This document shows, piece after piece, positions 1 to 64,000 of a DNA stretch of 64,000 nucleotides (position 1 is its first letter; each line of letters starts with the position of its first letter). Origin of the DNA: Psychrobacter coccoides (GTDB lineage Bacteria; Pseudomonadota; Gammaproteobacteria; Pseudomonadales; Moraxellaceae); assembly GCF_017498085.1 (NCBI RefSeq), contig NZ_JAGBKM010000011.1, positions 1 through 64,000 on the forward strand. The letters run 5' to 3'. The notes under the pieces are model-generated. The model worked only from the letters and a program-made list of their open reading frames with translations. It was not told the origin of the DNA and searched no databases. A program made the translations under genes and the position numbers.

Positions 1-300
1 ATAGTAGCGCTTCTTAGGCGCAATCTTATAAACAGATGAGCCTATGGTGCTCAATACTTTACCGATACTGACTGAGGCTATAATAGCTATGTCTCTAACG
101 CCGCAACCTCTAACCGTCATTAGCCGTATGAGGTCTTCTATTTGAGAGTGACAGCCATTATAGGTTAAGGCATGGTCGCCAATGAACTGGCGGTTACAGT
201 CCTTACATTGGTAGTTCTGCTTACCATAGCTTTTTATGCCGTTTTTCTTTAAACTAGAACTGTGACAGTCGGGGCAGCTGATTTCTATTTGTGTCTTCAT
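1..300 (-). CDS. IS1-family transposase (InsA-like), cut by window edge
   Basis: The minus strand is open for 100 codons from an ATG at 298-300 to the window edge, so the gene is incomplete. The translation starts MKTQIEISCPDCHSSSLKKN and has two CxxC pairs (CPDC, CKDC) forming a zinc ribbon, then a helical segment ending IASVSIGKVL. This is the pattern of the IS1 InsA N-terminal DNA-binding region. The catalytic part would lie to the left and is not visible, so I cannot say whether the element is intact or whether it uses the IS1 programmed frameshift. The likely right end of the element is at about 326-338, upstream of the start codon. Confidence 0.8.
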   Translation of the reverse strand, partial: MKTQIEISCPDCHSSSLKKNGIKSYGKQNYQCKDCNRQFIGDHALTYNGCHSQIEDLIRLMTVRGCGVRDIAIIASVSIGKVLSTIGSSVYKIAPKKRYY

Positions 301-676
301 AACCTCAAATATATCATCTTGCTTCGGCTGTCACTCTCCTTTTATTTCCTCAGCATACTTTCTGATACACCACCTAAAAAAGCTACAGCAAAACTGGGAT
401 GCTTAGTTTTTTAATGTTGGTTTTGTAGCATCGAGCGGCGTAGGCACAGCAGGCAAGAAAAGTTTATACCAGTCTGGCGTATTACTACAGTGTGTCTATT
501 TTATTTAGTATCGACGACAATCTAGACGTGCTGCTGGTATACATTTTACTGGTGTGCGATCAAGCGGAGGCGACGCAATCTGTATTTAAAAAGCCTCTCA
601 ATGACCTTGTATCGGCTTTAAAGTCAATCAACCAGAGCTTGAGTGAATGAGTGGTAAACGCAAACAGGAGAATTAA
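301..676. other. Gene-free spacer with degenerate dispersed repeats
   Basis: No convincing gene is visible between the IS1-type fragment and the BCCT transporter. Positions 389-510 share a recognisable arrangement with 33454-33565: an ACTGGG block, then TGTAGCATCGAG, then TATTTTATTTAG. Positions 491-560 carry another degenerate copy in the opposite orientation (GTGCTGCTGGTA at about 530). The transporter promoter must lie in the right part, and a purine-rich ACAGGAG sits just upstream of its ATG. Confidence 0.5.
326..338. repeat. Candidate terminal repeat of the IS1-type element, with an internal inverted copy
   Basis: GGCTGTCACTCTC at 326-338, upstream of the transposase start, is an exact inverted copy of GAGAGTGACAGCC at 144-156 inside the transposase gene. 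The outer copy is where a terminal inverted repeat would be expected. The other end of the element is outside the window, so the boundary and any target duplication cannot be confirmed. Confidence 0.35.
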
Positions 677-2554
677 ATGAGTAATTCTGACCAGCATAAG
701 GACAGCAAAAAACCTGACAAGTCGACGTCAGGTCTCGGGCCCTCAAAAGAGTACTTACCCGATTATGTCAAAGCCCGTTCTAAATATTATAAACCGCCGC
801 ATTTGGGTACTTTTGATGTCGGTATGTCGATTCCGCAGTGGCGACCCGACCATGTACCTGACACCCGTATTGATAAATTTACCTTTAGCATGGTGCTCGT
901 GATACTTTTAGGTATCGCCATACCTTTGATGCTGTTCCCTGAGCAAGGAAAAACCTGGGTCGGTATAGCACGAGCGTTTGTTAGTGATAACTTTGGCTTT
1001 GCTTATCTCACCTTTGGGGTGCTGGCCATGCTGTTTGTGCTTTATATTGTCTTCTCAGATATCGGTAAAATTAAACTCGGTCGTCCTGAAGAGACTGCTG
1101 AGTTTAGCACCGGCTCTTGGGCGGCGATGCTGTTTTGTGGTGGTATTGGCGCCAGTATCTTATATTGGGGGCTGATTGAGTGGGCATACTATTATCAAAG
1201 CCCGCCTTTTGGTATCACAGGCGGCACGCCAGACGCCATACGCTGGGCGACCACTTACGGTATGTTTCACTGGGGGCCTGTGGCATGGGCGATTTACTTG
1301 GTGCCTGCCATCCCTATCGCTTACTTTTATTATGTACGCCAGACGCCGGTGCTCAAAGTGAGTCAAACCTTGATGCCATTGTTAGGTGAAAAACGAGCGA
1401 ATAGCAACTGGGCCAAGATGCTCGATGTGCTGTTTGTCTTTGGTATGGTAGGTGGTGGTGCGACCACGCTAGGTCTGGCCTCCCCTCTGATTAACGAAGG
1501 CTTATACAACTTATTTGGCTTGCCACGCAACGTGACCATGCAGATTGTGGTACTGCTTATTACCACCATGATTTTTGCTTATAGTGCGTATCAAGGGCTC
1601 AAAGGCGGTATTCAAAAACTCTCGAATATTAACTTTTATTTGGCAGTGGCTTTTTTATTATTTGTACTGGTCGTCGGACCTACCGTCTTTATTCTAAACA
1701 CAGGCTTGGAGGCCATCGGGCGCTCAATTACTGAGATGCCACGCATGATGACCTATGTCGAGCCCTTTAGAGACTTTGAAGCATTCGGTTTTCAAAACAT
1801 CACCTTCCCGCAGGATTGGACCGTGTTTTACTGGGCATGGTGGTTGGTATTTGCGCCGACTATCGGACTGTTTATCGCTAAAATCTCTCGGGGGCGCACC
1901 ATCCGTAATATGGTCGTCGGCTCGATGTTTTACGGCTCACTTGGCTGTGCCATGTTTATGATTATCCTAGGTAATTATGGCTTGTATTTGCAAATGTCAG
2001 GCGCTGTCGATGTTATCGGCATCTTAAATAATGAGTCGCCTACTGCGGCTATTTTCTCGATTCTAAACAGCTTGCCGATGTCGTATTTGGTGGTCGGCGT
2101 GTTTACCTTTTTGGCGACTATCTTTACGGCGACGACCTTTGACTCTATCTCTTATATCTTAGCCTCGGTGGTACAAAGAGAGGTGGATGATGAGCCGCAC
2201 CGCTGGAACCGTCTATTTTGGGCATTTACCTTGTGTCTGCTGCCGGCTATTTTGATGTTTTTGGGGGACCTGCAGACTCTACAGACCGCCTCTATTATCG
2301 CTGGGGCACCGCTGATTATCATTTTATCTATGATGATGATATCTGTGATTAAAGCCGCTCATTATGACTTGGCATATCAGCCCGACTATAGTGTCAAAAC
2401 CATTCATATTGAGGAGTTGGCAGACAATGCGCCTTGGGAGATGGGCGAAACCTCGCTGGCGCCTGAGGGCTCGGTGTTAGCACAGCAAGATGAGTGGGAG
2501 CAGGTGCGTGAAAGCACCGCTGACGATATCAATAAAGTAGATAAAGAAGAGTAG
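677..2554 (+). CDS. BCCT-family transporter (betaine/carnitine/choline type)
   Basis: A 625-residue inner-membrane secondary transporter of the betaine/carnitine/choline family. It shows about twelve hydrophobic segments and the family signature DWTVFYWAWW near residue 379, followed by the conserved ISRGR loop. A glycine-rich helix (GGIGASILYWG) lies near residue 154. The N-terminal ~65 residues and the acidic C-terminal ~80 residues are hydrophilic and should be cytosolic. BCCT proteins import trimethylammonium or related compounds by Na+ or H+ symport, often for osmoprotection. The exact substrate cannot be read from the sequence. The start is supported by ACAGGAG 9 bases upstream. A strong terminator follows, so it is probably transcribed apart from the next three genes. 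Confidence 0.93.
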   Translation: MSNSDQHKDSKKPDKSTSGLGPSKEYLPDYVKARSKYYKPPHLGTFDVGMSIPQWRPDHVPDTRIDKFTFSMVLVILLGIAIPLMLFPEQGKTWVGIARAFVSDNFGFAYLTFGVLAMLFVLYIVFSDIGKIKLGRPEETAEFSTGSWAAMLFCGGIGASILYWGLIEWAYYYQSPPFGITGGTPDAIRWATTYGMFHWGPVAWAIYLVPAIPIAYFYYVRQTPVLKVSQTLMPLLGEKRANSNWAKMLDVLFVFGMVGGGATTLGLASPLINEGLYNLFGLPRNVTMQIVVLLITTMIFAYSAYQGLKGGIQKLSNINFYLAVAFLLFVLVVGPTVFILNTGLEAIGRSITEMPRMMTYVEPFRDFEAFGFQNITFPQDWTVFYWAWWLVFAPTIGLFIAKISRGRTIRNMVVGSMFYGSLGCAMFMIILGNYGLYLQMSGAVDVIGILNNESPTAAIFSILNSLPMSYLVVGVFTFLATIFTATTFDSISYILASVVQREVDDEPHRWNRLFWAFTLCLLPAILMFLGDLQTLQTASIIAGAPLIIILSMMMISVIKAAHYDLAYQPDYSVKTIHIEELADNAPWEMGETSLAPEGSVLAQQDEWEQVRESTADDINKVDKEE

Positions 2555-2583
2555 CTGATCTTTTTTGTTATCGTAAATTCAAG

Positions 2584-2620
2584 GGCTGTGCTGCATAAGT
2601 AGCGCAGCCTTTTTATTTTT
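2584..2620 (+). terminator. Rho-independent terminator of the BCCT gene
   Basis: GGCTGTGCT (2584-2592) pairs with AGCGCAGCC (2601-2609) through one G-U pair, and a T-rich tract follows. It lies 30 bases after the stop codon. Confidence 0.85.
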
Positions 2621-2629
2621 TATGTTCTA

Positions 2630-2640
2630 GGGCGTGTCTT
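2630..2640. repeat. Solo terminal end of the 169-bp MITE-like element
   Basis: GGGCGTGTCTT preceded by CTA is identical to the outer end of the full copies at 10377-10545 and 37910-38078, but no second end is visible nearby. It is either a remnant or the end of a diverged element. Confidence 0.45.
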
Positions 2641-2738
2641 AACATTTTTACAAACAGCTATCTCATAAAAAATAGTTTCTAGTATCGCAATATTGTATGA
2701 TATATATTATGGTATAGTCGATTCACTAGCCCTAGCCA

Positions 2739-2748
2739 AACGATCGTT
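2739..2748. promoter_or_regulatory. Candidate operator palindrome upstream of the flavoprotein gene
   Basis: AACGATCGTT is a perfect 10-bp palindrome 37 bases before the start codon of the AGPS-like gene, in the expected promoter position. AACG...CGTT half-sites are common for TetR-type repressors. No regulator gene is adjacent, so this is a guess from sequence symmetry. Confidence 0.3.
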
Positions 2749-2785
2749 CAAAATACAATTATTATAAATCGACAGGTTATGTCAT

Positions 2786-4525
2786 ATGAGCAAAACTAAA
2801 TCACCTACTACTAAAGATACTTCTCCAGAATCAGAGACAATCTCCACTACGGACGATATGGATCTCATTGCCACTTCAAAAAGCCAACCACCGAGCAATA
2901 CCCCTATCGAGCAAACCCGCTGGAATGGTTGGGGCAATGTCAATATCAATAAAAAAGTCTCGCCGCACGGCGCCAAGCTGATTAAGTCGCATATCGGCAA
3001 AACCAAAAAACTTAAATCTGTCAGCCTGCAGCAAGTGTTAAAAACGGTACCCAAATCACGCCTGCCTGTGGCGGTCATTGAGATGGCAATCGTATCGACT
3101 GATAGCGAGGTCAGACTCAGACATGCTCGGGGCCAGAGCTTCCCCGATTGGATCGCCATGCACAGCGGCGACTTTGAGGTGTTTCCGGATGGCGTTGCTT
3201 TTCCCGAGTCGACCAGTGATGTCGAGCAACTACTAACGCTAGCCCAAGAGCATGATTTCATCGTGATTCCTTTTGGTGGCGGTACGTCTGTAGCAGGTCA
3301 CATCAACCCACAACAGGGCACACGCCCCGTATTGACTATCGCTATGAGTCAGATGGATCAGCTGCTCGACTTGGATACAGACAGCCAAATCGCCACTTTT
3401 GGTGCGGGCACGCAAGGACCAACAGTCGAGGCGCAGCTGGACGAGCACGGCTATCGCTTGGGGCATTATCCACAGTCGTGGGAGCTATCGACGCTTGGCG
3501 GCTGGATTGCGGCACGCTCCAGTGGTCAGCAGTCGCTAGGGTATGGACGTATCGAGCAGATGTTTGCAGGTGGTACTTTGGTCACGCCGCAAGGCATATT
3601 AAATATTGTTGATATTCCTGCGTCATCAGCAGGGCCTGATTTGCGAGAGATGATGATGGGCTCTGAAGGCCGTGCCGGTATCTTTACCGAAGTGAAGATG
3701 CGTGTACAGCCGCAGCCTGAGCAGGAGCTATTTAAGGTGGCATTTTTGCCCAACTGGGAAGCGGGTAAGGAAGTGCTCAGACAAGCGGTACAAAGCAATA
3801 TTAAGCTCTCTATGCTGCGTCTGAGCAATGCCATCGAAACCGATGCCCACTTACATTTAGGTACTTCTCCCAGTCAGTTTTTGGCGATTAGCACCTATCT
3901 TAAAGCACGTGGTCTTGATGCAGATAAAGTCATGCTGACTTATGGCGTTTCAGGCGACAAAGCACAGAATAAACTGGCCCTGACTCAGTTTAATAAACAA
4001 CTCAAACAATACGGCAGTGTCACAGGCAAAATCACCGATATCATGGGTAGTGTGTGGGCGCATGGCCGCTTTAAGTTCCCGTATCTGCGTGGCACACTTT
4101 GGGAGCGTGGCATCATGGTTGACACCTTTGAGACGGCGACCAACTGGCGTAATATCGACGAGCAGATGCAGCAGATGCAGACAGCTGTGCAAAACGCTTT
4201 AGCTGATGAAGGCGAAGCCGTCATGGCATTCACTCATATCTCCCACGTCTATAAGCAAGGGGCCAGCCTTTATACCACTTACTTCTTCAGAGCTGCTAAA
4301 GATCACGCTGCTACCTTACGGCGCTGGCAAAAAATCAAACGTGCTGCCTGCTTAAGCGTCGCTAATGGCAAAGCCACTATCTCGCATCAGCATGGCGTTG
4401 GCCATGATCACGCGCCTTACTTAGCGGCCGAAAAAGGCCAGCTGGGTATTCAAGTGACCCGTGATATGCTAAAGAGCTTAGACCCTGAGCAGCGGATGAA
4501 TCCGGGTGTATTGCTTGAAGAGTAG
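2786..4525 (+). CDS. FAD-binding oxidase of the alkyl-DHAP synthase (AGPS) type
   Basis: A 579-residue flavoprotein of the vanillyl-alcohol-oxidase superfamily. The FAD-binding PP-loop is PFGGGTSVAGH near residue 161, and GSEGRAGIFTEVKMRV follows near 290. Features specific to AGPS are an early TRWNGWGN motif near residue 45, the block GRFKFPYLRGTLWERG near 430, and the C-terminal SHQHGVGHDH near residue 533. Eukaryotic AGPS swaps the acyl group of acyl-DHAP for a fatty alcohol to form an ether bond, using a His-His-His motif. Here that motif reads His-Gln-His, so chemistry and substrate may differ. The first ~40 residues are low complexity. The gene is 24 bases upstream of the GlpD-like gene and probably co-transcribed with it. 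A role in ether-glycerol or glycerol-phosphate metabolism is inferred; a plain 2-hydroxyacid oxidase is the alternative. Confidence 0.85.
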   Translation: MSKTKSPTTKDTSPESETISTTDDMDLIATSKSQPPSNTPIEQTRWNGWGNVNINKKVSPHGAKLIKSHIGKTKKLKSVSLQQVLKTVPKSRLPVAVIEMAIVSTDSEVRLRHARGQSFPDWIAMHSGDFEVFPDGVAFPESTSDVEQLLTLAQEHDFIVIPFGGGTSVAGHINPQQGTRPVLTIAMSQMDQLLDLDTDSQIATFGAGTQGPTVEAQLDEHGYRLGHYPQSWELSTLGGWIAARSSGQQSLGYGRIEQMFAGGTLVTPQGILNIVDIPASSAGPDLREMMMGSEGRAGIFTEVKMRVQPQPEQELFKVAFLPNWEAGKEVLRQAVQSNIKLSMLRLSNAIETDAHLHLGTSPSQFLAISTYLKARGLDADKVMLTYGVSGDKAQNKLALTQFNKQLKQYGSVTGKITDIMGSVWAHGRFKFPYLRGTLWERGIMVDTFETATNWRNIDEQMQQMQTAVQNALADEGEAVMAFTHISHVYKQGASLYTTYFFRAAKDHAATLRRWQKIKRAACLSVANGKATISHQHGVGHDHAPYLAAEKGQLGIQVTRDMLKSLDPEQRMNPGVLLEE

Positions 4526-4549
4526 AATACAAATTAAGAAGAGTAATTT

Positions 4550-6202
4550 ATGACTCAGCGTCAACAACGCCAGCAAGCATTAGCCCCTTTATCTCAAGCA
4601 CAGCCTTGGGATATGCTCATCATCGGTGGCGGTATCACAGGCGCAGGCATTGCGCGTGAAGCGGCACGGCGTGGTCTGACAGTGTTACTCATTGAGCAAA
4701 AAGACTTTGCTTGGGGCACCTCCAGTCGCTCGAGTAAGATGGTACATGGTGGGCTGCGCTACATTGCTTCGGGGGATTACAAGACCACGCTCCTTAGCGT
4801 GCGTGAACGTGAGCGCATGCTCAATGAGGCCAGTGGTTTGGTCAATGAGATGCACTACGTTATGCCGCATTATAAAGGCAAGTTTCCACCGCCATGGATT
4901 TTTAATACTTTGCTGCGCGTCTACGATAAGCTGGCAGGTAAGCACTACCTTAAAACCTTTAAAAAAGATGAGTTTTTACGTCTTAATCCCAACATCAAAA
5001 GCGACAAGTTTATCGGTGCCAGTCAATTCAGTGATGCGGTGACCGATGACTCCCGTCTCGTCATGCGCGTGCTCGATGAAGCCATACAGGATGGTGCGCA
5101 TGCCATCAACTATCTAAAAGCTGAGTCTTTAATCACTGATGAGCAAGGTCTGGTTATTGGTGCGACGCTCACAGACAACGTCGACCATCACTCAAGCAGC
5201 AGCGACCATACTTTTGAGGTGTACGCCAAAGTGGTGGTCAACGCTACCGGCGCTTGGGCCGATACCCTGCGTATGCAAGCAAACGCCCAGACAGAGCATC
5301 ATAGTGACAAACAAATCCGTCCGTCTCGTGGCAGCCATTTGGTGGTCAGTCAAGAGCGCTTACCCATCAATCAAGCTTACACCCTACTGCACCCTGTCGA
5401 TAAACGGGCTTTGTTTGTCTTTCCATGGGAGAATCGATCAGTCATTGGCACCACAGATTTAGACCATCCGCCTTTGAACGATGAAGAGGTCGGTATCACC
5501 AGTGCAGAAGTCGATTATCTATTGGAGGCGGCAAACGATCTTTTTGATCGGGCCAACCTTAAGCGAGAGGATGTCATCAGCACATGGGCAGGGGTGCGAC
5601 CACTGATATCAGAAGGTGGGGACGGCAAACGAGTCAGTCCCAGTAAAGAAAAGAGAGACCATAGCGTCTGGCTTGATAACAACCTTGTGAGCGTTAGTGG
5701 CGGCAAACTCACTACCTTTCGCTTAATTGCGCTTGATGTACTTGCGAAGTGCCAAGAGGTGCTTACGTTTGATGAGTCAGCTTTTTTAGATAAGATATCT
5801 GACGATCACGTCTTTAGCAGCCCAACCCCTACCCATCCCAAATTCGCTAAGCTTTCCTCATCGTTACAGCAGCGCTTACAAGGGTTTTATGGCAGACAGC
5901 TTGACACCTTGCTGGCCCTTGCTCACGACAATGATTTGGCTTATGTCACTGATAATTATACCATTTGGGCAGAGGTTCGTTTTGCTGCCCGCTGTGAGCA
6001 GGTCATGCACTTGGACGACCTGCTATTGCGGCGGACACGTTTGGGCTTGATATTACCAAATGGGGCGATGACCCCACTTATCAGCGCCAGACTGCAGCAA
6101 ATTTGTCAACAGGAGCTGGGCTGGGATGAGCCAAAGTGGCAAGAGGAAGTCGCTCGCTATACCGAGTTGTGGCAACGCTACTATCACCTGCCTGCGGCTT
6201 AG
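4550..6202 (+). CDS. Glycerol-3-phosphate dehydrogenase/oxidase (GlpD family)
   Basis: A 550-residue FAD-dependent enzyme that oxidises sn-glycerol 3-phosphate to DHAP and would normally feed the quinone pool at the inner membrane. The dinucleotide-binding motif IIGGGITGAGIA is near residue 25, followed by GTSSRSSKMVHGGLRYI near 65, both hallmarks of GlpD. WAGVRPL and SVSGGKLTTFR come later, and the C-terminal ~120 residues form the helical GlpD cap (ending QRYYHLPAA). Length is close to the family norm (about 500-560). It follows the AGPS-like gene by 24 bases and precedes an FGGY kinase, which supports a glycerol-type pathway. No glpF or glpR is seen, so I have not assigned the symbol glpD: this may be a paralogue for a substituted glycerol phosphate. 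Confidence 0.9.
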   Translation: MTQRQQRQQALAPLSQAQPWDMLIIGGGITGAGIAREAARRGLTVLLIEQKDFAWGTSSRSSKMVHGGLRYIASGDYKTTLLSVRERERMLNEASGLVNEMHYVMPHYKGKFPPPWIFNTLLRVYDKLAGKHYLKTFKKDEFLRLNPNIKSDKFIGASQFSDAVTDDSRLVMRVLDEAIQDGAHAINYLKAESLITDEQGLVIGATLTDNVDHHSSSSDHTFEVYAKVVVNATGAWADTLRMQANAQTEHHSDKQIRPSRGSHLVVSQERLPINQAYTLLHPVDKRALFVFPWENRSVIGTTDLDHPPLNDEEVGITSAEVDYLLEAANDLFDRANLKREDVISTWAGVRPLISEGGDGKRVSPSKEKRDHSVWLDNNLVSVSGGKLTTFRLIALDVLAKCQEVLTFDESAFLDKISDDHVFSSPTPTHPKFAKLSSSLQQRLQGFYGRQLDTLLALAHDNDLAYVTDNYTIWAEVRFAARCEQVMHLDDLLLRRTRLGLILPNGAMTPLISARLQQICQQELGWDEPKWQEEVARYTELWQRYYHLPAA

Positions 6203-6230
6203 CTTCTTATCGAGTTATTATAAGGATTAG

Positions 6231-6320
6231 AGCTGCTAGGACGCTTCTTTTAAAACAAAAGCTGCGTAGCCTCGAGAATTCTTACGGTCGCAAGCATGGG
6301 AAAGTTTGCACCAATAGCAC
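6231..6320 (-). repeat. Dispersed palindromic repeat (TACTGG family)
   Basis: Read on the minus strand this begins GTGCTATTGGTGCAAACTTT and ends TCCTAGCAGCT. It matches the copy at 10260-10342 at both ends and in the central TGCTTGC and CTACGCAG parts. It fills most of the spacer between the GlpD-like and kinase genes. Confidence 0.6.
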
Positions 6321-6361
6321 GTTCTGATTTTGATAAATATCCCCCATAGTTAAGGACGACT

Positions 6362-7927
6362 ATGACCACCTCTATCGACCCGATTTATCTCTTAGCCATC
6401 GACAACGGCACCCAAAGCGTCCGAGCACTTATCTTTGACCAATTTGGTACCGAGATCGCCAAAGCCCGTGTCCCTATCGAGCCGTATTTCTCCGAGCAGC
6501 CCAGTTTCGCTGAGCAACATGCCGACTACTATTGGCAAAAGTTAAGTGAAGCCTGCCAGCAGCTTTGGCAAAGCTGTGACATCACCTCTGAGCAAATCGC
6601 AGGCGTCAGCCTTGCTACCCAGCGCTATACCATGATCTGTCTGGATAAAGACAAGCAGCCACTACGAGCAGCCATCGTCTGGATGGATCTGCGTCGTGCT
6701 GAGACTCACGATATCGGTTTTTTAAACCCGCTTACCAAAATCATCGGCATGGGCGAATTAGTAAAAGACGCCCAGCAAAAAGCCCGCTGTAATTGGCTGG
6801 CGCAAAATGAGCCTGAGATATGGAGCCAAACTGCTCATTACGTCAACCTCTCTGCCTACCTCACCTATCAGCTGACAGGTAGGCTTGCTGACTCCACTGG
6901 TCATGCCTTGGGCTATCTGCCGTATGACTACAAAGCACAAAAGTGGTTACAGCCCAAAGATTTTAAATGGCGACTGTTTAGCTGTCGCCTACAGCAAATG
7001 CCTACCCTCGTAACACCTGGGCAAACACTTGGTCATATCAGTGCAAAAGCCGCTGCTGCAACTGGTATTATCGAGGGCACGCCGATGATTGCTGCTGCCA
7101 GCGACAAGGCTTGTGAGGCATTGGGCGCCGCGGGTCTGACAGCGGATACCGCCTGCTTAAGCTTTGGCACGACAGCGACGATTAACACTACCTCAAGCAA
7201 CTATATCGAAATCCTCAAACACATGCCTGCCTACACCGCCGCTGCGCCACACTACTACAATCACGAGTATATGATCTATCGCGGCTTTTGGATGGTCAGT
7301 TGGTTCAAAGAACAGTTCGCACAATATGAAGCGCAGCTAGCAAAAACGCAGGGTATCGACACTGAAAAGCTGCTTGATAAGGCGGTGCAAGACATACCCG
7401 CAGGCTGTATGGGGCTGATGATGCAGCCGTATTGGTCGCCAGGCGTGCGTCATCCGGGGCTAGAGGGTAAAGGCGCATTGATTGGTTTTGGTGATGTGCA
7501 TACCAGAGCACACGTCTACCGTGCCATATTGGAGGGCCTTGCTTATGAGCTCAAGCTTGGCTTTGATACCATCGAAAAGCGCACTGGCAAACCTATCAAA
7601 CACCTACGTATCTCTGGTGGTGGCTCCCAAAGCGATGCCGCCATGCAGCTCACCGCCGACATCTTTGGTATGCCCGCCTATCGTCCGCATACTTATGAAG
7701 CCTCAGGCCTTGGCGCTGCTATTAACTGTGCAGTGGGCCTCGGTATCTATCCCGACCACGCTGCCGCCAGCGAGGCGATGACTCATTTGGGCGATGAGTT
7801 CGTGCCTATCACAGCCAATGTGCAACTTTACAAGCGCCTGTATAACGAGGTCTATCTCAAGATGTACGAGCGCCTAAAACCTTTGTATCAAAGCATTCAA
7901 GACATCACGGGGTATCCTGCTAAGTGA
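6362..7927 (+). CDS. FGGY-family carbohydrate kinase (glycerol-kinase-like)
   Basis: A 521-residue sugar or polyol kinase with the two-domain actin-like ATPase fold. The N-terminal phosphate-binding motif is LAIDNGTQSVRALIFD near residue 12. The C-terminal FGGY signature region is RISGGGSQSDAAMQLTADIF near residue 415. It uses ATP to phosphorylate a polyol or ketose. Context next to a GlpD-type dehydrogenase suggests glycerol or a glycerol derivative, but it lacks the tight similarity to GlpK that would justify that symbol. The start has AAGGA 8 bases upstream. A 159-base gap holding a dispersed repeat separates it from the GlpD-like gene, so co-transcription is likely but not certain. Confidence 0.88.
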   Translation: MTTSIDPIYLLAIDNGTQSVRALIFDQFGTEIAKARVPIEPYFSEQPSFAEQHADYYWQKLSEACQQLWQSCDITSEQIAGVSLATQRYTMICLDKDKQPLRAAIVWMDLRRAETHDIGFLNPLTKIIGMGELVKDAQQKARCNWLAQNEPEIWSQTAHYVNLSAYLTYQLTGRLADSTGHALGYLPYDYKAQKWLQPKDFKWRLFSCRLQQMPTLVTPGQTLGHISAKAAAATGIIEGTPMIAAASDKACEALGAAGLTADTACLSFGTTATINTTSSNYIEILKHMPAYTAAAPHYYNHEYMIYRGFWMVSWFKEQFAQYEAQLAKTQGIDTEKLLDKAVQDIPAGCMGLMMQPYWSPGVRHPGLEGKGALIGFGDVHTRAHVYRAILEGLAYELKLGFDTIEKRTGKPIKHLRISGGGSQSDAAMQLTADIFGMPAYRPHTYEASGLGAAINCAVGLGIYPDHAAASEAMTHLGDEFVPITANVQLYKRLYNEVYLKMYERLKPLYQSIQDITGYPAK

Positions 7928-7953
7928 AAAAAATATAATAATATTAAGCTTTG

Positions 7954-9126
7954 TTAGCCTGTTTTTTGATTATCACTAAACGCCGCATAAACCCGATTTA
8001 ACCCCTCACGCAGCAGCGCTTCAGGACACGCTACGTTAAGACGCATTTTTAGATGCCCCTCGCTACCGTATTTAATCCCCGAGTTTAGCTCAACTTTCGC
8101 CGCACGCAGCTTATCATACAGCGCCTGATCGTCCTCACCGTACGCCGAGCAATCGAGCCAAATTAAATACGATGCTTCTGGACGCATCACCTTAATATCA
8201 GGCAAATGCCATGCTAAAAAGTCTAGCGTGATGTCGATATTTTTTTCAATATAAGCCAGTACCTGTTCAAGCCACTCGCCGCCCTCCTCATAAGCGCTTT
8301 GCATCACTGTATAAGCAAATAAATTCAGCTCATACTCGTCATTCAAATGTTGCTGCTGACTGATTTTTTTGATTAAAGCATCGTCTTTAGCAAAGATCAT
8401 AGAGCCTTTGATGCCCGCTACATTAAAGGTTTTGGTCATCGAAGTCAGGCTGACGACACGATGTGCGTACCCTGCTGCGTCTGCTAGCTTTAAAAAGGGC
8501 ACAAACTTATGACCGCTTAAAGTCAGATCTTGATGAATCTCATCGCTGACAATCGCTACATTATGCTTTTTACATAGCGTAAGTAGCCCTTTAAGTTCAT
8601 CTTTTGTCCACACGCGCCCGCCCGGATTATGCGGATTACAGAGCAGATATAGCTTTACCTTATGCTCGACTATTTTTGCCTCGATGTCTTCCATATCCAG
8701 ATGCAATTTACTATCGACTTCTTTTAACGCTGAGGTAATCAGTGTGCGGCCATTTTGCTGAGTTTTGGTCATAAACGGCGTATAGATAGGGTCATTGACC
8801 AGTACCGCATCACCAATTTCGGTAAAGACATGCATCATCAACGCCAAACTTGGCACCACCCCTGGCGAGAACAAGATGTTTTGTTTCTCCAGCGCTAAAT
8901 CATAACGACTGCCGTGCCAATTAATAATCGATTCATACAACCCCTCAGTCGGCTTGGTATAGCCTAGTATGCCATGCTCCACCACACGCTGCACACTATC
9001 CAAGATAGGCTGAGCGGCCTTAAAATCCATATCTGCAACCCAGAGCGGGATAGTGTCATCGTCGTAGTGCCATTTGATTGACCCTGTATTGCTTCTATCG
9101 ATGATCTCATCAAAGTTATATGCCAT
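7954..9126 (-). CDS. MalY/PatB-family PLP-dependent C-S lyase/aminotransferase
   Basis: A 390-residue fold-type I pyridoxal-phosphate enzyme. The PLP lysine is in SMTKTFNVAGIKGS near residue 230. The N-terminal WVADMDF and FSPGVVPSL segments and CNPHNPGGRVW are typical of the MalY/PatB branch, which cleaves cystathionine or cysteine conjugates to a thiol, pyruvate and ammonia, with weak aminotransferase activity in some members. Cytosolic, with no signal peptide. The start has AAAGGAGATC upstream. It converges with the FGGY kinase gene, leaving only 26 bases between the stops. The neighbouring AEC permease faces the same way, about 100 bases upstream, and might export a product; that link is speculative. 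Confidence 0.88.
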   Translation of the reverse strand: MAYNFDEIIDRSNTGSIKWHYDDDTIPLWVADMDFKAAQPILDSVQRVVEHGILGYTKPTEGLYESIINWHGSRYDLALEKQNILFSPGVVPSLALMMHVFTEIGDAVLVNDPIYTPFMTKTQQNGRTLITSALKEVDSKLHLDMEDIEAKIVEHKVKLYLLCNPHNPGGRVWTKDELKGLLTLCKKHNVAIVSDEIHQDLTLSGHKFVPFLKLADAAGYAHRVVSLTSMTKTFNVAGIKGSMIFAKDDALIKKISQQQHLNDEYELNLFAYTVMQSAYEEGGEWLEQVLAYIEKNIDITLDFLAWHLPDIKVMRPEASYLIWLDCSAYGEDDQALYDKLRAAKVELNSGIKYGSEGHLKMRLNVACPEALLREGLNRVYAAFSDNQKTG

Positions 9127-9226
9127 GGAAGATCTCCTTTAAAAATGACTTTGGTTTCTTGTGTTGTAGGTAGTAAGCTGTCTGGTCTCTTATCAATCCG
9201 TTAAAAACAATGATAATGAATCCGCT

Positions 9227-10174
9227 TTAAAACCCAATCGTCATCTGCCAATAAATCAGCACCGCACTCATACTAAAAAATGAACCTATGGTAGAGATAA
9301 TGACAATAGCGGACATACGGCTCACCAGTCCATAGTGCTGACCAATAATAGCGATGGTAGAGAATGTCGGTGCTGAAGCAAACAGCAGAGCGACATAATT
9401 GTCTTGCTGTGTGCCGCCCGAAATCAGCATAATCGCCAATAGTATCAAGAGTGGATGCAGCATCAGCTTACCCAAGCCGATAGTGGTGATTTTTGGCAAA
9501 TCGCCCTTTAACTCTAGACCATACAGACTCATACCTATGACAAACAGGGCAACAGGGGCCGCTGCGCCAGTAAGCATCTGTGTGGTCTGCTCGACCATTT
9601 GCGGTATCGGTAGACTAAATATAGAAAAAATCAGACTGATCACGATAGTAATAATCAGCGGGTTACGAGTAAAGTTTTTACCGATACCTAATAGGACGCT
9701 GGCTAGAGACTTACCTGAGTTGGGATTCATCTCCGCCATGACAAACAACATCGGTAGGATCAACAGGTTTTCGATAAGAACGCCCATCGACAAGTAGGCA
9801 GCCGCCCTATCAGACCCAATCACCATAGAGGCGACAGCATAACCGATAAAAGCACTGTTAGAGAAAGACAGAGCTGTAGAGTTGAGCGCAGCAGAGACAT
9901 TATCTTGTTGCCAAACCATCTTGGTCAGCACAACACCTACCATAAACGCCATCACTGAGCCCAAAGCGTAGATAGACAAATAATACGGCAGTATAACGTC
10001 TTGAAAAGGCATGTCAGCAATGGCGTTGAACATCAAAGCTGGCAGGGCAATATTTAAGACCAGACTCCCCATACCTTTAGCATGCTGAGGATTAATAACC
10101 TTGAGGCGTACACTTAAATAACCCAGTGCGATAAGGATAAAAATAGGGGCAGTGATGTTAATAATGTCGAGCAT
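9227..10174 (-). CDS. AEC-family permease (auxin efflux carrier type)
   Basis: A 315-residue integral inner-membrane protein with about ten hydrophobic helices split into two halves, the layout of AEC (PIN-like) transporters. The N-terminus (MLDIINITAPIFILIALGYL) and the mid helix LNIALPALMFNAIADMP, whose Asn/Pro break is conserved in the family, support the call. Bacterial members such as MleP/MdcF export or import small organic acids or amino acids. The substrate is not determinable here. An AAAGGGGC ribosome site precedes the start. It lies upstream of the PatB-type gene on the same strand with a 100-base gap, so an operon is possible. Confidence 0.88.
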   Translation of the reverse strand: MLDIINITAPIFILIALGYLSVRLKVINPQHAKGMGSLVLNIALPALMFNAIADMPFQDVILPYYLSIYALGSVMAFMVGVVLTKMVWQQDNVSAALNSTALSFSNSAFIGYAVASMVIGSDRAAAYLSMGVLIENLLILPMLFVMAEMNPNSGKSLASVLLGIGKNFTRNPLIITIVISLIFSIFSLPIPQMVEQTTQMLTGAAAPVALFVIGMSLYGLELKGDLPKITTIGLGKLMLHPLLILLAIMLISGGTQQDNYVALLFASAPTFSTIAIIGQHYGLVSRMSAIVIISTIGSFFSMSAVLIYWQMTIGF

Positions 10175-10259
10175 AATCGTGATTGCCCCTTTATGGCATG
10201 GGTATGATCAAGCATTTATATCGTTAATCCTAAATAAAGAAAATGCAGCTATGCCAGCG

Positions 10260-10342
10260 TGCTACTGGTACAAACTTTCCTTGCCTGCTACTTCCCTTCG
10301 CACCTGCGCAACGTTGTTTTAAGAGAAAGCATCCCAGTAGCA
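10260..10342 (+). repeat. Dispersed palindromic repeat (TACTGG family)
   Basis: It begins TGCTACTGGTACAAACTTTC and ends ATCCCAGTAGCA, so the outer 9-10 bases are inverted repeats. The interior shares TTGCCTGCT and GCGCAACG blocks with copies at 6231-6320 and 52063-52138. Confidence 0.65.
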
Positions 10343-10376
10343 CTGGGTTTCTTTTATCGTGGATCGACTATAGTTA

Positions 10377-10545
10377 GGGCGGGTTTACATTTTGAAAATG
10401 ATAATAAAAATGAGATAAACCGATGTCAAACAAGGAAGATAATGCCGATAATATCAAGATATTAGCCAGCTATTTGACGACGTTTGGCAAGATTTAGCCA
10501 TTTTTAGCCCATTTAGATGTTTTCGTTCGAATTAAAGACACGCCC
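10377..10545 (-). repeat. MITE-like element, 169 bp, copy 1
   Basis: Bounded by TA at 10375-10376 and 10546-10547. On the minus strand it starts GGGCGTGTCTTTAATTC and reads through CTAAATGGGCTAAAAATGGC and CTCATTTTTAT, matching the copy at 37910-38078 along its whole length and with the same length. The end at 10377 is partly decayed (GGGCGGGTTTAC). No reading frame of useful size, so it would be mobilised in trans if at all. Confidence 0.8.
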
Positions 10546-10574
10546 TAGCCTTTGGATAACTATAGCGGCAAACC

Positions 10575-11378
10575 CTAACGCCCTGTAAAATGAGCCTCAC
10601 GGCGCTCGACCATGGCCATTGCCCCTTCTTTTGCATCGTCTGAATGAAACAAGTCTGGCAGATAGCTATGAATGTTCGCCAGTGCGCTAGCGGCGCCATG
10701 GCGACTGGCATCCTGTGCTGAGGACAGCAGCCCTTGTACGCCAAGCGGGGCAGCCGTCGAGATTTGTTGCGCAAGCGTCAGTGCTCGATCGTACTCTGTA
10801 CCGCTAGGCACCACCTCGCTAACCAAGTTTAACTTATCAGCAGTTTGTGCATCAAACGGCTTACCTGTCAATAAATATGGCATGGCTTTTTGCCAACCCG
10901 CTGCTGCGACAAATCTGACCGTCGCCCCACCAAACGGCATGATACCCCGTTGCACTTCCATTTGCGCAAAGTTGCACGTACTACTGGCGATGACCACATC
11001 ACTATTGAGCATCAGCTCAATACCAGCGGTAAAGCATGTGCCTTGTACTGCGACCACGACAGGCTTAGTACGCCGTTTACCACTGATGCCCCACGGATCA
11101 ATTTCGTCATCGCTAAACTCAAACGCGCCTTTGTCCCATTTATCTTGTAGCTCCATCAAATCAAGACCGGCGGTAAAGTGTTCACCATGGGCAAATATCA
11201 AGGCACAACGCAGACTATCGTCATTTTCGTAGCGAGTAAGTGCTGCAGACAGCTGGCCGATCATATGACTGTCAAAGGCATTGCGCTTATCCACACGATT
11301 TAATCCAATCAGGCAGAGATAGCCCTCGCTCTCAAAAGTGATGCGATTGTCTGTGCTGTTATTGCCGTCCGTAGTCAT
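10575..11378 (-). CDS. Enoyl-CoA hydratase/isomerase (crotonase) family protein
   Basis: A 267-residue cytosolic crotonase-fold enzyme. Oxyanion-hole segments are FAHGEHFTAGLDL near residue 65 and GTCFTAGIELML near 113. Both glutamates used by hydratases appear conserved: one in GIELML, one in AQMEVQRGIMPFGG near residue 140. It should hydrate 2-enoyl-CoA thioesters or act on a related CoA substrate; the family is too broad for a specific assignment. AAGGAT precedes the ATG. It stands alone, with repeats downstream and a divergent LysE gene upstream. Confidence 0.9.
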   Translation of the reverse strand: MTTDGNNSTDNRITFESEGYLCLIGLNRVDKRNAFDSHMIGQLSAALTRYENDDSLRCALIFAHGEHFTAGLDLMELQDKWDKGAFEFSDDEIDPWGISGKRRTKPVVVAVQGTCFTAGIELMLNSDVVIASSTCNFAQMEVQRGIMPFGGATVRFVAAAGWQKAMPYLLTGKPFDAQTADKLNLVSEVVPSGTEYDRALTLAQQISTAAPLGVQGLLSSAQDASRHGAASALANIHSYLPDLFHSDDAKEGAMAMVERREAHFTGR

Positions 11379-11563
11379 GATTTTATCCTTTTTATGTTTG
11401 TAGCTGTGTAAGGTGCAGTTAATTTAACTTTCTTTCAATATAGACATACGCCCCTTGCAACGCAAGCACCGTTTTAGCCTTGCCATTGATAGCTAATATC
11501 AGTTGACCTGATTTGCGATAAGTGTAACCATGATCCAAACTAGGATATGACTCAGAGCATTTT

Positions 11564-12217
11564 ATGGAATTTTGGCATGGTTTTTTACTGATCACCAGCG
11601 TACATCTGTTAGCAGCCATGTCCCCTGGTCCCGACTTTGTCTTAGTTTCACGTGAAACCCTAACCAAGGGCCGACGTACTGGCCTTATTTGTAGCTTGGG
11701 CATTACTTTAGGATTGGCTATCCACATTATTTATTCGGTATTAGGTCTGGCAGCCATCATTGCGCACTCGCAGCCTTTACTCACTGCAATTAAATGGCTT
11801 GGCGGTGCTTATTTGATTTATCTGGGTTGGCAAGGTATTGGTGCTAAACCCAAAAAACCAGTCAACTTACCTCACTCTACGGCTGCCAACTGTTCAAAAC
11901 CATCCTCAAGTGACATCGAATCCACGTTTGCTACCCTGCGTCGTGGCTTTTTTTGCAACGTCTTTAATCCCAAAGCGCCCGTATACTTTGTGGCGATTTT
12001 TACGCTCGTACTGTCGCCTGATATTCCGCTTTGGCAGCTGTCGATTTATGGTGTATGGATGATGGTGCTACAGATGGCATGGTTTAGCACCGTAGTGATG
12101 CTACTCTCTATTCCTGCGATTTTGAGACGCTTTCAGCGCTTTGAGCATTGGATAGACCGCATATTAGGGTCAGCGATGATCGTCTTGGGATTGAACCTCA
12201 TTTTTCGTAGTCGTTAA
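11564..12217 (+). CDS. LysE-family amino-acid exporter
   Basis: A 217-residue inner-membrane protein with about six hydrophobic helices. The N-terminal family motif AAMSPGPDFVLVSRETL is at residues 22-38, and the second conserved element GGAYLIYLGWQGIG is near residue 75. LysE/RhtB proteins export amino acids or their derivatives. The substrate is unknown. A perfect parS core sits in the coding sequence at 11645-11658 and encodes the VSRET residues. It is divergent from the crotonase gene and upstream of rlmF. Confidence 0.9.
   Translation: MEFWHGFLLITSVHLLAAMSPGPDFVLVSRETLTKGRRTGLICSLGITLGLAIHIIYSVLGLAAIIAHSQPLLTAIKWLGGAYLIYLGWQGIGAKPKKPVNLPHSTAANCSKPSSSDIESTFATLRRGFFCNVFNPKAPVYFVAIFTLVLSPDIPLWQLSIYGVWMMVLQMAWFSTVVMLLSIPAILRRFQRFEHWIDRILGSAMIVLGLNLIFRSR
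11645..11658. promoter_or_regulatory. parS: parS site (perfect core), inside lysE-type gene
   Basis: GTTTCACGTGAAAC is the perfect palindromic core of the ParB-binding consensus. It is the leftmost of nine sites in this window, about 10.5 kb left of dnaA. Confidence 0.85.
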
Positions 12218-12293
12218 GACACTGATAACACATCAGTTGTCTCAAAAATCTGCTACACTGTTCGGCTATATCTAAACATTAAAGCCCCATACT

Positions 12294-13355
12294 ATGACCA
12301 GTAAGCCGATTCAGCGTACCACCCCACCTACCAAGTCCAGCAACAGCCCCAATAGCAAACATAGAAACCGGGCACCTAGTAGAGCCAAAAACCTGGGTAA
12401 GTTACATCCACGTAATCCGCATCAAGGTCGCTACGACTTTGCTGTCTTGACCCGAGCCCTGCCTGAGCTTGCCAAGCACACCATCACCAACCCTAAGGGC
12501 GAGCCGACGATTAACTTTTCCGATCATCAGGCCGTACGTGTCCTCAACCAAGCGCTGCTGGCTCATTTTTATGGTGTCAAGTTTTGGGACATTCCAGAAG
12601 GCTACTTGTGCCCACCGATTCCTGGACGAGCCGACTACATTCATTACATCGCTGATTTATTGGCTCAAACCACGCATATTCATGACGACAATACACCGCC
12701 AACGGGTAAGCATATTCACGCCTTAGATATTGGTACGGGTGCCAGCGCTATCTATCCCATTATTGGCAGTCAAAGCTATGGCTGGCGCTTCACAGCCAGC
12801 GATATCGACCCTATTTCGGTCAATACCGCAGCGCTGATTGGTGAGGCCAACCCCAAGCTCAAAGGCACAATTAAGGTCAAATTACAGCCAGAACCCAAGT
12901 ATATATTCAAAAATATAATCGGCCGTCAGGATTATTTCGATGTGGTGGTTTGTAACCCGCCATTCCATGCTTCATTAGAAGAAGCGATGCAAGCCAACAG
13001 TCGTAAACAGCATAACTTACAACGGCATCGTGGCAAAAACCAAAATGAGAAAATAAGTCGCCATTCGACCAAATCAGGCAATGCAGCGCAAAACCTAAAC
13101 TTTGGTGGTCAGCACAGGGAGCTATGGAGTGAGGGCGGTGAGATTACTTTTTTGACCAACATGATAAAAGAGAGTCAAAGCTACGCTGAGCATGTGGGCT
13201 GGTTTACTTCTTTAGTGTCAAAGTCTGAAAACGTAAAGCCATTACAGCAATTATTAAAGCAGCTAGATGCTACGCAGATGCGCATTATTGAAATGAGTCA
13301 AGGTCAAAAAAGCACTCGGGTCTTGGCATGGCGCTTCAACACTGACGAAGAGTAA
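12294..13355 (+). CDS. rlmF: 23S rRNA (adenine(1618)-N6)-methyltransferase RlmF
   Basis: A 353-residue class I SAM-dependent methyltransferase that modifies A1618 of 23S rRNA. The SAM-binding motif [16 protein letters not shown] is near residue 145 and the N6-adenine catalytic motif [10 protein letters not shown] near residue 222. The conserved N-terminal block is [19 protein letters not shown] near residue 40. The first ~40 residues are basic and rich in Ser/Pro/Asn, as expected for an rRNA-contacting tail. Length is near the family norm (about 310-340). A clear hairpin terminator follows the stop codon. Confidence 0.94.
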
Positions 13356-13379
13356 TTGATAAAAATAGGACTTATTAAA

Positions 13380-13393
13380 GTTTCACGTGAAAC
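13380..13393. promoter_or_regulatory. parS: parS site (perfect core), intergenic after rlmF
   Basis: GTTTCACGTGAAAC, extended to AGTTTCACGTGAAACA at 13379-13394. It lies between the rlmF stop codon and its terminator. Confidence 0.88.
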
Positions 13394-13395
13394 AA

Positions 13396-13432
13396 AAAAA
13401 ACACCGCTCTGGCATCCAAAGCGGTGTTTTTA
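13396..13432 (+). terminator. Terminator after rlmF, possibly bidirectional
   Basis: ACACCGCT pairs with AGCGGTGT round a loop of about 11 bases, with A-rich sequence before and T-rich sequence after. It could also stop leftward transcription from mntP. Confidence 0.85.
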
Positions 13433-13470
13433 TGCTATATGGTTTTTGATATTCATGGCGCATAGTCCAG

Positions 13471-13578
13471 TATAGTCGAGGAGTTTTAAAATCGCTACAA
13501 GGCGACCGACCGCAGATAGTACACTAAGTACATCTAGGGCGGGTAACCCCATAGCGGTTTAAAAGTGCTCCGACTATA
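13471..13578. repeat. 108-bp element with ~26-bp terminal inverted repeats
   Basis: The left arm TATAGTCGAGGAGTTTTAAA and the right arm (GTTTAAAAGTGCTCCGACTATA, read inverted) form imperfect inverted repeats of about 26 bases. The middle holds a GTAC...AAGTAC inverted motif. The right end stops exactly before the mntP stop codon (13579-13581). It resembles a small non-autonomous or REP-like element. Confidence 0.6.
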
Positions 13579-14217
13579 TCAAAAAATCATGACCTTTATA
13601 CCCATAGCAATCAATACCAGTCCGCCCAGTATCTCAGCTTTACTCTCAAGCCACGTGCCTGAGCGCCAGCCTAAATAAACACCGACCAGCCCAAACATAG
13701 CCGTTACAATCGCAATAGTTAAGCATACCAACCATGCATCGAGCGCCATCAAATTCAAAGTAAACCCTGCTGCCATCGCATCGATACTGGTGCCAATGGC
13801 TAAAGTCAACATGGTGTGATGACGGATAATTTTAGGAGCCTTTTTATCCTCAAACGCCTTAGTGTGAACTTCGATATCTTTATGAGTATCAGTAGTGTTC
13901 TTACCTTGCTTGCTATCGCTTGGAGCCTCTCGAGCCATGACAATAAACGACTCATAGAGCATGACAGCACCCAGTGACATAAGAATAACCCCACCAATCA
14001 AGGGGGCCGCAGCAGCCAACCAACCTAACAAGACAGCATCTAATATATGACCGATGAGCGGCATAACGCCCTGAGCCGTACCAAAATATAATGCTGTATA
14101 AATAGCCAAACGTAGGATATAAGTGCGACTCTGCTTCTGAGCTTTTGCGCCCAAACTGATTGATACTGCAAATGCATCCATTGTTAGAGCAATGGCGAGT
14201 AAAAAAGCTTCAAACAT
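13579..14217 (-). CDS. mntP: MntP-family manganese efflux pump, copy 1
   Basis: A 212-residue inner-membrane protein made of two related three-helix halves. The paired acidic motifs [12 protein letters not shown] (near residue 13) and [13 protein letters not shown] (near residue 143) are the MntP signature; these aspartates are thought to coordinate Mn2+. The loop between the halves is longer than in E. coli MntP (188 residues) and is charged (Lys, Asp, His). A close paralogue lies 67 bases upstream on the same strand, so the pair is probably a tandem duplication and an operon. A 108-bp repeat abuts its stop codon. Confidence 0.9.
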
Positions 14218-14284
14218 GTTTTACTCCTGTCCTAATAGCCTGCTTGTTTTTGAATGGCTATCGTCATTACTGATCTGAAGCTAT

Positions 14285-14893
14285 TTAGCTAAAAAACATA
14301 ACTTTCAAACCAATAATAATTAACACGAGTCCACCCAATGCTTCTGCTTTATCCTCTAGATAAGTGCCAGATTTTTTACCCAAATAAACACCGAAAAAGC
14401 TAAAACCAGCTGTTATAATAGCGATAATTAAACAGGCCAACCATGCATTAAGCGCTAGTAAATTAAGTGTAAAGCCTGCTGCCATGGCATCGATACTGGT
14501 CGCAATCGCAAGCGTAAACATAGTGCGGTGATTGATGCTATTGTTTATGACGGCAACAGCATCATCAGTGTCAGATTTTAGGTGAAGCGTGCTGTCTACC
14601 GCATCCTCCCAATCAACATCAAACACTTCATAAAGCATCTTTCCACCGAGACCGACAAGAATAATACCGCCAATCCAAGGCGCAGCAGCAGCAAGCCAAC
14701 TTAGGAGCGCCGCGCCTAATAAGTAACCTATCAATGGCATCACACCCTGTGCAATACCAAAATATAACGCCGCATAAATAGCCAGTCGTAGCAAATACTG
14801 CTTACCCTGTTTTTGCGACTTGGCACCCAGTCCGATGGCTACTGCAAACGCATCCATCGCAAGGGCGATAGCGAGTAGTCCTACTTCTATCAT
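14285..14893 (-). CDS. mntP: MntP-family manganese efflux pump, copy 2
   Basis: A 202-residue paralogue of the gene at 13579-14217, with the same motifs [12 protein letters not shown] (near residue 13) and [13 protein letters not shown] (near residue 133) and near-identical spacing. The central loop differs (shorter, with an acidic stretch around residues 90-120), which suggests divergence rather than a very recent copy. It is first in the two-gene unit. I see no yybP-ykoY-like manganese riboswitch in the short upstream region, which instead holds a parS variant and the gyrB terminator. Confidence 0.9.
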
Positions 14894-14925
14894 TTTACCT
14901 TCTCATTCTTATTGCAATGCACTAG

Positions 14926-14939
14926 GTTTCACATGAAAC
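14926..14939. promoter_or_regulatory. parS: parS site (central CA variant) between mntP and gyrB
   Basis: GTTTCACATGAAAC, one base from the perfect palindrome. It is intergenic, upstream of the mntP pair. Confidence 0.8.
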
Positions 14940-14951
14940 AACCTTGATATT

Positions 14952-14988
14952 AAAAAACCACCGCCTTGATAGCCAAAGCGGTGGTTTT
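14952..14988 (-). terminator. Rho-independent terminator of gyrB
   Basis: AACCACCGC (14956-14964) pairs with GCGGTGGTT (14978-14986). On the minus strand a T tract follows the hairpin, 35-70 bases after the gyrB stop codon. Confidence 0.88.
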
Positions 14989-15023
14989 CATGAATTAACA
15001 GCGACTTATCCGTTTTTAGAGCA

Positions 15024-18142
<3,119 letters not shown>

Positions 18143-19342
18143 TCATAAAAAAGAGGAAATCTGACCTTGTTTCATGTGAAACACTATCGGATGCGGCCAT
18201 AAATCTTTGATCAAAGGCACGATATCATCCGTTAAGCTACTCATAAACACTTGGCAAGGCAGCTGGGCTAAGGTAGACAACAAAATCTGTATCGCTCTAT
18301 TGTCGAGTTCGGCAGTGACATCATCTAGCAAGACGACTGGCGTAGCCTTGGGCGACAAACCATTATGAGTTGACATCGCCTCTGCTTTACTTTCAAGTAA
18401 CAACGGTAATTGAGACAAGCGCAAAGCCGTAATTAAAAGCTTTTTTTCACCTCTCGATAAAACATTGGCCGCCTGCTCTTTTAGAGCTTTAGGTTTTATC
18501 ATGTCACTACTGTCTGCATACTCAGATGATGGCGTAGATTTGTCGTCATCTGAGCGCCAATACACATGGATATCAGCGCGATGATTACCGATACGGGTAT
18601 ACCCTAGCTGTAAGTCCTGCTCTAAGCGCTCGTTAAGCTGTATATCAAGTGCGACACTGGTATCGTAGCCGGCACTATAACTTAGGCTTAGTTGTTCGGC
18701 ATATTCAGGTAACAACTGGACGATACTTTTTGCAAAATAAGGCTGCCATTCAGTAAATACTTGTTCGCGATAATGATGAATGAGAGCTGCATGATTACTC
18801 AACCCCTTATCCCAAGACCTAAGCTCAGCGAGCTGAACTTGAGTGAGGTGCTGTGTCTTTTTTAACAAACTATTGCGCTGTTTTAGCAAACGTTGATACG
18901 CCACCCACTGCGGATGAAACCCCTGTTTCATGTGAAACACAAGCCAATCTAATAGCTGCCGACGACTGGCACTGCCCTGCTCTAGCATATCCATAGTAGA
19001 AGGATCGATAAGCAGGGTCGGTAGCTGTTCAGTAAGGATGCTTTGGTTATAAACTGTGGTTTGATTGAGGCGCAGTAATGTTGTCGCATCAGCTTGCTTT
19101 TGAATGGCTAATGTACTGGCATCATTGAGTCTAGCGTGGACAGTAGTCGCATTTTTATGGTGCTGAATATAGCGTTTGGGTTGATGATGACGGAAGCTTT
19201 TACCTCTAGATAATAAAAATATCGCTTCAAGTAGCGACGTTTTGCCGCTACCATTTGCGCCTATTATTAGATTACAGACAGTAGATTGGAGATCCACTTG
19301 GGTCAGATTTCGTAGGTTGGATATTTGTAGACGTTCAATCAT
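18143..19342 (-). CDS. recF: DNA replication and repair protein RecF
   Basis: A 399-residue SMC-like ATPase that helps load RecA at gaps with RecO and RecR. The Walker A motif GANGSGKT is at residues 28-35. The ABC signature LSRGEKKLLITALRLSQ is near residue 295, and Walker B PVVLLDDVTAELD near 340. It is slightly longer than E. coli RecF (357). It sits in the canonical dnaN-recF-gyrB order. Two parS variants lie inside it (18169-18182 and 18925-18938), and both encode the same residues, VFHMKQG. Confidence 0.96.
   Translation of the reverse strand: MIERLQISNLRNLTQVDLQSTVCNLIIGANGSGKTSLLEAIFLLSRGKSFRHHQPKRYIQHHKNATTVHARLNDASTLAIQKQADATTLLRLNQTTVYNQSILTEQLPTLLIDPSTMDMLEQGSASRRQLLDWLVFHMKQGFHPQWVAYQRLLKQRNSLLKKTQHLTQVQLAELRSWDKGLSNHAALIHHYREQVFTEWQPYFAKSIVQLLPEYAEQLSLSYSAGYDTSVALDIQLNERLEQDLQLGYTRIGNHRADIHVYWRSDDDKSTPSSEYADSSDMIKPKALKEQAANVLSRGEKKLLITALRLSQLPLLLESKAEAMSTHNGLSPKATPVVLLDDVTAELDNRAIQILLSTLAQLPCQVFMSSLTDDIVPLIKDLWPHPIVFHMKQGQISSFL
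18169..18182. promoter_or_regulatory. parS: parS site (TG variant) at the 3' end of recF
   Basis: GTTTCATGTGAAAC, extended to TGTTTCATGTGAAACA at 18168-18183. Within the gene it encodes FHMKQ close to the C-terminus. Confidence 0.85.
18925..18938. promoter_or_regulatory. parS: parS site (TG variant) inside recF
   Basis: GTTTCATGTGAAAC, extended to TGTTTCATGTGAAACA at 18924-18939. The second site in recF, 756 bases from the first and encoding the same VFHMKQG heptapeptide. Confidence 0.85.
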
Positions 19343-19507
19343 AATATCGACAGCCGCCTATTAATTTCAATATAAGGACAGATTAAAGTTTACTAATTAA
19401 GCAATACAGGTAGAGCTACAGCAAGTATCATTTTGGCAATACTGACCCAGCAGCTTTGCCAACAACACTTTCAACACGACCTTTAGGCAGCATATTGAAA
19501 CCTTAAA

Positions 19508-20683
19508 TTATATACGCATCGGCATGATCACATATTGATGGAACTCATCACCCAACTGATTGACCAGTACCGAAGCATTCGACTGACTCATATGCATTTG
19601 TACATCGCCTTGAACAACACTGAGCACATCTTGTAGATACGCTGCGTTAAATGACAGCTCCATCGGCTCACCTTGATATTTAGCCTGTATCATCTCTACC
19701 GCTTCGTCTTGCTCCGCATTATTAGCACGTACCTCAACCATACCGTCACTGGCAAAGCTAAAAACCACGCCCCGTGATTTTTCATTACTCAAAATCGCAA
19801 CACGGCGTAGTACATCAGTCATCTTCTCTTGATTAAATAAGACAAGCTTATCAGTATTGCTGGGCATGACACGGCGATAATCAGGAAACTTACCATCAAT
19901 TAGACGCGCGGTAAACGTCACCATTAAATCATCACTCACTTGCCCTGCACTATCGACCTCACCAAATGGTAAGCTGACTTGTAAAAACTCACGGCCAAAG
20001 CTTAAAGTGACAGGGTTGTCTTTGTCGCCCAGCATCTTGCCAAGCTCAGAAGCCAATCGCTCAAGCTCAATGACAGCCTTGCGTGGCAAGATCGCCTGCA
20101 TATTTAGGTCGCTGCTTACATCAATAACACTGCGAGCTAGAGCCAGTCTGTGTCCATCAGTAGCCACCGTCGTCAGCTGCTGCTGTGAAACATCGAACAG
20201 CATACCAGTGAGGTAATAGCGCACGTCTTGAATGGCCATCGCAAACTGAGTTTTGTGAATCAAATCGGTAAGATGGCTACGGCTGATCACTAAGGGGGTG
20301 ATATTCTCAGGATTACCCAAGCTTGGATAGTCTTCACTCGGTAGCGTACCTAAAGTAAAGCGGCTTTTGCCACTGGTCAGTAAGCAACGCTCGTTACTTT
20401 GAGTGGCCAAATTGATTTGTGCTTGTGCGGGTAAGGACTTGCAGATATCTTTTAATTTGGTCGCTGGCAAAGTAGTCTCACCCGCCTCAACACAAGCGCC
20501 TGCAGGCAATCTCAATGTCGATGTCAGCTCAACCTCAAGATCAGAAGCCGTCAACACAAGCTCAGACTCAGACAGCTTTAACTTGATATTACCTAGAATA
20601 ACCATATTATGACGCTTGTCAGCTGCCTTTGCGATCAGATTAATGGCTTTTAGTAACGACTCTCGATTAATCGATAATTGCAT
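19508..20683 (-). CDS. dnaN: DNA polymerase III beta subunit (sliding clamp)
   Basis: A 391-residue clamp protein that forms a dimeric ring and tethers DNA polymerase III. Three repeated clamp domains are visible. It begins MQLSINRESLLKAINLI and ends in the conserved MPMRI. Segments such as TDGHRLALA near residue 175 and FNAAYLQDVL near residue 345 are typical. Length is a little above E. coli (366). It lies between dnaA (173-base gap) and recF (165-base gap). Confidence 0.97.
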   Translation of the reverse strand: MQLSINRESLLKAINLIAKAADKRHNMVILGNIKLKLSESELVLTASDLEVELTSTLRLPAGACVEAGETTLPATKLKDICKSLPAQAQINLATQSNERCLLTSGKSRFTLGTLPSEDYPSLGNPENITPLVISRSHLTDLIHKTQFAMAIQDVRYYLTGMLFDVSQQQLTTVATDGHRLALARSVIDVSSDLNMQAILPRKAVIELERLASELGKMLGDKDNPVTLSFGREFLQVSLPFGEVDSAGQVSDDLMVTFTARLIDGKFPDYRRVMPSNTDKLVLFNQEKMTDVLRRVAILSNEKSRGVVFSFASDGMVEVRANNAEQDEAVEMIQAKYQGEPMELSFNAAYLQDVLSVVQGDVQMHMSQSNASVLVNQLGDEFHQYVIMPMRI

Positions 20684-20856
20684 GCTTAGTTGCTCTTATT
20701 TAAATGTTTTTTGGATGAATGGATAACCGTAGCTTAATAATACCCTGCCTAACTACTATAATCTATAATCACTATAACCTATAAGGTTTCTGCCAGCGTA
20801 TAGTGCCAACATTATAAACCATATCAACTGACTAAAACATAGTGCGACATTGCGCT

Positions 20857-22302
20857 CTAACCAGACTGTAACATCAGCGATAGCGTCTTATAATCCTTGT
20901 CAAATGCGGGATCAGTTGCCCGTAACTCATTAACTTTATCACAAGCGTGCATCACCGTTGTATGATCACGCCCCCCAAACGACTGACCAATCTCAGGAAA
21001 GCTATCACCAGTCAGCTCACGTGACAGTGCCATTGCGATTTGTCGTGGCCTAGCAATACTACGTGTACGCTTGCGTCCCATAATATCCTTTACAGTGACG
21101 TCATAATACTCGGCAACAATTTTACGGATGTTATCCATATTGACCGCTTGTACACGCATCGCAACGATATCCTTTAGTGCATACTGTACCATCTCAAGCG
21201 TGATTTCAGCTCCTGTTAAGTTGGCATTGGCAAACACCTGATTGAGTGCGCCTTCTAATCGTCTGACATTAGAAACTACGTTTTGAGCGATAAACAAAGC
21301 ACACTCTTTTGGCAGTGTCATGCCATAAGAAGCTGCCTTTTTTTGTAGGATTTGTACACGAGTATCGATTTCAGGCGGATCGACAGCGACTGTCAACCCC
21401 CAAGAAAAGCGTGATCTGAAACGTTCATCAAACTCAGTCATTTGGGATGGATGACGATCTGAAGCTAAAATTAGCTGCTTGTCACCACTGGTAAAATCAG
21501 CAAACAATGTCAAAAACTCATTACTACTTTTAGTCTTTCCTGCCAGTACATGAATATCATCAACAATTAATAAATCCACCTTTTTAATTTTCTTTTTAAA
21601 ATCTTCTATTTTATTGTTTCTTAATGAATAAACTAATTGATTAATAAATTTTTCAGAAGTGAAATAATAAAAACTTTGATTATTCTTTAAATATCGATGT
21701 GCTACAGAATGCATTAAATGCGTTTTCCCCAAACCAGAAGGCCCATATATAAACAATGGATTATGGCGATTTTTTGATTGACGCTTTCCAAGCTCATAAC
21801 AAGCCTTGTAGGCCAAGCTATTAGACTTGCCCGTGACGAAAGTCTCAAATGTAAATTCAGGATTTAAATAGCTTAATGACTTAACATCAGCAGAAACGTC
21901 TAAGGTGGCTTGACGCATATTGGCATCAATATCTGCCTTAGCCATACGCTGATGATTACTTTCAAAATTATGCTCTGTAGGAGTAGGGGAGGGCTTACTC
22001 TCATCAAATAGTGAGCCTGATTGGGGCTGAGGATCGTCGCTTGTCTCACGACCTGCATTATCGACACGTACTACAACGTCCTCGATACTGCCCTGACTGT
22101 GTTTAGTTACCAGTTGCTGGATATCTTGTAAGTGATTTTTTTTGATATAAGTGACGAAGTAATCATTAGGAGCAAGAATGACGAGAGTCTGAGCCTCTTG
22201 ATATACCGATAACGGTCTTAACCACATCGTAAACACATTATCTTTAACGTTATATCGTAAATCGTTTAGGCATTTATCCCAAATCATCGTTGTATCTATC
22301 AT
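20857..22302 (-). CDS. dnaA: Chromosomal replication initiator protein DnaA
   Basis: A 481-residue AAA+ initiator that binds DnaA boxes and opens oriC. Domain I is at the N-terminus (WDKCLNDL through WLRPLSVY). A variable linker spans about residues 85-145. Walker A is GPSGLGKTHLMHS near residue 186, and Walker B/sensor LLIVDDIHVLAGK near 240. The C-terminal helix-turn-helix carries the DnaA signature GGRDHTTVMHACDKV near residue 445. It is first of the dnaA-dnaN-recF-gyrB set. Candidate oriC lies immediately upstream, and DnaA boxes there may also autoregulate it. A second in-frame ATG (MIWDKC) four codons in is an alternative start. Confidence 0.97.
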   Translation of the reverse strand: MIDTTMIWDKCLNDLRYNVKDNVFTMWLRPLSVYQEAQTLVILAPNDYFVTYIKKNHLQDIQQLVTKHSQGSIEDVVVRVDNAGRETSDDPQPQSGSLFDESKPSPTPTEHNFESNHQRMAKADIDANMRQATLDVSADVKSLSYLNPEFTFETFVTGKSNSLAYKACYELGKRQSKNRHNPLFIYGPSGLGKTHLMHSVAHRYLKNNQSFYYFTSEKFINQLVYSLRNNKIEDFKKKIKKVDLLIVDDIHVLAGKTKSSNEFLTLFADFTSGDKQLILASDRHPSQMTEFDERFRSRFSWGLTVAVDPPEIDTRVQILQKKAASYGMTLPKECALFIAQNVVSNVRRLEGALNQVFANANLTGAEITLEMVQYALKDIVAMRVQAVNMDNIRKIVAEYYDVTVKDIMGRKRTRSIARPRQIAMALSRELTGDSFPEIGQSFGGRDHTTVMHACDKVNELRATDPAFDKDYKTLSLMLQSG

Positions 22303-22948
22303 GAAAAGTACTAACCCTTTTATCTAAAAAACATCCCAACGCCTTACTGTACATGCCTAGCAGTATAGTTAACACACTTTAGAATAGGTACAACGCTACT
22401 GATATTCATATCCTTTGCTGCTGTGCCTACGCCACATGCTACTGCTTGTAATGAATACCAGTAGCATGTGGCATTGAGGCAAATTGAGACCACATACTCA
22501 GCAGGGTAATCTACCACAAATGGCCTGTGGATAACATCATATTTTTTGTGGATAAGGCTGTGGATATTTTTGTGGATAACTTATACACCCAAGTTATCCA
22601 TATTTCATCCACAAGTTACCCACAGGCTTACCCATAGCCTAGTTATTTGATATTTAAGGCATTAACAGACTTAACCACAGATATTCAACCTCCCAATAAC
22701 AACAATACTTATATATATTAATAGTTTATTATTATAGAGTTCGATAAAAACTGTGGATAACTTAGAGACTGGAAGTTAACTAGGTGAGTATATTTAATCT
22801 AAATTACTGTTTTATTTTCAGTCAGCTCAGTGGCATAGCAGGTACTTTAAGATAAAATTTTATGATTTAGTTTATTGACCATAATGTTTGGCAATGGTAT
22901 AATCCTGCGCTATTGCGAATTTAGTCCCATTATTTTGATAGGTGAGTT
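22303..22948. other. oriC: Candidate oriC between dnaA and rpmH
   Basis: This spacer has four exact TGTGGATAA DnaA boxes at 22526-22534, 22547-22555, 22571-22579 and 22752-22760, all in the same orientation. Near matches include TGTGGATAT (22559-22567), TTATCCATA (22594-22602), TCATCCACA (22605-22613) and TTACCCACA (22616-22624). An AT-only stretch of about 35 bases (roughly 22700-22737) lies between the main cluster and the last box and is a candidate unwinding element. Divergent dnaA/rpmH placement and diverging gene strands support the call. The dnaA and rpmH promoters must also be here, as is a TACTGG repeat at 22393-22466. Confidence 0.82.
22393..22466. repeat. Dispersed palindromic repeat (TACTGG family) beside oriC
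   Basis: CGCTACTGATATTCAT at the left and ATGAATACCAGTAGCA at the right are near-perfect inverted repeats, and the interior has the TTGCTGCTGTGCCTACGCC block seen in the copy at 424-473. Confidence 0.55.
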
Positions 22949-23083
22949 ATGAAACGTACATTCCAACCAAGCGTGATTAAGCGTAAACGTACTCACGGTT
23001 TCCGTGCTCGTATGGCTACTAAAAAAGGCCGTCAGGTTTTAGCACGTCGTCGCGCTAAAGGCCGTCATCGTCTTACAGTCTAA
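22949..23083 (+). CDS. rpmH: 50S ribosomal protein L34
   Basis: A 44-residue basic ribosomal protein of the large subunit. It begins [20 protein letters not shown] and ends [12 protein letters not shown], almost the universal L34 sequence. GGTGAG lies just upstream of the ATG. It faces away from dnaA across the candidate origin, the standard gammaproteobacterial arrangement. A hairpin terminator follows before rnpA. Confidence 0.98.
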
Positions 23084-23184
23084 TTGGTTTATGACGATGA
23101 TTATGGTTCATACTGCTTGTTGAATATCTATTTTATCAATGAACATAGTAGCTATTGAACAATAACAACTTAGAACCATATATC

Positions 23185-23211
23185 AAAAGCGCCTATTTCG
23201 GCGCTTTTTTT
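23185..23211 (+). terminator. Hairpin with T tract between rpmH and rnpA
   Basis: AGCGCC (23188-23193) pairs with GGCGCT (23200-23205) round a 6-base loop, followed by TTTTTT. It may partly terminate rpmH transcription so that ribosomal protein and RNase P protein are made at different levels. Confidence 0.75.
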
Positions 23212-23286
23212 GTCTCTATGACTTCTATTTTATGCACTAAGTCTTGTATTTGTTAAGGCTGTTTTTGGGTTTTTCTAGGTTGTACT

Positions 23287-23658
23287 ATGTCTGATACTCT
23301 CGCAACAATATCTACCTTCCGTTATACTAAAAATCAGCGTCTACTGACGCCTGACGCTTTTCGTGAGGTGTTTGATGCACCTGAACGTAAACTACACCAA
23401 AGTCATTTGATGGCGTTTGTACGTCCTAATACGCATGGTCATCCACGCTTAGGTATGGCTATTACCAAACGTAAAGTACCTACGGCAGTCATGAGAAATT
23501 TAATCAAGCGTCAAATACGTGAGCAGTTTCGCACAAAAAGTTATCTTTTGGAAAATAAGGATATTGTATTTATAATTAAAAAATCTTTAAAAGATTTTGA
23601 TGATAAAGAATTAAAAATACAAATTAACAATATTTTTAAAAAAATAGAAAAAAAGTGA
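23287..23658 (+). CDS. rnpA: Ribonuclease P protein component
   Basis: The 123-residue basic protein subunit of RNase P, which with the M1 RNA trims tRNA 5' leaders. The central RNR-type motif reads [16 protein letters not shown] near residues 70-86. The N-terminal [15 protein letters not shown] and the [13 protein letters not shown] strand fit the family. The last third is very AT-rich and lysine-rich. The next gene, yidD, starts two bases after its stop. Confidence 0.95.
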
Positions 23659-23659
23659 A

Positions 23660-24028
23660 ATGAGTTTTTTATTAAAAAAGATAGAATTGTTTTTTTATAA
23701 ATTAATATATTTCTTTATTGTTTTTTATCAAAGAATCATAAGTCCAGTAATGCCTGCTCGATGTCGATATTATCCAACATGCTCTAATTATGGCAAACAA
23801 GCGTTAGCATGGCATGGGGTTCGAGCTGGTGGGTGGTTATTGATTAAGCGAATTAGTAGCTGTCATCCGCTAGGTGGGCATGGGATCGATTTTGTACCAC
23901 TGCCTTTGGCGTCTTATCAGTATCAATATCTACCTGCTGAGTTTTATATGATTGCCTCTAATCTTTATGTTTATAGAGATCATAATAGCTACGTTTCACG
24001 CTTAAATCATATGATGAGTCTGCCGTAA
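23660..24028 (+). CDS. yidD: Membrane protein insertion efficiency factor YidD
   Basis: A 122-residue protein of the YidD family, thought to help YidC insert membrane proteins. The conserved core [22 protein letters not shown] is at residues 23-44, and [15 protein letters not shown] follows near residue 68. An amphipathic or hydrophobic N-terminal segment precedes the core. It is longer than E. coli YidD (85), with about 35 extra C-terminal residues after the core. It starts two bases after rnpA, so translation is probably coupled, and yidC follows after 212 bases. Confidence 0.93.
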
Positions 24029-24090
24029 GTCTCTTAGGTGCTAAACCGTTGTCATATTATATAGTTACCTATAAGTCAGTTACCCACAAG

Positions 24091-24099
24091 TTATCCACA
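24091..24099. promoter_or_regulatory. Isolated DnaA box upstream of yidC
   Basis: TTATCCACA is an exact consensus DnaA box in the yidD-yidC spacer, with TTACCCACA (24080-24088) just before it. It lies 1.3 kb from the last box of the candidate oriC. Confidence 0.6.
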
Positions 24100-24240
24100 C
24101 TCTTAGTATCATTTAAGGCAGATTTTTAGTAAAATAATGCACATTTTATGTAAATGACTCACGATAGTCTTGGCAGTGCATGCGTTGCTGCCATGTTAGG
24201 TCATGACACATGCCTCAAATTCTCACTCTAGGAAAGGTTT

Positions 24241-25923
24241 ATGCAAAAGATATTTCGGGTGATGATCATCATTGCGATGTTAATCACCGCTTATCTGCTG
24301 ATTTTGGCATGGCGAGATGATTACGCTGATGCACCAGCTGTAGACACAACGCCTGAGGTTTCAACATCAGTAGGTGCGGATATTCCATCTACAACAGGCT
24401 CAGCAGGTGATATTCCAGTACAGTCATTACCTGTCGATGCGGGCGGCGTTGCGCCTACTGCCCCATCTAAAGATACAGGGCTCATTACGGTGACGACTGA
24501 TCGCTATGATATAAAGATTAATCCTGAAGGCGGCGATATCGTTTATGCAGCATTGAAGCAATACGACGCAACATTAGATAGCGATGAGCCGTTTGTACTG
24601 TTAGAGAATAATAGTAATCGTGTTTATGTGGCTCAATCTGGTTTGATTGGTAAAGATGGCATTGATACCGCAGAAGGCCGTGCTACCTATAGTCATACAG
24701 CCAGCAGTTACACCATGCAAGAAGGTCAACAAACGCTATCAGTACCGCTCACCTACAAAAAAGACGGCGTGACCATCACCAAAACCTTTACCTTTACTCA
24801 AGATAAGTATCCTATCGATATCAGTTATCTTATTCAAAACGCATCTGAGCAGCCATGGCAAGGACAGATGTTTGCACAATTAAAGCGTGATGATAGTAAA
24901 GACCCAGGTATGTCTGACAAAGGCGCTTTAAGTATGGCGACCTACTTAGGCGGTGCTTGGGGTACGCCTGACGATCCTTACAACAAGTTAAAGTTTAAAA
25001 ACTTCACTGATAAATTGAGTGTCAGCAGTGATGAAGGTTGGGTGGGTATTGTGCAGCATTACTTTGTTTCTGCATGGACCCCGGATAATTTTACGGGCAG
25101 TTTCTTTACTCGTGAAAGTGCGAATGACTATTTTATTGGTTTTAACAGTCAGCCTGTAAATGTAGGGGCAAACAAGCAAGCGACATTGCAAGCAACATTG
25201 TATGCAGGCCCGAAAGTGCAGTCTGAATTAAAAGAAGTCGCAGTAGGGCTGAACCAGACTGTTGATTATGGCTTATTGTGGCCGATATCAAAAATCTTGT
25301 TTGCCATACTTGATGGCATCCACAACCTTATTGGTAACTGGGGTTGGTCTATTATCGTTTTGACGATCTTGGTTAAGATAGCTTTAATGTGGTTTTCTAA
25401 TAAAAGCTACTACTCAATGGCGAAGATGCGTGCCATTGCGCCAAGATTAGCGGCGCTAAAAGAAGAGCATGGCGATGATCGCATGAAAATGTCGCAAGAA
25501 ATGATGGCCATCTATAAAGAAGAAAAAGTCAATCCGATGGCAGGTTGTCTGCCTATTTTGATGCAGATGCCAATCTTCTTAGCTTTGTACTGGGTATTGG
25601 TTGAGAGTGTTGAGTTACGTCATGCTCCATGGATCTTGTGGATCGAAGACTTATCAGCGATGGACCCGTGGTTCATTTTACCACTGCTGATGGGTGCCTC
25701 CATGTTTATACAGCAGCAGCTTAACCCGCAGCCTACCGATCCAATGCAAGCAAAAGTGATGAAGTTTTTGCCCATCATCTTTACCGCCTTTATGTTGTTC
25801 TTCCCAGCAGGTTTGGTGCTTTATTGGACCGTAAACAACTTGTTTAGTATGACACAGCAGTACTTAATCAATAAAAAGGTAGAAGAAGAACAAAAACGTC
25901 GTACGGTTAAAGTGCTCGACTGA
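24241..25923 (+). CDS. yidC: Membrane protein insertase YidC
   Basis: A 560-residue inner-membrane insertase that works alone or with SecYEG. An N-terminal signal-anchor helix (VMIIIAMLITAYLLILAW) is followed by a low-complexity linker rich in Ala, Pro and Thr. The large periplasmic P1 domain runs from about residue 80 to 340. The conserved five-helix insertase core starts near residue 365 (GNWGWSIIVLTILVKIALMW) and includes NPMAGCLPILMQMPIFLALY near 435. Length matches the family (about 548 in E. coli). AGGAAAGG precedes the start, and a clear terminator follows. Confidence 0.97.
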   Translation: MQKIFRVMIIIAMLITAYLLILAWRDDYADAPAVDTTPEVSTSVGADIPSTTGSAGDIPVQSLPVDAGGVAPTAPSKDTGLITVTTDRYDIKINPEGGDIVYAALKQYDATLDSDEPFVLLENNSNRVYVAQSGLIGKDGIDTAEGRATYSHTASSYTMQEGQQTLSVPLTYKKDGVTITKTFTFTQDKYPIDISYLIQNASEQPWQGQMFAQLKRDDSKDPGMSDKGALSMATYLGGAWGTPDDPYNKLKFKNFTDKLSVSSDEGWVGIVQHYFVSAWTPDNFTGSFFTRESANDYFIGFNSQPVNVGANKQATLQATLYAGPKVQSELKEVAVGLNQTVDYGLLWPISKILFAILDGIHNLIGNWGWSIIVLTILVKIALMWFSNKSYYSMAKMRAIAPRLAALKEEHGDDRMKMSQEMMAIYKEEKVNPMAGCLPILMQMPIFLALYWVLVESVELRHAPWILWIEDLSAMDPWFILPLLMGASMFIQQQLNPQPTDPMQAKVMKFLPIIFTAFMLFFPAGLVLYWTVNNLFSMTQQYLINKKVEEEQKRRTVKVLD

Positions 25924-25949
25924 TAGCCGTAGTCGTTTTTGAACGATAG

Positions 25950-25975
25950 AGCCATCGCATAAGCGGTGGCTTTTT
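25950..25975 (+). terminator. Rho-independent terminator after yidC
   Basis: AGCCATCGC (25950-25958) pairs with GCGGTGGCT (25963-25971) round a 4-base loop, followed by a T tract. Confidence 0.85.
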
Positions 25976-26072
25976 GTATTTGTAAACTGCTTAAGTCTTT
26001 ACATAGGTAGCAGCGGCTTAAAGTTTACTTTGTCAGCCTATCCTCAGACGTCTATAATGGGGCTTTTAATTA

Positions 26073-27536
26073 ATGAGTATGATTGTGAATTCTTTTGAGC
26101 AGGCGCAGGCCATACCTGATACTTCAAAAAGTCTTAGCTCCTCTGGACTGGCTACGATAGCAGCTATCGCTACTCCGGTTGGTCGCGGCGGTGTCGGTGT
26201 GATACGGCTATCGGGTGCTCGTGCCTATGAGATTGCCTGTCAGCTCACAGGTAAAAGTGAGTTTGTCCCACGTATGGCCAGTTTTTGCCGTTTTTATCAA
26301 GCTGATGGTACGGTTATTGATGAAGGGTTGGTACTTTATTTCAAAGGCCCACACTCATTTACAGGAGAAGATGTAATTGAGCTGCAAGGGCACGGTGGCA
26401 TGATACTACAAAATCAGCTGCTTACTCGTGTGTTTGAGCTAGGTGCTAAACAGGCAGAAGCAGGGGAATTCTCATACCGTGCCTTTGATAATGATAAACT
26501 GGATCTTGTACAGGCAGAAGCTATCGCTGATGCTATTGATGCCACCAGTGACGCTGCGGCTAGTAGCGCTATTCGTTCGCTAAGTGGTGAGTTTTCTCAA
26601 AAGATTAATCAGCTCTTAGAGCAGTTGATTCACTTGCGGCTGCATGTAGAGGCAGCCATCGACTTCCCTGATGAAGAAGATGTTGACTTCTTATCTGACG
26701 GTGTTATACAAGACAAGCTTGAACAGACTCAAAACAAAATACAGCAAGTCTTAGCAACAGCAAAGCAAGGCCAGCTACTACGTGATGGTATTCATGTGGT
26801 GTTGGCAGGCAGACCCAATGCAGGTAAATCAAGTTTACTGAACCGACTGGCAGGGCAAGAACGCGCGATCGTGACAAATGTAGCGGGCACCACTCGTGAT
26901 ACGCTGCAAGAGACGGTTGTCCTTAATGGTCTAACCTTGCACCTCACTGACACTGCAGGATTGCGTGATACCGATGATACTGTAGAACGTATCGGGATTG
27001 AGCGTGCACGCAGTGCTATTACGCAAGCTGATATACTGTTAATGGTCTATGATGTAACTCGTGATCTGGCAGAGGATATAACCCCGTTACAGCTTGCTGA
27101 GCAGCTATTTGGTGAGCTGCCAGCAGCCAAGCGTTTGTTAATTATCGCAAATAAAAGTGATCTATTAAATGATAAGGCCAGTAAGACTATAAGCTCGATG
27201 TCACAAGAAAACCTCACCGACCAAGGCTATGAGCAGGTCAATGTTTCATGTGAAACAGGGACTGGTATCGAGGCATTGATCGAAACATTATGTGCTAAGG
27301 TGGGCTTTCATCCACCAGAAAACAGCCTTATCGCTCGTACCCGCCATTTAGATGCGCTTAGACGAACCGCTGAGTATCTGACCGAGGCGCATGAGCAGTT
27401 GACTGTATTTCAAGCTGGTGAGCTGGTCGCTGAAAGTCTCCGTCAAGCGCAACAAAGTCTAGGCGAGATAACGGGTGAGTTTAGCGCTGATGATTTATTA
27501 GGTAAAATATTCGGTAGTTTTTGTATTGGAAAATAG
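26073..27536 (+). CDS. mnmE: tRNA modification GTPase MnmE
   Basis: A 487-residue GTPase that, with MnmG, makes the 5-(carboxymethyl)aminomethyl group on wobble U34. The N-terminal tetrahydrofolate-binding domain starts at [20 protein letters not shown] near residue 27. The G domain has [11 protein letters not shown] near 247, the DTAGL motif near 297 and NKSD near 366. The catalytic C-terminus ends in FCIGK, the conserved Cys motif. About 25 extra residues precede the usual N-terminus. A parS variant lies inside at 27243-27256. The usual partner mnmG is not in the window; nrdR follows. Confidence 0.97.
27243..27256. promoter_or_regulatory. parS: parS site (TG variant) inside mnmE
   Basis: GTTTCATGTGAAAC, extended to TGTTTCATGTGAAACA at 27242-27257. 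In this frame it encodes VSCET. Confidence 0.85.
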
Positions 27537-27559
27537 CTTGTTTGAACAAGGAAAATGCT

Positions 27560-28018
27560 ATGCACTGCCCGTATTGTAATGCGTCAGATACAAAGGTAAT
27601 AGACTCACGTCTAGCGGCAGAAGGTGCGCAAGTCCGTCGCCGCCGCTCCTGTAACAGCTGCCAAGAACGCTTTACGACCTTTGAGATGGTAGAGGTAGTG
27701 ATGCCACGTATTATCAAATCCAGTAGCAAAATTGAGCCTTACGATAATGAAAAGCTACGCCGCTCTATATTATTGCCGCTGCAAAAACGTCCCATTACCA
27801 CCGATGAGCAAGAGGCAATGATCAGTCGTATCGAGAAGCGTGTACGGCAAATGGGCGAGCGAGAGATTAGCAGCAAAGTCTTAGGCGAGATTATCATGAG
27901 CGAGTTAAAAGCTTTAGACGATGTGGCTTATGTGCGCTTCGCTAGCGTATATCGTGATTTTCAAGATATTGATGCTTTTCAGCAAGAGTTGGCCAATATT
28001 CGCCCTACTGAAAAATAA
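27560..28018 (+). CDS. nrdR: Transcriptional repressor NrdR
   Basis: A 152-residue repressor of ribonucleotide reductase genes that senses ATP/dATP. The zinc ribbon is formed by CPYC at residues 3-6 and CNSC near residue 31, with RRRRSCNSC between. The ATP-cone domain follows from about residue 48 to 138. I place the start at MHCPYC rather than at an upstream in-frame ATG overlapping mnmE, because the family always begins MxCPxC and AAGGAAAA lies just upstream. nrdR-ribD order is common in gammaproteobacteria. Confidence 0.95.
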
Positions 28019-28075
28019 GCCGATCTTCCTTATCTCTTTTTATGCTCATATTTTGTATAGGTTAAGCTTATTTCT

Positions 28076-29131
28076 ATGTCTATTCCAAACCACGCACAAG
28101 AAGCGCAAGATCGCTATTTTATGATGCTTGCCATCCAACAAGCCAAGCAAGGGTTATATACCACTAGGCCCAATCCTGCCGTAGGTTGTGTGATTGTGCG
28201 AGCAGAGTCAGTAGTTGGACAAGGCTTTCATCCGAAAGCAGGTCAGCCTCATGCAGAAGTGTTTGCGCTGCAAGATGCAGGAGCAAGCGCAGTCGGTGGC
28301 ACCGCATATGTGACATTAGAGCCTTGTAGTCATACGGGGCGTACGCCGCCTTGTGCGCTAGGATTGATAGACGCAGGTATCAAACGGGTGGTGATTGCAG
28401 GCTTGGACCCCAATCCACAAGTTGCTGGACGTGGGGTGAAGCTACTTGAGGATGCTGGTATTGAGGTCACTGTGGGCATACTCACAGATCAAGCAGAGGC
28501 ATTGAACCGTGGATTTTTAAAGGCAATGCGCACTCAAATGCCTTATGTACGGCTGAAAATCGCAACGAGTCTTGACGGCCGTACAGCCATGGCATCTGGA
28601 GAGTCCAAATGGATTACTTCAGCGCAGGCTCGTGAGGATGTACAAAAGCTGCGAGCTTTAAGTGGTGCCATCATAACAGGTAGCGAAACCATCATCGCTG
28701 ACGACCCCCAGCTGAACGTACGCTCTACGCAACTCTGTGTGTCAGCTGATCAAGTACCAACCCCTAAGGTTGTGGTGCTCGATAGACGTCAGCGTTTGCA
28801 GTATGACCCAAAGTCTAACTATCAGCTGTGTCGTCAATCAGAGGTGCTTTATTGGCGAGAAGATGATTTAGTTAAGTTGTTAAAGCGTTTGGTCAGTGAC
28901 CATCAATGCTATGATGTGTTGGTAGAAGCAGGTGCTGGCGTCGCTGGCAGCTTTTTAAAGCAGCAGCTAGTAGATGAGCTGATTGTATATCAAGCACCAT
29001 GCTTACTGGGGATAAAAGCACGACCAATGGTCGAATTCAGTCCTTTGTCATTAGCTCAGCAGTTGCGCCTCGATATTTGTGCTCATGAAAAGATAGGACC
29101 AGATCTAAAACTGACTTTGCAGCCCTTATAA
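28076..29131 (+). CDS. ribD: Bifunctional riboflavin deaminase/reductase RibD
   Basis: A 351-residue enzyme catalysing two steps of riboflavin synthesis, deamination then reduction of the pyrimidine intermediate. The N-terminal deaminase zinc site is HAEVFAL near residue 60 and PCSHTGRTPPC near residue 84. The C-terminal reductase domain starts near residue 155 (PYVRLKIATSLDGRTA) and includes VEAGAGVAGSFL near 282. Length matches E. coli (367). It precedes ribE, but an unusual 370-base spacer with DnaA boxes separates them. Confidence 0.95.
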   Translation: MSIPNHAQEAQDRYFMMLAIQQAKQGLYTTRPNPAVGCVIVRAESVVGQGFHPKAGQPHAEVFALQDAGASAVGGTAYVTLEPCSHTGRTPPCALGLIDAGIKRVVIAGLDPNPQVAGRGVKLLEDAGIEVTVGILTDQAEALNRGFLKAMRTQMPYVRLKIATSLDGRTAMASGESKWITSAQAREDVQKLRALSGAIITGSETIIADDPQLNVRSTQLCVSADQVPTPKVVVLDRRQRLQYDPKSNYQLCRQSEVLYWREDDLVKLLKRLVSDHQCYDVLVEAGAGVAGSFLKQQLVDELIVYQAPCLLGIKARPMVEFSPLSLAQQLRLDICAHEKIGPDLKLTLQPL

Positions 29132-29501
29132 TCTTATTTTATAAACAGCTTATCCACAGGATTTAAAATATAAGTACTTAAGATAGGGAGACTGAGGGTA
29201 ATAAACAACGTTCCACATGAAACTGTGCATAACTTTGTTTCACATGGAACTTATAAAATATCCACTGTACCATGATATCTGCCCAATCCTTATAGATTAA
29301 GGGGTGTAGAGAGTCTTTGTTCATAAAGTCTTAAAAACAATATTAGGCATAAACTGTGGATAACTTGGTATCGCTAAGGGTGGTTTTGTGAAAAAATCAT
29401 AATAAACCTTTACTTATCCACAGTTTATCCGCAAATAGCTCATACAGTATAGACAGTTTGGTACGGATTAAAATAAACCTGAATATTAAAAAGAGGGTCA
29501 T
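29132..29501. other. ribD-ribE spacer with a second DnaA-box cluster
   Basis: This gene-free spacer has three exact DnaA boxes: TTATCCACA at 29150-29158 and 29414-29422, and TGTGGATAA at 29355-29363. Near matches are TGTGCATAA (29224-29232) and TTATCCGCA (29425-29433). It also holds two one-mismatch parS-like sites facing each other at 29210-29223 and 29237-29250. It is AT-rich and has no ORF. It could titrate DnaA, form a second origin part, or regulate ribE. I see no FMN riboswitch motif. Confidence 0.6.
29210..29250. repeat. Pair of degenerate parS-like sites
   Basis: GTTCCACATGAAAC (29210-29223) and GTTTCACATGGAAC (29237-29250) each depart from the central CA/TG parS variant by one base, at mirror positions in the two arms. 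They are 27 bases apart, flanking an imperfect DnaA box. Confidence 0.5.
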
Positions 29502-30176
29502 ATGTTTACTGGGATTATAGAAAGTGTGGGATATGTTAAGGCCATGCAGCCTGTTTGTGGTGATATTCGTTTGATTATTGAGTCTAACGATTTGGGCTTT
29601 AGCGATGTGAAACTGGGGGACTCCATTGCCTCTAACGGGGTATGCTTGACGGTAGTAGAGTTTGGATCTAATTACTATGCTGTCGATGTTTCACGTGAAA
29701 CTATCGCTCGCACTGCACTTAATGAGCTAAAAACAGGACATGTCGTTAATTTAGAAAAGGCCATGTTGCCGACCACACGTTTTGGCGGGCACATCGTTGC
29801 AGGTCATGTGGATGGAGTGGGCGTGGTCAGCAAGCTGCAACAAGATGCACGGTCTATTTATATCGAAATTGAGATACCGCAGGAGCTTGCACACTATACA
29901 GCGACCAAAGGGTCTATCACGGTCGATGGCATCAGCCTGACTACCAATCTGGTACGAGATAATATTGTTTGTCTAAATATCATACCGCACACAGCAAAAG
30001 TGACTAATATTGGTAAACATTGGCTAGTCGGCAGTAAGGTCAATATTGAGGTTGATATTGTCGCACGCTACTTAGAGCGATTGCTAAACAAAGCGCCAGT
30101 AGAGAGTATGAATGCGCCAAGTCCGAACAGCCAAATCACAGAAGCTTTTTTGGCAGAAAATGGCTTTATGAAATAA
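29502..30176 (+). CDS. ribE: Riboflavin synthase, alpha subunit type
   Basis: A 224-residue enzyme that dismutates two lumazine molecules into riboflavin. It has the duplicated lumazine-binding fold: MFTGIIESVG at the start and GGHIVAGHVDGVG near residue 97 open the two repeats. SNGVCLTV near residue 47 and VDGISLT near 145 are equivalent substrate-binding segments. AGAGGG lies upstream of the ATG. A perfect parS core is inside at 29688-29701. ribH and ribBA, often next in line, are absent; the next gene is on the opposite strand. Confidence 0.95.
   Translation: MFTGIIESVGYVKAMQPVCGDIRLIIESNDLGFSDVKLGDSIASNGVCLTVVEFGSNYYAVDVSRETIARTALNELKTGHVVNLEKAMLPTTRFGGHIVAGHVDGVGVVSKLQQDARSIYIEIEIPQELAHYTATKGSITVDGISLTTNLVRDNIVCLNIIPHTAKVTNIGKHWLVGSKVNIEVDIVARYLERLLNKAPVESMNAPSPNSQITEAFLAENGFMK
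29688..29701. promoter_or_regulatory. parS: parS site (perfect core) inside ribE
   Basis: GTTTCACGTGAAAC, encoding VSRET in frame, the same residues as the parS site in the LysE-type gene. Confidence 0.86.
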
Positions 30177-30312
30177 TCTTATATAAATAGTCTTATATAG
30201 GTTATGCAGCATAGAGAGCCGTAAGCAAAAGAGATTTATATCAGTAGCGCTGTTGGGCTTGTGACAGTTTTTTTTAAATGATTGTCACAGGAAGCTGTTT
30301 ACAGGGCGTTTT

Positions 30313-33108
30313 TTATACAAGTTTTAGTATTGTTTGTAGTACTTCTTGCAGTTTGCTTTGGTCGATGGGTTTGGTCAGAAACGCATTCATCCCTACTTGA
30401 AGACAAGCGTTGATATCCTCTTCGGTGTTATTAGCTGTTAAAGCTACGATAGGGATGTCGTCTTGTTGTGTGCGTATCGCCTGAGTCGCTTGTAGTCCAT
30501 TCATCACTGGCATGCGACAATCCATCAGTACTAAGGCGATGTCTTGTCGCCGTAAATCTAGTATTTCAAGTGCTTGTTGGCCGTTACTCGCCACCATACT
30601 GTCGTAGCCTAAATTACTTAACAACTTACAGGTAATTTTTTGGTTGGTTAAATTATCATCGACTACCAACACTAGCTTAGCAGCCACTGCCTGTTTAGTG
30701 TTTGTTTTTGTCGTTGGTATTTTTTTATCCTCATCATCATTGACGGTGAGTATTGACGTGCCATTATTCGGTGTGGTCTGCGTCAAGCGTATGAGCTCTG
30801 ATAAAAGCAGCCCGATGTCTAATGGTTTACTCAAAAAGCCATCAAACTGACTGGAGAGGTTGAGCGGAATATGGCGCTCAGGTTTGATGCTCATTAGAAT
30901 CTTTGCCAGAGAGCTGGTGCTGAGTAAGTCGTTTATGAAACTAGAGTCACACATATCCTCAGCTTTGGCGTCATAGCATTCATAGTCCAATAAAACGACG
31001 GGTTTTAGGTTTTGGTTGTTGGGCTTTAATAGCTCTACTAATGGTTGGTTTTCACTGTCTGAGCAACTGTAGGTACTGACAGACAAAGACAGATGCGCTC
31101 CTATGCGCTTGATATAAGTGGCGCAGATGTCTTCTTTGACGATAGCAAGCAGATGAATGTCTCGAAGACTACTGTGATAGTGATATACAGGCTGGTAGTT
31201 TGGAGAAAGACAAGGCAGATATAGGCTAAACGTACTGCCTTTATTAGGGACGCTTTCAAGATGAATAAAGCCTCCTAGTAGCTGCGCGAAGCTATTGGAT
31301 ATCGCAAGCCCGAGACCTGTACCACCATATTCTTGGCTTATCTGTAGATTGGCTTGATTAAAATAAGAAAACAGCTTCTGCTGGTCAGCTGGTGCAATGC
31401 CAATCCCAGTATCCTTGATACTAAACCGAACCCACTGATGCTGTGCATTTATCTTGGATACATTGTTTGAAATACGAATGTCAGAGATGAGCTTTTGCGC
31501 ATGGGCTTCATTGGTTAAGGCCCGCTCTTGATTGCATTTATTGATGCGTTGCATTTGCTCATGAGTGATAGGCTCAATGACTAATGCGGCATAGCCTGAA
31601 GCAGTAAACTTGATGGCGTTGTCTAACAGGTTGAGTAGGATCTGTCGTAAGCGATTCCCGTCGGTGGTGATATAACGTGGGCAGTCAGGCGCAAAAAAAT
31701 ACATAAGACTGATTTCTCGTCGCTGCGCACTACCGACCATTAAATCACTAATTTGTTGACCAGTTTTAAAGATATCAGTAGAAGCCATGACAACATCTGC
31801 TTTGTTGGCTTTTATTTTTGCCATCTCCAACATGTCATTGAGCATGGCTAACATAGAATAACTGGATTGAGTCAGCGTGTTTAATATCTCTTTTTGTTTT
31901 GGGGATAATTGACGAGTGTCTAATAAGTTTAATGTCCCAATAATGGCGTTGAGCGGTGTCCGAAGCTCGTGACCAATGATAGATCTGATTTTGCTGAATT
32001 CTTTGATCTGTCTTTCCAGCTGTTTGTTTTGCATCTCCAGCTTGTTTTTATGGCCAATCAGTTGATCAACATTGCTAAGTAAGGCGGTAAATCCATGTAT
32101 TTGTCCATGCTCTCCAAACCATGGCGTAATATGCAAGTGATAGGCTTGCTTGTCCTCTAGGCCGTATACCAACAAGGTACGATTGACTCGCTGCGTTGAG
32201 AGCTTATGTAATAGTTGCTGGGTGGCTTTGTCACTGCCAGTGATAAAGTCCGTTAAGTTATAGGTAACACCGCGCTGAAATGAAGTGGTAAAAATCTGCT
32301 CAAAACGTCGATTAAAAAAGCTTACTTGGCCATGACGCATGATCATTAACATCGGTAGCGGTGCCTGATCAACCAATCGCTCTAGACGATGGGTCAGGGT
32401 ATTTATACGTCGATGGTGATTGTGCAGCTGATAATGAACTCGGTTAAGTGCATGGCCTAAGCGTAGAAACTCATGAGTACTTTCGGACTTTAGGAGCTTG
32501 GGTGCCGTGTAAGACTCTTTGGCAGTATCTGTGAGGGTCTCTGTATATTTTATTAATGCCAACCAACTGCTATTGCGTTTGAACATATAGAGTAGGGCAA
32601 AAATAAACAGAGTGAGAGCTATCATTATAGGCAACCAGTATTGATAGGAGACCCAGAGGATATCAATAGGCTGATGGCGGAGTATGACATAAAGCTGATG
32701 ACCGGTATCAAGCGTAATCTTCCCAGTCAAAGTACTGTTATTTATCTCGTATGAGCTATTGTTACTCGTTGATAATGCCCTAATAGCTGGGAAAGTAACA
32801 CTAGTAAACTTACTTTCATTAGGCTTGGTTTTACGATGGACATATGTCTGACCGGAAGGCATCATAAAAATCAGCTGATAGCTAAGATCTTGAAATAAAG
32901 GTCCAGATAAAATGTCTTCGATATCTGGGTTTGAGGGAACGACCAGCTTATTTAATTCATACTCTAGCGTGCTAAACGCAACCTTGCTGTATCTTTGACT
33001 GTCGTTTTTGAGGGTAAAATATAGCATGGCATAATATAGAGCCACCATGACCAGTAGTGTTAAGCTATAAAAAAACAGTAAGCGGCGTAACGACTGAAAC
33101 TGTTGCAT
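30313..33108 (-). CDS. Hybrid sensor histidine kinase with two receiver-type modules
   Basis: A 931-residue membrane sensor. Two transmembrane helices (about residues 8-30 and 155-175) bracket a ~120-residue periplasmic sensor region. A PAS-like segment (QAPLPMLMIMRHGQVSFFNR) lies near 250. The dimerisation domain carries the phospho-accepting His in IIGHELRTPLNAIIG near residue 380. The HATPase domain has DNAIKFT near 495 and GTGLGLAIS near 595. Next comes a degenerate receiver (about 650-740), and then an intact one with the phospho-Asp in LVLMDCRMPVMNG near residue 860 and conserved KP near 912. No Hpt domain or response regulator is adjacent, so it probably phosphorylates a partner elsewhere, as in GacS/BarA phosphorelays. 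The signal is unknown. Confidence 0.92.
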   Translation of the reverse strand: MQQFQSLRRLLFFYSLTLLVMVALYYAMLYFTLKNDSQRYSKVAFSTLEYELNKLVVPSNPDIEDILSGPLFQDLSYQLIFMMPSGQTYVHRKTKPNESKFTSVTFPAIRALSTSNNSSYEINNSTLTGKITLDTGHQLYVILRHQPIDILWVSYQYWLPIMIALTLFIFALLYMFKRNSSWLALIKYTETLTDTAKESYTAPKLLKSESTHEFLRLGHALNRVHYQLHNHHRRINTLTHRLERLVDQAPLPMLMIMRHGQVSFFNRRFEQIFTTSFQRGVTYNLTDFITGSDKATQQLLHKLSTQRVNRTLLVYGLEDKQAYHLHITPWFGEHGQIHGFTALLSNVDQLIGHKNKLEMQNKQLERQIKEFSKIRSIIGHELRTPLNAIIGTLNLLDTRQLSPKQKEILNTLTQSSYSMLAMLNDMLEMAKIKANKADVVMASTDIFKTGQQISDLMVGSAQRREISLMYFFAPDCPRYITTDGNRLRQILLNLLDNAIKFTASGYAALVIEPITHEQMQRINKCNQERALTNEAHAQKLISDIRISNNVSKINAQHQWVRFSIKDTGIGIAPADQQKLFSYFNQANLQISQEYGGTGLGLAISNSFAQLLGGFIHLESVPNKGSTFSLYLPCLSPNYQPVYHYHSSLRDIHLLAIVKEDICATYIKRIGAHLSLSVSTYSCSDSENQPLVELLKPNNQNLKPVVLLDYECYDAKAEDMCDSSFINDLLSTSSLAKILMSIKPERHIPLNLSSQFDGFLSKPLDIGLLLSELIRLTQTTPNNGTSILTVNDDEDKKIPTTKTNTKQAVAAKLVLVVDDNLTNQKITCKLLSNLGYDSMVASNGQQALEILDLRRQDIALVLMDCRMPVMNGLQATQAIRTQQDDIPIVALTANNTEEDINACLQVGMNAFLTKPIDQSKLQEVLQTILKLV

Positions 33109-33721
33109 GTGGATATGAGCCTATGCGTGCACGTCGATGGAGTGCGGTACTATCATAAATAAGATTGATAGTCTCAGAGTAGTAAAAACACTTTAAGATA
33201 TAGAGTGTTGAGAAAAGAAGTCATTGATCGTATTGAAACAAATCTTAATAAATTGATCCTTATTATAATAGCAAACTTCAAACGCCCCCGTCGCCGCTGA
33301 GCGCTAAACTCTATATCTCGATATAGAATAACCTGCAATTATCATGCCTATACTTGGTCGTGTTTCAGGGATGAGCGCTTGGTAAGCGGGTGTCAAACCA
33401 GCTTTTTTGATAGTTGTTCATCTAATACAGTCAGGTCACTATAAAAAAATATAGCAAGACTGGGGTAAGTATGCTGTAGCATCGAGTGGCATAGGAACAG
33501 GCACAGGCATATCAAAAGGCTTGTACCAACTTAGCGCATAGATGCAGCGTATCCATTTTATTTAGCCATTTTAAGACCGTCAAATACCTATATGTGCTCA
33601 TTGGTGACACGCCCTAGATCGCCTTAATGTACTTTACTTGCAGCTCAGCGTCCGAGTTTGTAGCACAATCATAGCGCAATGCGTCAAACTCACCTATAAT
33701 ACGATAGTTAATAAACTAAGA
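33109..33721. other. Spacer with degenerate repeats upstream of fmt
   Basis: About 600 bases between the divergent kinase and fmt genes, with no convincing gene. Positions 33454-33565 match 389-510 in arrangement (ACTGGG, TGTAGCATCGAG, TATTTTATTTAG). Positions 33605-33614 (TGACACGCCC followed by TA) are a solo end of the 169-bp MITE-like element. Promoters of both genes must be within it. Confidence 0.5.
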
Positions 33722-34831
33722 ATGTCGTTTACTGTTATGAACACAACTGCCTCTGTCCCTCCTACTAACAATATCACTGCCAACCAAGCCGCAGAAAGTG
33801 CTGATCCTATCCGCTCAGCTGCTAACCGGTTGCGTGTGGTGTTTGCAGGAACCCCCGAATTTGCTGCCATCAGTCTTGAGGCACTTATCAAGCAACAAGA
33901 GGCGCTAAACATAGATATCGTCGCTGTATACACACAGCCTGACCGCAAAGCAGGGCGCGGTCAAAAGCTGGCAGCCTCTGCAGTAAAACAAGTCGCTTTG
34001 GCGCATGGTATCGTGGTAGAGCAGCCGGCCACCTTTAAAAAAACTAATACCGAAGGGCTGGCAGCGAGGCAGACACTACGTAGCTATCAACCTGATGTGA
34101 TGATCGTAGCCGCTTATGGACTTATCCTACCTATCGGCGTATTGACGATACCGACCTACGGCTGCCTAAATATCCATGCTTCCTTATTGCCACGCTGGCG
34201 TGGTGCCGCACCGATTCATCGCGCACTGCTAGCAGGAGATAGCGAGACTGGCATTACCATTATGCAGATGGATAAAGGGCTGGATACTGGTGACATGCTC
34301 TATAAAGTCAGCTGTACCATCGATAACGACGATACTGCTGCCAGCTTGCATGATAAGCTCTCAGAGCTTGGCGCAAATGCGATTGTAAAGGTATTGCAGG
34401 ACTTGTCTGGCTATCAAGCCCAAGCGGTTGCACAAAATCATCATGAAGCCAACTATGCCGAAAAATTAGTAAAAACCGAAGGCGAAATTGACTGGTCGCA
34501 ACCTGCTACAGTTATAGAGCGCCAAATTCGCGGGCTGACGCCATGGCCAGGTGCTTATACTTTTTTGCATGGTACACGGGTCAAGGTTTTAGCAAGCTTG
34601 CCTAGCAATCCGTCGCAGACGACTCATGAGCCAGCCGGCACAGTGATAAGCGTTGGACGCAAGGCTATTTTGATCGCCTGTGGTCATGATGCGCAAATGC
34701 GTGAAGATAAAGAGCAGCCAGCCACCACCTTACCCATTACCCAGTTACAGTTTGCCGGTAGCAAGCCTGTGACTGCTGAGCAGGTCTGCCATGGCAATCA
34801 GCTTGATGATGGTGATAAGTTTGGTGGATAG
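33722..34831 (+). CDS. fmt: Methionyl-tRNA formyltransferase
   Basis: A 370-residue enzyme that transfers a formyl group from 10-formyl-THF to initiator Met-tRNA. The N-terminal Rossmann-like strand is LRVVFAGTPEFAAISLEAL near residue 37. The formyl-folate site HASLLPRWRGAAPIHRALL is near residue 145. The C-terminal OB-like domain starts near 235 (QIRGLTPWPGAYTF). An open frame extends upstream to a TTG at 33638, but ATG at 33722 gives a length closer to the family (315) and I prefer it. It has an unusual ~35-residue Thr/Asn/Ala-rich N-terminal extension. rsmB follows; def, a common neighbour, is absent. Confidence 0.93.
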   Translation: MSFTVMNTTASVPPTNNITANQAAESADPIRSAANRLRVVFAGTPEFAAISLEALIKQQEALNIDIVAVYTQPDRKAGRGQKLAASAVKQVALAHGIVVEQPATFKKTNTEGLAARQTLRSYQPDVMIVAAYGLILPIGVLTIPTYGCLNIHASLLPRWRGAAPIHRALLAGDSETGITIMQMDKGLDTGDMLYKVSCTIDNDDTAASLHDKLSELGANAIVKVLQDLSGYQAQAVAQNHHEANYAEKLVKTEGEIDWSQPATVIERQIRGLTPWPGAYTFLHGTRVKVLASLPSNPSQTTHEPAGTVISVGRKAILIACGHDAQMREDKEQPATTLPITQLQFAGSKPVTAEQVCHGNQLDDGDKFGG

Positions 34832-34897
34832 ACCAACGATTTGTTAGAGCACACTCCTATAAACTGGCGCTCATATGCGTAACGGGAACCAATCAGT

Positions 34898-36439
34898 ATG
34901 AAACATCACGCCACAGCGTCTAATACTAAACTCTCTAGCAATCTTAAAATGAACGGTAGTGTACGTGTGCGAGTGATTCGTACCTTACTTGCCATTCAGC
35001 AAGGTAAGTCCCTAGCAACGGTATTAGATCCGCTACTCAATAGTTTGCATGAGGGCGACAAAGGCTTTGCCCATGCGCTATTATTAACAACCTTGCGTCA
35101 CTGGCATGCGCTGGCTCGCTTACTCGATAGTTTGGCGGATAAGCCCATCGATGAGCTGGAAGTGCGTACCACTCTCCAAGTGGGGTTGGCTCAGCTGTTG
35201 TATTTGGAGGTGGCAGATCATGCGGCGATCCATGAAACGGTTGAGGCGGCAAAAGAGATTGAGTTTGCCAGAGCAGCAGGTCTTATCAACGCCATCCTGC
35301 GTAAAGTTGCCAAAAACCCCAATAAATTCCGCAAAAAATGCGACAAAAACCATAGCTTGCCCAACTGGCTTGCCTATCAGCTCAAGCAAGACTGGAGTGA
35401 GCAGTATACGGCTTTAACGCAAGGTTTACGCCAGCCAGCACCGATGTTTTTACGGGTGAATACGGCTGTCAGCTCTGTCAGTGCTTATCATCAGCTACTG
35501 ACAGAGGCTGATATTAGCTCTGAGAAGATAGCGTTATCTAGCGAAATACAGTTATCTAAACAGCATAATGCGACAACCACAACCCAAGCGTTAAGACTTG
35601 AGCAAAGTACTTCAGTGAGCTTCTTACCTGAGTTTTCGTCTGGCGTGGTGAGCGTACAAGATCTGCATGCTCAACTGGCTGCCCCATTGATACAATTGGC
35701 GTTAAATCATAAGCTCAAAATTGATAATGGTGTGGATAATCAGCTGCATCTACTAGATGCTTGTGCTGCACCAGGGGGCAAACTGGCACATTGGTTAGAG
35801 CTGTTAACGACAGATAAATCGTCATTGTTTCATGTGAAACAATCAGCAGCTGACCAACAAGCGAAAGCAGAAGTTTCTACTATTAAGCTAACAGCCATTG
35901 ATAATGAAGCGCAGCGTATCACACGTATTCATGAAAACTTACAGCGCCTAGACTTACCGCTAGCAGATGACCAAGCTGATAATAAAGGTATAGCGCTAAA
36001 CATCGTGTGCGATGACGCAACGACTTGGCAGCGCTCACAATCAAAAACAGACTCAGCGCAGAACGGTTTTGACGTTATTTTGCTCGACTCGCCTTGTACT
36101 GCCACAGGTGTGATTCGTCGTCACCCTGATATCGGTATTTTGCGCACCGAAGCAGATGTTGAGCAAACCGTACAACTGCAGGCGCAAATCTTAGATAATT
36201 TATGGCCACAATTAAAAGCTGGCGGCTATCTACTGTATGTCACTTGCTCTATTTTAAAGCAAGAAAACAGCTTACAAATGCAAGATTTTATCACGCGTCA
36301 TAACGACGCAACTGCCATCGAGCTTACCGAAGCGTGCAACTGGGGTATCGCCCAACAAATAGGCCGCCAATGCTTGCCGATTGATAGCGAGAGTGGGGAT
36401 GGCTTTTATTATGCGCTATTGCAAAAAACGGTTGAATAA
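34898..36439 (+). CDS. rsmB: 16S rRNA (cytosine(967)-C5)-methyltransferase RsmB
   Basis: A 513-residue m5C methyltransferase for C967 of 16S rRNA. The N-terminal ~140 residues form a NusB-like RNA-binding domain (RVIRTLLAIQQGKSL). SAM motif I is LLDACAAPGGKLAHWL near residue 288. The catalytic cysteines are in LLDSPCTATGVIRRHPDI near residue 400 and YVTCSILKQEN near 448. It is longer than E. coli RsmB (429), with inserts near residues 205-235 and after motif I (about 305-325). The second insert holds a parS variant, which encodes FHVKQ. It forms the usual fmt-rsmB pair. Confidence 0.94.
   Translation: MKHHATASNTKLSSNLKMNGSVRVRVIRTLLAIQQGKSLATVLDPLLNSLHEGDKGFAHALLLTTLRHWHALARLLDSLADKPIDELEVRTTLQVGLAQLLYLEVADHAAIHETVEAAKEIEFARAAGLINAILRKVAKNPNKFRKKCDKNHSLPNWLAYQLKQDWSEQYTALTQGLRQPAPMFLRVNTAVSSVSAYHQLLTEADISSEKIALSSEIQLSKQHNATTTTQALRLEQSTSVSFLPEFSSGVVSVQDLHAQLAAPLIQLALNHKLKIDNGVDNQLHLLDACAAPGGKLAHWLELLTTDKSSLFHVKQSAADQQAKAEVSTIKLTAIDNEAQRITRIHENLQRLDLPLADDQADNKGIALNIVCDDATTWQRSQSKTDSAQNGFDVILLDSPCTATGVIRRHPDIGILRTEADVEQTVQLQAQILDNLWPQLKAGGYLLYVTCSILKQENSLQMQDFITRHNDATAIELTEACNWGIAQQIGRQCLPIDSESGDGFYYALLQKTVE
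35827..35840. promoter_or_regulatory. parS: parS site (TG variant) inside rsmB
   Basis: GTTTCATGTGAAAC, extended to TGTTTCATGTGAAACA at 35826-35841. It falls in a species-specific insert between SAM motifs rather than in a catalytic segment. Confidence 0.85.
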
Positions 36440-36484
36440 GTCGCTTTAACTATTGAATAAACTCATTGTAGACAGGACAATCTC

Positions 36485-37906
36485 ATGAAATATATCAGTA
36501 CCCGTGGTCAAACAGCACCGATGGATTTTAGTGATGTGCTATTGATGGGTCTTGCACCAGACGGTGGTTTGATGCTGCCTGAGCACTATCCAACCATCGA
36601 TAGCGCAACGCTGGATAAATGGCGTACGCTCAGCTACCCCCAACTTGCTATGGCGATCATGCAGCGCTTTGCCACTGATATCCCTGCCGCTGATCTGCAA
36701 GACATCATTGAGCGCACTTATACCGCTGAAGTATTTGGCTCTGATGACATTGTCCCTGTCCGCAAGCTTGAAGATGATCTCTACATTTTAGGGCTGTCCA
36801 ATGGTCCGACACTTGCCTTTAAAGATGTGGCGATGCAGTTTTTGGGTAACGCCTTTGAGTATGTACTAAAGAAAAAAGACGCTCGGATTACCATTATCGG
36901 TGCAACCAGCGGCGACACAGGGAGCGCCGCTGAATATGCGCTGCGTGGTAAAGAAAATATCGAAGTCTTTATGCTATCACCGCATGAAAAAATGAGCGAG
37001 TTTCAGCGGGCGCAGATGTACAGCTTGACCGATGACAATATCCATAATATCGCTATTAAAGGCATGTTTGACGACTGCCAAGATATCGTCAAGGCGCTGC
37101 AACAAGATGCGACATTTAAGGCCGCTTATAACCTAGGTACAGTCAACTCCATCAACTGGGGTCGAATACTGGCGCAAATTGTGTATTACTTCAAAGCCTA
37201 TTTTGCAGTCACCTCAACCAACGACGAGCAGGTGAGCTTCTGCGTACCCTCAGGCAACTTTGGTAACATTTGCGCCGGCCATATCGCTCGTGAGATGGGC
37301 TTGCCAATCCAGCGCTTGATTGTCGCAACCAACGAAAACGATGTGCTAAATGACTTTTTTAACGAAGGTACTTATCAGCCAAGACCCACTGAACAAACGT
37401 ATGTGACGTCGAGCCCTTCAATGGACATCTCAAAAGCCTCTAACTTTGAGCGCTTTGTCTATCTATTGCTAGATAAAGACAGCAAACGTGTTCATGAGTT
37501 GTTTGAAGGGGTAAAATCAGGTCAGGGCTTTGATTTGTCTGACTCGATGGAGTCGGTCAATTCACGCTATGGTTTTGCGGCAGGTAAGTCAACACATGCC
37601 GATCGCTTGCAGACCATCAAAGCACTCTATGAGCAACATGGTGAGCTGGTCGATCCCCATACCGCTGATGGAATAAAAGTCGCTAAAGAACTACAGCAGG
37701 ATGGTGAAGTTATTGTTTGTGCAGAGACGGCGTTGCCCGTTAAGTTTGCCGATACGATCGTAGAAGCAGTCGGTCAGATAGATATTGATCGCCCTGCTCA
37801 CACTGAAGGACTAGAGGGTTTAGAGCAGCAAGTGGTGGTGTTAGATAACGATGCTGAGTTGGTGGCTGAGCAAATTCGTCAGTATGTGACACCAAACTCA
37901 AAGTAG
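36485..37906 (+). CDS. thrC: Threonine synthase
   Basis: A 473-residue PLP enzyme converting O-phosphohomoserine to threonine. The PLP lysine is in NGPTLAFKDVAMQFLGN near residue 112. GATSGDTGSAAEYAL near residue 138 binds phosphate, and FCVPSGNFGNICAG near residue 255 forms the cofactor pocket. It begins MKYISTRGQ, the standard N-terminus of the longer ThrC class. GACAGGAC precedes the start. No hom or thrB is nearby. A 169-bp MITE-like element begins four bases after its stop codon. Confidence 0.96.
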   Translation: MKYISTRGQTAPMDFSDVLLMGLAPDGGLMLPEHYPTIDSATLDKWRTLSYPQLAMAIMQRFATDIPAADLQDIIERTYTAEVFGSDDIVPVRKLEDDLYILGLSNGPTLAFKDVAMQFLGNAFEYVLKKKDARITIIGATSGDTGSAAEYALRGKENIEVFMLSPHEKMSEFQRAQMYSLTDDNIHNIAIKGMFDDCQDIVKALQQDATFKAAYNLGTVNSINWGRILAQIVYYFKAYFAVTSTNDEQVSFCVPSGNFGNICAGHIAREMGLPIQRLIVATNENDVLNDFFNEGTYQPRPTEQTYVTSSPSMDISKASNFERFVYLLLDKDSKRVHELFEGVKSGQGFDLSDSMESVNSRYGFAAGKSTHADRLQTIKALYEQHGELVDPHTADGIKVAKELQQDGEVIVCAETALPVKFADTIVEAVGQIDIDRPAHTEGLEGLEQQVVVLDNDAELVAEQIRQYVTPNSK

Positions 37907-37909
37907 CTA

Positions 37910-38078
37910 GGGCGTGTCTTCAATTCAAATGATGATATCTAAATGGGCTAAAAATGGCTAAATTTTGTCATACTGCGTCAAATAACTGGTTAATATCCCG
38001 ATATTATCTGTGTTATTTTCCTTGTCTGACAGCAATTTATCTCATTTTTATGACCGTTTTCAAAATGAAGACACGCCC
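37910..38078 (+). repeat. MITE-like element, 169 bp, copy 2
   Basis: It starts GGGCGTGTCTTCA and ends TGAAGACACGCCC, giving perfect 13-bp terminal inverted repeats, flanked by TA on both sides (37908-37909, 38079-38080). It aligns along its whole length with the inverted copy at 10377-10545 and has the same length. There is no reading frame of useful size. Confidence 0.85.
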
Positions 38079-38195
38079 TAAGTCAGTTAACCTCTTTTTT
38101 TAGCAATATAGATGCGCTTTAGCTTTATATAAAGTTACGCTATTGTAATAAAGTGTTTATGATTGTGTTATGGTAGATATAATTGTAATATTAGA

Positions 38196-38233
38196 AACAG
38201 CGTCAGCGAGTCATTATGATGTCAGACGCTGTT
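38196..38233. repeat. Stem-loop upstream of the LysM gene
   Basis: AACAGCGTC (38196-38204) and GACGCTGTT (38225-38233) are perfect inverted repeats 20 bases apart. No T tract follows. It may be an operator, or a hairpin in a long 5' leader. Confidence 0.4.
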
Positions 38234-38372
38234 GTAATATCAACCCCAGCCAATGACACTGATCAATCGCCAATGAACGTCATAATAATGGCATTGCTAT
38301 ATCTACAGCATGCCACAAAAGTAACCATGATGCGTTAAGGCGACAATAGCGGCATATATTGTGGATAGAATA

Positions 38373-39470
38373 ATGAAGATGAGCTTAAAAAAGATAGCAA
38401 AAGCACTGTTGATCACGACATTTAGTAGTGCAGTGCTGATGAGTGCTGCCCACGCCAATAATCCACTGCCTACCATAAAAGCCGATGCGCCCAATCGCTA
38501 TGTCGTCAAAAAGGGGGATACGCTATGGGATATATCTGGGCGTTATTTAGACCACCCATGGCGCTGGAAAGAAATCTGGGCCACCAATAAACAGATAAAA
38601 AACCCGCATCTTATCTATCCAGACGATATTCTTATTTTGTGTGTGATTCGAGGTAAGACTCTAGTCGGTGTCGATACAGGAGAAGGCTGCGCAGGTGTGG
38701 AAAAGCAGCTGACTGGTGACGTGGTTGCAAGCACAGTAACCATTACCTCTACAGCCAATAGTATATCTGCCATTCCGCGTTCAGCGATTCAGCACTGGTT
38801 GGATAAAAGCGTCATCGTTAATCCAGAAGACTTTAACACCACCCCTTATGTCTTGGCGTCTAAAAAACGCAATCTAATCACAGCCAGTGGGGATAAGATT
38901 TATACCAAAGGGGTGCCATTGATCGTTGGTCAGCGTTATGGTGTATATCGTGAAGGCGAAAGGTACGTCGATCCTAAGACTAAAGAGGTCATTGGTCTAG
39001 AAGTCACGCAAGTCGCCACAGGGGTGGTCACGAACGTGGCCGAGAATGGTGTGAGCAGTGTGCAACTCACTGACTCTTATGGTAAAGAGGTACGTGAGGG
39101 GGATCGCGTCTTTGTTGAGTTAGAAAACTCGATTCCGCCGATATTTTATCCAGAACCTGCATCTGTCAGTCGTGGCGGCCTGATCGTTCGTGTCATGGAT
39201 TCCATCAGCTCAGCGGCAAAAGGCAGTGTGGTAGCTATCAATTTAGGGAGCGCTCAAGGTGCTAAACCTGGTGATGTGCTAACGGTCTATCAAAGAGGCC
39301 CTTTAGTCCGTGACACTAAAGACAATGACACGCCAGTACGTCTGCCAAGTGAAGAGTCTGGCATGCTGATGGTGTTCAATACTTTTGATAATATCAGTTA
39401 TGCCTATGTCTTAAGCTCAGAGCTACCGTTAAATGTTGGCGATAAGCTGTTGCCACCGCCATATCTATAA
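38373..39470 (+). CDS. LysM-domain envelope protein
   Basis: A 365-residue exported protein. The N-terminal signal peptide (KKIAKALLITTFSSAVLMSAAHA) is followed by a LysM peptidoglycan-binding domain at about residues 40-90: RYVVKKGDTLWDISGRYLDHPWRWKE is its first half, with NPHLIYPDDILIL closing it. The remaining ~270 residues have no motif I recognise. I use the ATG at 38373 rather than a GTG 12 bases upstream. A LysM protein just before dprA is a conserved neighbourhood in Pseudomonas and Moraxellaceae. A role in cell-wall binding is inferred. Confidence 0.88.
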   Translation: MKMSLKKIAKALLITTFSSAVLMSAAHANNPLPTIKADAPNRYVVKKGDTLWDISGRYLDHPWRWKEIWATNKQIKNPHLIYPDDILILCVIRGKTLVGVDTGEGCAGVEKQLTGDVVASTVTITSTANSISAIPRSAIQHWLDKSVIVNPEDFNTTPYVLASKKRNLITASGDKIYTKGVPLIVGQRYGVYREGERYVDPKTKEVIGLEVTQVATGVVTNVAENGVSSVQLTDSYGKEVREGDRVFVELENSIPPIFYPEPASVSRGGLIVRVMDSISSAAKGSVVAINLGSAQGAKPGDVLTVYQRGPLVRDTKDNDTPVRLPSEESGMLMVFNTFDNISYAYVLSSELPLNVGDKLLPPPYL

Positions 39471-39532
39471 GCAACCATGATGTTCATTTACTGCTCAAAC
39501 CAAAGTAAATGAGCCACTATAAGCGATAAAAT

Positions 39533-40753
39533 ATGATATCAGACTCACCTCAGCTATCCATTGAGCAACGTGCAGTATTGGCGCTTTGGTATGAGGTGAA
39601 TGCATCATTATTTGCTTATTATAAGCTTATCAGCAGTTTTGGTAGTGCCCAGCTTGCTTGGCAAGCGACTGTAGAGGCTTGGCGGCAGTTGGGTATTCAC
39701 CATACCCACCTCAAGCGCCATGAACAGCCAGCCCAAACACAAGCCAGTATTGACAATATTGAGCAATCATTAGCCAAAAAGCGCTATGGGCTACTGTTTG
39801 CCAATCAGTCTGATTATCCTGCCCAACTGCTGCAGATCTATGACCCACCCCCAGTATTGTTTTATCGAGGCAATCGCGCTCGCCTGCAGCAAGCACAAAT
39901 CGCTATCGTCGGCAGCCGCAGGCCGACCACTCATGCCCAAAAAATTACTTTTGATATGGCGCAGTATTTGGCACAAGCAGGCTATATCGTTACCAGTGGT
40001 CTGGCGATGGGTGTCGATAAGCGTGCACATTTAGGGGCATTGACTCAAGCCAATCTGGAGTATCAAGGTCGTACCATTGGGGTAATGGGTACAGGAATCG
40101 ATGTCAACTATCCCAATCATCATGACCAACTGTTTGCACGGATTATCGATCAGGGCGGCTGTATCATTAGTGAGCTACTGCCGCATACGCCCCCACATAA
40201 ACACACCTTTCCACGGCGTAATCGATTGGTGGCAGGTCTTAGTTTAGCCACCATCGTGACCGAAGCTACCATTCATAGTGGCTCATTAATCACCGCAAGG
40301 TTGACCTCCGAACAAGGAAAGCAGGTCTTTGCTATTCCCAGTCATATCGATAACAGTAACGCTGAAGGTTGCCATCATTTGATACGTGAAGGCGCAACGT
40401 TGATTTATCATCCTCAGCAAGTCCTTGAGGATGTAAACAATCAATTGAGCTATGACAGCTCTACATACCAAAAAACCAACATGAGCCAAGCCTCCAACAC
40501 TGTAGAGACAGCCCGTCACTTTGCTGCAGCGACTGATCAGCCTTCAGTCTCTGATATTAAGCCTTCCGTGAGCGCTGTGGATGTGCCTGAGCATTTACAA
40601 ACTATTTACCAGCAGCTTGACTGGCATGGACAGGATTTAGATGCGCTACTACTAACCACCAAACTTGAGGCGCCGCAGTTGATTGGACAGTTGATGGAGC
40701 TTGAGTTATTGGGCATGATTAGTGTCCAAGGTGGACGCTATTTACGTCTCTAA
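39533..40753 (+). CDS. dprA: DNA processing protein DprA
   Basis: A 406-residue protein that binds incoming single-stranded DNA during natural transformation and loads RecA. The Rossmann-type core includes AIVGSRRPTTHAQ near residue 122, YIVTSGLAMGVDKRAHLGAL near 150, and the Gly-rich strand GVMGTGIDVNYP near 183. FPRRNRLVAGLS is near 223, and a C-terminal winged helix (ALLLTTKLEAPQLIGQLMEL) near 370. Low-complexity linkers separate the core and the C-terminal domain. It follows the LysM gene by 62 bases. With comM also present, the organism may be naturally competent. Confidence 0.95.
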   Translation: MISDSPQLSIEQRAVLALWYEVNASLFAYYKLISSFGSAQLAWQATVEAWRQLGIHHTHLKRHEQPAQTQASIDNIEQSLAKKRYGLLFANQSDYPAQLLQIYDPPPVLFYRGNRARLQQAQIAIVGSRRPTTHAQKITFDMAQYLAQAGYIVTSGLAMGVDKRAHLGALTQANLEYQGRTIGVMGTGIDVNYPNHHDQLFARIIDQGGCIISELLPHTPPHKHTFPRRNRLVAGLSLATIVTEATIHSGSLITARLTSEQGKQVFAIPSHIDNSNAEGCHHLIREGATLIYHPQQVLEDVNNQLSYDSSTYQKTNMSQASNTVETARHFAAATDQPSVSDIKPSVSAVDVPEHLQTIYQQLDWHGQDLDALLLTTKLEAPQLIGQLMELELLGMISVQGGRYLRL

Positions 40754-40882
40754 AACGGTGTTTTGCACCTCTAAAGCATGAGAGATACTGCACTTAGTGC
40801 TTTTAAATTTTACCATCCTAGTCTTGCCTTGCTCTGTGCTATTATGAGTGCCTAAAACTCATCCTTTCTAAAGCATCACGTC

Positions 40883-41512
40883 ATGAACCAACCTACACCA
40901 CTCACTACTGACTCAGTCGTTCAAGCTGCTACATGGCTTAGAGAAGGGCAGCTGCTCGCTTATCCAACCGAAAGCGTCTGGGGGATTGGCTGTGATCCTT
41001 ATAATCAAGCTGCCGTACAGCGTATTTTAGATATCAAGCAGCGGCCTATCGCCAAAGGCATGATTGTCATTACCGACAGTGCCGAGCGTTTGGCACCTTT
41101 ATTAGACGTTTTAGATGATGCTCAGCGTCAGCGTGTCACTGACAGCTGGCTGACAGACAGCCCTACTGAAGATTTACAATATCGGCAAGCGCATACTTGG
41201 CTACTGCCGATTCCTGAAGCGTATGCTAAGGTTATACCGGACTGGATAACTGGCCAGCACCCAACGGTAGCGGTAAGAGTGATTGCCCATCCACTGATAC
41301 GCCAGCTGTGTCAACAGATGGTCAGTAGCTACAATCCATTTGGGCTATTAGTTTCGACCAGTTGTAATCCATCAAGCCATCCACCTGCTAAGACGTTTAA
41401 TGATGCCTATGCTTATTTTGGTGAGCAAATTCGCTATTTACAAGCAGAGACCTTGGGCTATATCTTACCCAGCCAAATCAGTGATGCCATAACAGGAAAA
41501 GTCATTCGCTAA
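40883..41512 (+). CDS. tsaC: Threonylcarbamoyl-AMP synthase (TsaC/YrdC family)
   Basis: A 209-residue enzyme making threonylcarbamoyl-AMP for t6A37 of ANN-decoding tRNAs. Conserved segments are AYPTESVWGIGCDPYN near residue 30, IKQRPIAKGMIVI near residue 52, VAVRVIAHP near 130 and LLVSTSCNPSSHPPAKT near 155. It is slightly longer than E. coli TsaC (190) and lacks a Sua5 C-terminal domain. It lies 129 bases after dprA on the same strand, the usual order. Confidence 0.93.
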   Translation: MNQPTPLTTDSVVQAATWLREGQLLAYPTESVWGIGCDPYNQAAVQRILDIKQRPIAKGMIVITDSAERLAPLLDVLDDAQRQRVTDSWLTDSPTEDLQYRQAHTWLLPIPEAYAKVIPDWITGQHPTVAVRVIAHPLIRQLCQQMVSSYNPFGLLVSTSCNPSSHPPAKTFNDAYAYFGEQIRYLQAETLGYILPSQISDAITGKVIR

Positions 41513-41669
41513 TGAGAATAGATAAGTTCTAAAAGTTTATCTAATGTAATGATATGGCTTTACCAAAAGTATGTAAAAGTCGTTTTGCTATCACTGCCAA
41601 AAAATAAGACGATAGTGATAAAGGGTAGAATTGAAATAAACGATAAGTCACAAGTGCAGGGAGCAAGGT

Positions 41670-42644
41670 ATGAATATTCTCATTAGCGGTGGTTCAGGTT
41701 TTTTAGGCAGCGCCTTTAGTCGTGAGTTAATGACACGTTATCGTGCGCAAAATAAAGAGCTACATATTACTTGGTTGACCCGTGACAGTAGTCAAGCGCA
41801 TCCCGACGGTGTCAACATGATGACATATAATGAGCTTGCGAAGACCGATAAAGGGTTTGATGTTATTTTAAATCTAGCAGGCGCTGGTATTGCTGATAAG
41901 CGCTGGAGCGACGAGCGCAAAGAAACGTTACTTGCCAGCCGTGTCAAACCCACCGAGTCGCTACTTGAGTTCATCGCACGCAGTAGCAGCAAACCTAAAC
42001 TGCTGGTCAGTGGCTCAGCAGTTGGTTGGTATGGTACCCAAGGTAATAAACCCTTGACCGAAAGCAGTGGTTATGAGACTGACTTTTCGCATAGATTATG
42101 TGACGAGTGGGAGCAATTGGCGCTACAAGCGACAGAGTATGACGTACCAGTAGTGATCGTACGCACAGGCATTGTCATTCATCCTGATGGTGGCATGATT
42201 GGTAAGTTGCTACTACCATTTAAAATGGGCGTTGGCGGACAATTGGGTGATGGCAAACAAGTCATGAGCTGGATCAGTCGTGAGGACTGGGTCGGGGCGG
42301 CTATCTTTGTCATTGAAAAGCATCTTGCTCATAGCAATAGCCAGACGATACAGGATGCTTCGCTAAATAATGTATTAACAACGTCAAGTAATACGCCGGC
42401 AGTGGTTTATAACCTAACGGCGCCTAACCCTGTGACCAACTATACATTTACTAAGGCGCTCGGATCGTGGCTCAATCGTCCAACGATATTCACGTTACCA
42501 GAGTTTTTACTCAAGCTACTGTTCGGTGAGATGTCGACTTTATTGATTGATGGGCAAAAAGTACTGCCACAAGCTTTACTTGATGCGGGCTACGAGTTTA
42601 AGCAGCCAACTCTTAAGCAGGCGCTAGAAGAGCAAGCTTCCTAA
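41670..42644 (+). CDS. TIGR01777-family NAD(P)-dependent epimerase (YfcH-like)
   Basis: A 324-residue atypical short-chain dehydrogenase. The N-terminal nucleotide-binding motif is ILISGGSGFLGSAF. NLAGAGIADKRWSDERKE near residue 68 and SGSAVGWYGTQG near 115 are signature blocks of TIGR01777 proteins, and ISREDWVGA follows near 205. The family's function is unsettled; a link to cell division or envelope has been suggested from its older name SulA. AGGGAGCAAGGT precedes the ATG. It has no clear operon partner. Confidence 0.9.
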   Translation: MNILISGGSGFLGSAFSRELMTRYRAQNKELHITWLTRDSSQAHPDGVNMMTYNELAKTDKGFDVILNLAGAGIADKRWSDERKETLLASRVKPTESLLEFIARSSSKPKLLVSGSAVGWYGTQGNKPLTESSGYETDFSHRLCDEWEQLALQATEYDVPVVIVRTGIVIHPDGGMIGKLLLPFKMGVGGQLGDGKQVMSWISREDWVGAAIFVIEKHLAHSNSQTIQDASLNNVLTTSSNTPAVVYNLTAPNPVTNYTFTKALGSWLNRPTIFTLPEFLLKLLFGEMSTLLIDGQKVLPQALLDAGYEFKQPTLKQALEEQAS

Positions 42645-42655
42645 GATATAGCATG

Positions 42656-42669
42656 GTTTCATGTGAAAC
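42656..42669. promoter_or_regulatory. parS: parS site (TG variant), intergenic
   Basis: GTTTCATGTGAAAC, extended on the right by A. It is the rightmost of the nine sites, about 20 kb right of the candidate oriC and 12 bases after the epimerase stop codon. Confidence 0.82.
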
Positions 42670-42694
42670 AATGACAGCACACAAGTAAAATTTC

Positions 42695-42751
42695 TATCAG
42701 TAGCACACTCAATAGCGTCATCACCGTTTTATTTTTAACTGACTGTATGAA
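42695..42751 (-). repeat. Dispersed repeat fragment (TACTGG family, flank module)
   Basis: Read on the minus strand: ACAGTCAGTTAAAAATAAAAC, then GTGTGCTACTGATA. It matches the module ahead of the full copy at 63852-63992 and the fragment at 49261-49316. Confidence 0.5.
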
Positions 42752-42836
42752 GTTTTTATGGAATCAATCCGTATGTATTTAGCGTATAAGGGTTTTGGCG
42801 TAAGATAGCGACACCTTTATTTGATTAGATCTTATT

Positions 42837-43910
42837 ATGTGGTTATTTATCCTCTTTACCCAAGCACTGATCATCATGACCAGTGTTATTCTTTGGTGGT
42901 TTTTTCAGCCACGTCGAACTTTTAGTAGAGTTGGTCTTATCTCTGCTGTCTTTTTGGTCAATAATGTCGCCTTGGTTTATGGGCTGACTGAGTTTTGGTA
43001 TGAGCGCTTTCATGTCTATTTGGTGATCAGTATCCTGCAAGGGTTTATGCTATATGCGGTGGTGATAGCCGCTATTGGTTGGCTGGTTTTTTATCTGTTA
43101 TTTCGGCAGTTTTTATCTCCCAAACGGGTACGCTCGTTTGCTGTCGTTGTGTATATAGGGATTACTGGCTTAGCCGTATTTAATGCTTATTCGCCAGTGG
43201 TACATCATTTGACGGTGACGACAGACAAGCCACTTGAGAAGCCAATGGATATTGCGCTTGTTTCTGATACACATTTAGGTAGATGGTTTGGTAATCGTCA
43301 AATAGATAAGCTGGTTCGTATCATCGATGATCAAAGTCCGGATGTGGTGGTTATCGCTGGCGATATTATGAATGACACCACCATCGCCTATGACAATACC
43401 AATATGCATGAGCGTTTGTCGAAGCTAAAGGCACCGCTTGGCGTTTATGCTACCTTGGGCAATCATGACTATCGTGGTTATAATGAGCAAATAACCCAAG
43501 CGGTCGAGGCGGCAGGTATCAAAGCGCTCGATAATGAAAGTGTCTTACTCAATGACTCAGTATGGTTGATTGGGCGTTCAGATGATGTCGATCAAACTCG
43601 ATTGTCAGCAACGGAGCTACTCACGCAGGTCGACGCTGCTAAACCAGTGGTGTTTTTAGAGCATCGTCCTGACGGCATCAAAGAGATAAGCCCATTGCCT
43701 GTCGATTTACACCTATCTGGGCATACGCATGGTGGACAGATATTTCCACTGACGACGCTGATGAGGTGGTTTAAGCCGTTGGCTCATGGCAACAAGACTA
43801 TAGAAGACACGCAGTTTTTGGTGACCTCAGGCTATGGGTTTGGCCCTGTACCTTTTCGCCTAGGGACACGCTCTGAGATATGGATAGTGACCTTGCAGCA
43901 AGCTGTCTAA
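42837..43910 (+). CDS. Membrane-anchored metallophosphoesterase (YkuE/YaeI type)
   Basis: A 357-residue protein with about four N-terminal hydrophobic helices (residues 5-125) followed by a calcineurin-like phosphoesterase domain. Metal ligands are visible in ALVSDTHLGRW near residue 142, VIAGDIMND near 178, ATLGNHDY near 210 and LSGHTHGGQIFP near 295. Related proteins remove lipid A or UDP-diacylglucosamine phosphates or act on unknown phosphodiesters; the substrate is not inferable. A single-gene unit, with a dispersed repeat upstream. Confidence 0.9.
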   Translation: MWLFILFTQALIIMTSVILWWFFQPRRTFSRVGLISAVFLVNNVALVYGLTEFWYERFHVYLVISILQGFMLYAVVIAAIGWLVFYLLFRQFLSPKRVRSFAVVVYIGITGLAVFNAYSPVVHHLTVTTDKPLEKPMDIALVSDTHLGRWFGNRQIDKLVRIIDDQSPDVVVIAGDIMNDTTIAYDNTNMHERLSKLKAPLGVYATLGNHDYRGYNEQITQAVEAAGIKALDNESVLLNDSVWLIGRSDDVDQTRLSATELLTQVDAAKPVVFLEHRPDGIKEISPLPVDLHLSGHTHGGQIFPLTTLMRWFKPLAHGNKTIEDTQFLVTSGYGFGPVPFRLGTRSEIWIVTLQQAV

Positions 43911-44045
43911 TCAGACAGCCTGTACAGTTACAAATAAGAGAGATAGATAATAGATGTGCTTATTTAAAAATCACCGAGCGGTCAAAAAAGACCTGCAGTG
44001 TCAGTGATATTTGCAGAAAGAGGAATAATCTTTAATAAGTAAGGA

Positions 44046-44228
44046 TTAAATGCCAGCGGCTGATTTAAAGGCTGCTTCGTCATAGTCTTCGCTATGCGTG
44101 ACGACAATAGTACCTTGATCTATATTAACGTTGACCCATTTTACACCTTGTACACTTTCAGTATCAGCAACTAATTGATCAGCAGCATCCTTGCTAGTGA
44201 CTTGAGCTTGGTAAGATGTTTGCGGCAT
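44046..44228 (-). CDS. Small HMA-like protein lacking the metal-binding cysteines
   Basis: A 60-residue protein, MPQTSYQAQVTSKDAADQLV..., whose strand/helix pattern (SVQGVKWVNVNIDQGTIVV then YDEAAFKSAAGI) fits the heavy-metal-associated domain. It contains no cysteine, so the CxxC motif that binds Cu+ in this family is absent. GGAGAG lies 6 bases before the ATG, which supports it being a real gene. It stands alone between a metallophosphoesterase and an HSL-type hydrolase. Function unknown; the fold is inferred by eye only. Confidence 0.7.
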   Translation of the reverse strand: MPQTSYQAQVTSKDAADQLVADTESVQGVKWVNVNIDQGTIVVTHSEDYDEAAFKSAAGI

Positions 44229-44401
44229 TGGTCTCTCCAGTAGGTTTTTTGGTAAGTAGTACCTTAATAGCTGATTGGTCAGTATTAATATGTACGTCGA
44301 GGAAGTTATAAAAGTAGCAAAAGACGGCGGTTCTGTAAATAAGCCATTTTGCCTCCCCAGTGTCCTTCTATAGGCTTAGCAATTTTTTATGATAACTTTG
44401 T

Positions 44402-45844
44402 TTAGAGGGAGTTTGCTGATGATGATAAGCCGCTTTTCTCTTTTTTGATTAACCGTCTAGCGAAGTTACTAAAGCCTTCAATGATATGTTTGGTTTCATC
44501 ACCCAGTTTTTTATGCACGCTCATCAAGTTGATAAAGCCGTGCGGCGCACCAAGCACGATGTGCGTCTTAACCTTAACCCCATGACTGTGCAACTGTTTG
44601 GCGTAAGCGAAGGCTTCGTCACGTAACACATCTAGCTCTGCTGTCACCACATAAGTGGGACATACATGGTCGTTATTGCCAAACATTGGCGAGTTAAGAA
44701 CATGCTGGCGGGGTAGAGGGCTATGGTCCAAACAAGCCGCATCAAATATCGCAACATCCTCATGCTCTAATAATAAACCTTCGCCATATAGCTCCCAACT
44801 CGGATAGTCATTCTCAACATCAGTGACTGGATACAACAGCAGTTGTGCCAGCGGGGAAGGCAGCGCTTTTAATAGGTCAAAGGTTGTTTGACCATCAGCG
44901 CCCAAGTCAGCCCAAGCTTCTTCTGTTGGTGTACTCACCTGCTGCGCAATCAAAGTCGACAACCCACCTCCCGCACTATCGCCAGCTATGACAATACGAT
45001 CGGGTGAGGCCCCAAGACTATGACAGTTTTTAACAACCCAACTATAAGCGTGGATACAGTCTCTTAATGCTGCTGGAGAGGGGTGCTCTGGTGCCAAGCG
45101 ATAATCAACACTAACGATCGGCCAGCCTGTTTGGGCACAGACGCTGTGACAAAACTCATGATGCGTATCGACATCACCAATACAAAAACCGCCACCGTGA
45201 AAAAATAACATCACTATCTCATCAGGATTGTAGAGGCTGTCTGTAGTAGTACGCACGGTCTGATTGCGAAAGTCTACCTGCTCAGCACCTGCGTGATAAC
45301 AACGCACTCTCATACTGCCGTTGTCAGCATTGACAATGGTTTCATCTTGCCAGTTCACCTGCGATGGCTTTTTTTTGGACGCGCACTTTAGCGGGCTCAG
45401 ATTATGTTTGATCGGAGAGGTCGCTTTTCGCCAAACTTGTGGCGACTGCATGGCCACGGCGTCAACAGCAAACTTTTTGCGCAGCTCGGCCATCTGTGAT
45501 ATTTGCAACGGTTTTTTTAGCTTACTATTGACAGCGAGTATTAAGCGCAAATGGGCGTCAACGTGTAAGTACTGTTTGGAGGTTGGGCCATCTAAATATT
45601 CAATCAAGCTATTGAGTAATGGCGTAGGCAAGTGGCCTAAACTTTTCATCACATAATGCAAAGTGTGCTTCCGATAATCAGCGATAGGGCCGTAGTTATA
45701 GATCTTGTCTTTAATAGATTTCGCCTCATCGAGGTGACTTATCTCATCTGTATCATTTCTAAGGCGACCTAAAGCGGTCAGATCAAAAGCTTCCATTATT
45801 TTATTTAGCAGGGTGTTCAACGGTATTGCTGGTAAGTTAGACAT
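44402..45844 (-). CDS. Alpha/beta hydrolase, hormone-sensitive-lipase family
   Basis: A 480-residue esterase/lipase. The oxyanion motif FFHGGGFCIGDVDTHH is near residue 215. The nucleophile elbow is GDSAGGGLSTL near 290. The catalytic acid is probably in TAELDVLRDEAFAYA near residue 410 and the His in APHGFINLM near 440. The first ~180 residues precede the catalytic domain and have no motif I recognise; the whole is much longer than typical HSL-type esterases (about 310). I place the start at the ATG at 45844, because AGAGGTG lies just upstream of it, rather than at 45856. It probably hydrolyses short- or medium-chain esters. Confidence 0.88.
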   Translation of the reverse strand: MSNLPAIPLNTLLNKIMEAFDLTALGRLRNDTDEISHLDEAKSIKDKIYNYGPIADYRKHTLHYVMKSLGHLPTPLLNSLIEYLDGPTSKQYLHVDAHLRLILAVNSKLKKPLQISQMAELRKKFAVDAVAMQSPQVWRKATSPIKHNLSPLKCASKKKPSQVNWQDETIVNADNGSMRVRCYHAGAEQVDFRNQTVRTTTDSLYNPDEIVMLFFHGGGFCIGDVDTHHEFCHSVCAQTGWPIVSVDYRLAPEHPSPAALRDCIHAYSWVVKNCHSLGASPDRIVIAGDSAGGGLSTLIAQQVSTPTEEAWADLGADGQTTFDLLKALPSPLAQLLLYPVTDVENDYPSWELYGEGLLLEHEDVAIFDAACLDHSPLPRQHVLNSPMFGNNDHVCPTYVVTAELDVLRDEAFAYAKQLHSHGVKVKTHIVLGAPHGFINLMSVHKKLGDETKHIIEGFSNFARRLIKKEKSGLSSSANSL

Positions 45845-46280
45845 AACACCTCTCATAAATTTTCATTGATAGCAGCCGTTATTTTCATTGTCAGCTATAT
45901 TATTAGAAATGATAGTAAGACAATAAGTCATAAGTTTGCGTATTATTTAGTAATCATTTAGATAGCGAAGGTAAAAAATCTGGAATAGGTAAGGTGTTCT
46001 TGTGTTTTTTGTTGTTGTATGTACACGTTGACTGGTCTGAAACTTAGTATTGGTTAAAAATCGTACAGTATAATCATGCAACAAGAAAAATACCTGTGGT
46101 TTAGGCTTGAAATTCAGGCGCACTACCTTTATCAATCAGCTATTAGCCAATGTAGTACTAAACCTCTGTCCTATTCAATCACTGTACTACATACATTGGC
46201 ATCCAAAACAACTAAGTATCGATGAGATTGTTCAACAGATCCGAGATTCATAAGCGATTAAAATCAAAAAAGGAGTGACC
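45845..46280. other. Divergent spacer between hydrolase and grpE
   Basis: About 435 AT-rich bases with no convincing gene; a 62-codon minus-strand frame at 45947-46135 lacks support. It should hold promoters of both neighbours. CTTGAAA at 46106-46112 resembles a heat-shock -35 element for grpE, but I see no clear partner -10 at proper spacing. Confidence 0.4.
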
Positions 46281-46886
46281 ATGAGCGAGCAAAATCCTAA
46301 TCATGAGTATGACACAAAAAACCCAAAAGCAGCACAAAGCAACATTGAGAGTGAAGACAGTGTGTTAGCAGAAACGCTGGATGAGTTTGATCCACAAAAT
46401 AACTCAGGCGAAGACGCAACGATCAAAAATGAGATAGACATTGATGTTTTTGAGGCTCGTATTGCTGAGCTAGAAGGTGAGGTCAAACAAGCCCGTGAGA
46501 CCACTGCTAGAGCGAATGCAGAAGCCTATAATGCACAAAAACGCATGGAACAAGAGGCTGATAAGAGCAAAAAATTTGCGCTGCAAAAATTTGCCAAAGA
46601 ATTGCTAGAAGTCGTCGATAACCTTGAGCGTGCCATTGAAAACGCTGACGAAAAAGACCCTGTTGCCGAAGGCGTCAAGCTAACACACAAAGCGCTATTA
46701 GATGTTTTAAATAAAAACGGTGTTGAGGTTATCGATCCTCAAGATGAGAAATTTAACGCTGACTTTCATGAAGCGGTTGGAATCGATCCCGATGCGGAAG
46801 CAGACACGGTCGGTACAGTCTTGCAAAAAGGCTATAGCTTAAACGGTCGCTTACTGCGTCCCGCTATGGTTCGCGTCGGCCAATAA
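46281..46886 (+). CDS. grpE: Nucleotide exchange factor GrpE
   Basis: A 201-residue cochaperone that releases ADP from DnaK. The acidic, disordered N-terminus (about 55 residues) is followed by a long coiled coil (ARIAELEGEVKQARETTARA near residue 56). The C-terminal beta domain has GVEVIDPQDEKFNADFHEAV near residue 150 and VLQKGYSLNGRLLRPAMVRV at the end. AAAGGAGTGACC lies directly upstream of the ATG at 46281, which I prefer to the GTG six bases earlier. dnaK follows after 326 bases. Confidence 0.95.
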   Translation: MSEQNPNHEYDTKNPKAAQSNIESEDSVLAETLDEFDPQNNSGEDATIKNEIDIDVFEARIAELEGEVKQARETTARANAEAYNAQKRMEQEADKSKKFALQKFAKELLEVVDNLERAIENADEKDPVAEGVKLTHKALLDVLNKNGVEVIDPQDEKFNADFHEAVGIDPDAEADTVGTVLQKGYSLNGRLLRPAMVRVGQ

Positions 46887-47212
46887 GGCAAGCTCATAAG
46901 CTTGGCTAACAAGTGAGATTAGCAAAGAAAATAAGCGAATAAACCTTATTAAAAGTGAGGGTATTCACAAAAGTTCACACAAAAGCAGATTTTTGCGTTG
47001 ATCTTGACTTGAAAAACCATAGGCTTAAACCGATATAAAGCAACAAGTAACTGCTTGTAAACTGGTTAGATGAATCTATTGATATGAGTTTAAGAACATT
47101 GATATGAATTTTGAAAGCTCAGTTTTAAGGCGGATAGACAGTTTAGCCAGTGTGGCTGGCTAGTAAATAATACAAACATGAACCTATCAAAATAAATCTG
47201 GAGTAATGAATT
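46887..47212. other. grpE-dnaK spacer
   Basis: 326 bases without a gene. It holds a candidate heat-shock promoter for dnaK (47008-47036) and ends with CTGGAG upstream of the dnaK ATG. No terminator hairpin is obvious after grpE. Confidence 0.4.
47008..47036 (+). promoter_or_regulatory. Candidate sigma-32 (heat-shock) promoter for dnaK
   Basis: CTTGAAA (47008-47014) matches the sigma-32 -35 consensus, and CCGATAT (47030-47036) resembles its -10 (CCCATNT) at a 15-base spacing. About 175 bases upstream of dnaK, leaving a long leader. Confidence 0.45.
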
Positions 47213-49153
47213 ATGGGTAAAGTTATTGGTATTGATTTGGGTACAACCAACTCATGTGTTGCAGTAATGGAAGGCGATAGCGTTAAAATCATCGAAAACG
47301 CTGAAGGTACGCGTACCACACCTTCTATCGTCGCTTATAAAGATGGCGAGACACTGGTTGGCCAATCAGCCAAACGTCAAGCGGTCACCAACCCAAAAAA
47401 TACACTTTTTGCAATTAAGCGTCTGATTGGTCGTCGTTTCGATGATAAAGTAGTACAAAAAGACATCGGCATGGTGCCATACAAAATTGCCAAAGCAGAC
47501 AATGGTGATGCTTGGGTAGAAGTTAATGGCAAAAAGCTAGCGCCACCACAAGTTTCTGCTGAAATTCTAACAAAAATGAAAAAAACAGCAGAAGACTACC
47601 TAGGTGAAAGCGTCTCTGAAGCGGTAATCACTGTACCCGCTTATTTTAATGACTCACAACGTCAAGCAACTAAAGATGCGGGTAAAATTGCCGGTCTTGA
47701 TGTCAAACGTATTATTAACGAACCAACAGCCGCAGCGCTTGCTTATGGTATGGACAAAAAGCAAGGCGATAGCACAGTTGCTGTTTATGACTTAGGTGGT
47801 GGTACGTTTGATATCTCGATTATTGAAATCGCTGACGTTGATGGCGAGCAGCAGTTCGAAGTACTATCAACCAACGGTGATACTTTCCTAGGTGGTGAAG
47901 ACTTTGACTCAGCGTTGATTGACTATCTGGTCGATGAATTCAAAAAAGAGCAAGACGTCAACCTAAAAGGCGACTCGCTTGCGATGCAGCGTCTAAAAGA
48001 AGCGGCCGAAAAAGCCAAGATAGAACTATCAAGTGCCCAAAGTACTGAAGTGAATTTGCCATACATCACTGCTGATAGCAGTGGTCCTAAGCATTTGGTG
48101 ATTACCCTCAGTCGCTCTAAGCTTGAGAGCCTAACTGAAGATCTAGTACAACGTACTCTAGGCCCATGTAAGATCGCTCTAGAAGATGCTGGCCTTAAAA
48201 ACGGCGATATCGATGACGTGATCTTAGTCGGTGGTCAGACGCGTATGCCACTGGTACAGAAAAAAGTACAAGAGTTCTTCGGTCAAGAGCCACGTAAAGA
48301 CGTGAACCCTGATGAAGCTGTAGCAGCCGGTGCAGCCATTCAAGGTGCAGTACTGTCTGGCGACAAAACGGACGTACTACTACTTGACGTAACGCCATTG
48401 ACACTAGGTATTGAGACAATGGGTGGGGTGATGACGCCAATCATTGAGAAAAACACCATGATTCCAACCAAGAAATCACAGGTATTCTCAACGGCAGAAG
48501 ACAACCAGCCGGCAGTAACGATTCAGGTTTATCAAGGTGAGCGTAAAATCGCCAACCAAAACAAACAGCTTGGCCGCTTTGACTTAACGGATATTCCACC
48601 AGCACCACGTGGTATGCCACAAATCGAAGTCACCTTTGACATCAACGCTGACGGTATCATGAACATCTCAGCGACGGACAAAGGTACTGGTAAAGCACAG
48701 AGCATCCAGATCAAAGCAGACTCTGGTCTATCGGATGAAGAAGTCGAGCAAATGGTACAAGACGCAGAAGCGAATGCCGCTGAAGACGAGAAATTCGCTA
48801 ATCTAGCGCAAGTACGTAACGAAGCAGACGGCCGTATCCATGCGGTGCAAAAAGCACTAAAAGAAGCAGAAGATAAAGTCACTGAAGATGAAAAATCAAC
48901 AGTAGAGACTGCCATCTCTGAGCTTGAAGCAGCGACTAAAGAAGATGATCACGATGACATCAAAGCTAAGCTTGAAGCGCTAGACAATGCTTTCTTACCA
49001 ATCAGCCAGAAGATCTACGGTGAAGCTGGTGCAGGCGCTGAAGGTATGGATCCAAACCAGTTCCAACAAGGTGCGGATGCAGCCGATAATAGCCAAGCCG
49101 ACGATGATGTGGTTGATGCTGAGTTTACTGAAGTTGATGAAGACAAAAAATAA
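47213..49153 (+). CDS. dnaK: Chaperone protein DnaK (Hsp70)
   Basis: A 646-residue ATP-dependent chaperone that works with DnaJ and GrpE. The N-terminal ATPase begins [19 protein letters not shown]. Phosphate-2 motif [17 protein letters not shown] is near residue 192, and [14 protein letters not shown] near 340. The linker [19 protein letters not shown] near residue 390 leads into the substrate-binding domain. The C-terminus is acidic and ends near [12 protein letters not shown]. Length matches E. coli (638). A strong terminator follows, and dnaJ is not adjacent. Confidence 0.98.
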
Positions 49154-49190
49154 GCACTAACTGCTGATTGTTGAACATCGTTAAGAAAAA

Positions 49191-49217
49191 GCGCACTCTA
49201 CGGAGTGCGTTTTTTAT
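49191..49217 (+). terminator. Rho-independent terminator of dnaK
   Basis: CGCACTC (49192-49198) pairs with GAGTGCG (49203-49209) round a 4-base loop, followed by a T tract. Confidence 0.88.
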
Positions 49218-49260
49218 TGTGGTATCAAGACGTATATATAATCGATCTACTATAAAATAG

Positions 49261-49316
49261 ATACCAGTAGCGCATTTAAATCCATAACAGTTTTACATTC
49301 AGCTGACTATATTATA
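49261..49316 (-). repeat. Dispersed repeat fragment (TACTGG family, flank module)
   Basis: Read on the minus strand: ATATAGTCAGCTGAATG, TAAAACTGTTATGG, then GCGCTACTGGTAT. It aligns with the start of the copy at 63852-63992. Confidence 0.55.
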
Positions 49317-49662
49317 GCTGTACTCTTTTTATTTAGGATTCACTATAGCTATATCTAGATATACAAGCATATTAACGCTGTCTTATCGTCTATTAAATAT
49401 GTTTATTAAATGATAAAAGTGGACATAAAATTAAAAACAAAGCCAGCAATGTAACAAGACATTTCATATCTCGACCTTTGTAACCCAGCAGCTGACATAT
49501 GATTGCAAAACTTAACTGTCATGCTATTAAACACTGACACAGTGATCGAAATACTTTGTTACTATATATGCATCGTTAGCAAACAAGGCGATGGGGCTAC
49601 TTTTTATCAGTAGCAATAAATAAATAACTTGTTTGTCAAAAGTCTTTTTTAAGGAGATAATA

Positions 49663-50199
49663 ATGAAAACTTTACAAAAAACTCTATTAGCACTTGCTGT
49701 TGGTTCTTTAGTTAGCGTAGGCGCACAAGCAGCTGTCTCTTATGGTAGCGGTTATGTTGGTCAGCCTTATGTCGGTATCAAAGCGGGTCAGTTCGACTTA
49801 GATTATAGTGGTGCAGACAAGCCAACCGCTTATGGTGTCTATGCTGGTTACAACTTCGATCCTAACTTTGGTATGGAAGTCGAGTACTTAGGTTCAGATG
49901 ACGCTGACTATAGAGGCGGCGATATTGACGCCAAGACTTATGGTGCATACGGTACTTACCGCTATATGTTCCCAAACACTGCACTATATGCCAAAGGTAA
50001 ATTAGGTGTTGCCAGAACTGAAGTAAAAGCAACAGGTGCTGTTCCAGTCTCTTACAATGGCAAAGACAAAGATACTAGTTTAGCTGGTGGTGTTGGTCTA
50101 GGTTATGCAGTGAACTCAGATTTCAGTGTAGAAGCTGAATATGACAAGTTGGGTAGCGATGCAGATCTATGGACTGTTGGTGCACACTTAAAGTTCTAA
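49663..50199 (+). CDS. Small outer-membrane beta-barrel protein
   Basis: A 178-residue exported protein. The signal peptide MKTLQKTLLALAVGSLVSVG ends at AQA-A. Alternating-residue strands follow (YVGIKAGQFDLDY, YGVYAGYNFDPNFGMEVEYL, YGAYGTYRYMF), and it ends in a Phe (GAHLKF), as expected for a BAM-folded porin-like barrel of about eight strands, such as the OmpA/OmpW-like families. AAGGAG lies 6 bases before the ATG at 49663, so I reject the upstream start at 49633. A terminator follows, so it is a single-gene unit. Function unknown. Confidence 0.88.
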   Translation: MKTLQKTLLALAVGSLVSVGAQAAVSYGSGYVGQPYVGIKAGQFDLDYSGADKPTAYGVYAGYNFDPNFGMEVEYLGSDDADYRGGDIDAKTYGAYGTYRYMFPNTALYAKGKLGVARTEVKATGAVPVSYNGKDKDTSLAGGVGLGYAVNSDFSVEAEYDKLGSDADLWTVGAHLKF

Positions 50200-50232
50200 A
50201 TATCTAGTCAGTAACTTATTACCTATAAAAAA

Positions 50233-50262
50233 CGATCGCTTAGGCGGTCGTTTTTTTTTGCT
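50233..50262 (+). terminator. Terminator after the outer-membrane protein gene
   Basis: CGATCGC pairs with GCGGTCG (one G-U) round a TTAG loop, followed by nine T residues. Confidence 0.85.
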
Positions 50263-50396
50263 TATTATTCTATATAACTATTTGTTTTTCTATATATTGA
50301 GAACCATAACTTATAGTATATTATTGATTTTTAAGATAATATTAATAAAAAAATTATGCTACATTGGTAAGTAAGAATAAAAGAGAGGATGTAACC

Positions 50397-51011
50397 ATGA
50401 TTGAGACTATCTATATGATCGAGCCGTGGCACTGGCTGGTGTTAGGTCTGCTGCTCATGATTGCTGAGATGTTCATTCCAACCTTTGCTAGCCTATGGTT
50501 TGGTACTGCGGCGGTTATCGTTGCGGCTTTATCTTGGCTGTTACCCGTACCTCTATTTATTCAAGTTATTATTTGGTTGGTCTTATCTGTGATATTTATG
50601 TTTGCTTGGGTCAAATATATCAAACCACTATCGGTAGATCGTACCAAAGCTGGGTTAGGGGGGACAGTCATTATCGGTGAAACAGGTATGATCGTTGTCA
50701 AGCCGCAAGACGGTGTCTCTGGGCGTGTACGCTTCAATGTGCCTATCGTGGGCGCTGATGAGTGGGATTGTCGTACCATCGACGATACTGTCGAGGTAGG
50801 TGATCGAGTGGTCGTGACTGACATTACCGGGAATGAGTTGGTCGTTGCGCCTACCAAACGTATTTCAGCACCTGTCGTTACTAATCGGCCCAATATCAAT
50901 GATTTGAGATCCAGTGAAATCAATCGCCGTAAAGTTGAGCAAAGCAAGCTGAGCTTGAGTAAAGAAAACTTGGATAGAGCTCGCCTGAATAAGAAGTTTA
51001 ATGATCGCTGA
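50397..51011 (+). CDS. NfeD-family membrane protein
   Basis: A 204-residue protein with about three N-terminal transmembrane helices (residues 8-80) and a C-terminal OB-fold (GLGGTVIIGETGMIVVKPQDG to EVGDRVVVTDITGNELVV). The short NfeD class pairs with SPFH proteins to form membrane microdomain complexes. The next gene, 120 bases downstream, is an SPFH protein, which fits. Start set at the ATG at 50397, preceded by AGAGAGGATGT, not at the TTG at 50364. The last ~45 residues are charged and probably helical. Confidence 0.88.
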   Translation: MIETIYMIEPWHWLVLGLLLMIAEMFIPTFASLWFGTAAVIVAALSWLLPVPLFIQVIIWLVLSVIFMFAWVKYIKPLSVDRTKAGLGGTVIIGETGMIVVKPQDGVSGRVRFNVPIVGADEWDCRTIDDTVEVGDRVVVTDITGNELVVAPTKRISAPVVTNRPNINDLRSSEINRRKVEQSKLSLSKENLDRARLNKKFNDR

Positions 51012-51131
51012 TGGATTAAAGCTGTGACCTGACATAACTTAATGCTGATATAGCATCATAAAGGCAGCTGACTGTACAACCAGACATACGATAGAATAAT
51101 TAGGAAAAATAAATGGCTCAAGGAGAGCTTT

Positions 51132-52013
51132 ATGAATAGTGTGATAAATAGCATGAATGGCGTTAGTATCGTGATGTTGGTATTAGCAGCTCTAGTCGTC
51201 TTTACGGTGTATAAAGGGGTGTGTATCGTACCACAAGGCTATAAATGGGTGGTTCAGCGACTGGGTAAGTATCAACAAACCCTAGAGCCTGGGTTTAGTA
51301 TTATTATTCCTTTTATAGATAGAATCGCCTATAAGGTCACGACTAAAGATATCGTCCTCGACATTCCCTCGCAAGAGGTGATTACTCGTGACAACGTGGT
51401 GATTATCGCCAACGCTGTTGCTTATATCAATATTGTACGCCCTGATAAAGCGGTATATGGTATCGAGGATTATGAGTATGGTATTCGTAATTTGGTACAG
51501 ACATCGTTACGTTCAATCATCGGTGAGATGGATTTAGATAATGCCTTATCTAGCCGTGATGAGATCAAAGCGCTACTCAAACAGGCCATCTCGGAGGATA
51601 TCTCTGATTGGGGTATCACCCTAAAGACGGTAGAGATTCAAGACATCAATCCTTCTAATACCATGCAAGCATCGATGGAAGAGCAGGCAGCGGCAGAGCG
51701 TTTGCGTCGTGCTACCGTGACCCGTGCCGATGGTCAAAAACAAGCCGCTATCTTAGAGGCAGATGGTCGACTAGAAGCCTCACGCCGAGATGCTGAAGCG
51801 CAAGTCGTACTGGCCAAGGGCTCAGAGGAATCTATTCGCTTGATCACAGCGGCAATGGGCGATGAAGAGATGCCGATTGTCTATCTACTGGGTGAACAGT
51901 ATATTAAGTCAATCCAGCATCTGTCTGAATCTGATAATGCTAAGATGGTAGTATTGCCTGCGGACATCTTAAGTACGGTCAAAGGAATGGTAGGCGACAA
52001 GCTAAAAGTATAA
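51132..52013 (+). CDS. SPFH/band-7 protein (QmcA/stomatin-like)
   Basis: A 293-residue membrane-anchored SPFH protein. One N-terminal hydrophobic helix (GVSIVMLVLAALVVFTVYKG) is followed by the band-7 domain (VPQGYKWVVQRLGKYQQTLEPG). The helical segment with AERLRRATVTRADGQKQAAI near residue 190 is diagnostic of the slipin/QmcA group. These form large ring-shaped assemblies in the inner membrane, often with proteases such as FtsH. AAGGAGAGC precedes the start. It is probably co-transcribed with the NfeD gene. Confidence 0.9.
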   Translation: MNSVINSMNGVSIVMLVLAALVVFTVYKGVCIVPQGYKWVVQRLGKYQQTLEPGFSIIIPFIDRIAYKVTTKDIVLDIPSQEVITRDNVVIIANAVAYINIVRPDKAVYGIEDYEYGIRNLVQTSLRSIIGEMDLDNALSSRDEIKALLKQAISEDISDWGITLKTVEIQDINPSNTMQASMEEQAAAERLRRATVTRADGQKQAAILEADGRLEASRRDAEAQVVLAKGSEESIRLITAAMGDEEMPIVYLLGEQYIKSIQHLSESDNAKMVVLPADILSTVKGMVGDKLKV

Positions 52014-52062
52014 AAGATAAATAGAGTCAATTCGAAATAAAATCAATACGTTTTTATTGTCA

Positions 52063-52138
52063 TGCTACTGGTACAAATTTTCCTTGCTTGCTGTGCGCTT
52101 CGCACTCCAAAGGCGGCACAAAACTTATCCCAGTAGCA
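52063..52138 (+). repeat. Dispersed palindromic repeat (TACTGG family)
   Basis: It begins TGCTACTGGTACAAATTTTC and ends TATCCCAGTAGCA; the ends are inverted repeats. The interior has TTGCTTGCTGTGCG. It lies between convergent genes. Confidence 0.65.
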
Positions 52139-52179
52139 CGGTATCAGTTTTAAAATGTATCAACTATACATGTGTATCA

Positions 52180-52210
52180 AACATAAAAGACCTCACTTGA
52201 GGTCTTTTTG
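52180..52210. terminator. Bidirectional terminator between SPFH gene and hemN
   Basis: AAAAGACCTC (52185-52194) and GAGGTCTTTT (52199-52208) form a near-perfect hairpin with a 4-base loop. T or A tracts lie on both sides, so it can serve both convergent genes. Confidence 0.82.
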
Positions 52211-52229
52211 TCTTTAGAGATTATGTGAC

Positions 52230-53753
52230 CTAAATCACTTTAGAAAAGCGGTTTTTGTGCTTTTTATCGAGGTATTCATCAAACACCATGGCCACGTTAC
52301 GACCCAGCAGGCGACCTTTTGGCAACACACGAATACCCGCTGCGTCCATATCGATGAGCTTATCTTTCTGCATGTCACCCAACTGCTCTATTTCTTCAAT
52401 AAAGTAAGTAATGGCATCGATACCGAATTTTTGATTGACGTCTTTAAAGTCGATATAGTCGTGACAGAGCAGATTCATAATCACGTATTCACGCAAGCGA
52501 TCTTTGATAGAGGTTTTGATCACTTTGACTGCAGGCATGACAGTAGGGTTACTTTGTGCCGCTTCTATATTGGCTTGATAAGCTTGTAAATCAGTATTGT
52601 TTTGTAGGATATAGCGGGTATTGGCATTGGCGATTTGACTAATAGAGGACACGCCAAAGCCTAACAGGTCACAATCGCCCATGATGGTATAGCCTTGAAA
52701 GTTACGATGCAACTTGCCTTCACGCTGTGCGACAGCCAGCTCATCATCAGGCTTGGCAAAGTGATCGATACCGATATACTGATAGCCCGCTTCGGTCAGT
52801 GTGTTGATGGTATTACCAAGCATTTTTAGTTTGTCTGCTGGACTTGGCAAGTCCTCGTCTTTGATTTGGCGTTGGGCTTTAAAGCGCTCTGGCAGGTGTG
52901 CATAGTTGAACACGGACAAGCGATCTGGTGACATCTCAATAATGCGACGTACCGTTTTATCTAAAGTCACAGGCGTCTGATGCGGCAAACCATAAATCAG
53001 ATCAAGATTGATAGAGTGAAAGCCCAAATCACGTGCTTCATTGAGTACGTTTTCAATAAGCTCCGCTGAATGCACACGATTGACTGCGATTTGTACGGTC
53101 TCGTCTAAATCTTGTACCCCTAAGCTGACTCGGTTAAAACCAAGATTGCGTAGAGTCTTTAGGGTATTGTCACCCAGCTCACGTGGGTCGATTTCGATTG
53201 AGTAGTCGCCTTGGTCTTCAAGTAAAAACTCAAATTGAGTCTGCAAAAACCCCCACAGTTGTACCATCTCTTCATCACTTAAGAAGGTTGGCGTCCCGCC
53301 GCCTAAATGTAGCTGTTTAACCAGTGGTTTGCTGCTGCCTTCTGGTACAGCCAATAAGCGACGCTTATGCTGAACTTCTTTGATGAGGTATTGTAGATAG
53401 TCCCCTGAGTCGCTGTTCTTTTTGGTGATGATTTTATTACAAGCGCAGTAGTAGCAGAGATGACGACAGAATGGAATGTGAAAATACAAGGATAGCGGTG
53501 CACGGGCTTCACGGTTTTGAAGGATGTCTGTTTCAAGCCCCTCTGGCATCGGTGAAAACTCTAAAGCGGTCGGATAGGAAGTGTAGCGTGGTCCTGAGCG
53601 GTTGTATTTATTGATAATCGCTTCATCAAAGCTCGGTAGCTGTTTGCTGGCTAGACTACCGCGAGTACTCGCATAAGGGTTGTTTGGCTCGACAACAGGA
53701 CGGACAGTGGTGGGTTGCTGATCGTTGATCAGACTCTCTGAGTATTCAGTCAT
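52230..53753 (-). CDS. hemN: Oxygen-independent coproporphyrinogen III oxidase
   Basis: A 507-residue radical SAM enzyme of haem synthesis that decarboxylates coproporphyrinogen III without oxygen. The radical SAM cluster motif is FHIPFCRHLCYYCACNKI near residue 93 (CxxxCxxC, with the extra Cys typical of HemN). HLGGGTPTFLS near 150 binds SAM. The N-terminal RSGPRYTSYPTALEF near residue 52 is the HemN trip-wire region. It is about 50 residues longer than E. coli HemN (457) at the N-terminus. AAGGAGT precedes the start. Haem demand of the nearby cytochrome genes makes it a sensible neighbour, but no operon link exists. Confidence 0.95.
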   Translation of the reverse strand: MTEYSESLINDQQPTTVRPVVEPNNPYASTRGSLASKQLPSFDEAIINKYNRSGPRYTSYPTALEFSPMPEGLETDILQNREARAPLSLYFHIPFCRHLCYYCACNKIITKKNSDSGDYLQYLIKEVQHKRRLLAVPEGSSKPLVKQLHLGGGTPTFLSDEEMVQLWGFLQTQFEFLLEDQGDYSIEIDPRELGDNTLKTLRNLGFNRVSLGVQDLDETVQIAVNRVHSAELIENVLNEARDLGFHSINLDLIYGLPHQTPVTLDKTVRRIIEMSPDRLSVFNYAHLPERFKAQRQIKDEDLPSPADKLKMLGNTINTLTEAGYQYIGIDHFAKPDDELAVAQREGKLHRNFQGYTIMGDCDLLGFGVSSISQIANANTRYILQNNTDLQAYQANIEAAQSNPTVMPAVKVIKTSIKDRLREYVIMNLLCHDYIDFKDVNQKFGIDAITYFIEEIEQLGDMQKDKLIDMDAAGIRVLPKGRLLGRNVAMVFDEYLDKKHKNRFSKVI

Positions 53754-53948
53754 ACGGTACTCCTTATTTTACCCGCTTACTATTTCAAACGCCCATGAGA
53801 TAAATAATACTAAGTACTTGTTATTGTTGGTATTAATATCTAAATATCGATCGTCTACTTGGTAGTAAGTCATGGTTGAATAGATAGTGTTTAGTATAGC
53901 AAATCCTTGTTGATATTGTGGTGGCTGGTGGGTTCTATAGAGTATTAT

Positions 53949-54899
53949 TTATGGATGATTCTCTAAAAAACGCTGCAGTTTTAGTTGCTCATCTGAAGTG
54001 AGGGTACTGGTAATATCTATCAAAAACACCTCCTTTAGCTGGGTCAATAGGGTATCCAAGTCTTCTAGAATAGTACTTTTACTGGCTTCTCCCAACTGAT
54101 GACGCTGATATTTATTATTTAACAGCGTATGCCTGATACCATGTTTATCAAGCCTTGAAGCCATAAGCCTACTTTTAAAAGGCGATTTAGGATAAGTGGA
54201 GATGTACCAACTACCGACAACCATATCTATTTGAGTTTGCGGTAATAGATCAAAAACATAGAGCATCTGCCACTCTGCTTTGACTTCGCAGCATAAGATA
54301 TAGCGCTCATAATTTACTCGAGTATGGGGGAGTATCGGATTCTCAGTTTGATTATCAAAGCTGTCATCCTTAATGATTTTATAGCGTCCATGCGGCGTGG
54401 TTTGTATCTGTGGCTCGGGCTGAGCGTTGTTCTTTTGCTCGCCAGATTGTTGATTTTCTTGATGATAGGAAAACAATAGAGGTGCACTGGGCACTAGACC
54501 ACCGAAACCTACATCGACCAAATAATTTTGTTTATCAATAGTCACCACCAATGCCATATGAGTGCGAGCATTACGGGGCTCGAGTTGGTTGTTTATAATC
54601 ACGATGCCCGTGATAATACGTGCCTCATAATCCAAATGGCGCAGCAAAGATAAAAATAGACCATTGAGCTCATAACAGTAGCCGCCTAAACCTCGCACCA
54701 CTAACTTGTCATAGATTGTCTCTTCTTTTAGGTCAACGGGTCTGTCCAAAATGGTGGTGACGCTTTGAAAGGCATATTGTGTTAAATGTGCTAACTGTAA
54801 CCGTTTTAGAGTGTCCAAGTCAGGAGTAAGCGACTGATTAATCTCTGACTCTGTAAATCCCAACTGCTCAAGATAATGTTTATAGTTAATGTCACTCAT
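53949..54899 (-). CDS. Arylamine N-acetyltransferase family protein
   Basis: A 316-residue enzyme of the NAT family, which moves acetyl groups from acetyl-CoA to arylamines or hydrazines. The catalytic triad is visible: Cys in GLGGYCYELNGLF near residue 72, His in RNARTHMALVVT near 113, and Asp in YLVDVGFGG near 128. The insert after the triad (about residues 140-185, rich in Gln and Asn) and the length exceed typical NATs (about 280). It is a single gene, divergent from comM. The physiological substrate is unknown. Confidence 0.9.
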   Translation of the reverse strand: MSDINYKHYLEQLGFTESEINQSLTPDLDTLKRLQLAHLTQYAFQSVTTILDRPVDLKEETIYDKLVVRGLGGYCYELNGLFLSLLRHLDYEARIITGIVIINNQLEPRNARTHMALVVTIDKQNYLVDVGFGGLVPSAPLLFSYHQENQQSGEQKNNAQPEPQIQTTPHGRYKIIKDDSFDNQTENPILPHTRVNYERYILCCEVKAEWQMLYVFDLLPQTQIDMVVGSWYISTYPKSPFKSRLMASRLDKHGIRHTLLNNKYQRHQLGEASKSTILEDLDTLLTQLKEVFLIDITSTLTSDEQLKLQRFLENHP

Positions 54900-55050
54900 A
54901 GAAATTCTCAGAATCTTATATTTGAATCGACTGTCTTATGTTTTAATTTTACCACTCAAAATCTATTATTATTCTAAATAATAAAGCACACTATTTGCGC
55001 ACAGTTAATGAATACTCTATTATCAAGATTCTTACTATCAGGACACGCTC

Positions 55051-56619
55051 ATGTCGTTTGCTCAAGTCTATACTCGCTCCGTCGTTGGCCTGCATGCGCC
55101 AAAAGTCATCATTGAGGTGCATTTATCACAAGGCTTGCCAGCGCTTACTATCGTAGGTCTGCCAGAAGCGGCCGTACGTGAAAGCAAAGATAGAGTGCGC
55201 TCGGCGATTTTAAATTCAGGATTTCAATTTCCCAATCGCCGCTTGACGATTAACTTAGCACCAGCAGACCTGCCAAAAGATGGCGCAAGGCTAGACTTGC
55301 CGATAGCCATTGGTATCTTGGCCGCCAGTGGGCAGTTAGAGCCAGAAGTGTTGTCAGGGTTTGAGTTTATCGGTGAGCTGGCGCTAAATGGCAATCTGCG
55401 GCAAGTGACAGGCAGCTTGGCTGTCGCTCGAGCGATAAAAGCAGAGGCGTTGGCGGCACAGGCAGTGCAAGCATCAAAAATCAATGACCCACAACTGAGT
55501 GAGCCAAGACAAACAGTGCAGTTAATCGTACCGATAGATAATGGTGCAGAAGCCAGCCGGGTCGAGGGAGTAGGGATATTAGGCGCTCAGAGTCTCAAAG
55601 CAGTTTGTGACCATCTACAGGCGTTGACTGATCCAAGCGGCGCTTATGAGAGTTTGGAGGCAGTCCTACCCAGTGCAACTCCACAGCACGTAGGCTATAA
55701 AGTAGACTTGGCCGATGTCAAAGGTCAGCACCATGCTAGACGAGCCTTGGAGATCGCCGCTGCAGGTGGTCATTCGCTATTATTCACAGGGCCGCCAGGT
55801 TCGGGCAAGACCTTGATGGCATCGCGGCTACCGACTATCCTACCTGATTTAAGTGACGAAGATGCATTAGAGGTTGCCAGTACCTACTCAGTGGCAGACA
55901 GCGACTATGATTATGGCACTCGACCCTTTCGCCAAGTCCATCACACTATATCAGCCGTGGCTTTGGTCGGAGGGGGTTCACGCCCCAAACCTGGCGAGAT
56001 TACCCTTGCGAACAAGGGCGTTTTGTTTCTCGATGAATTACCAGAGTTTGATCGTACGGTATTAGAAGTATTGCGTCAGCCGCTTGAGGCCAAGCAAATC
56101 ACCATCAGTCGTGCCAACTCACAGATGACCTTTCCAGCCAACTTTCAACTGGTGGCGGCGATGAACCCTTGTCCGTGTGGCTATGATGGGGATGGCTCAG
56201 GGCGCTGTCGCTGTCGTCCTGAGCAAATCAAGCGTTATCAAGATAAGCTCTCAGGACCGCTATTAGATAGGATTGACCTACACATTACCGTTCCTGCACT
56301 ACCTATTGCTGATTTACAAAACAGTCAAGCTGGTGAAGCTTCCGAACAAGTACGTACTCGGGTGGCAGAGGCACATGAGCGACAACTGTCACGACAAAAA
56401 AAGGTCAATAATGAGCTCAGTCCGAGCGAGCTTGATCAGTTTATAAAGCTAGGAGAGGCAGAGCAGCAGTTGTTACAGATGGCTCAGCAACGCCTTAACT
56501 TGTCTGCTCGTGGTTATCATCGTGTACTACGTGTGGCACGGACGATTGCCGATCTTGCTGCTAGCAATGACATTACTAGCGCTCATGTATCCGAGGCATT
56601 GAGCTATCGTAGTAAGTGA
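55051..56619 (+). CDS. comM: ComM/YifB-family Mg-chelatase-like ATPase
   Basis: A 522-residue AAA+ helicase that promotes branch migration during natural transformation. The N-terminal Lon-protease-like domain (MSFAQVYTRSVVGLHAPKV to about residue 180) is followed by Walker A GPPGSGKTLMASRLP near 250. Walker B is VLFLDELPEFDRTVLEVLRQ near 327, and a zinc-type motif MNPCPCGYDGDG near 371. The C-terminal Mg-chelatase domain ends in DITSAHVSEALSYR. Length is typical (about 500). It stands alone, convergent with the cytochrome operon. Together with dprA it hints at competence. Confidence 0.94.
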   Translation: MSFAQVYTRSVVGLHAPKVIIEVHLSQGLPALTIVGLPEAAVRESKDRVRSAILNSGFQFPNRRLTINLAPADLPKDGARLDLPIAIGILAASGQLEPEVLSGFEFIGELALNGNLRQVTGSLAVARAIKAEALAAQAVQASKINDPQLSEPRQTVQLIVPIDNGAEASRVEGVGILGAQSLKAVCDHLQALTDPSGAYESLEAVLPSATPQHVGYKVDLADVKGQHHARRALEIAAAGGHSLLFTGPPGSGKTLMASRLPTILPDLSDEDALEVASTYSVADSDYDYGTRPFRQVHHTISAVALVGGGSRPKPGEITLANKGVLFLDELPEFDRTVLEVLRQPLEAKQITISRANSQMTFPANFQLVAAMNPCPCGYDGDGSGRCRCRPEQIKRYQDKLSGPLLDRIDLHITVPALPIADLQNSQAGEASEQVRTRVAEAHERQLSRQKKVNNELSPSELDQFIKLGEAEQQLLQMAQQRLNLSARGYHRVLRVARTIADLAASNDITSAHVSEALSYRSK

Positions 56620-56662
56620 ATATCTACTAAGCGTCATGCCGAGGATCAATATACCAAACGGG

Positions 56663-57307
56663 TTAGACACTGGGGTCTGCATTTGGCGGCTTAGCATGTC
56701 TTAATTTTTCTACATCTTCAGCAGTTACGGTTTCATCAAAATCATTAAGCTCATTCATCACATACTGAGTGACTGCTGCCATCTGCTCATCATTCATCAT
56801 CGTATGGAACGAGGGCATACCACGGAAGCCATTGATTAAGATGTTGATGGTATAATATTTGGACTCCATCTTGCTGTTATTGGCCAGTGGTGGATAGTAG
56901 CCTGCACCAAATGCCCCTTCACCCTCATGCATATGACAGCCAGCACAGGAGTCATGATAGAGCTTTTTGCCGTCGGTCGTCACAAAAGCATTGGTGCCTT
57001 CGAACTTAGCTTCCCATTCAGTAAGGTCGGGGTCGTTTGCCATACTTGGTAGTGAGCTCGCATCAACGATATTGACTTTAGGCGCTCGCAGCTCTTCACG
57101 GGTCATATAGACACCGCCCCAAGCGCCAGTATTACGGCTCTCTTGATAGTCTAGCGCTTGCGCTGCCTCTTGTTCTTGTTTGCTTGCCACTGTCTCAGCA
57201 TCATCTGCTCGCTGACTACAACCTGATAATGCAGTGATGCTGCCTAAACTTAGCAACAGGAGCGCAACTGCTTTGGATTTCATGCTTTCCATGATTGTAT
57301 TGTCCAT
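56663..57307 (-). CDS. Lipoprotein c-type cytochrome (one haem)
   Basis: A 214-residue exported monohaem cytochrome. The signal peptide ends in a lipobox (ITALSGC), so the mature protein should be lipid-anchored at Cys30. A single haem-binding motif CAGCH is near residue 120, in SCAGCHMHEGEGAFGAGYY, and the likely axial Met is in GFRGMPSFHTM near residue 168. CAGAGGCA supports the ATG at 57307. It is last of a three-gene minus-strand unit, 70 bases after the amine oxidase, and is the most likely direct electron acceptor of that flavoprotein. Confidence 0.9.
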   Translation of the reverse strand: MDNTIMESMKSKAVALLLLSLGSITALSGCSQRADDAETVASKQEQEAAQALDYQESRNTGAWGGVYMTREELRAPKVNIVDASSLPSMANDPDLTEWEAKFEGTNAFVTTDGKKLYHDSCAGCHMHEGEGAFGAGYYPPLANNSKMESKYYTINILINGFRGMPSFHTMMNDEQMAAVTQYVMNELNDFDETVTAEDVEKLRHAKPPNADPSV

Positions 57308-57377
57308 GATTGCCTCTGAATTTTTATCGTTATAAGTTGAACCACATCGTTATAATGGCTTGGTTGTGCTAAATAAA

Positions 57378-58994
57378 CTAACCAAGCATTTTGGCTTTTT
57401 TGTGTAGGCGATTGGCAGTATCTAAACCAGACAAAATAGCGCCTTCTAACCAAGCAGGAATGTGTGAGCAATGTTCGCCCGTCAGCACGATACGGTTGTC
57501 GATACTACAAAGCGTATCGTAATGTTGATCACGACTAGAGTCACTCCAAATACCATAACATCCTAAAGTCCAAGGAATGCGGTGCCATACTACCGAAGTG
57601 CCCGAGCGGAACTCTTTTGGATACTGTGGATGAATATACTTACCGTAGGCAAGCGCTACATTGATACGCTCTTGCGGCGTCAAGGTATTAAACTTATAAG
57701 AAGTAGCGCCGAAGCCATACGCCCCTAGCAGTACGCCCGTGCCATCTTTAAACATATTGCCGGATGGATAGGAAATTTGTCTGATCGGCATGTCAGTATA
57801 GGTGACACCGCCATAGATCCATTCGTCCTCTTCCCAAAAGCGGCGCTTAAACTCTAACCCTACTTTATAGGAGGTGTCGTAAGGCACTGCTGCCATCGCT
57901 TGTTTCATGGGTTTTGAGACATTGATATCAATCTGGGTCAATACCGTTAGGGGAATATTACAGATACACCAGTCGGCACGTACGGTTTTCATTGGGCCTT
58001 CTGGATTATTGCTATCGACATAATTGACCGTTACGCCACTGTCATCTTGATGAATCTTAGTGACTTTGGCATTGAACTCAATCATATCAGCACATTCACG
58101 GGTGAATGCTTCACCGATTTTTTCCATCCCGCCAACGGGCTGAAACATGGTAGGCTGGTGACCGTAGGTGGTATGCTCACCGTAAATATCCGCCCACATG
58201 CCTGAACTTAATATCTCGCTAATGGGTAGCGGTTTTGAGGGCTGTGCATTTGGCATTAAGCCGCCACCTGGAAAAACACTAAAGCCACGATGCTTGGTCG
58301 TTGCATTACTAGCACGGTAGCGAAAGTCCTTATCAAGGACACCCCAGCCTCGCAAACCTTCTAGCAGTTTTTCTTTATCTTCACTATTGACTGAGCGATC
58401 GAGCCCGCCGACATTTACAGATTTTGATAGCAGCTCAGAGACATGACCTCTGATGTCATTTTTGACATCGCCCAGACGCTGCGGCACCCCATTAAAGTGG
58501 TCAGTACGATGCAAGTAAGCACGGTCGTTGGTCTGAATAAAGGGTTGCAGCTCTACGCCAAACTTTTTGCAGTAGTGAAACACAGCATAATGATGGCTTG
58601 GCAAGCGCCATGGACCACCATTCAAATAGTTACCCTCTTCAAAGTCACAAGTGACCTCTTCGCCGCCAAGCTCAGTATATTTTTCCCCACCGTTTAGCGA
58701 CCAGCAGCGACCACCGCCACGGTTTTGATACTCAAGTACTTTGACATCGTAGCCTGCTTTACGCAGCTCATAGGCGGCAGTTAGGCCGCCAAGACCTGCA
58801 CCAAGGATGACAATACTGGCACCAGGAGGCGCACCTTCTAAGTCCATAGATTCTTTGAAGGTAGATTCTGAGGCAAACCCTAAAGTGGTCATTGCCTGAT
58901 ACATGGCGGTTGCTCCGGCTGTTTTACCGATCATCGAGAGCAGTTGACGCCGTGTGGGTGATTGAAGCATATCTTTCATGTCTTTCATTTCCAT
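57378..58994 (-). CDS. Tat-exported flavin amine oxidase/dehydrogenase
   Basis: A 538-residue monoamine-oxidase-fold flavoprotein. The N-terminus has a twin-arginine signal (SPTRRQLLSMIGKTAG, residues 12-27). FAD is bound by SIVILGAGLGGLTAAYELRKAG near residue 60 and GGRCWSLNG near 93. The C-terminal FAD motif is RIVLTGEHCSHIPAWLEGA near residue 506. The family oxidises amines to imines or aldehydes and ammonia. Location between two c-type cytochromes and Tat export suggest it is a periplasmic dehydrogenase that reduces cytochrome c, as known for nicotine-degrading NicA2, rather than an O2-using oxidase. Substrate unknown. AAAAGGAC precedes the ATG. Confidence 0.92.
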   Translation of the reverse strand: MEMKDMKDMLQSPTRRQLLSMIGKTAGATAMYQAMTTLGFASESTFKESMDLEGAPPGASIVILGAGLGGLTAAYELRKAGYDVKVLEYQNRGGGRCWSLNGGEKYTELGGEEVTCDFEEGNYLNGGPWRLPSHHYAVFHYCKKFGVELQPFIQTNDRAYLHRTDHFNGVPQRLGDVKNDIRGHVSELLSKSVNVGGLDRSVNSEDKEKLLEGLRGWGVLDKDFRYRASNATTKHRGFSVFPGGGLMPNAQPSKPLPISEILSSGMWADIYGEHTTYGHQPTMFQPVGGMEKIGEAFTRECADMIEFNAKVTKIHQDDSGVTVNYVDSNNPEGPMKTVRADWCICNIPLTVLTQIDINVSKPMKQAMAAVPYDTSYKVGLEFKRRFWEEDEWIYGGVTYTDMPIRQISYPSGNMFKDGTGVLLGAYGFGATSYKFNTLTPQERINVALAYGKYIHPQYPKEFRSGTSVVWHRIPWTLGCYGIWSDSSRDQHYDTLCSIDNRIVLTGEHCSHIPAWLEGAILSGLDTANRLHKKAKMLG

Positions 58995-59098
58995 GTCCTT
59001 TTGGTATGACGTTCAGTTATTATGGTTTGTCTTTTTATTTACCGTTATGTCAGTGACCCTAAATTTTATTATCAAATCATTTTTAGCAAAAACTTGTC

Positions 59099-60538
59099 TT
59101 ATTGATGACGTCTACTGCGTACAATAGCCCGAATAATAAAGAAGACGATGACAAGGGCGACAATAATACCGATAACTGCCAGTAGGCCTGCGTATTTGAT
59201 CAAAAACGGTCTTTGGTCTACGCCCACTGCGATACGATTGACATCAGCTGCATCCACATCACTACTGGTCAAACCACCGAAGTTGATGCGGACATAGTTG
59301 GCGATACTGGCCACTTGCTCGTCATTTAGCTCATCAGCAAACCCTGGCATGATGGGCGAGGTATTGGTACTGCCTTCTATCCCGTGCAAAATCATATTGA
59401 CTAACGCATCAGGTTTTTCACGGCGAATACTACTTAAACCGACGATAGGCGAGTACTGAGCATCAGGCTGACCATAACCATCAACGCCATGACAGCTGGC
59501 ACAGGTGGCCAAATATAAAGCTTCAGGTGAGTGACTACCATTCGCTACCTCTGCTTTAGCCTCAGCCAAATATCTCTTTTGGGCGACCAAATCATGAGTG
59601 ATTGACTCATTTATTGGACTGGGTAAGCGTGAGGCATCGACTGCAGTGACCTTATCATCCGTCTGAATGGCAGGCACTGCTTTTAGGTAAGAAGCAATGG
59701 CTCCTAAGTCCTCATTCTTTAGGTAGCGAGTACTGTGAGCGACGGCCTCTCCCATAGGACCACCAGCAAAGGCGCGTTGATCAAGCTCACCGGTACGTAA
59801 ATAAGTGACAATATCTTGCTCGCTCCAACTGCCGATACCGCTAGATTTATCAGGGGTAATATTTGGTGCATACCATGACCCAAGTGGTGCTCCTGATAAA
59901 TACTTACTGGTATCAAAGCCCATCGTACTATTACGTGGTGTATGACAAGTACCACAATGCCCCAAAGTATCCACTAAATACTCACCACGTTGCTGGGTTT
60001 CAGTTAGACCCTCACGTGGGGTGGTAGCAGGTATATTAAGCACATTCCAGCCCAGCATGAGCGTGCGAATATTAAAGGGAAAGGGTAGATCCGTTTTATA
60101 ATCGGGTGCCTGATCATAGACGGGTACTGTCTGCAGATAAGCAAATAGCGCACTAATGTCTTCATCAGTCATACTATTGTAAGAAGGGTAAGGCATGGCT
60201 GGATATAGCATGTGATCAGGCGCACGTCCTTTTTGCAGCGCCTTTTTTAGATCTGCTTCAGTATAGTTGCCAATACCATAACGTTTAGAGGGGGTAATAT
60301 TGGTGGCATAGATACTGCCCATAGGGGTTTCGATGGCTACACCGCCGGTATAGTCTTCACGGTGGCATGCCATACAGTCGGCGGCACGTGCAATATATGC
60401 CCCCTTATTGACCAAATCACTATTGGCTGGGCTGACATTGGGTAAGTTCGCACTAGGAACACTTGCACCTTGAGCCATTGCGGCGCTAGAGGTGATACCG
60501 ATGGCAAGCATCGACAACATCACAGAGAGTGGCTTCAT
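59099..60538 (-). CDS. Membrane-anchored three-haem cytochrome c (AdhB-like)
   Basis: A 479-residue exported cytochrome with three haem motifs: CMACH at residues 55-59, CGTCH near 200 and CASCH near 345. The signal peptide ends AMA-Q near residue 22. One C-terminal helix (LLAVIGIIVALVIVFFIIRA) should anchor it in the inner membrane facing the periplasm. The three-domain layout matches the cytochrome subunit of alcohol/aldehyde dehydrogenase complexes, which passes electrons to quinone or oxidase. I place the start at MKPLSV (60538), with GAGGATATT upstream, not at 60574. It is first in the unit with the amine oxidase (104-base gap) and the lipoprotein cytochrome. Confidence 0.92.
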   Translation of the reverse strand: MKPLSVMLSMLAIGITSSAAMAQGASVPSANLPNVSPANSDLVNKGAYIARAADCMACHREDYTGGVAIETPMGSIYATNITPSKRYGIGNYTEADLKKALQKGRAPDHMLYPAMPYPSYNSMTDEDISALFAYLQTVPVYDQAPDYKTDLPFPFNIRTLMLGWNVLNIPATTPREGLTETQQRGEYLVDTLGHCGTCHTPRNSTMGFDTSKYLSGAPLGSWYAPNITPDKSSGIGSWSEQDIVTYLRTGELDQRAFAGGPMGEAVAHSTRYLKNEDLGAIASYLKAVPAIQTDDKVTAVDASRLPSPINESITHDLVAQKRYLAEAKAEVANGSHSPEALYLATCASCHGVDGYGQPDAQYSPIVGLSSIRREKPDALVNMILHGIEGSTNTSPIMPGFADELNDEQVASIANYVRINFGGLTSSDVDAADVNRIAVGVDQRPFLIKYAGLLAVIGIIVALVIVFFIIRAIVRSRRHQ

Positions 60539-60669
60539 AATATCCTCATATAGCTGGCATATAGTGGCTATCAAAATTAAAAAAAGTAATATAAAACAAT
60601 CATAAAAGCTTAAATATCACTCAATATAAAATTCGCTTTTATGGCGCCGTGGTATAAGTTGATAATAGG

Positions 60670-60710
60670 AAGGATGGTAGAGAAGCGATTCTCCCATGTA
60701 CACCATCCTT
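60670..60710. repeat. Stem-loop, 9-bp stem
   Basis: AAGGATGGT (60670-60678) and ACCATCCTT (60702-60710) are perfect inverted repeats, 132-172 bases before the cytochrome start. No T tract on either strand. Confidence 0.5.
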
Positions 60711-61029
60711 GGTATACAAAGTATGGTTATGACTGTTTTATGGTCATGACCTATATTGGTTTATTTTATGCTTTGTAAGTTATCAATATATGCTGGGCTT
60801 TATGGTACTTACTGTTTTTTTAACTTATGTTTACTATTTCTAAGATAAGACTATTTCGCTACTCTTGCTTGATTATTAACTTATTAGCTGTATATATTTA
60901 CAAAAGTTTAAATAACCTACAGAGATGTTGTACAGGTGTCCATTGTTAATATTTTTAAATATATAATAATAAAAAATATTTTTATAAAACAATGTAAAAC
61001 AATGACTTATAGGGTAATAACTAAGATTC

Positions 61030-61065
61030 ACCTTAATTGTGAATAAATATACTCACAATTAAGGT
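61030..61065. repeat. Perfect 13-bp inverted repeat
   Basis: ACCTTAATTGTGA (61030-61042) and TCACAATTAAGGT (61053-61065) are exact inverted copies with a 10-base AT-only spacer except one C. No T tract follows on either strand. It is about 210 bases after the fhs stop codon and about 490 before the cytochrome start. Confidence 0.6.
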
Positions 61066-61275
61066 AGAGATGGATCATGAATTACTGAGTTTGCTGGTTT
61101 TTTTGTATGTACATAAAATATACAAAGATAGAGGCTGTTTTTGGAGATAAAAAGGTTGAATCATAAAATTTAATAGGTAGCAACAGTGAAATGAGAATAA
61201 TTAAAGATAGGGTTGAATATAAGTATTAAATATCGAGAGGGGTAGGCAGCGGAGTACACATGCAAGTAGGCTTAT

Positions 61276-62985
61276 TCAAAATAAACCAATGATATTCCCC
61301 TTGTCATCTAAATCAATATGCTCAGCAGAAGGACGGTTGGGCAGACCGGGCATTTTCATAATAGGACCACAGATCACCACGATAAATCCAGCACCAGATG
61401 AAATACTGATATCACGTACATGAATATCAAAGCCAGTTGGTCGTCCAAGGCGTCTGGTATCATCACTCAAAGAGTACTGAGTCTTGGCGATACATACTGG
61501 CATCTTATCAAGGTTTAGAGCCTCTAAGCGACGTATTTTGGCCATGGCTGAGCGACTGATATCGATGTCATCGGCACCATAGACCTTTTGAGCAATCGTG
61601 CGAATTTTATCAGCAATGCTGTTGTCACTGTCGTAAGCCAAGCGAAATTGGCTAGGTTTATGACTATTATCATTGAGCAGTTTAAGTAAAGTGTTGGCTA
61701 ACTCTTCACCGCCAGCACCGCCTTTTTCCCACACTTGCGTCAGCGCGACTTCTACGCCTCTGGATAGGCAGGCTTGTCGTACCAGATCAATCTCAGCGTC
61801 GGTATCACTGGCGAACTGATTGATGGCAACGACTACGGGCAGTCCATAGACATCTTGCATGTTTTCGATATGCTTCATCAGATTTGGCAGACCTTGCTCA
61901 AGTGCTGGCAAGTCTTCAGTCGTTAGCTCGTCTTTAGCGACCCCACCATTGTATTTCAACGCTCTGATGGTGGCGACGATAACGGCCGCATCTGGCGTCA
62001 GTCCTGACAAGCGACACTTAATGTCACAGAATTTTTGCGCACCAAGATCAGCGCCAAAACCTGCCTCAGTAAGGGTATAGTCGGCCAGATGCATGGCAAC
62101 GCGGGTAGCAATGACAGAGTTACAGCCGTGGGCAATATTGGCAAATGGTCCGCCATGGACGATGGCCGGTGTACCCTCAATGGTTTGTACTAGGTTGGGC
62201 TTGATAGCTTCTTTTAGAAGCACTGCCATAGCGCCATGAGCATTGAGATCTTTGGCATAAATGGGCTGTTTGCGGTGGTTAAAAGCAACTAAAATATTAC
62301 CTAAACGCTGTTTTAAGTCGCTCAAGTCTGTCGCTAAGCAAAAGATAGCCATTACTTCAGAGGCGACAGTGATATCGAAGCCATCTTCACGCATCACACC
62401 GTCTGTGGTTTTGCCAATGCCGCTGATAATATTACGCAGCTGGCGATCATTCATATCCACTGCTCGTCGCCAAAACACTTGTTTTGGGTCGATGTTGAGC
62501 GTATTACCTTGGTAGATATGGTTGTCAATCAGCGCTGCCAATAGGTTATTTGCTGCTCCAATGGCGTGAAAGTCTCCAGTAAAGTGCAGATTGATGTCTT
62601 CCATAGGTAGGACTTGCGCATAACCGCCGCCAGCTGCGCCACCTTTAATCCCAAACACTGGGCCGATGGATGGCTCACGTATGGCAACTGTTGTTCTCTC
62701 ACCGCTTTTTTCTTGCTGATGAATGCGATTTAATGCATCAGCCAGGCCAATCGTAACCGTGGTCTTACCTTCACCAGCGGGTGTTGGGTTGATAGCAGTG
62801 ACCAATATTAATTTGCTTTGCTTGCTTTTAGCCGGCATGGCAAACACATCAGTGGGGTTTATTTTTGCTTTATAATGCCCATAAGGCTCTATATTGACAG
62901 TTGATAAACCAAGCTTTTCAGCAATGAGGGTGATTGATTGTAAGGTGGTATTTTGGGCGATGGTGATGTCGCTAGGTACAGTCAT
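61276..62985 (-). CDS. fhs: Formate-tetrahydrofolate ligase
   Basis: A 569-residue ATP-dependent enzyme forming 10-formyl-THF from formate. The P-loop is AINPTPAGEGKTTVTIGLAD near residue 66. EPSIGPVFGIKGGAAGGGYAQV near 106 and VATIRALKYNGG near 340 are signature stretches. The C-terminus ends IDLDDKGNIIGLF. Length is typical (about 556). ATG at 62985 is preferred to a TTG six bases upstream. It supplies one-carbon units, for example for fmt. Its stop is followed by the long AT-rich spacer; gph lies 56 bases upstream on the same strand. Confidence 0.96.
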   Translation of the reverse strand: MTVPSDITIAQNTTLQSITLIAEKLGLSTVNIEPYGHYKAKINPTDVFAMPAKSKQSKLILVTAINPTPAGEGKTTVTIGLADALNRIHQQEKSGERTTVAIREPSIGPVFGIKGGAAGGGYAQVLPMEDINLHFTGDFHAIGAANNLLAALIDNHIYQGNTLNIDPKQVFWRRAVDMNDRQLRNIISGIGKTTDGVMREDGFDITVASEVMAIFCLATDLSDLKQRLGNILVAFNHRKQPIYAKDLNAHGAMAVLLKEAIKPNLVQTIEGTPAIVHGGPFANIAHGCNSVIATRVAMHLADYTLTEAGFGADLGAQKFCDIKCRLSGLTPDAAVIVATIRALKYNGGVAKDELTTEDLPALEQGLPNLMKHIENMQDVYGLPVVVAINQFASDTDAEIDLVRQACLSRGVEVALTQVWEKGGAGGEELANTLLKLLNDNSHKPSQFRLAYDSDNSIADKIRTIAQKVYGADDIDISRSAMAKIRRLEALNLDKMPVCIAKTQYSLSDDTRRLGRPTGFDIHVRDISISSGAGFIVVICGPIMKMPGLPNRPSAEHIDLDDKGNIIGLF

Positions 62986-63041
62986 ACTCAAGGTCTCGTG
63001 ACAGTCTTAAAGAATTGTAGATAGCATAGCGGCTGATTTAC

Positions 63042-63719
63042 TTATGTGTGTAGTAGGAAAGAAACCAAAGTCACAAAGTCATCAAACGCTTCGGTGGGAT
63101 TGAGTTCACGAATGTCTTGCCCGTAGTTATAGCCATAAGACAGTCCGATAGTATCTATACCAGCCCGCTGTCCTGCCAAAATATCGTTTCTTGAATCGCC
63201 GATCATCACCGCCTTGTCTTGCATGACACCAAGTTTGTCACAGACATATAAAAGCGGTGTCGGATCGGGCTTTTTGGTGGATAGGCTGTCACCGCCCAAG
63301 ACCTCGCTAAACAAGCCCTGCCAACCAAAAGACTGCAAGATTTTGGGGACGAATCGGATTGGTTTGTTGGTCACTAATGCTAGTGTAAAGCCAGCACCAT
63401 GCAGCTTTTGCAGGCCCGTATCGACATCAGGATAGGCGACAGTTTTACTGGTTTCAATATTACTATAGGCCTCTAGAAACAGCTGCTCAGCATGATCCGC
63501 TTCTGCTTGAGTCACCTCACCTGCTAACACTTCTATTTTGCCTACTAAGGCCCGCTCGACCAACATCCTTGAGCCATTACCGACCCAATTGCGTATGGTA
63601 GCGAGAGGGTAGATGTCTTTACCGAGCTGAGCGAGCATGATGTTGGTTGCATCAGCCAAGTCTGGCACGCTATCGATTAGCGTACCATCGAAGTCAAAAA
63701 TCAAAAGCTGCTTATTCAT
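63042..63719 (-). CDS. gph: Phosphoglycolate phosphatase
   Basis: A 225-residue HAD-superfamily phosphatase that clears 2-phosphoglycolate. The nucleophile motif is LIFDFDGTLIDSVPDLADA at residues 5-23. Motif II is LALVTNKP near residue 117. Motif III/IV is KPDPTPLL near 155, with VMIGDSRNDILAGQRAG near 175. A cap domain of about 80 residues lies between motifs I and II. GAGGAAAA directly precedes the ATG at 63719, so I reject the longer start at 63743. It may share a transcript with fhs. Confidence 0.9.
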   Translation of the reverse strand: MNKQLLIFDFDGTLIDSVPDLADATNIMLAQLGKDIYPLATIRNWVGNGSRMLVERALVGKIEVLAGEVTQAEADHAEQLFLEAYSNIETSKTVAYPDVDTGLQKLHGAGFTLALVTNKPIRFVPKILQSFGWQGLFSEVLGGDSLSTKKPDPTPLLYVCDKLGVMQDKAVMIGDSRNDILAGQRAGIDTIGLSYGYNYGQDIRELNPTEAFDDFVTLVSFLLHT

Positions 63720-63851
63720 TTTTCCTCGCACCAGGTTAGTCATTTGTTTTTTTGGTATACATTTGCAGTGTTAAGTGGTTAACCACTATTACCATAGCAC
63801 AGCAAGCCATTAAAACTAACGGTTACTACAGCTGTTTGGCATTATTAGATA

Positions 63852-63992
63852 ACGTATCCATTTTATTTAGTATCGACTATATAGTCAGTTGAAAATAAAA
63901 CTGTTACATAAGTTTAAGCGCTCTACTGGTATAAATTTTACTTGCGTGCTGTATACACAGAGGCTGCGCAAAATTCACCCCAGTAGCGCTAT
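63852..63992 (+). repeat. Dispersed palindromic repeat with its flank module (most complete copy)
   Basis: In order: TATCCATTTTATTTAG, ACTATATAGTC, AGTTGAAAATAAAACTG, then the palindromic core from AGCGCTCTACTGGTA (63917) to CCCCAGTAGCGCT (63990). The same modules recur separately at 491-560, 33549-33567, 42695-42751 and 49261-49316. The rest of 63720-64000 shows no gene. Confidence 0.6.
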
Positions 63993-64000
63993 GTTCTTTT

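Follow-up and report, generated by a model that had tools for sequence, protein, structure and literature searches.

A Tat-exported flavoprotein of the L-amino acid oxidase branch co-inherited with triheme and monohaem cytochromes c in Psychrobacter: a probable respiratory L-amino acid dehydrogenase

Introduction

What does a flavoprotein of the amine oxidase superfamily oxidise, and where do its electrons go, when it is encoded beside two different c-type cytochromes? The question is raised by a locus of Psychrobacter coccoides within the 64,000-nucleotide stretch of DNA analysed here (the window; positions 1 to 64,000 of contig NZ_JAGBKM010000011.1, assembly GCF_017498085.1), which an initial annotation had read as a periplasmic amine dehydrogenase with two dedicated cytochromes. 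Our search of the literature on Psychrobacter amine oxidase/cytochrome operons found nothing on this three-gene set.

Results and discussion

Gene organisation and inheritance

The minus strand carries three intact genes, which encode in turn a triheme cytochrome c (P0003, 479 aa; 59099–60538), a flavoprotein (57378–58994) and a monohaem cytochrome c (P0001, 214 aa; 56663–57307); this confirms the place and content of the set as first annotated. The intergenic gaps are 104 bp (triheme/flavoprotein) and 70 bp (flavoprotein/monohaem), with no terminator-like site seen on the minus strand in either, and the spacing and conservation of the genes suggest a single operon. The individual descriptions also held: the flavoprotein carries a twin-arginine motif (TRRQLLSMIG, with R15 and R16 invariant) and matches Pfam Amino_oxidase (E 4.6e-52), the triheme protein combines a signal peptide and three CXXCH motifs with a hydrophobic segment at its C-terminus, and the monohaem protein has a lipoprotein lipobox (LSGC), one CAGCH motif and a match to Pfam Cytochrome_CBB3 (E 1.4e-13). 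The true start of the flavoprotein may be a Met some codons downstream of that annotated, the alignments of its relatives beginning at residue 6, and that of the monohaem cytochrome may be residue 6 or 9. When N-termini were compared, an N-terminal extension of the monohaem protein with a conserved WGG/A-VY motif occurred only in Moraxellaceae-type copies.

Of 105 Psychrobacter genomes, an identical set of 82 carried the flavoprotein and triheme genes; the monohaem gene occurred in these 82 and in three others with only a fragment. The linkage of flavoprotein and triheme is beyond chance (Fisher p ~1e-23, uncorrected for phylogeny), and the operon is inherited all-or-none and has been lost as one unit. 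In almost every Psychrobacter locus retrieved the three genes lie side by side, as they do in Moraxella, Rappaport and Palleronia. A check for absence of co-occurrence in other genomes left the initial claim unrefuted. The class-wide homologue searches, evenly sampled and yielding few matches, bound the spread of these arrangements rather than their frequency. The triheme-bearing types form one monophyletic clade lying within the cytochrome-only and RidA types, from which it follows that the triheme was probably recruited once. Homologues lacking the triheme still pair the monohaem cytochrome with the flavoprotein, and the monohaem protein is therefore the older partner.

Substrate class of the flavoprotein

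The closest solved protein to the flavoprotein in a PDB sequence search was the L-amino acid oxidase (LAAO) of Rhodococcus opacus (2jae, E 2e-81), which was also the best match to the predicted fold (Z 31.9, rmsd 6.9 over 429 residues, for a model of middling confidence with pLDDT 64); Z was at most 26.7 against snake-venom LAAOs and 25 against MAO-type folds. Among the 60 best PDB matches, the set compared here, no entry was labelled as a nicotine oxidoreductase, and the top ones were LAAOs. In solved LAAOs, an Arg and a Tyr grip the substrate carboxylate and a Lys positions the catalytic water (PMC9331233). With roles assigned from this general LAAO paper, the equivalent residues by homology are Arg130 and Tyr426 as the carboxylate site and Lys377 near flavin N5; Arg130 and Lys377 were invariant in 108 aligned sequences, while Tyr426 was present in 105. 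The R. opacus enzyme shares with the Psychrobacter protein its fold and its active-site Arg, Tyr, Lys and Trp but has been characterised as an O2-using oxidase, and we know of no cytochrome partner for it.

Genomic context points the same way. RidA proteins deaminate the imino acids produced by LAAO-type enzymes, and most sampled relatives elsewhere lie in clusters of flavoprotein, monohaem cytochrome and exported RidA: an exported RidA adjoins 22 of the 31 homologues surveyed that are linked to a cytochrome and lack a triheme, and 10 of the 11 without a matching monohaem cytochrome. This little-studied set has been described as lao-cccA-ridA (GDI2456–GDI2454) in the plant bacterium Gluconacetobacter diazotrophicus, where it is needed for conversion of tryptophan to auxin: its mutants produce no IAA from tryptophan, and in mutants of cytochrome-c maturation IAA falls to 5% (PMC5053998). 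The published lao primers decode to YPSHGYF and QVIHPNY, which are motifs of the clade of the Psychrobacter flavoprotein, the likeness of GDI2456 being that of the decoded primers alone.

An amine substrate, suggested by the family name, was set aside as the leading reading in view of the kinship with LAAOs, the carboxylate site and the link to RidA, and this part of the initial annotation is probably wrong. Oxidation of a biogenic or alkyl amine, with electrons passing to both cytochromes, would accord with membership of the NicA2/Pnao superfamily, the Tat signal and the adjacent cytochrome (PMC9396064, PMC12224317), and with the Pfam match, which is generic; given that the nearest structures are LAAOs, that the carboxylate Arg and Tyr are conserved, that relatives are linked to RidA and that the G. 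diazotrophicus homologue is required in tryptophan conversion (PMC5053998), we consider it unlikely.

The Psychrobacter and G. diazotrophicus systems share a Tat flavoprotein of the LAAO branch and an adjacent monohaem cytochrome c. They differ in that G. diazotrophicus has ridA and no triheme has been described there, whereas the Psychrobacter cluster lacks ridA, has a triheme and carries the monohaem cytochrome as a lipoprotein extended at its N-terminus. None of the triheme-type loci had a RidA within the flanks retrieved, and triheme and RidA occurred together in no surveyed locus. The initial view that the set is not a named system accordingly stands in part: the core is already described as lao-cccA-ridA (PMC5053998), and what is apparently undescribed is only the arrangement with a triheme in place of RidA. 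The nearest RidA candidate in the Psychrobacter genome is unlinked and exported (at G000:C8). No RidA of that genome, cytosolic or unlinked, proved clearly orthologous to the operon RidA; its exported RidA L116 is only 30–37% identical to operon-type RidA, with the Arg105 and Glu120 positions kept, and a part for it in the pathway is a guess.

The operon might alternatively be valued for its product, with indolepyruvate or other 2-oxo acids serving a signalling role on the model of auxin synthesis in G. diazotrophicus. Psychrobacter isolates are mostly of marine, food or animal origin. These isolation sources weigh against such a role, as does the very broad substrate range of the R. opacus LAAO, as given in PMC5053998 where Geueke and Hummel are cited, and despite the lao mutant phenotype reported in the same paper we regard it as very unlikely.

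Electron acceptor

For other members of the family, published kinetics show that dehydrogenase function can be predicted from a Tat signal together with a neighbouring cytochrome gene, the characterised relatives with both being slow with O2 and fast with cytochrome (PMC12224317). Both signposts are found at the Psychrobacter locus, and the precedent of NicA2 that had been invoked for it is apt. With NicA2/Pnao–CycN and the dehydrogenases of Akram et al. 2025, the flavoprotein shares its superfamily, its Tat signal and an adjacent cytochrome c as predicted acceptor (PMC9396064, PMC12224317); in contrast, those clades, which were collected with a NicA2 query, act on amines, whereas the Psychrobacter protein falls in the LAAO branch and is accompanied by a second, triheme cytochrome. 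A periplasmic flavoprotein dehydrogenase with dedicated c-type cytochromes is thus well supported, and it is the amine in the original description that is probably wrong.

A true L-amino acid oxidase would instead pass electrons to O2 and release H2O2 in the periplasm, in an antimicrobial or biofilm role, leaving the cytochromes to another task such as peroxide handling. The nearest characterised relatives are indeed oxidases, and the lysine that aids reaction with O2 is retained; this lysine is uninformative because NicA2 has it too, and absence of the N5 lysine was for the same reason unusable as a dehydrogenase marker. We think such an oxidase distinctly improbable in view of the strict co-inheritance with two cytochromes, the rule relating Tat signal and cytochrome neighbour to dehydrogenase function (PMC12224317) and the block of the G. 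diazotrophicus pathway in ccm mutants (PMC5053998).

The triheme cytochrome

The triheme protein has its CXXCH motifs at C55, C195 and C346 and a C-terminal transmembrane helix at about residues 445–470. Met115, Met262 and Met397 are, from their conservation, likely axial ligands, and these residues and the haem motifs were invariant in 10 homologues. Its best PDB match was the cytochrome subunit of fructose dehydrogenase (7w2j_C, E 5.6e-96), and with three haem domains, the Met residues, a signal peptide and a hydrophobic anchor it belongs to the AdhB/FdhC family. FdhC and AdhB (7w2j, 8gy2) share this architecture but serve GMC flavoproteins, PQQ or molybdenum enzymes, whereas the partner in Psychrobacter is a flavoprotein of the amine oxidase superfamily. 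In complexes of the FdhC/GadC type a flavoprotein is joined to a triheme subunit, and reduction of ubiquinone is known or presumed for the triheme subunits of fructose, gluconate and alcohol dehydrogenases (PMC9171043).

Proposed pathway

Taken together, these observations indicate that the product of the operon is probably an L-amino acid dehydrogenase of the periplasm that depends on cytochrome c and whose two cytochromes lead electrons to respiration. The exported flavoprotein would hold the L-amino acid carboxylate through Arg130 and Tyr426, and hydride transfer from C-alpha to FAD would yield a 2-imino acid, to be hydrolysed to the 2-oxo acid and ammonium either spontaneously or through an exported RidA whose gene lies elsewhere. 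FADH2 would then be reoxidised in single-electron steps by the monohaem lipoprotein rather than by O2, and the triheme would deliver electrons to ubiquinone like its sugar and alcohol dehydrogenase relatives. The monohaem lipoprotein could alternatively pass electrons directly to a cbb3 oxidase; cbb3 oxidases are present.

The order of the cytochromes may also be reversed, with the triheme as direct flavin acceptor in a tight fructose dehydrogenase-like complex and the monohaem protein as downstream shuttle to cbb3 oxidase. Such complexes do join flavoprotein and triheme (PMC9171043), and two acceptors would otherwise be redundant, but triheme-less homologues retain the monohaem cytochrome beside the flavoprotein, and we hold this order to be possible though doubtful. 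More tentatively than the dehydrogenase assignment itself, the system could be described as a respiratory L-amino acid:ubiquinone oxidoreductase in which a captured sugar/alcohol dehydrogenase triheme module wires the enzyme, as a membrane complex, directly to the quinone pool without H2O2, the ancestral exported RidA having become dispensable from the operon.

Many 'amine oxidases' have recently turned out to be dehydrogenases that use cytochromes, a finding which an L-amino acid dehydrogenase of the kind proposed here would extend into the LAAO branch; for this branch genetic evidence exists (lao-cccA-ridA and auxin), and biochemistry was not found in the literature searched. Bacterial 'L-amino acid oxidases' encoded beside cytochrome genes would then be predicted to act as dehydrogenases of respiration, with their 2-oxo acid and ammonium products set free outside the cytoplasm. 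Recruitment of the triheme offers a natural experiment in how unrelated flavoprotein families exchange electron-acceptor modules. As the genes are inherited together in a genus that can be cultured, the route of the electrons is accessible to gene deletion.

Upstream conserved sequence

When the sequences upstream of 10 orthologues were aligned, a conserved island (60838–60911, minus strand; TTTTGTAAA...AAGTTA...AGCGAAATAGTCTTA) stood out within divergent sequence; it is a candidate promoter/operator of the operon. The same alignment showed conservation at the start of the triheme gene and its ribosome-binding region (60530–60563, minus strand; CAGCTATATGAGGATATTATGAAGCC).

Gene layout and retention within Psychrobacter

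Three intact minus-strand genes encode a triheme cytochrome c (479 residues, 59099-60538), a Tat-signal flavoprotein (538 residues, 57378-58994) and a monohaem lipoprotein cytochrome c (214 residues, 56663-57307), as the initial annotation had placed and described them. The gaps between them measure 104 and 70 bp and hold no terminator-like site on the minus strand. On one side lies comM (plus strand, 55051-56619) and on the other a formate-tetrahydrofolate ligase gene (minus strand, 61276-62991), both names being readings of the ORF sequences. An inverted repeat with 17-bp arms (CCTTAATTGTGA...TCACAATTAAGG; 61029-61066), found upstream of the apparent operon and some 210 bp past the end of the ligase gene, is a candidate terminator or operator.

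The window's genome, whose closest named relatives all belong to Psychrobacter, carries one copy of the flavoprotein. Among 105 Psychrobacter genomes the flavoprotein was present in 82 and the triheme cytochrome in the same 82 (Fisher p ~1e-23, shared ancestry ignored), and the proposed linkage of the genes therefore extends to other genomes. The monohaem cytochrome was found in those 82 and in three more (G1126, G1128 and G1132), where only residues 114-213 were present. In G1126 the triheme N-terminus is fused to the monohaem C-terminus and the flavoprotein is gone, and therefore a single internal deletion took out the middle of the operon. Decayed clusters in G1126 (locus L141, contig C10, 4167-5070) and G1132 (L142, contig C24), with the flavoprotein lost and the 5' part of the triheme gene joined to the 3' part of the monohaem gene, neighbour a PAP2 phosphatase and a sensor kinase, as does the Moraxella atlantae cluster (L068). 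The whole cluster is duplicated in many Psychrobacter (loci L019, L025, L028, L032 and L040, and about 20 genomes of the survey), sometimes in tandem (L019), with the second flavoprotein ~80% identical and the second triheme stopping short of the C-terminal membrane helix (L028, L040).

Substrate class of the flavoprotein

The flavoprotein matched Pfam Amino_oxidase, and no NCBIfam model at or above cut-off. In PDB sequence searches the nearest solved protein was the Rhodococcus opacus L-amino acid oxidase (roLAAO, 2JAE; E 2e-81, residues 51-534), with snake-venom and ancestral L-amino acid oxidases (LAAOs) far behind (~1e-39) and MAO-type and putrescine oxidases at 1e-13 and weaker. An AlphaFold model (shallow alignment, pLDDT 64) likewise matched 2JAE best (Z 31.9, 429 residues, rmsd 6.9), followed by venom LAAOs (Z 26-27). 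Across 108 aligned sequences Arg130 (roLAAO carboxylate site) and Lys377, near flavin N5, were invariant, and Tyr426 (carboxylate Tyr) was kept in 105; Arg130 and Tyr426 would correspond to roLAAO Arg84 and Tyr371. A structural comparison of LAAOs has the carboxylate of the substrate held by an Arg and a Tyr, and an ordered water by a Lys (PMC9331233). This affinity in sequence and modelled fold, together with the kept Arg, Tyr and Lys, points to an L-alpha-amino acid rather than a simple amine as the substrate.

Relatives and the lao-cccA-ridA system

Elsewhere in the Pseudomonadota, a monohaem cytochrome c and the imine deaminase RidA lie downstream of the flavoprotein; this RidA almost always has a signal peptide and keeps Arg105. 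Of 114 loci, many of them near-copies from one genus, 72 had monohaem and triheme, 22 monohaem and RidA, 10 RidA alone, 9 monohaem alone (two being Psychrobacter with a split triheme gene) and one none of the three; none had both RidA and triheme. Maximum-likelihood analysis placed the triheme type in one group (support 100/99) nested within the cytochrome-linked group, so the triheme would have been acquired once, in a lineage whose cluster is missing ridA. Since its members span Moraxellaceae, Palleronia (Roseobacteraceae) and one further family (G138), the distribution suggests spread by horizontal transfer.

The lao-cccA-ridA set is known from Gluconacetobacter diazotrophicus, where disrupting lao with Tn5 abolished IAA production and left tryptophan unconverted; cytochrome-c maturation mutants, cited in the same paper, made 5% IAA, and its authors noted the lao-cccA-ridA arrangement in Caulobacter and Xanthomonas (PMC5053998). 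The published qPCR primers decode to YPSHGYF and QVIHPNY (lao), AIYQHV and NYVRSH (cccA) and ASTIYL and KLGKID (ridA), all fitting clade motifs, which is indirect evidence for homology. The initial annotation did not recognise the three-gene set as a named system; its core is an already known, little-studied one. The Psychrobacter cluster has a triheme and lacks ridA, and this version appears new to the literature, no description having been found in the open-licence papers searched.

More distant clusters carry TonB-dependent receptor-like genes near the flavoprotein-RidA pair (L125, L128-L132, L078), which suggests import of a peptide or amino-acid-bearing substrate. In one distant homologue a 202-aa diheme cytochrome (L127:7241-7849) sits between flavoprotein and RidA, and so another cytochrome family may fill the same role.

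Predicted electron transfer

In a kinetic survey that began from NicA2, and from whose text 'L-amino acid', RidA and Psychrobacter are absent, a Tat signal with an adjacent cytochrome gene was a good predictor of flavoprotein dehydrogenases with poor reactivity towards O2 (PMC12224317). For this reason we favour an L-amino acid dehydrogenase passing electrons via the monohaem to triheme and ubiquinone or to a cbb3 oxidase, with substrate, acceptor and order as we infer them; the dehydrogenase part of the earlier amine dehydrogenase proposal is retained and the amine part set aside. The flavin would oxidise the amino acid to an imino acid, which would be hydrolysed to 2-oxo acid and ammonium; in operons that have lost RidA, this hydrolysis would be spontaneous or would fall to the unlinked exported RidA, in the window's genome that at L116:1333-1827. 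The monohaem, as the older and more widely kept partner, would be the first acceptor. It has a lipobox, and in Moraxellaceae copies its N-terminus is extended by a stretch bearing a WGG/A-VY motif, which the copies in RidA-type clusters, Palleronia and G138 lack.

The triheme belongs to the AdhB/FdhC family: its top PDB match was the cytochrome subunit of fructose dehydrogenase (E 5.6e-96), followed by subunits of an FAD glucose dehydrogenase and of PQQ alcohol dehydrogenases. All three CXXCH motifs, and three Met at likely ligand positions, were invariant in ten homologues. Such subunits pass electrons to ubiquinone, flagged as experimentally unverified for FDH (PMC9171043). The window's genome encodes a second triheme of this family, 39% identical (L084:1375-3697; contig C2, 47644-48849); a multi-haem lipoprotein cytochrome of 310 aa comes next, and the 4.2 kb retrieved at this locus showed no dehydrogenase gene. 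The genome also has two cbb3-type oxidase loci, which could accept cytochrome c electrons. A second, shorter cbb3-like set (L120; contig C34, 841-2845) comprises a CcoN-like protein of 429 aa, a CcoO-like protein and a monohaem protein, and directly adjoins transposase genes.
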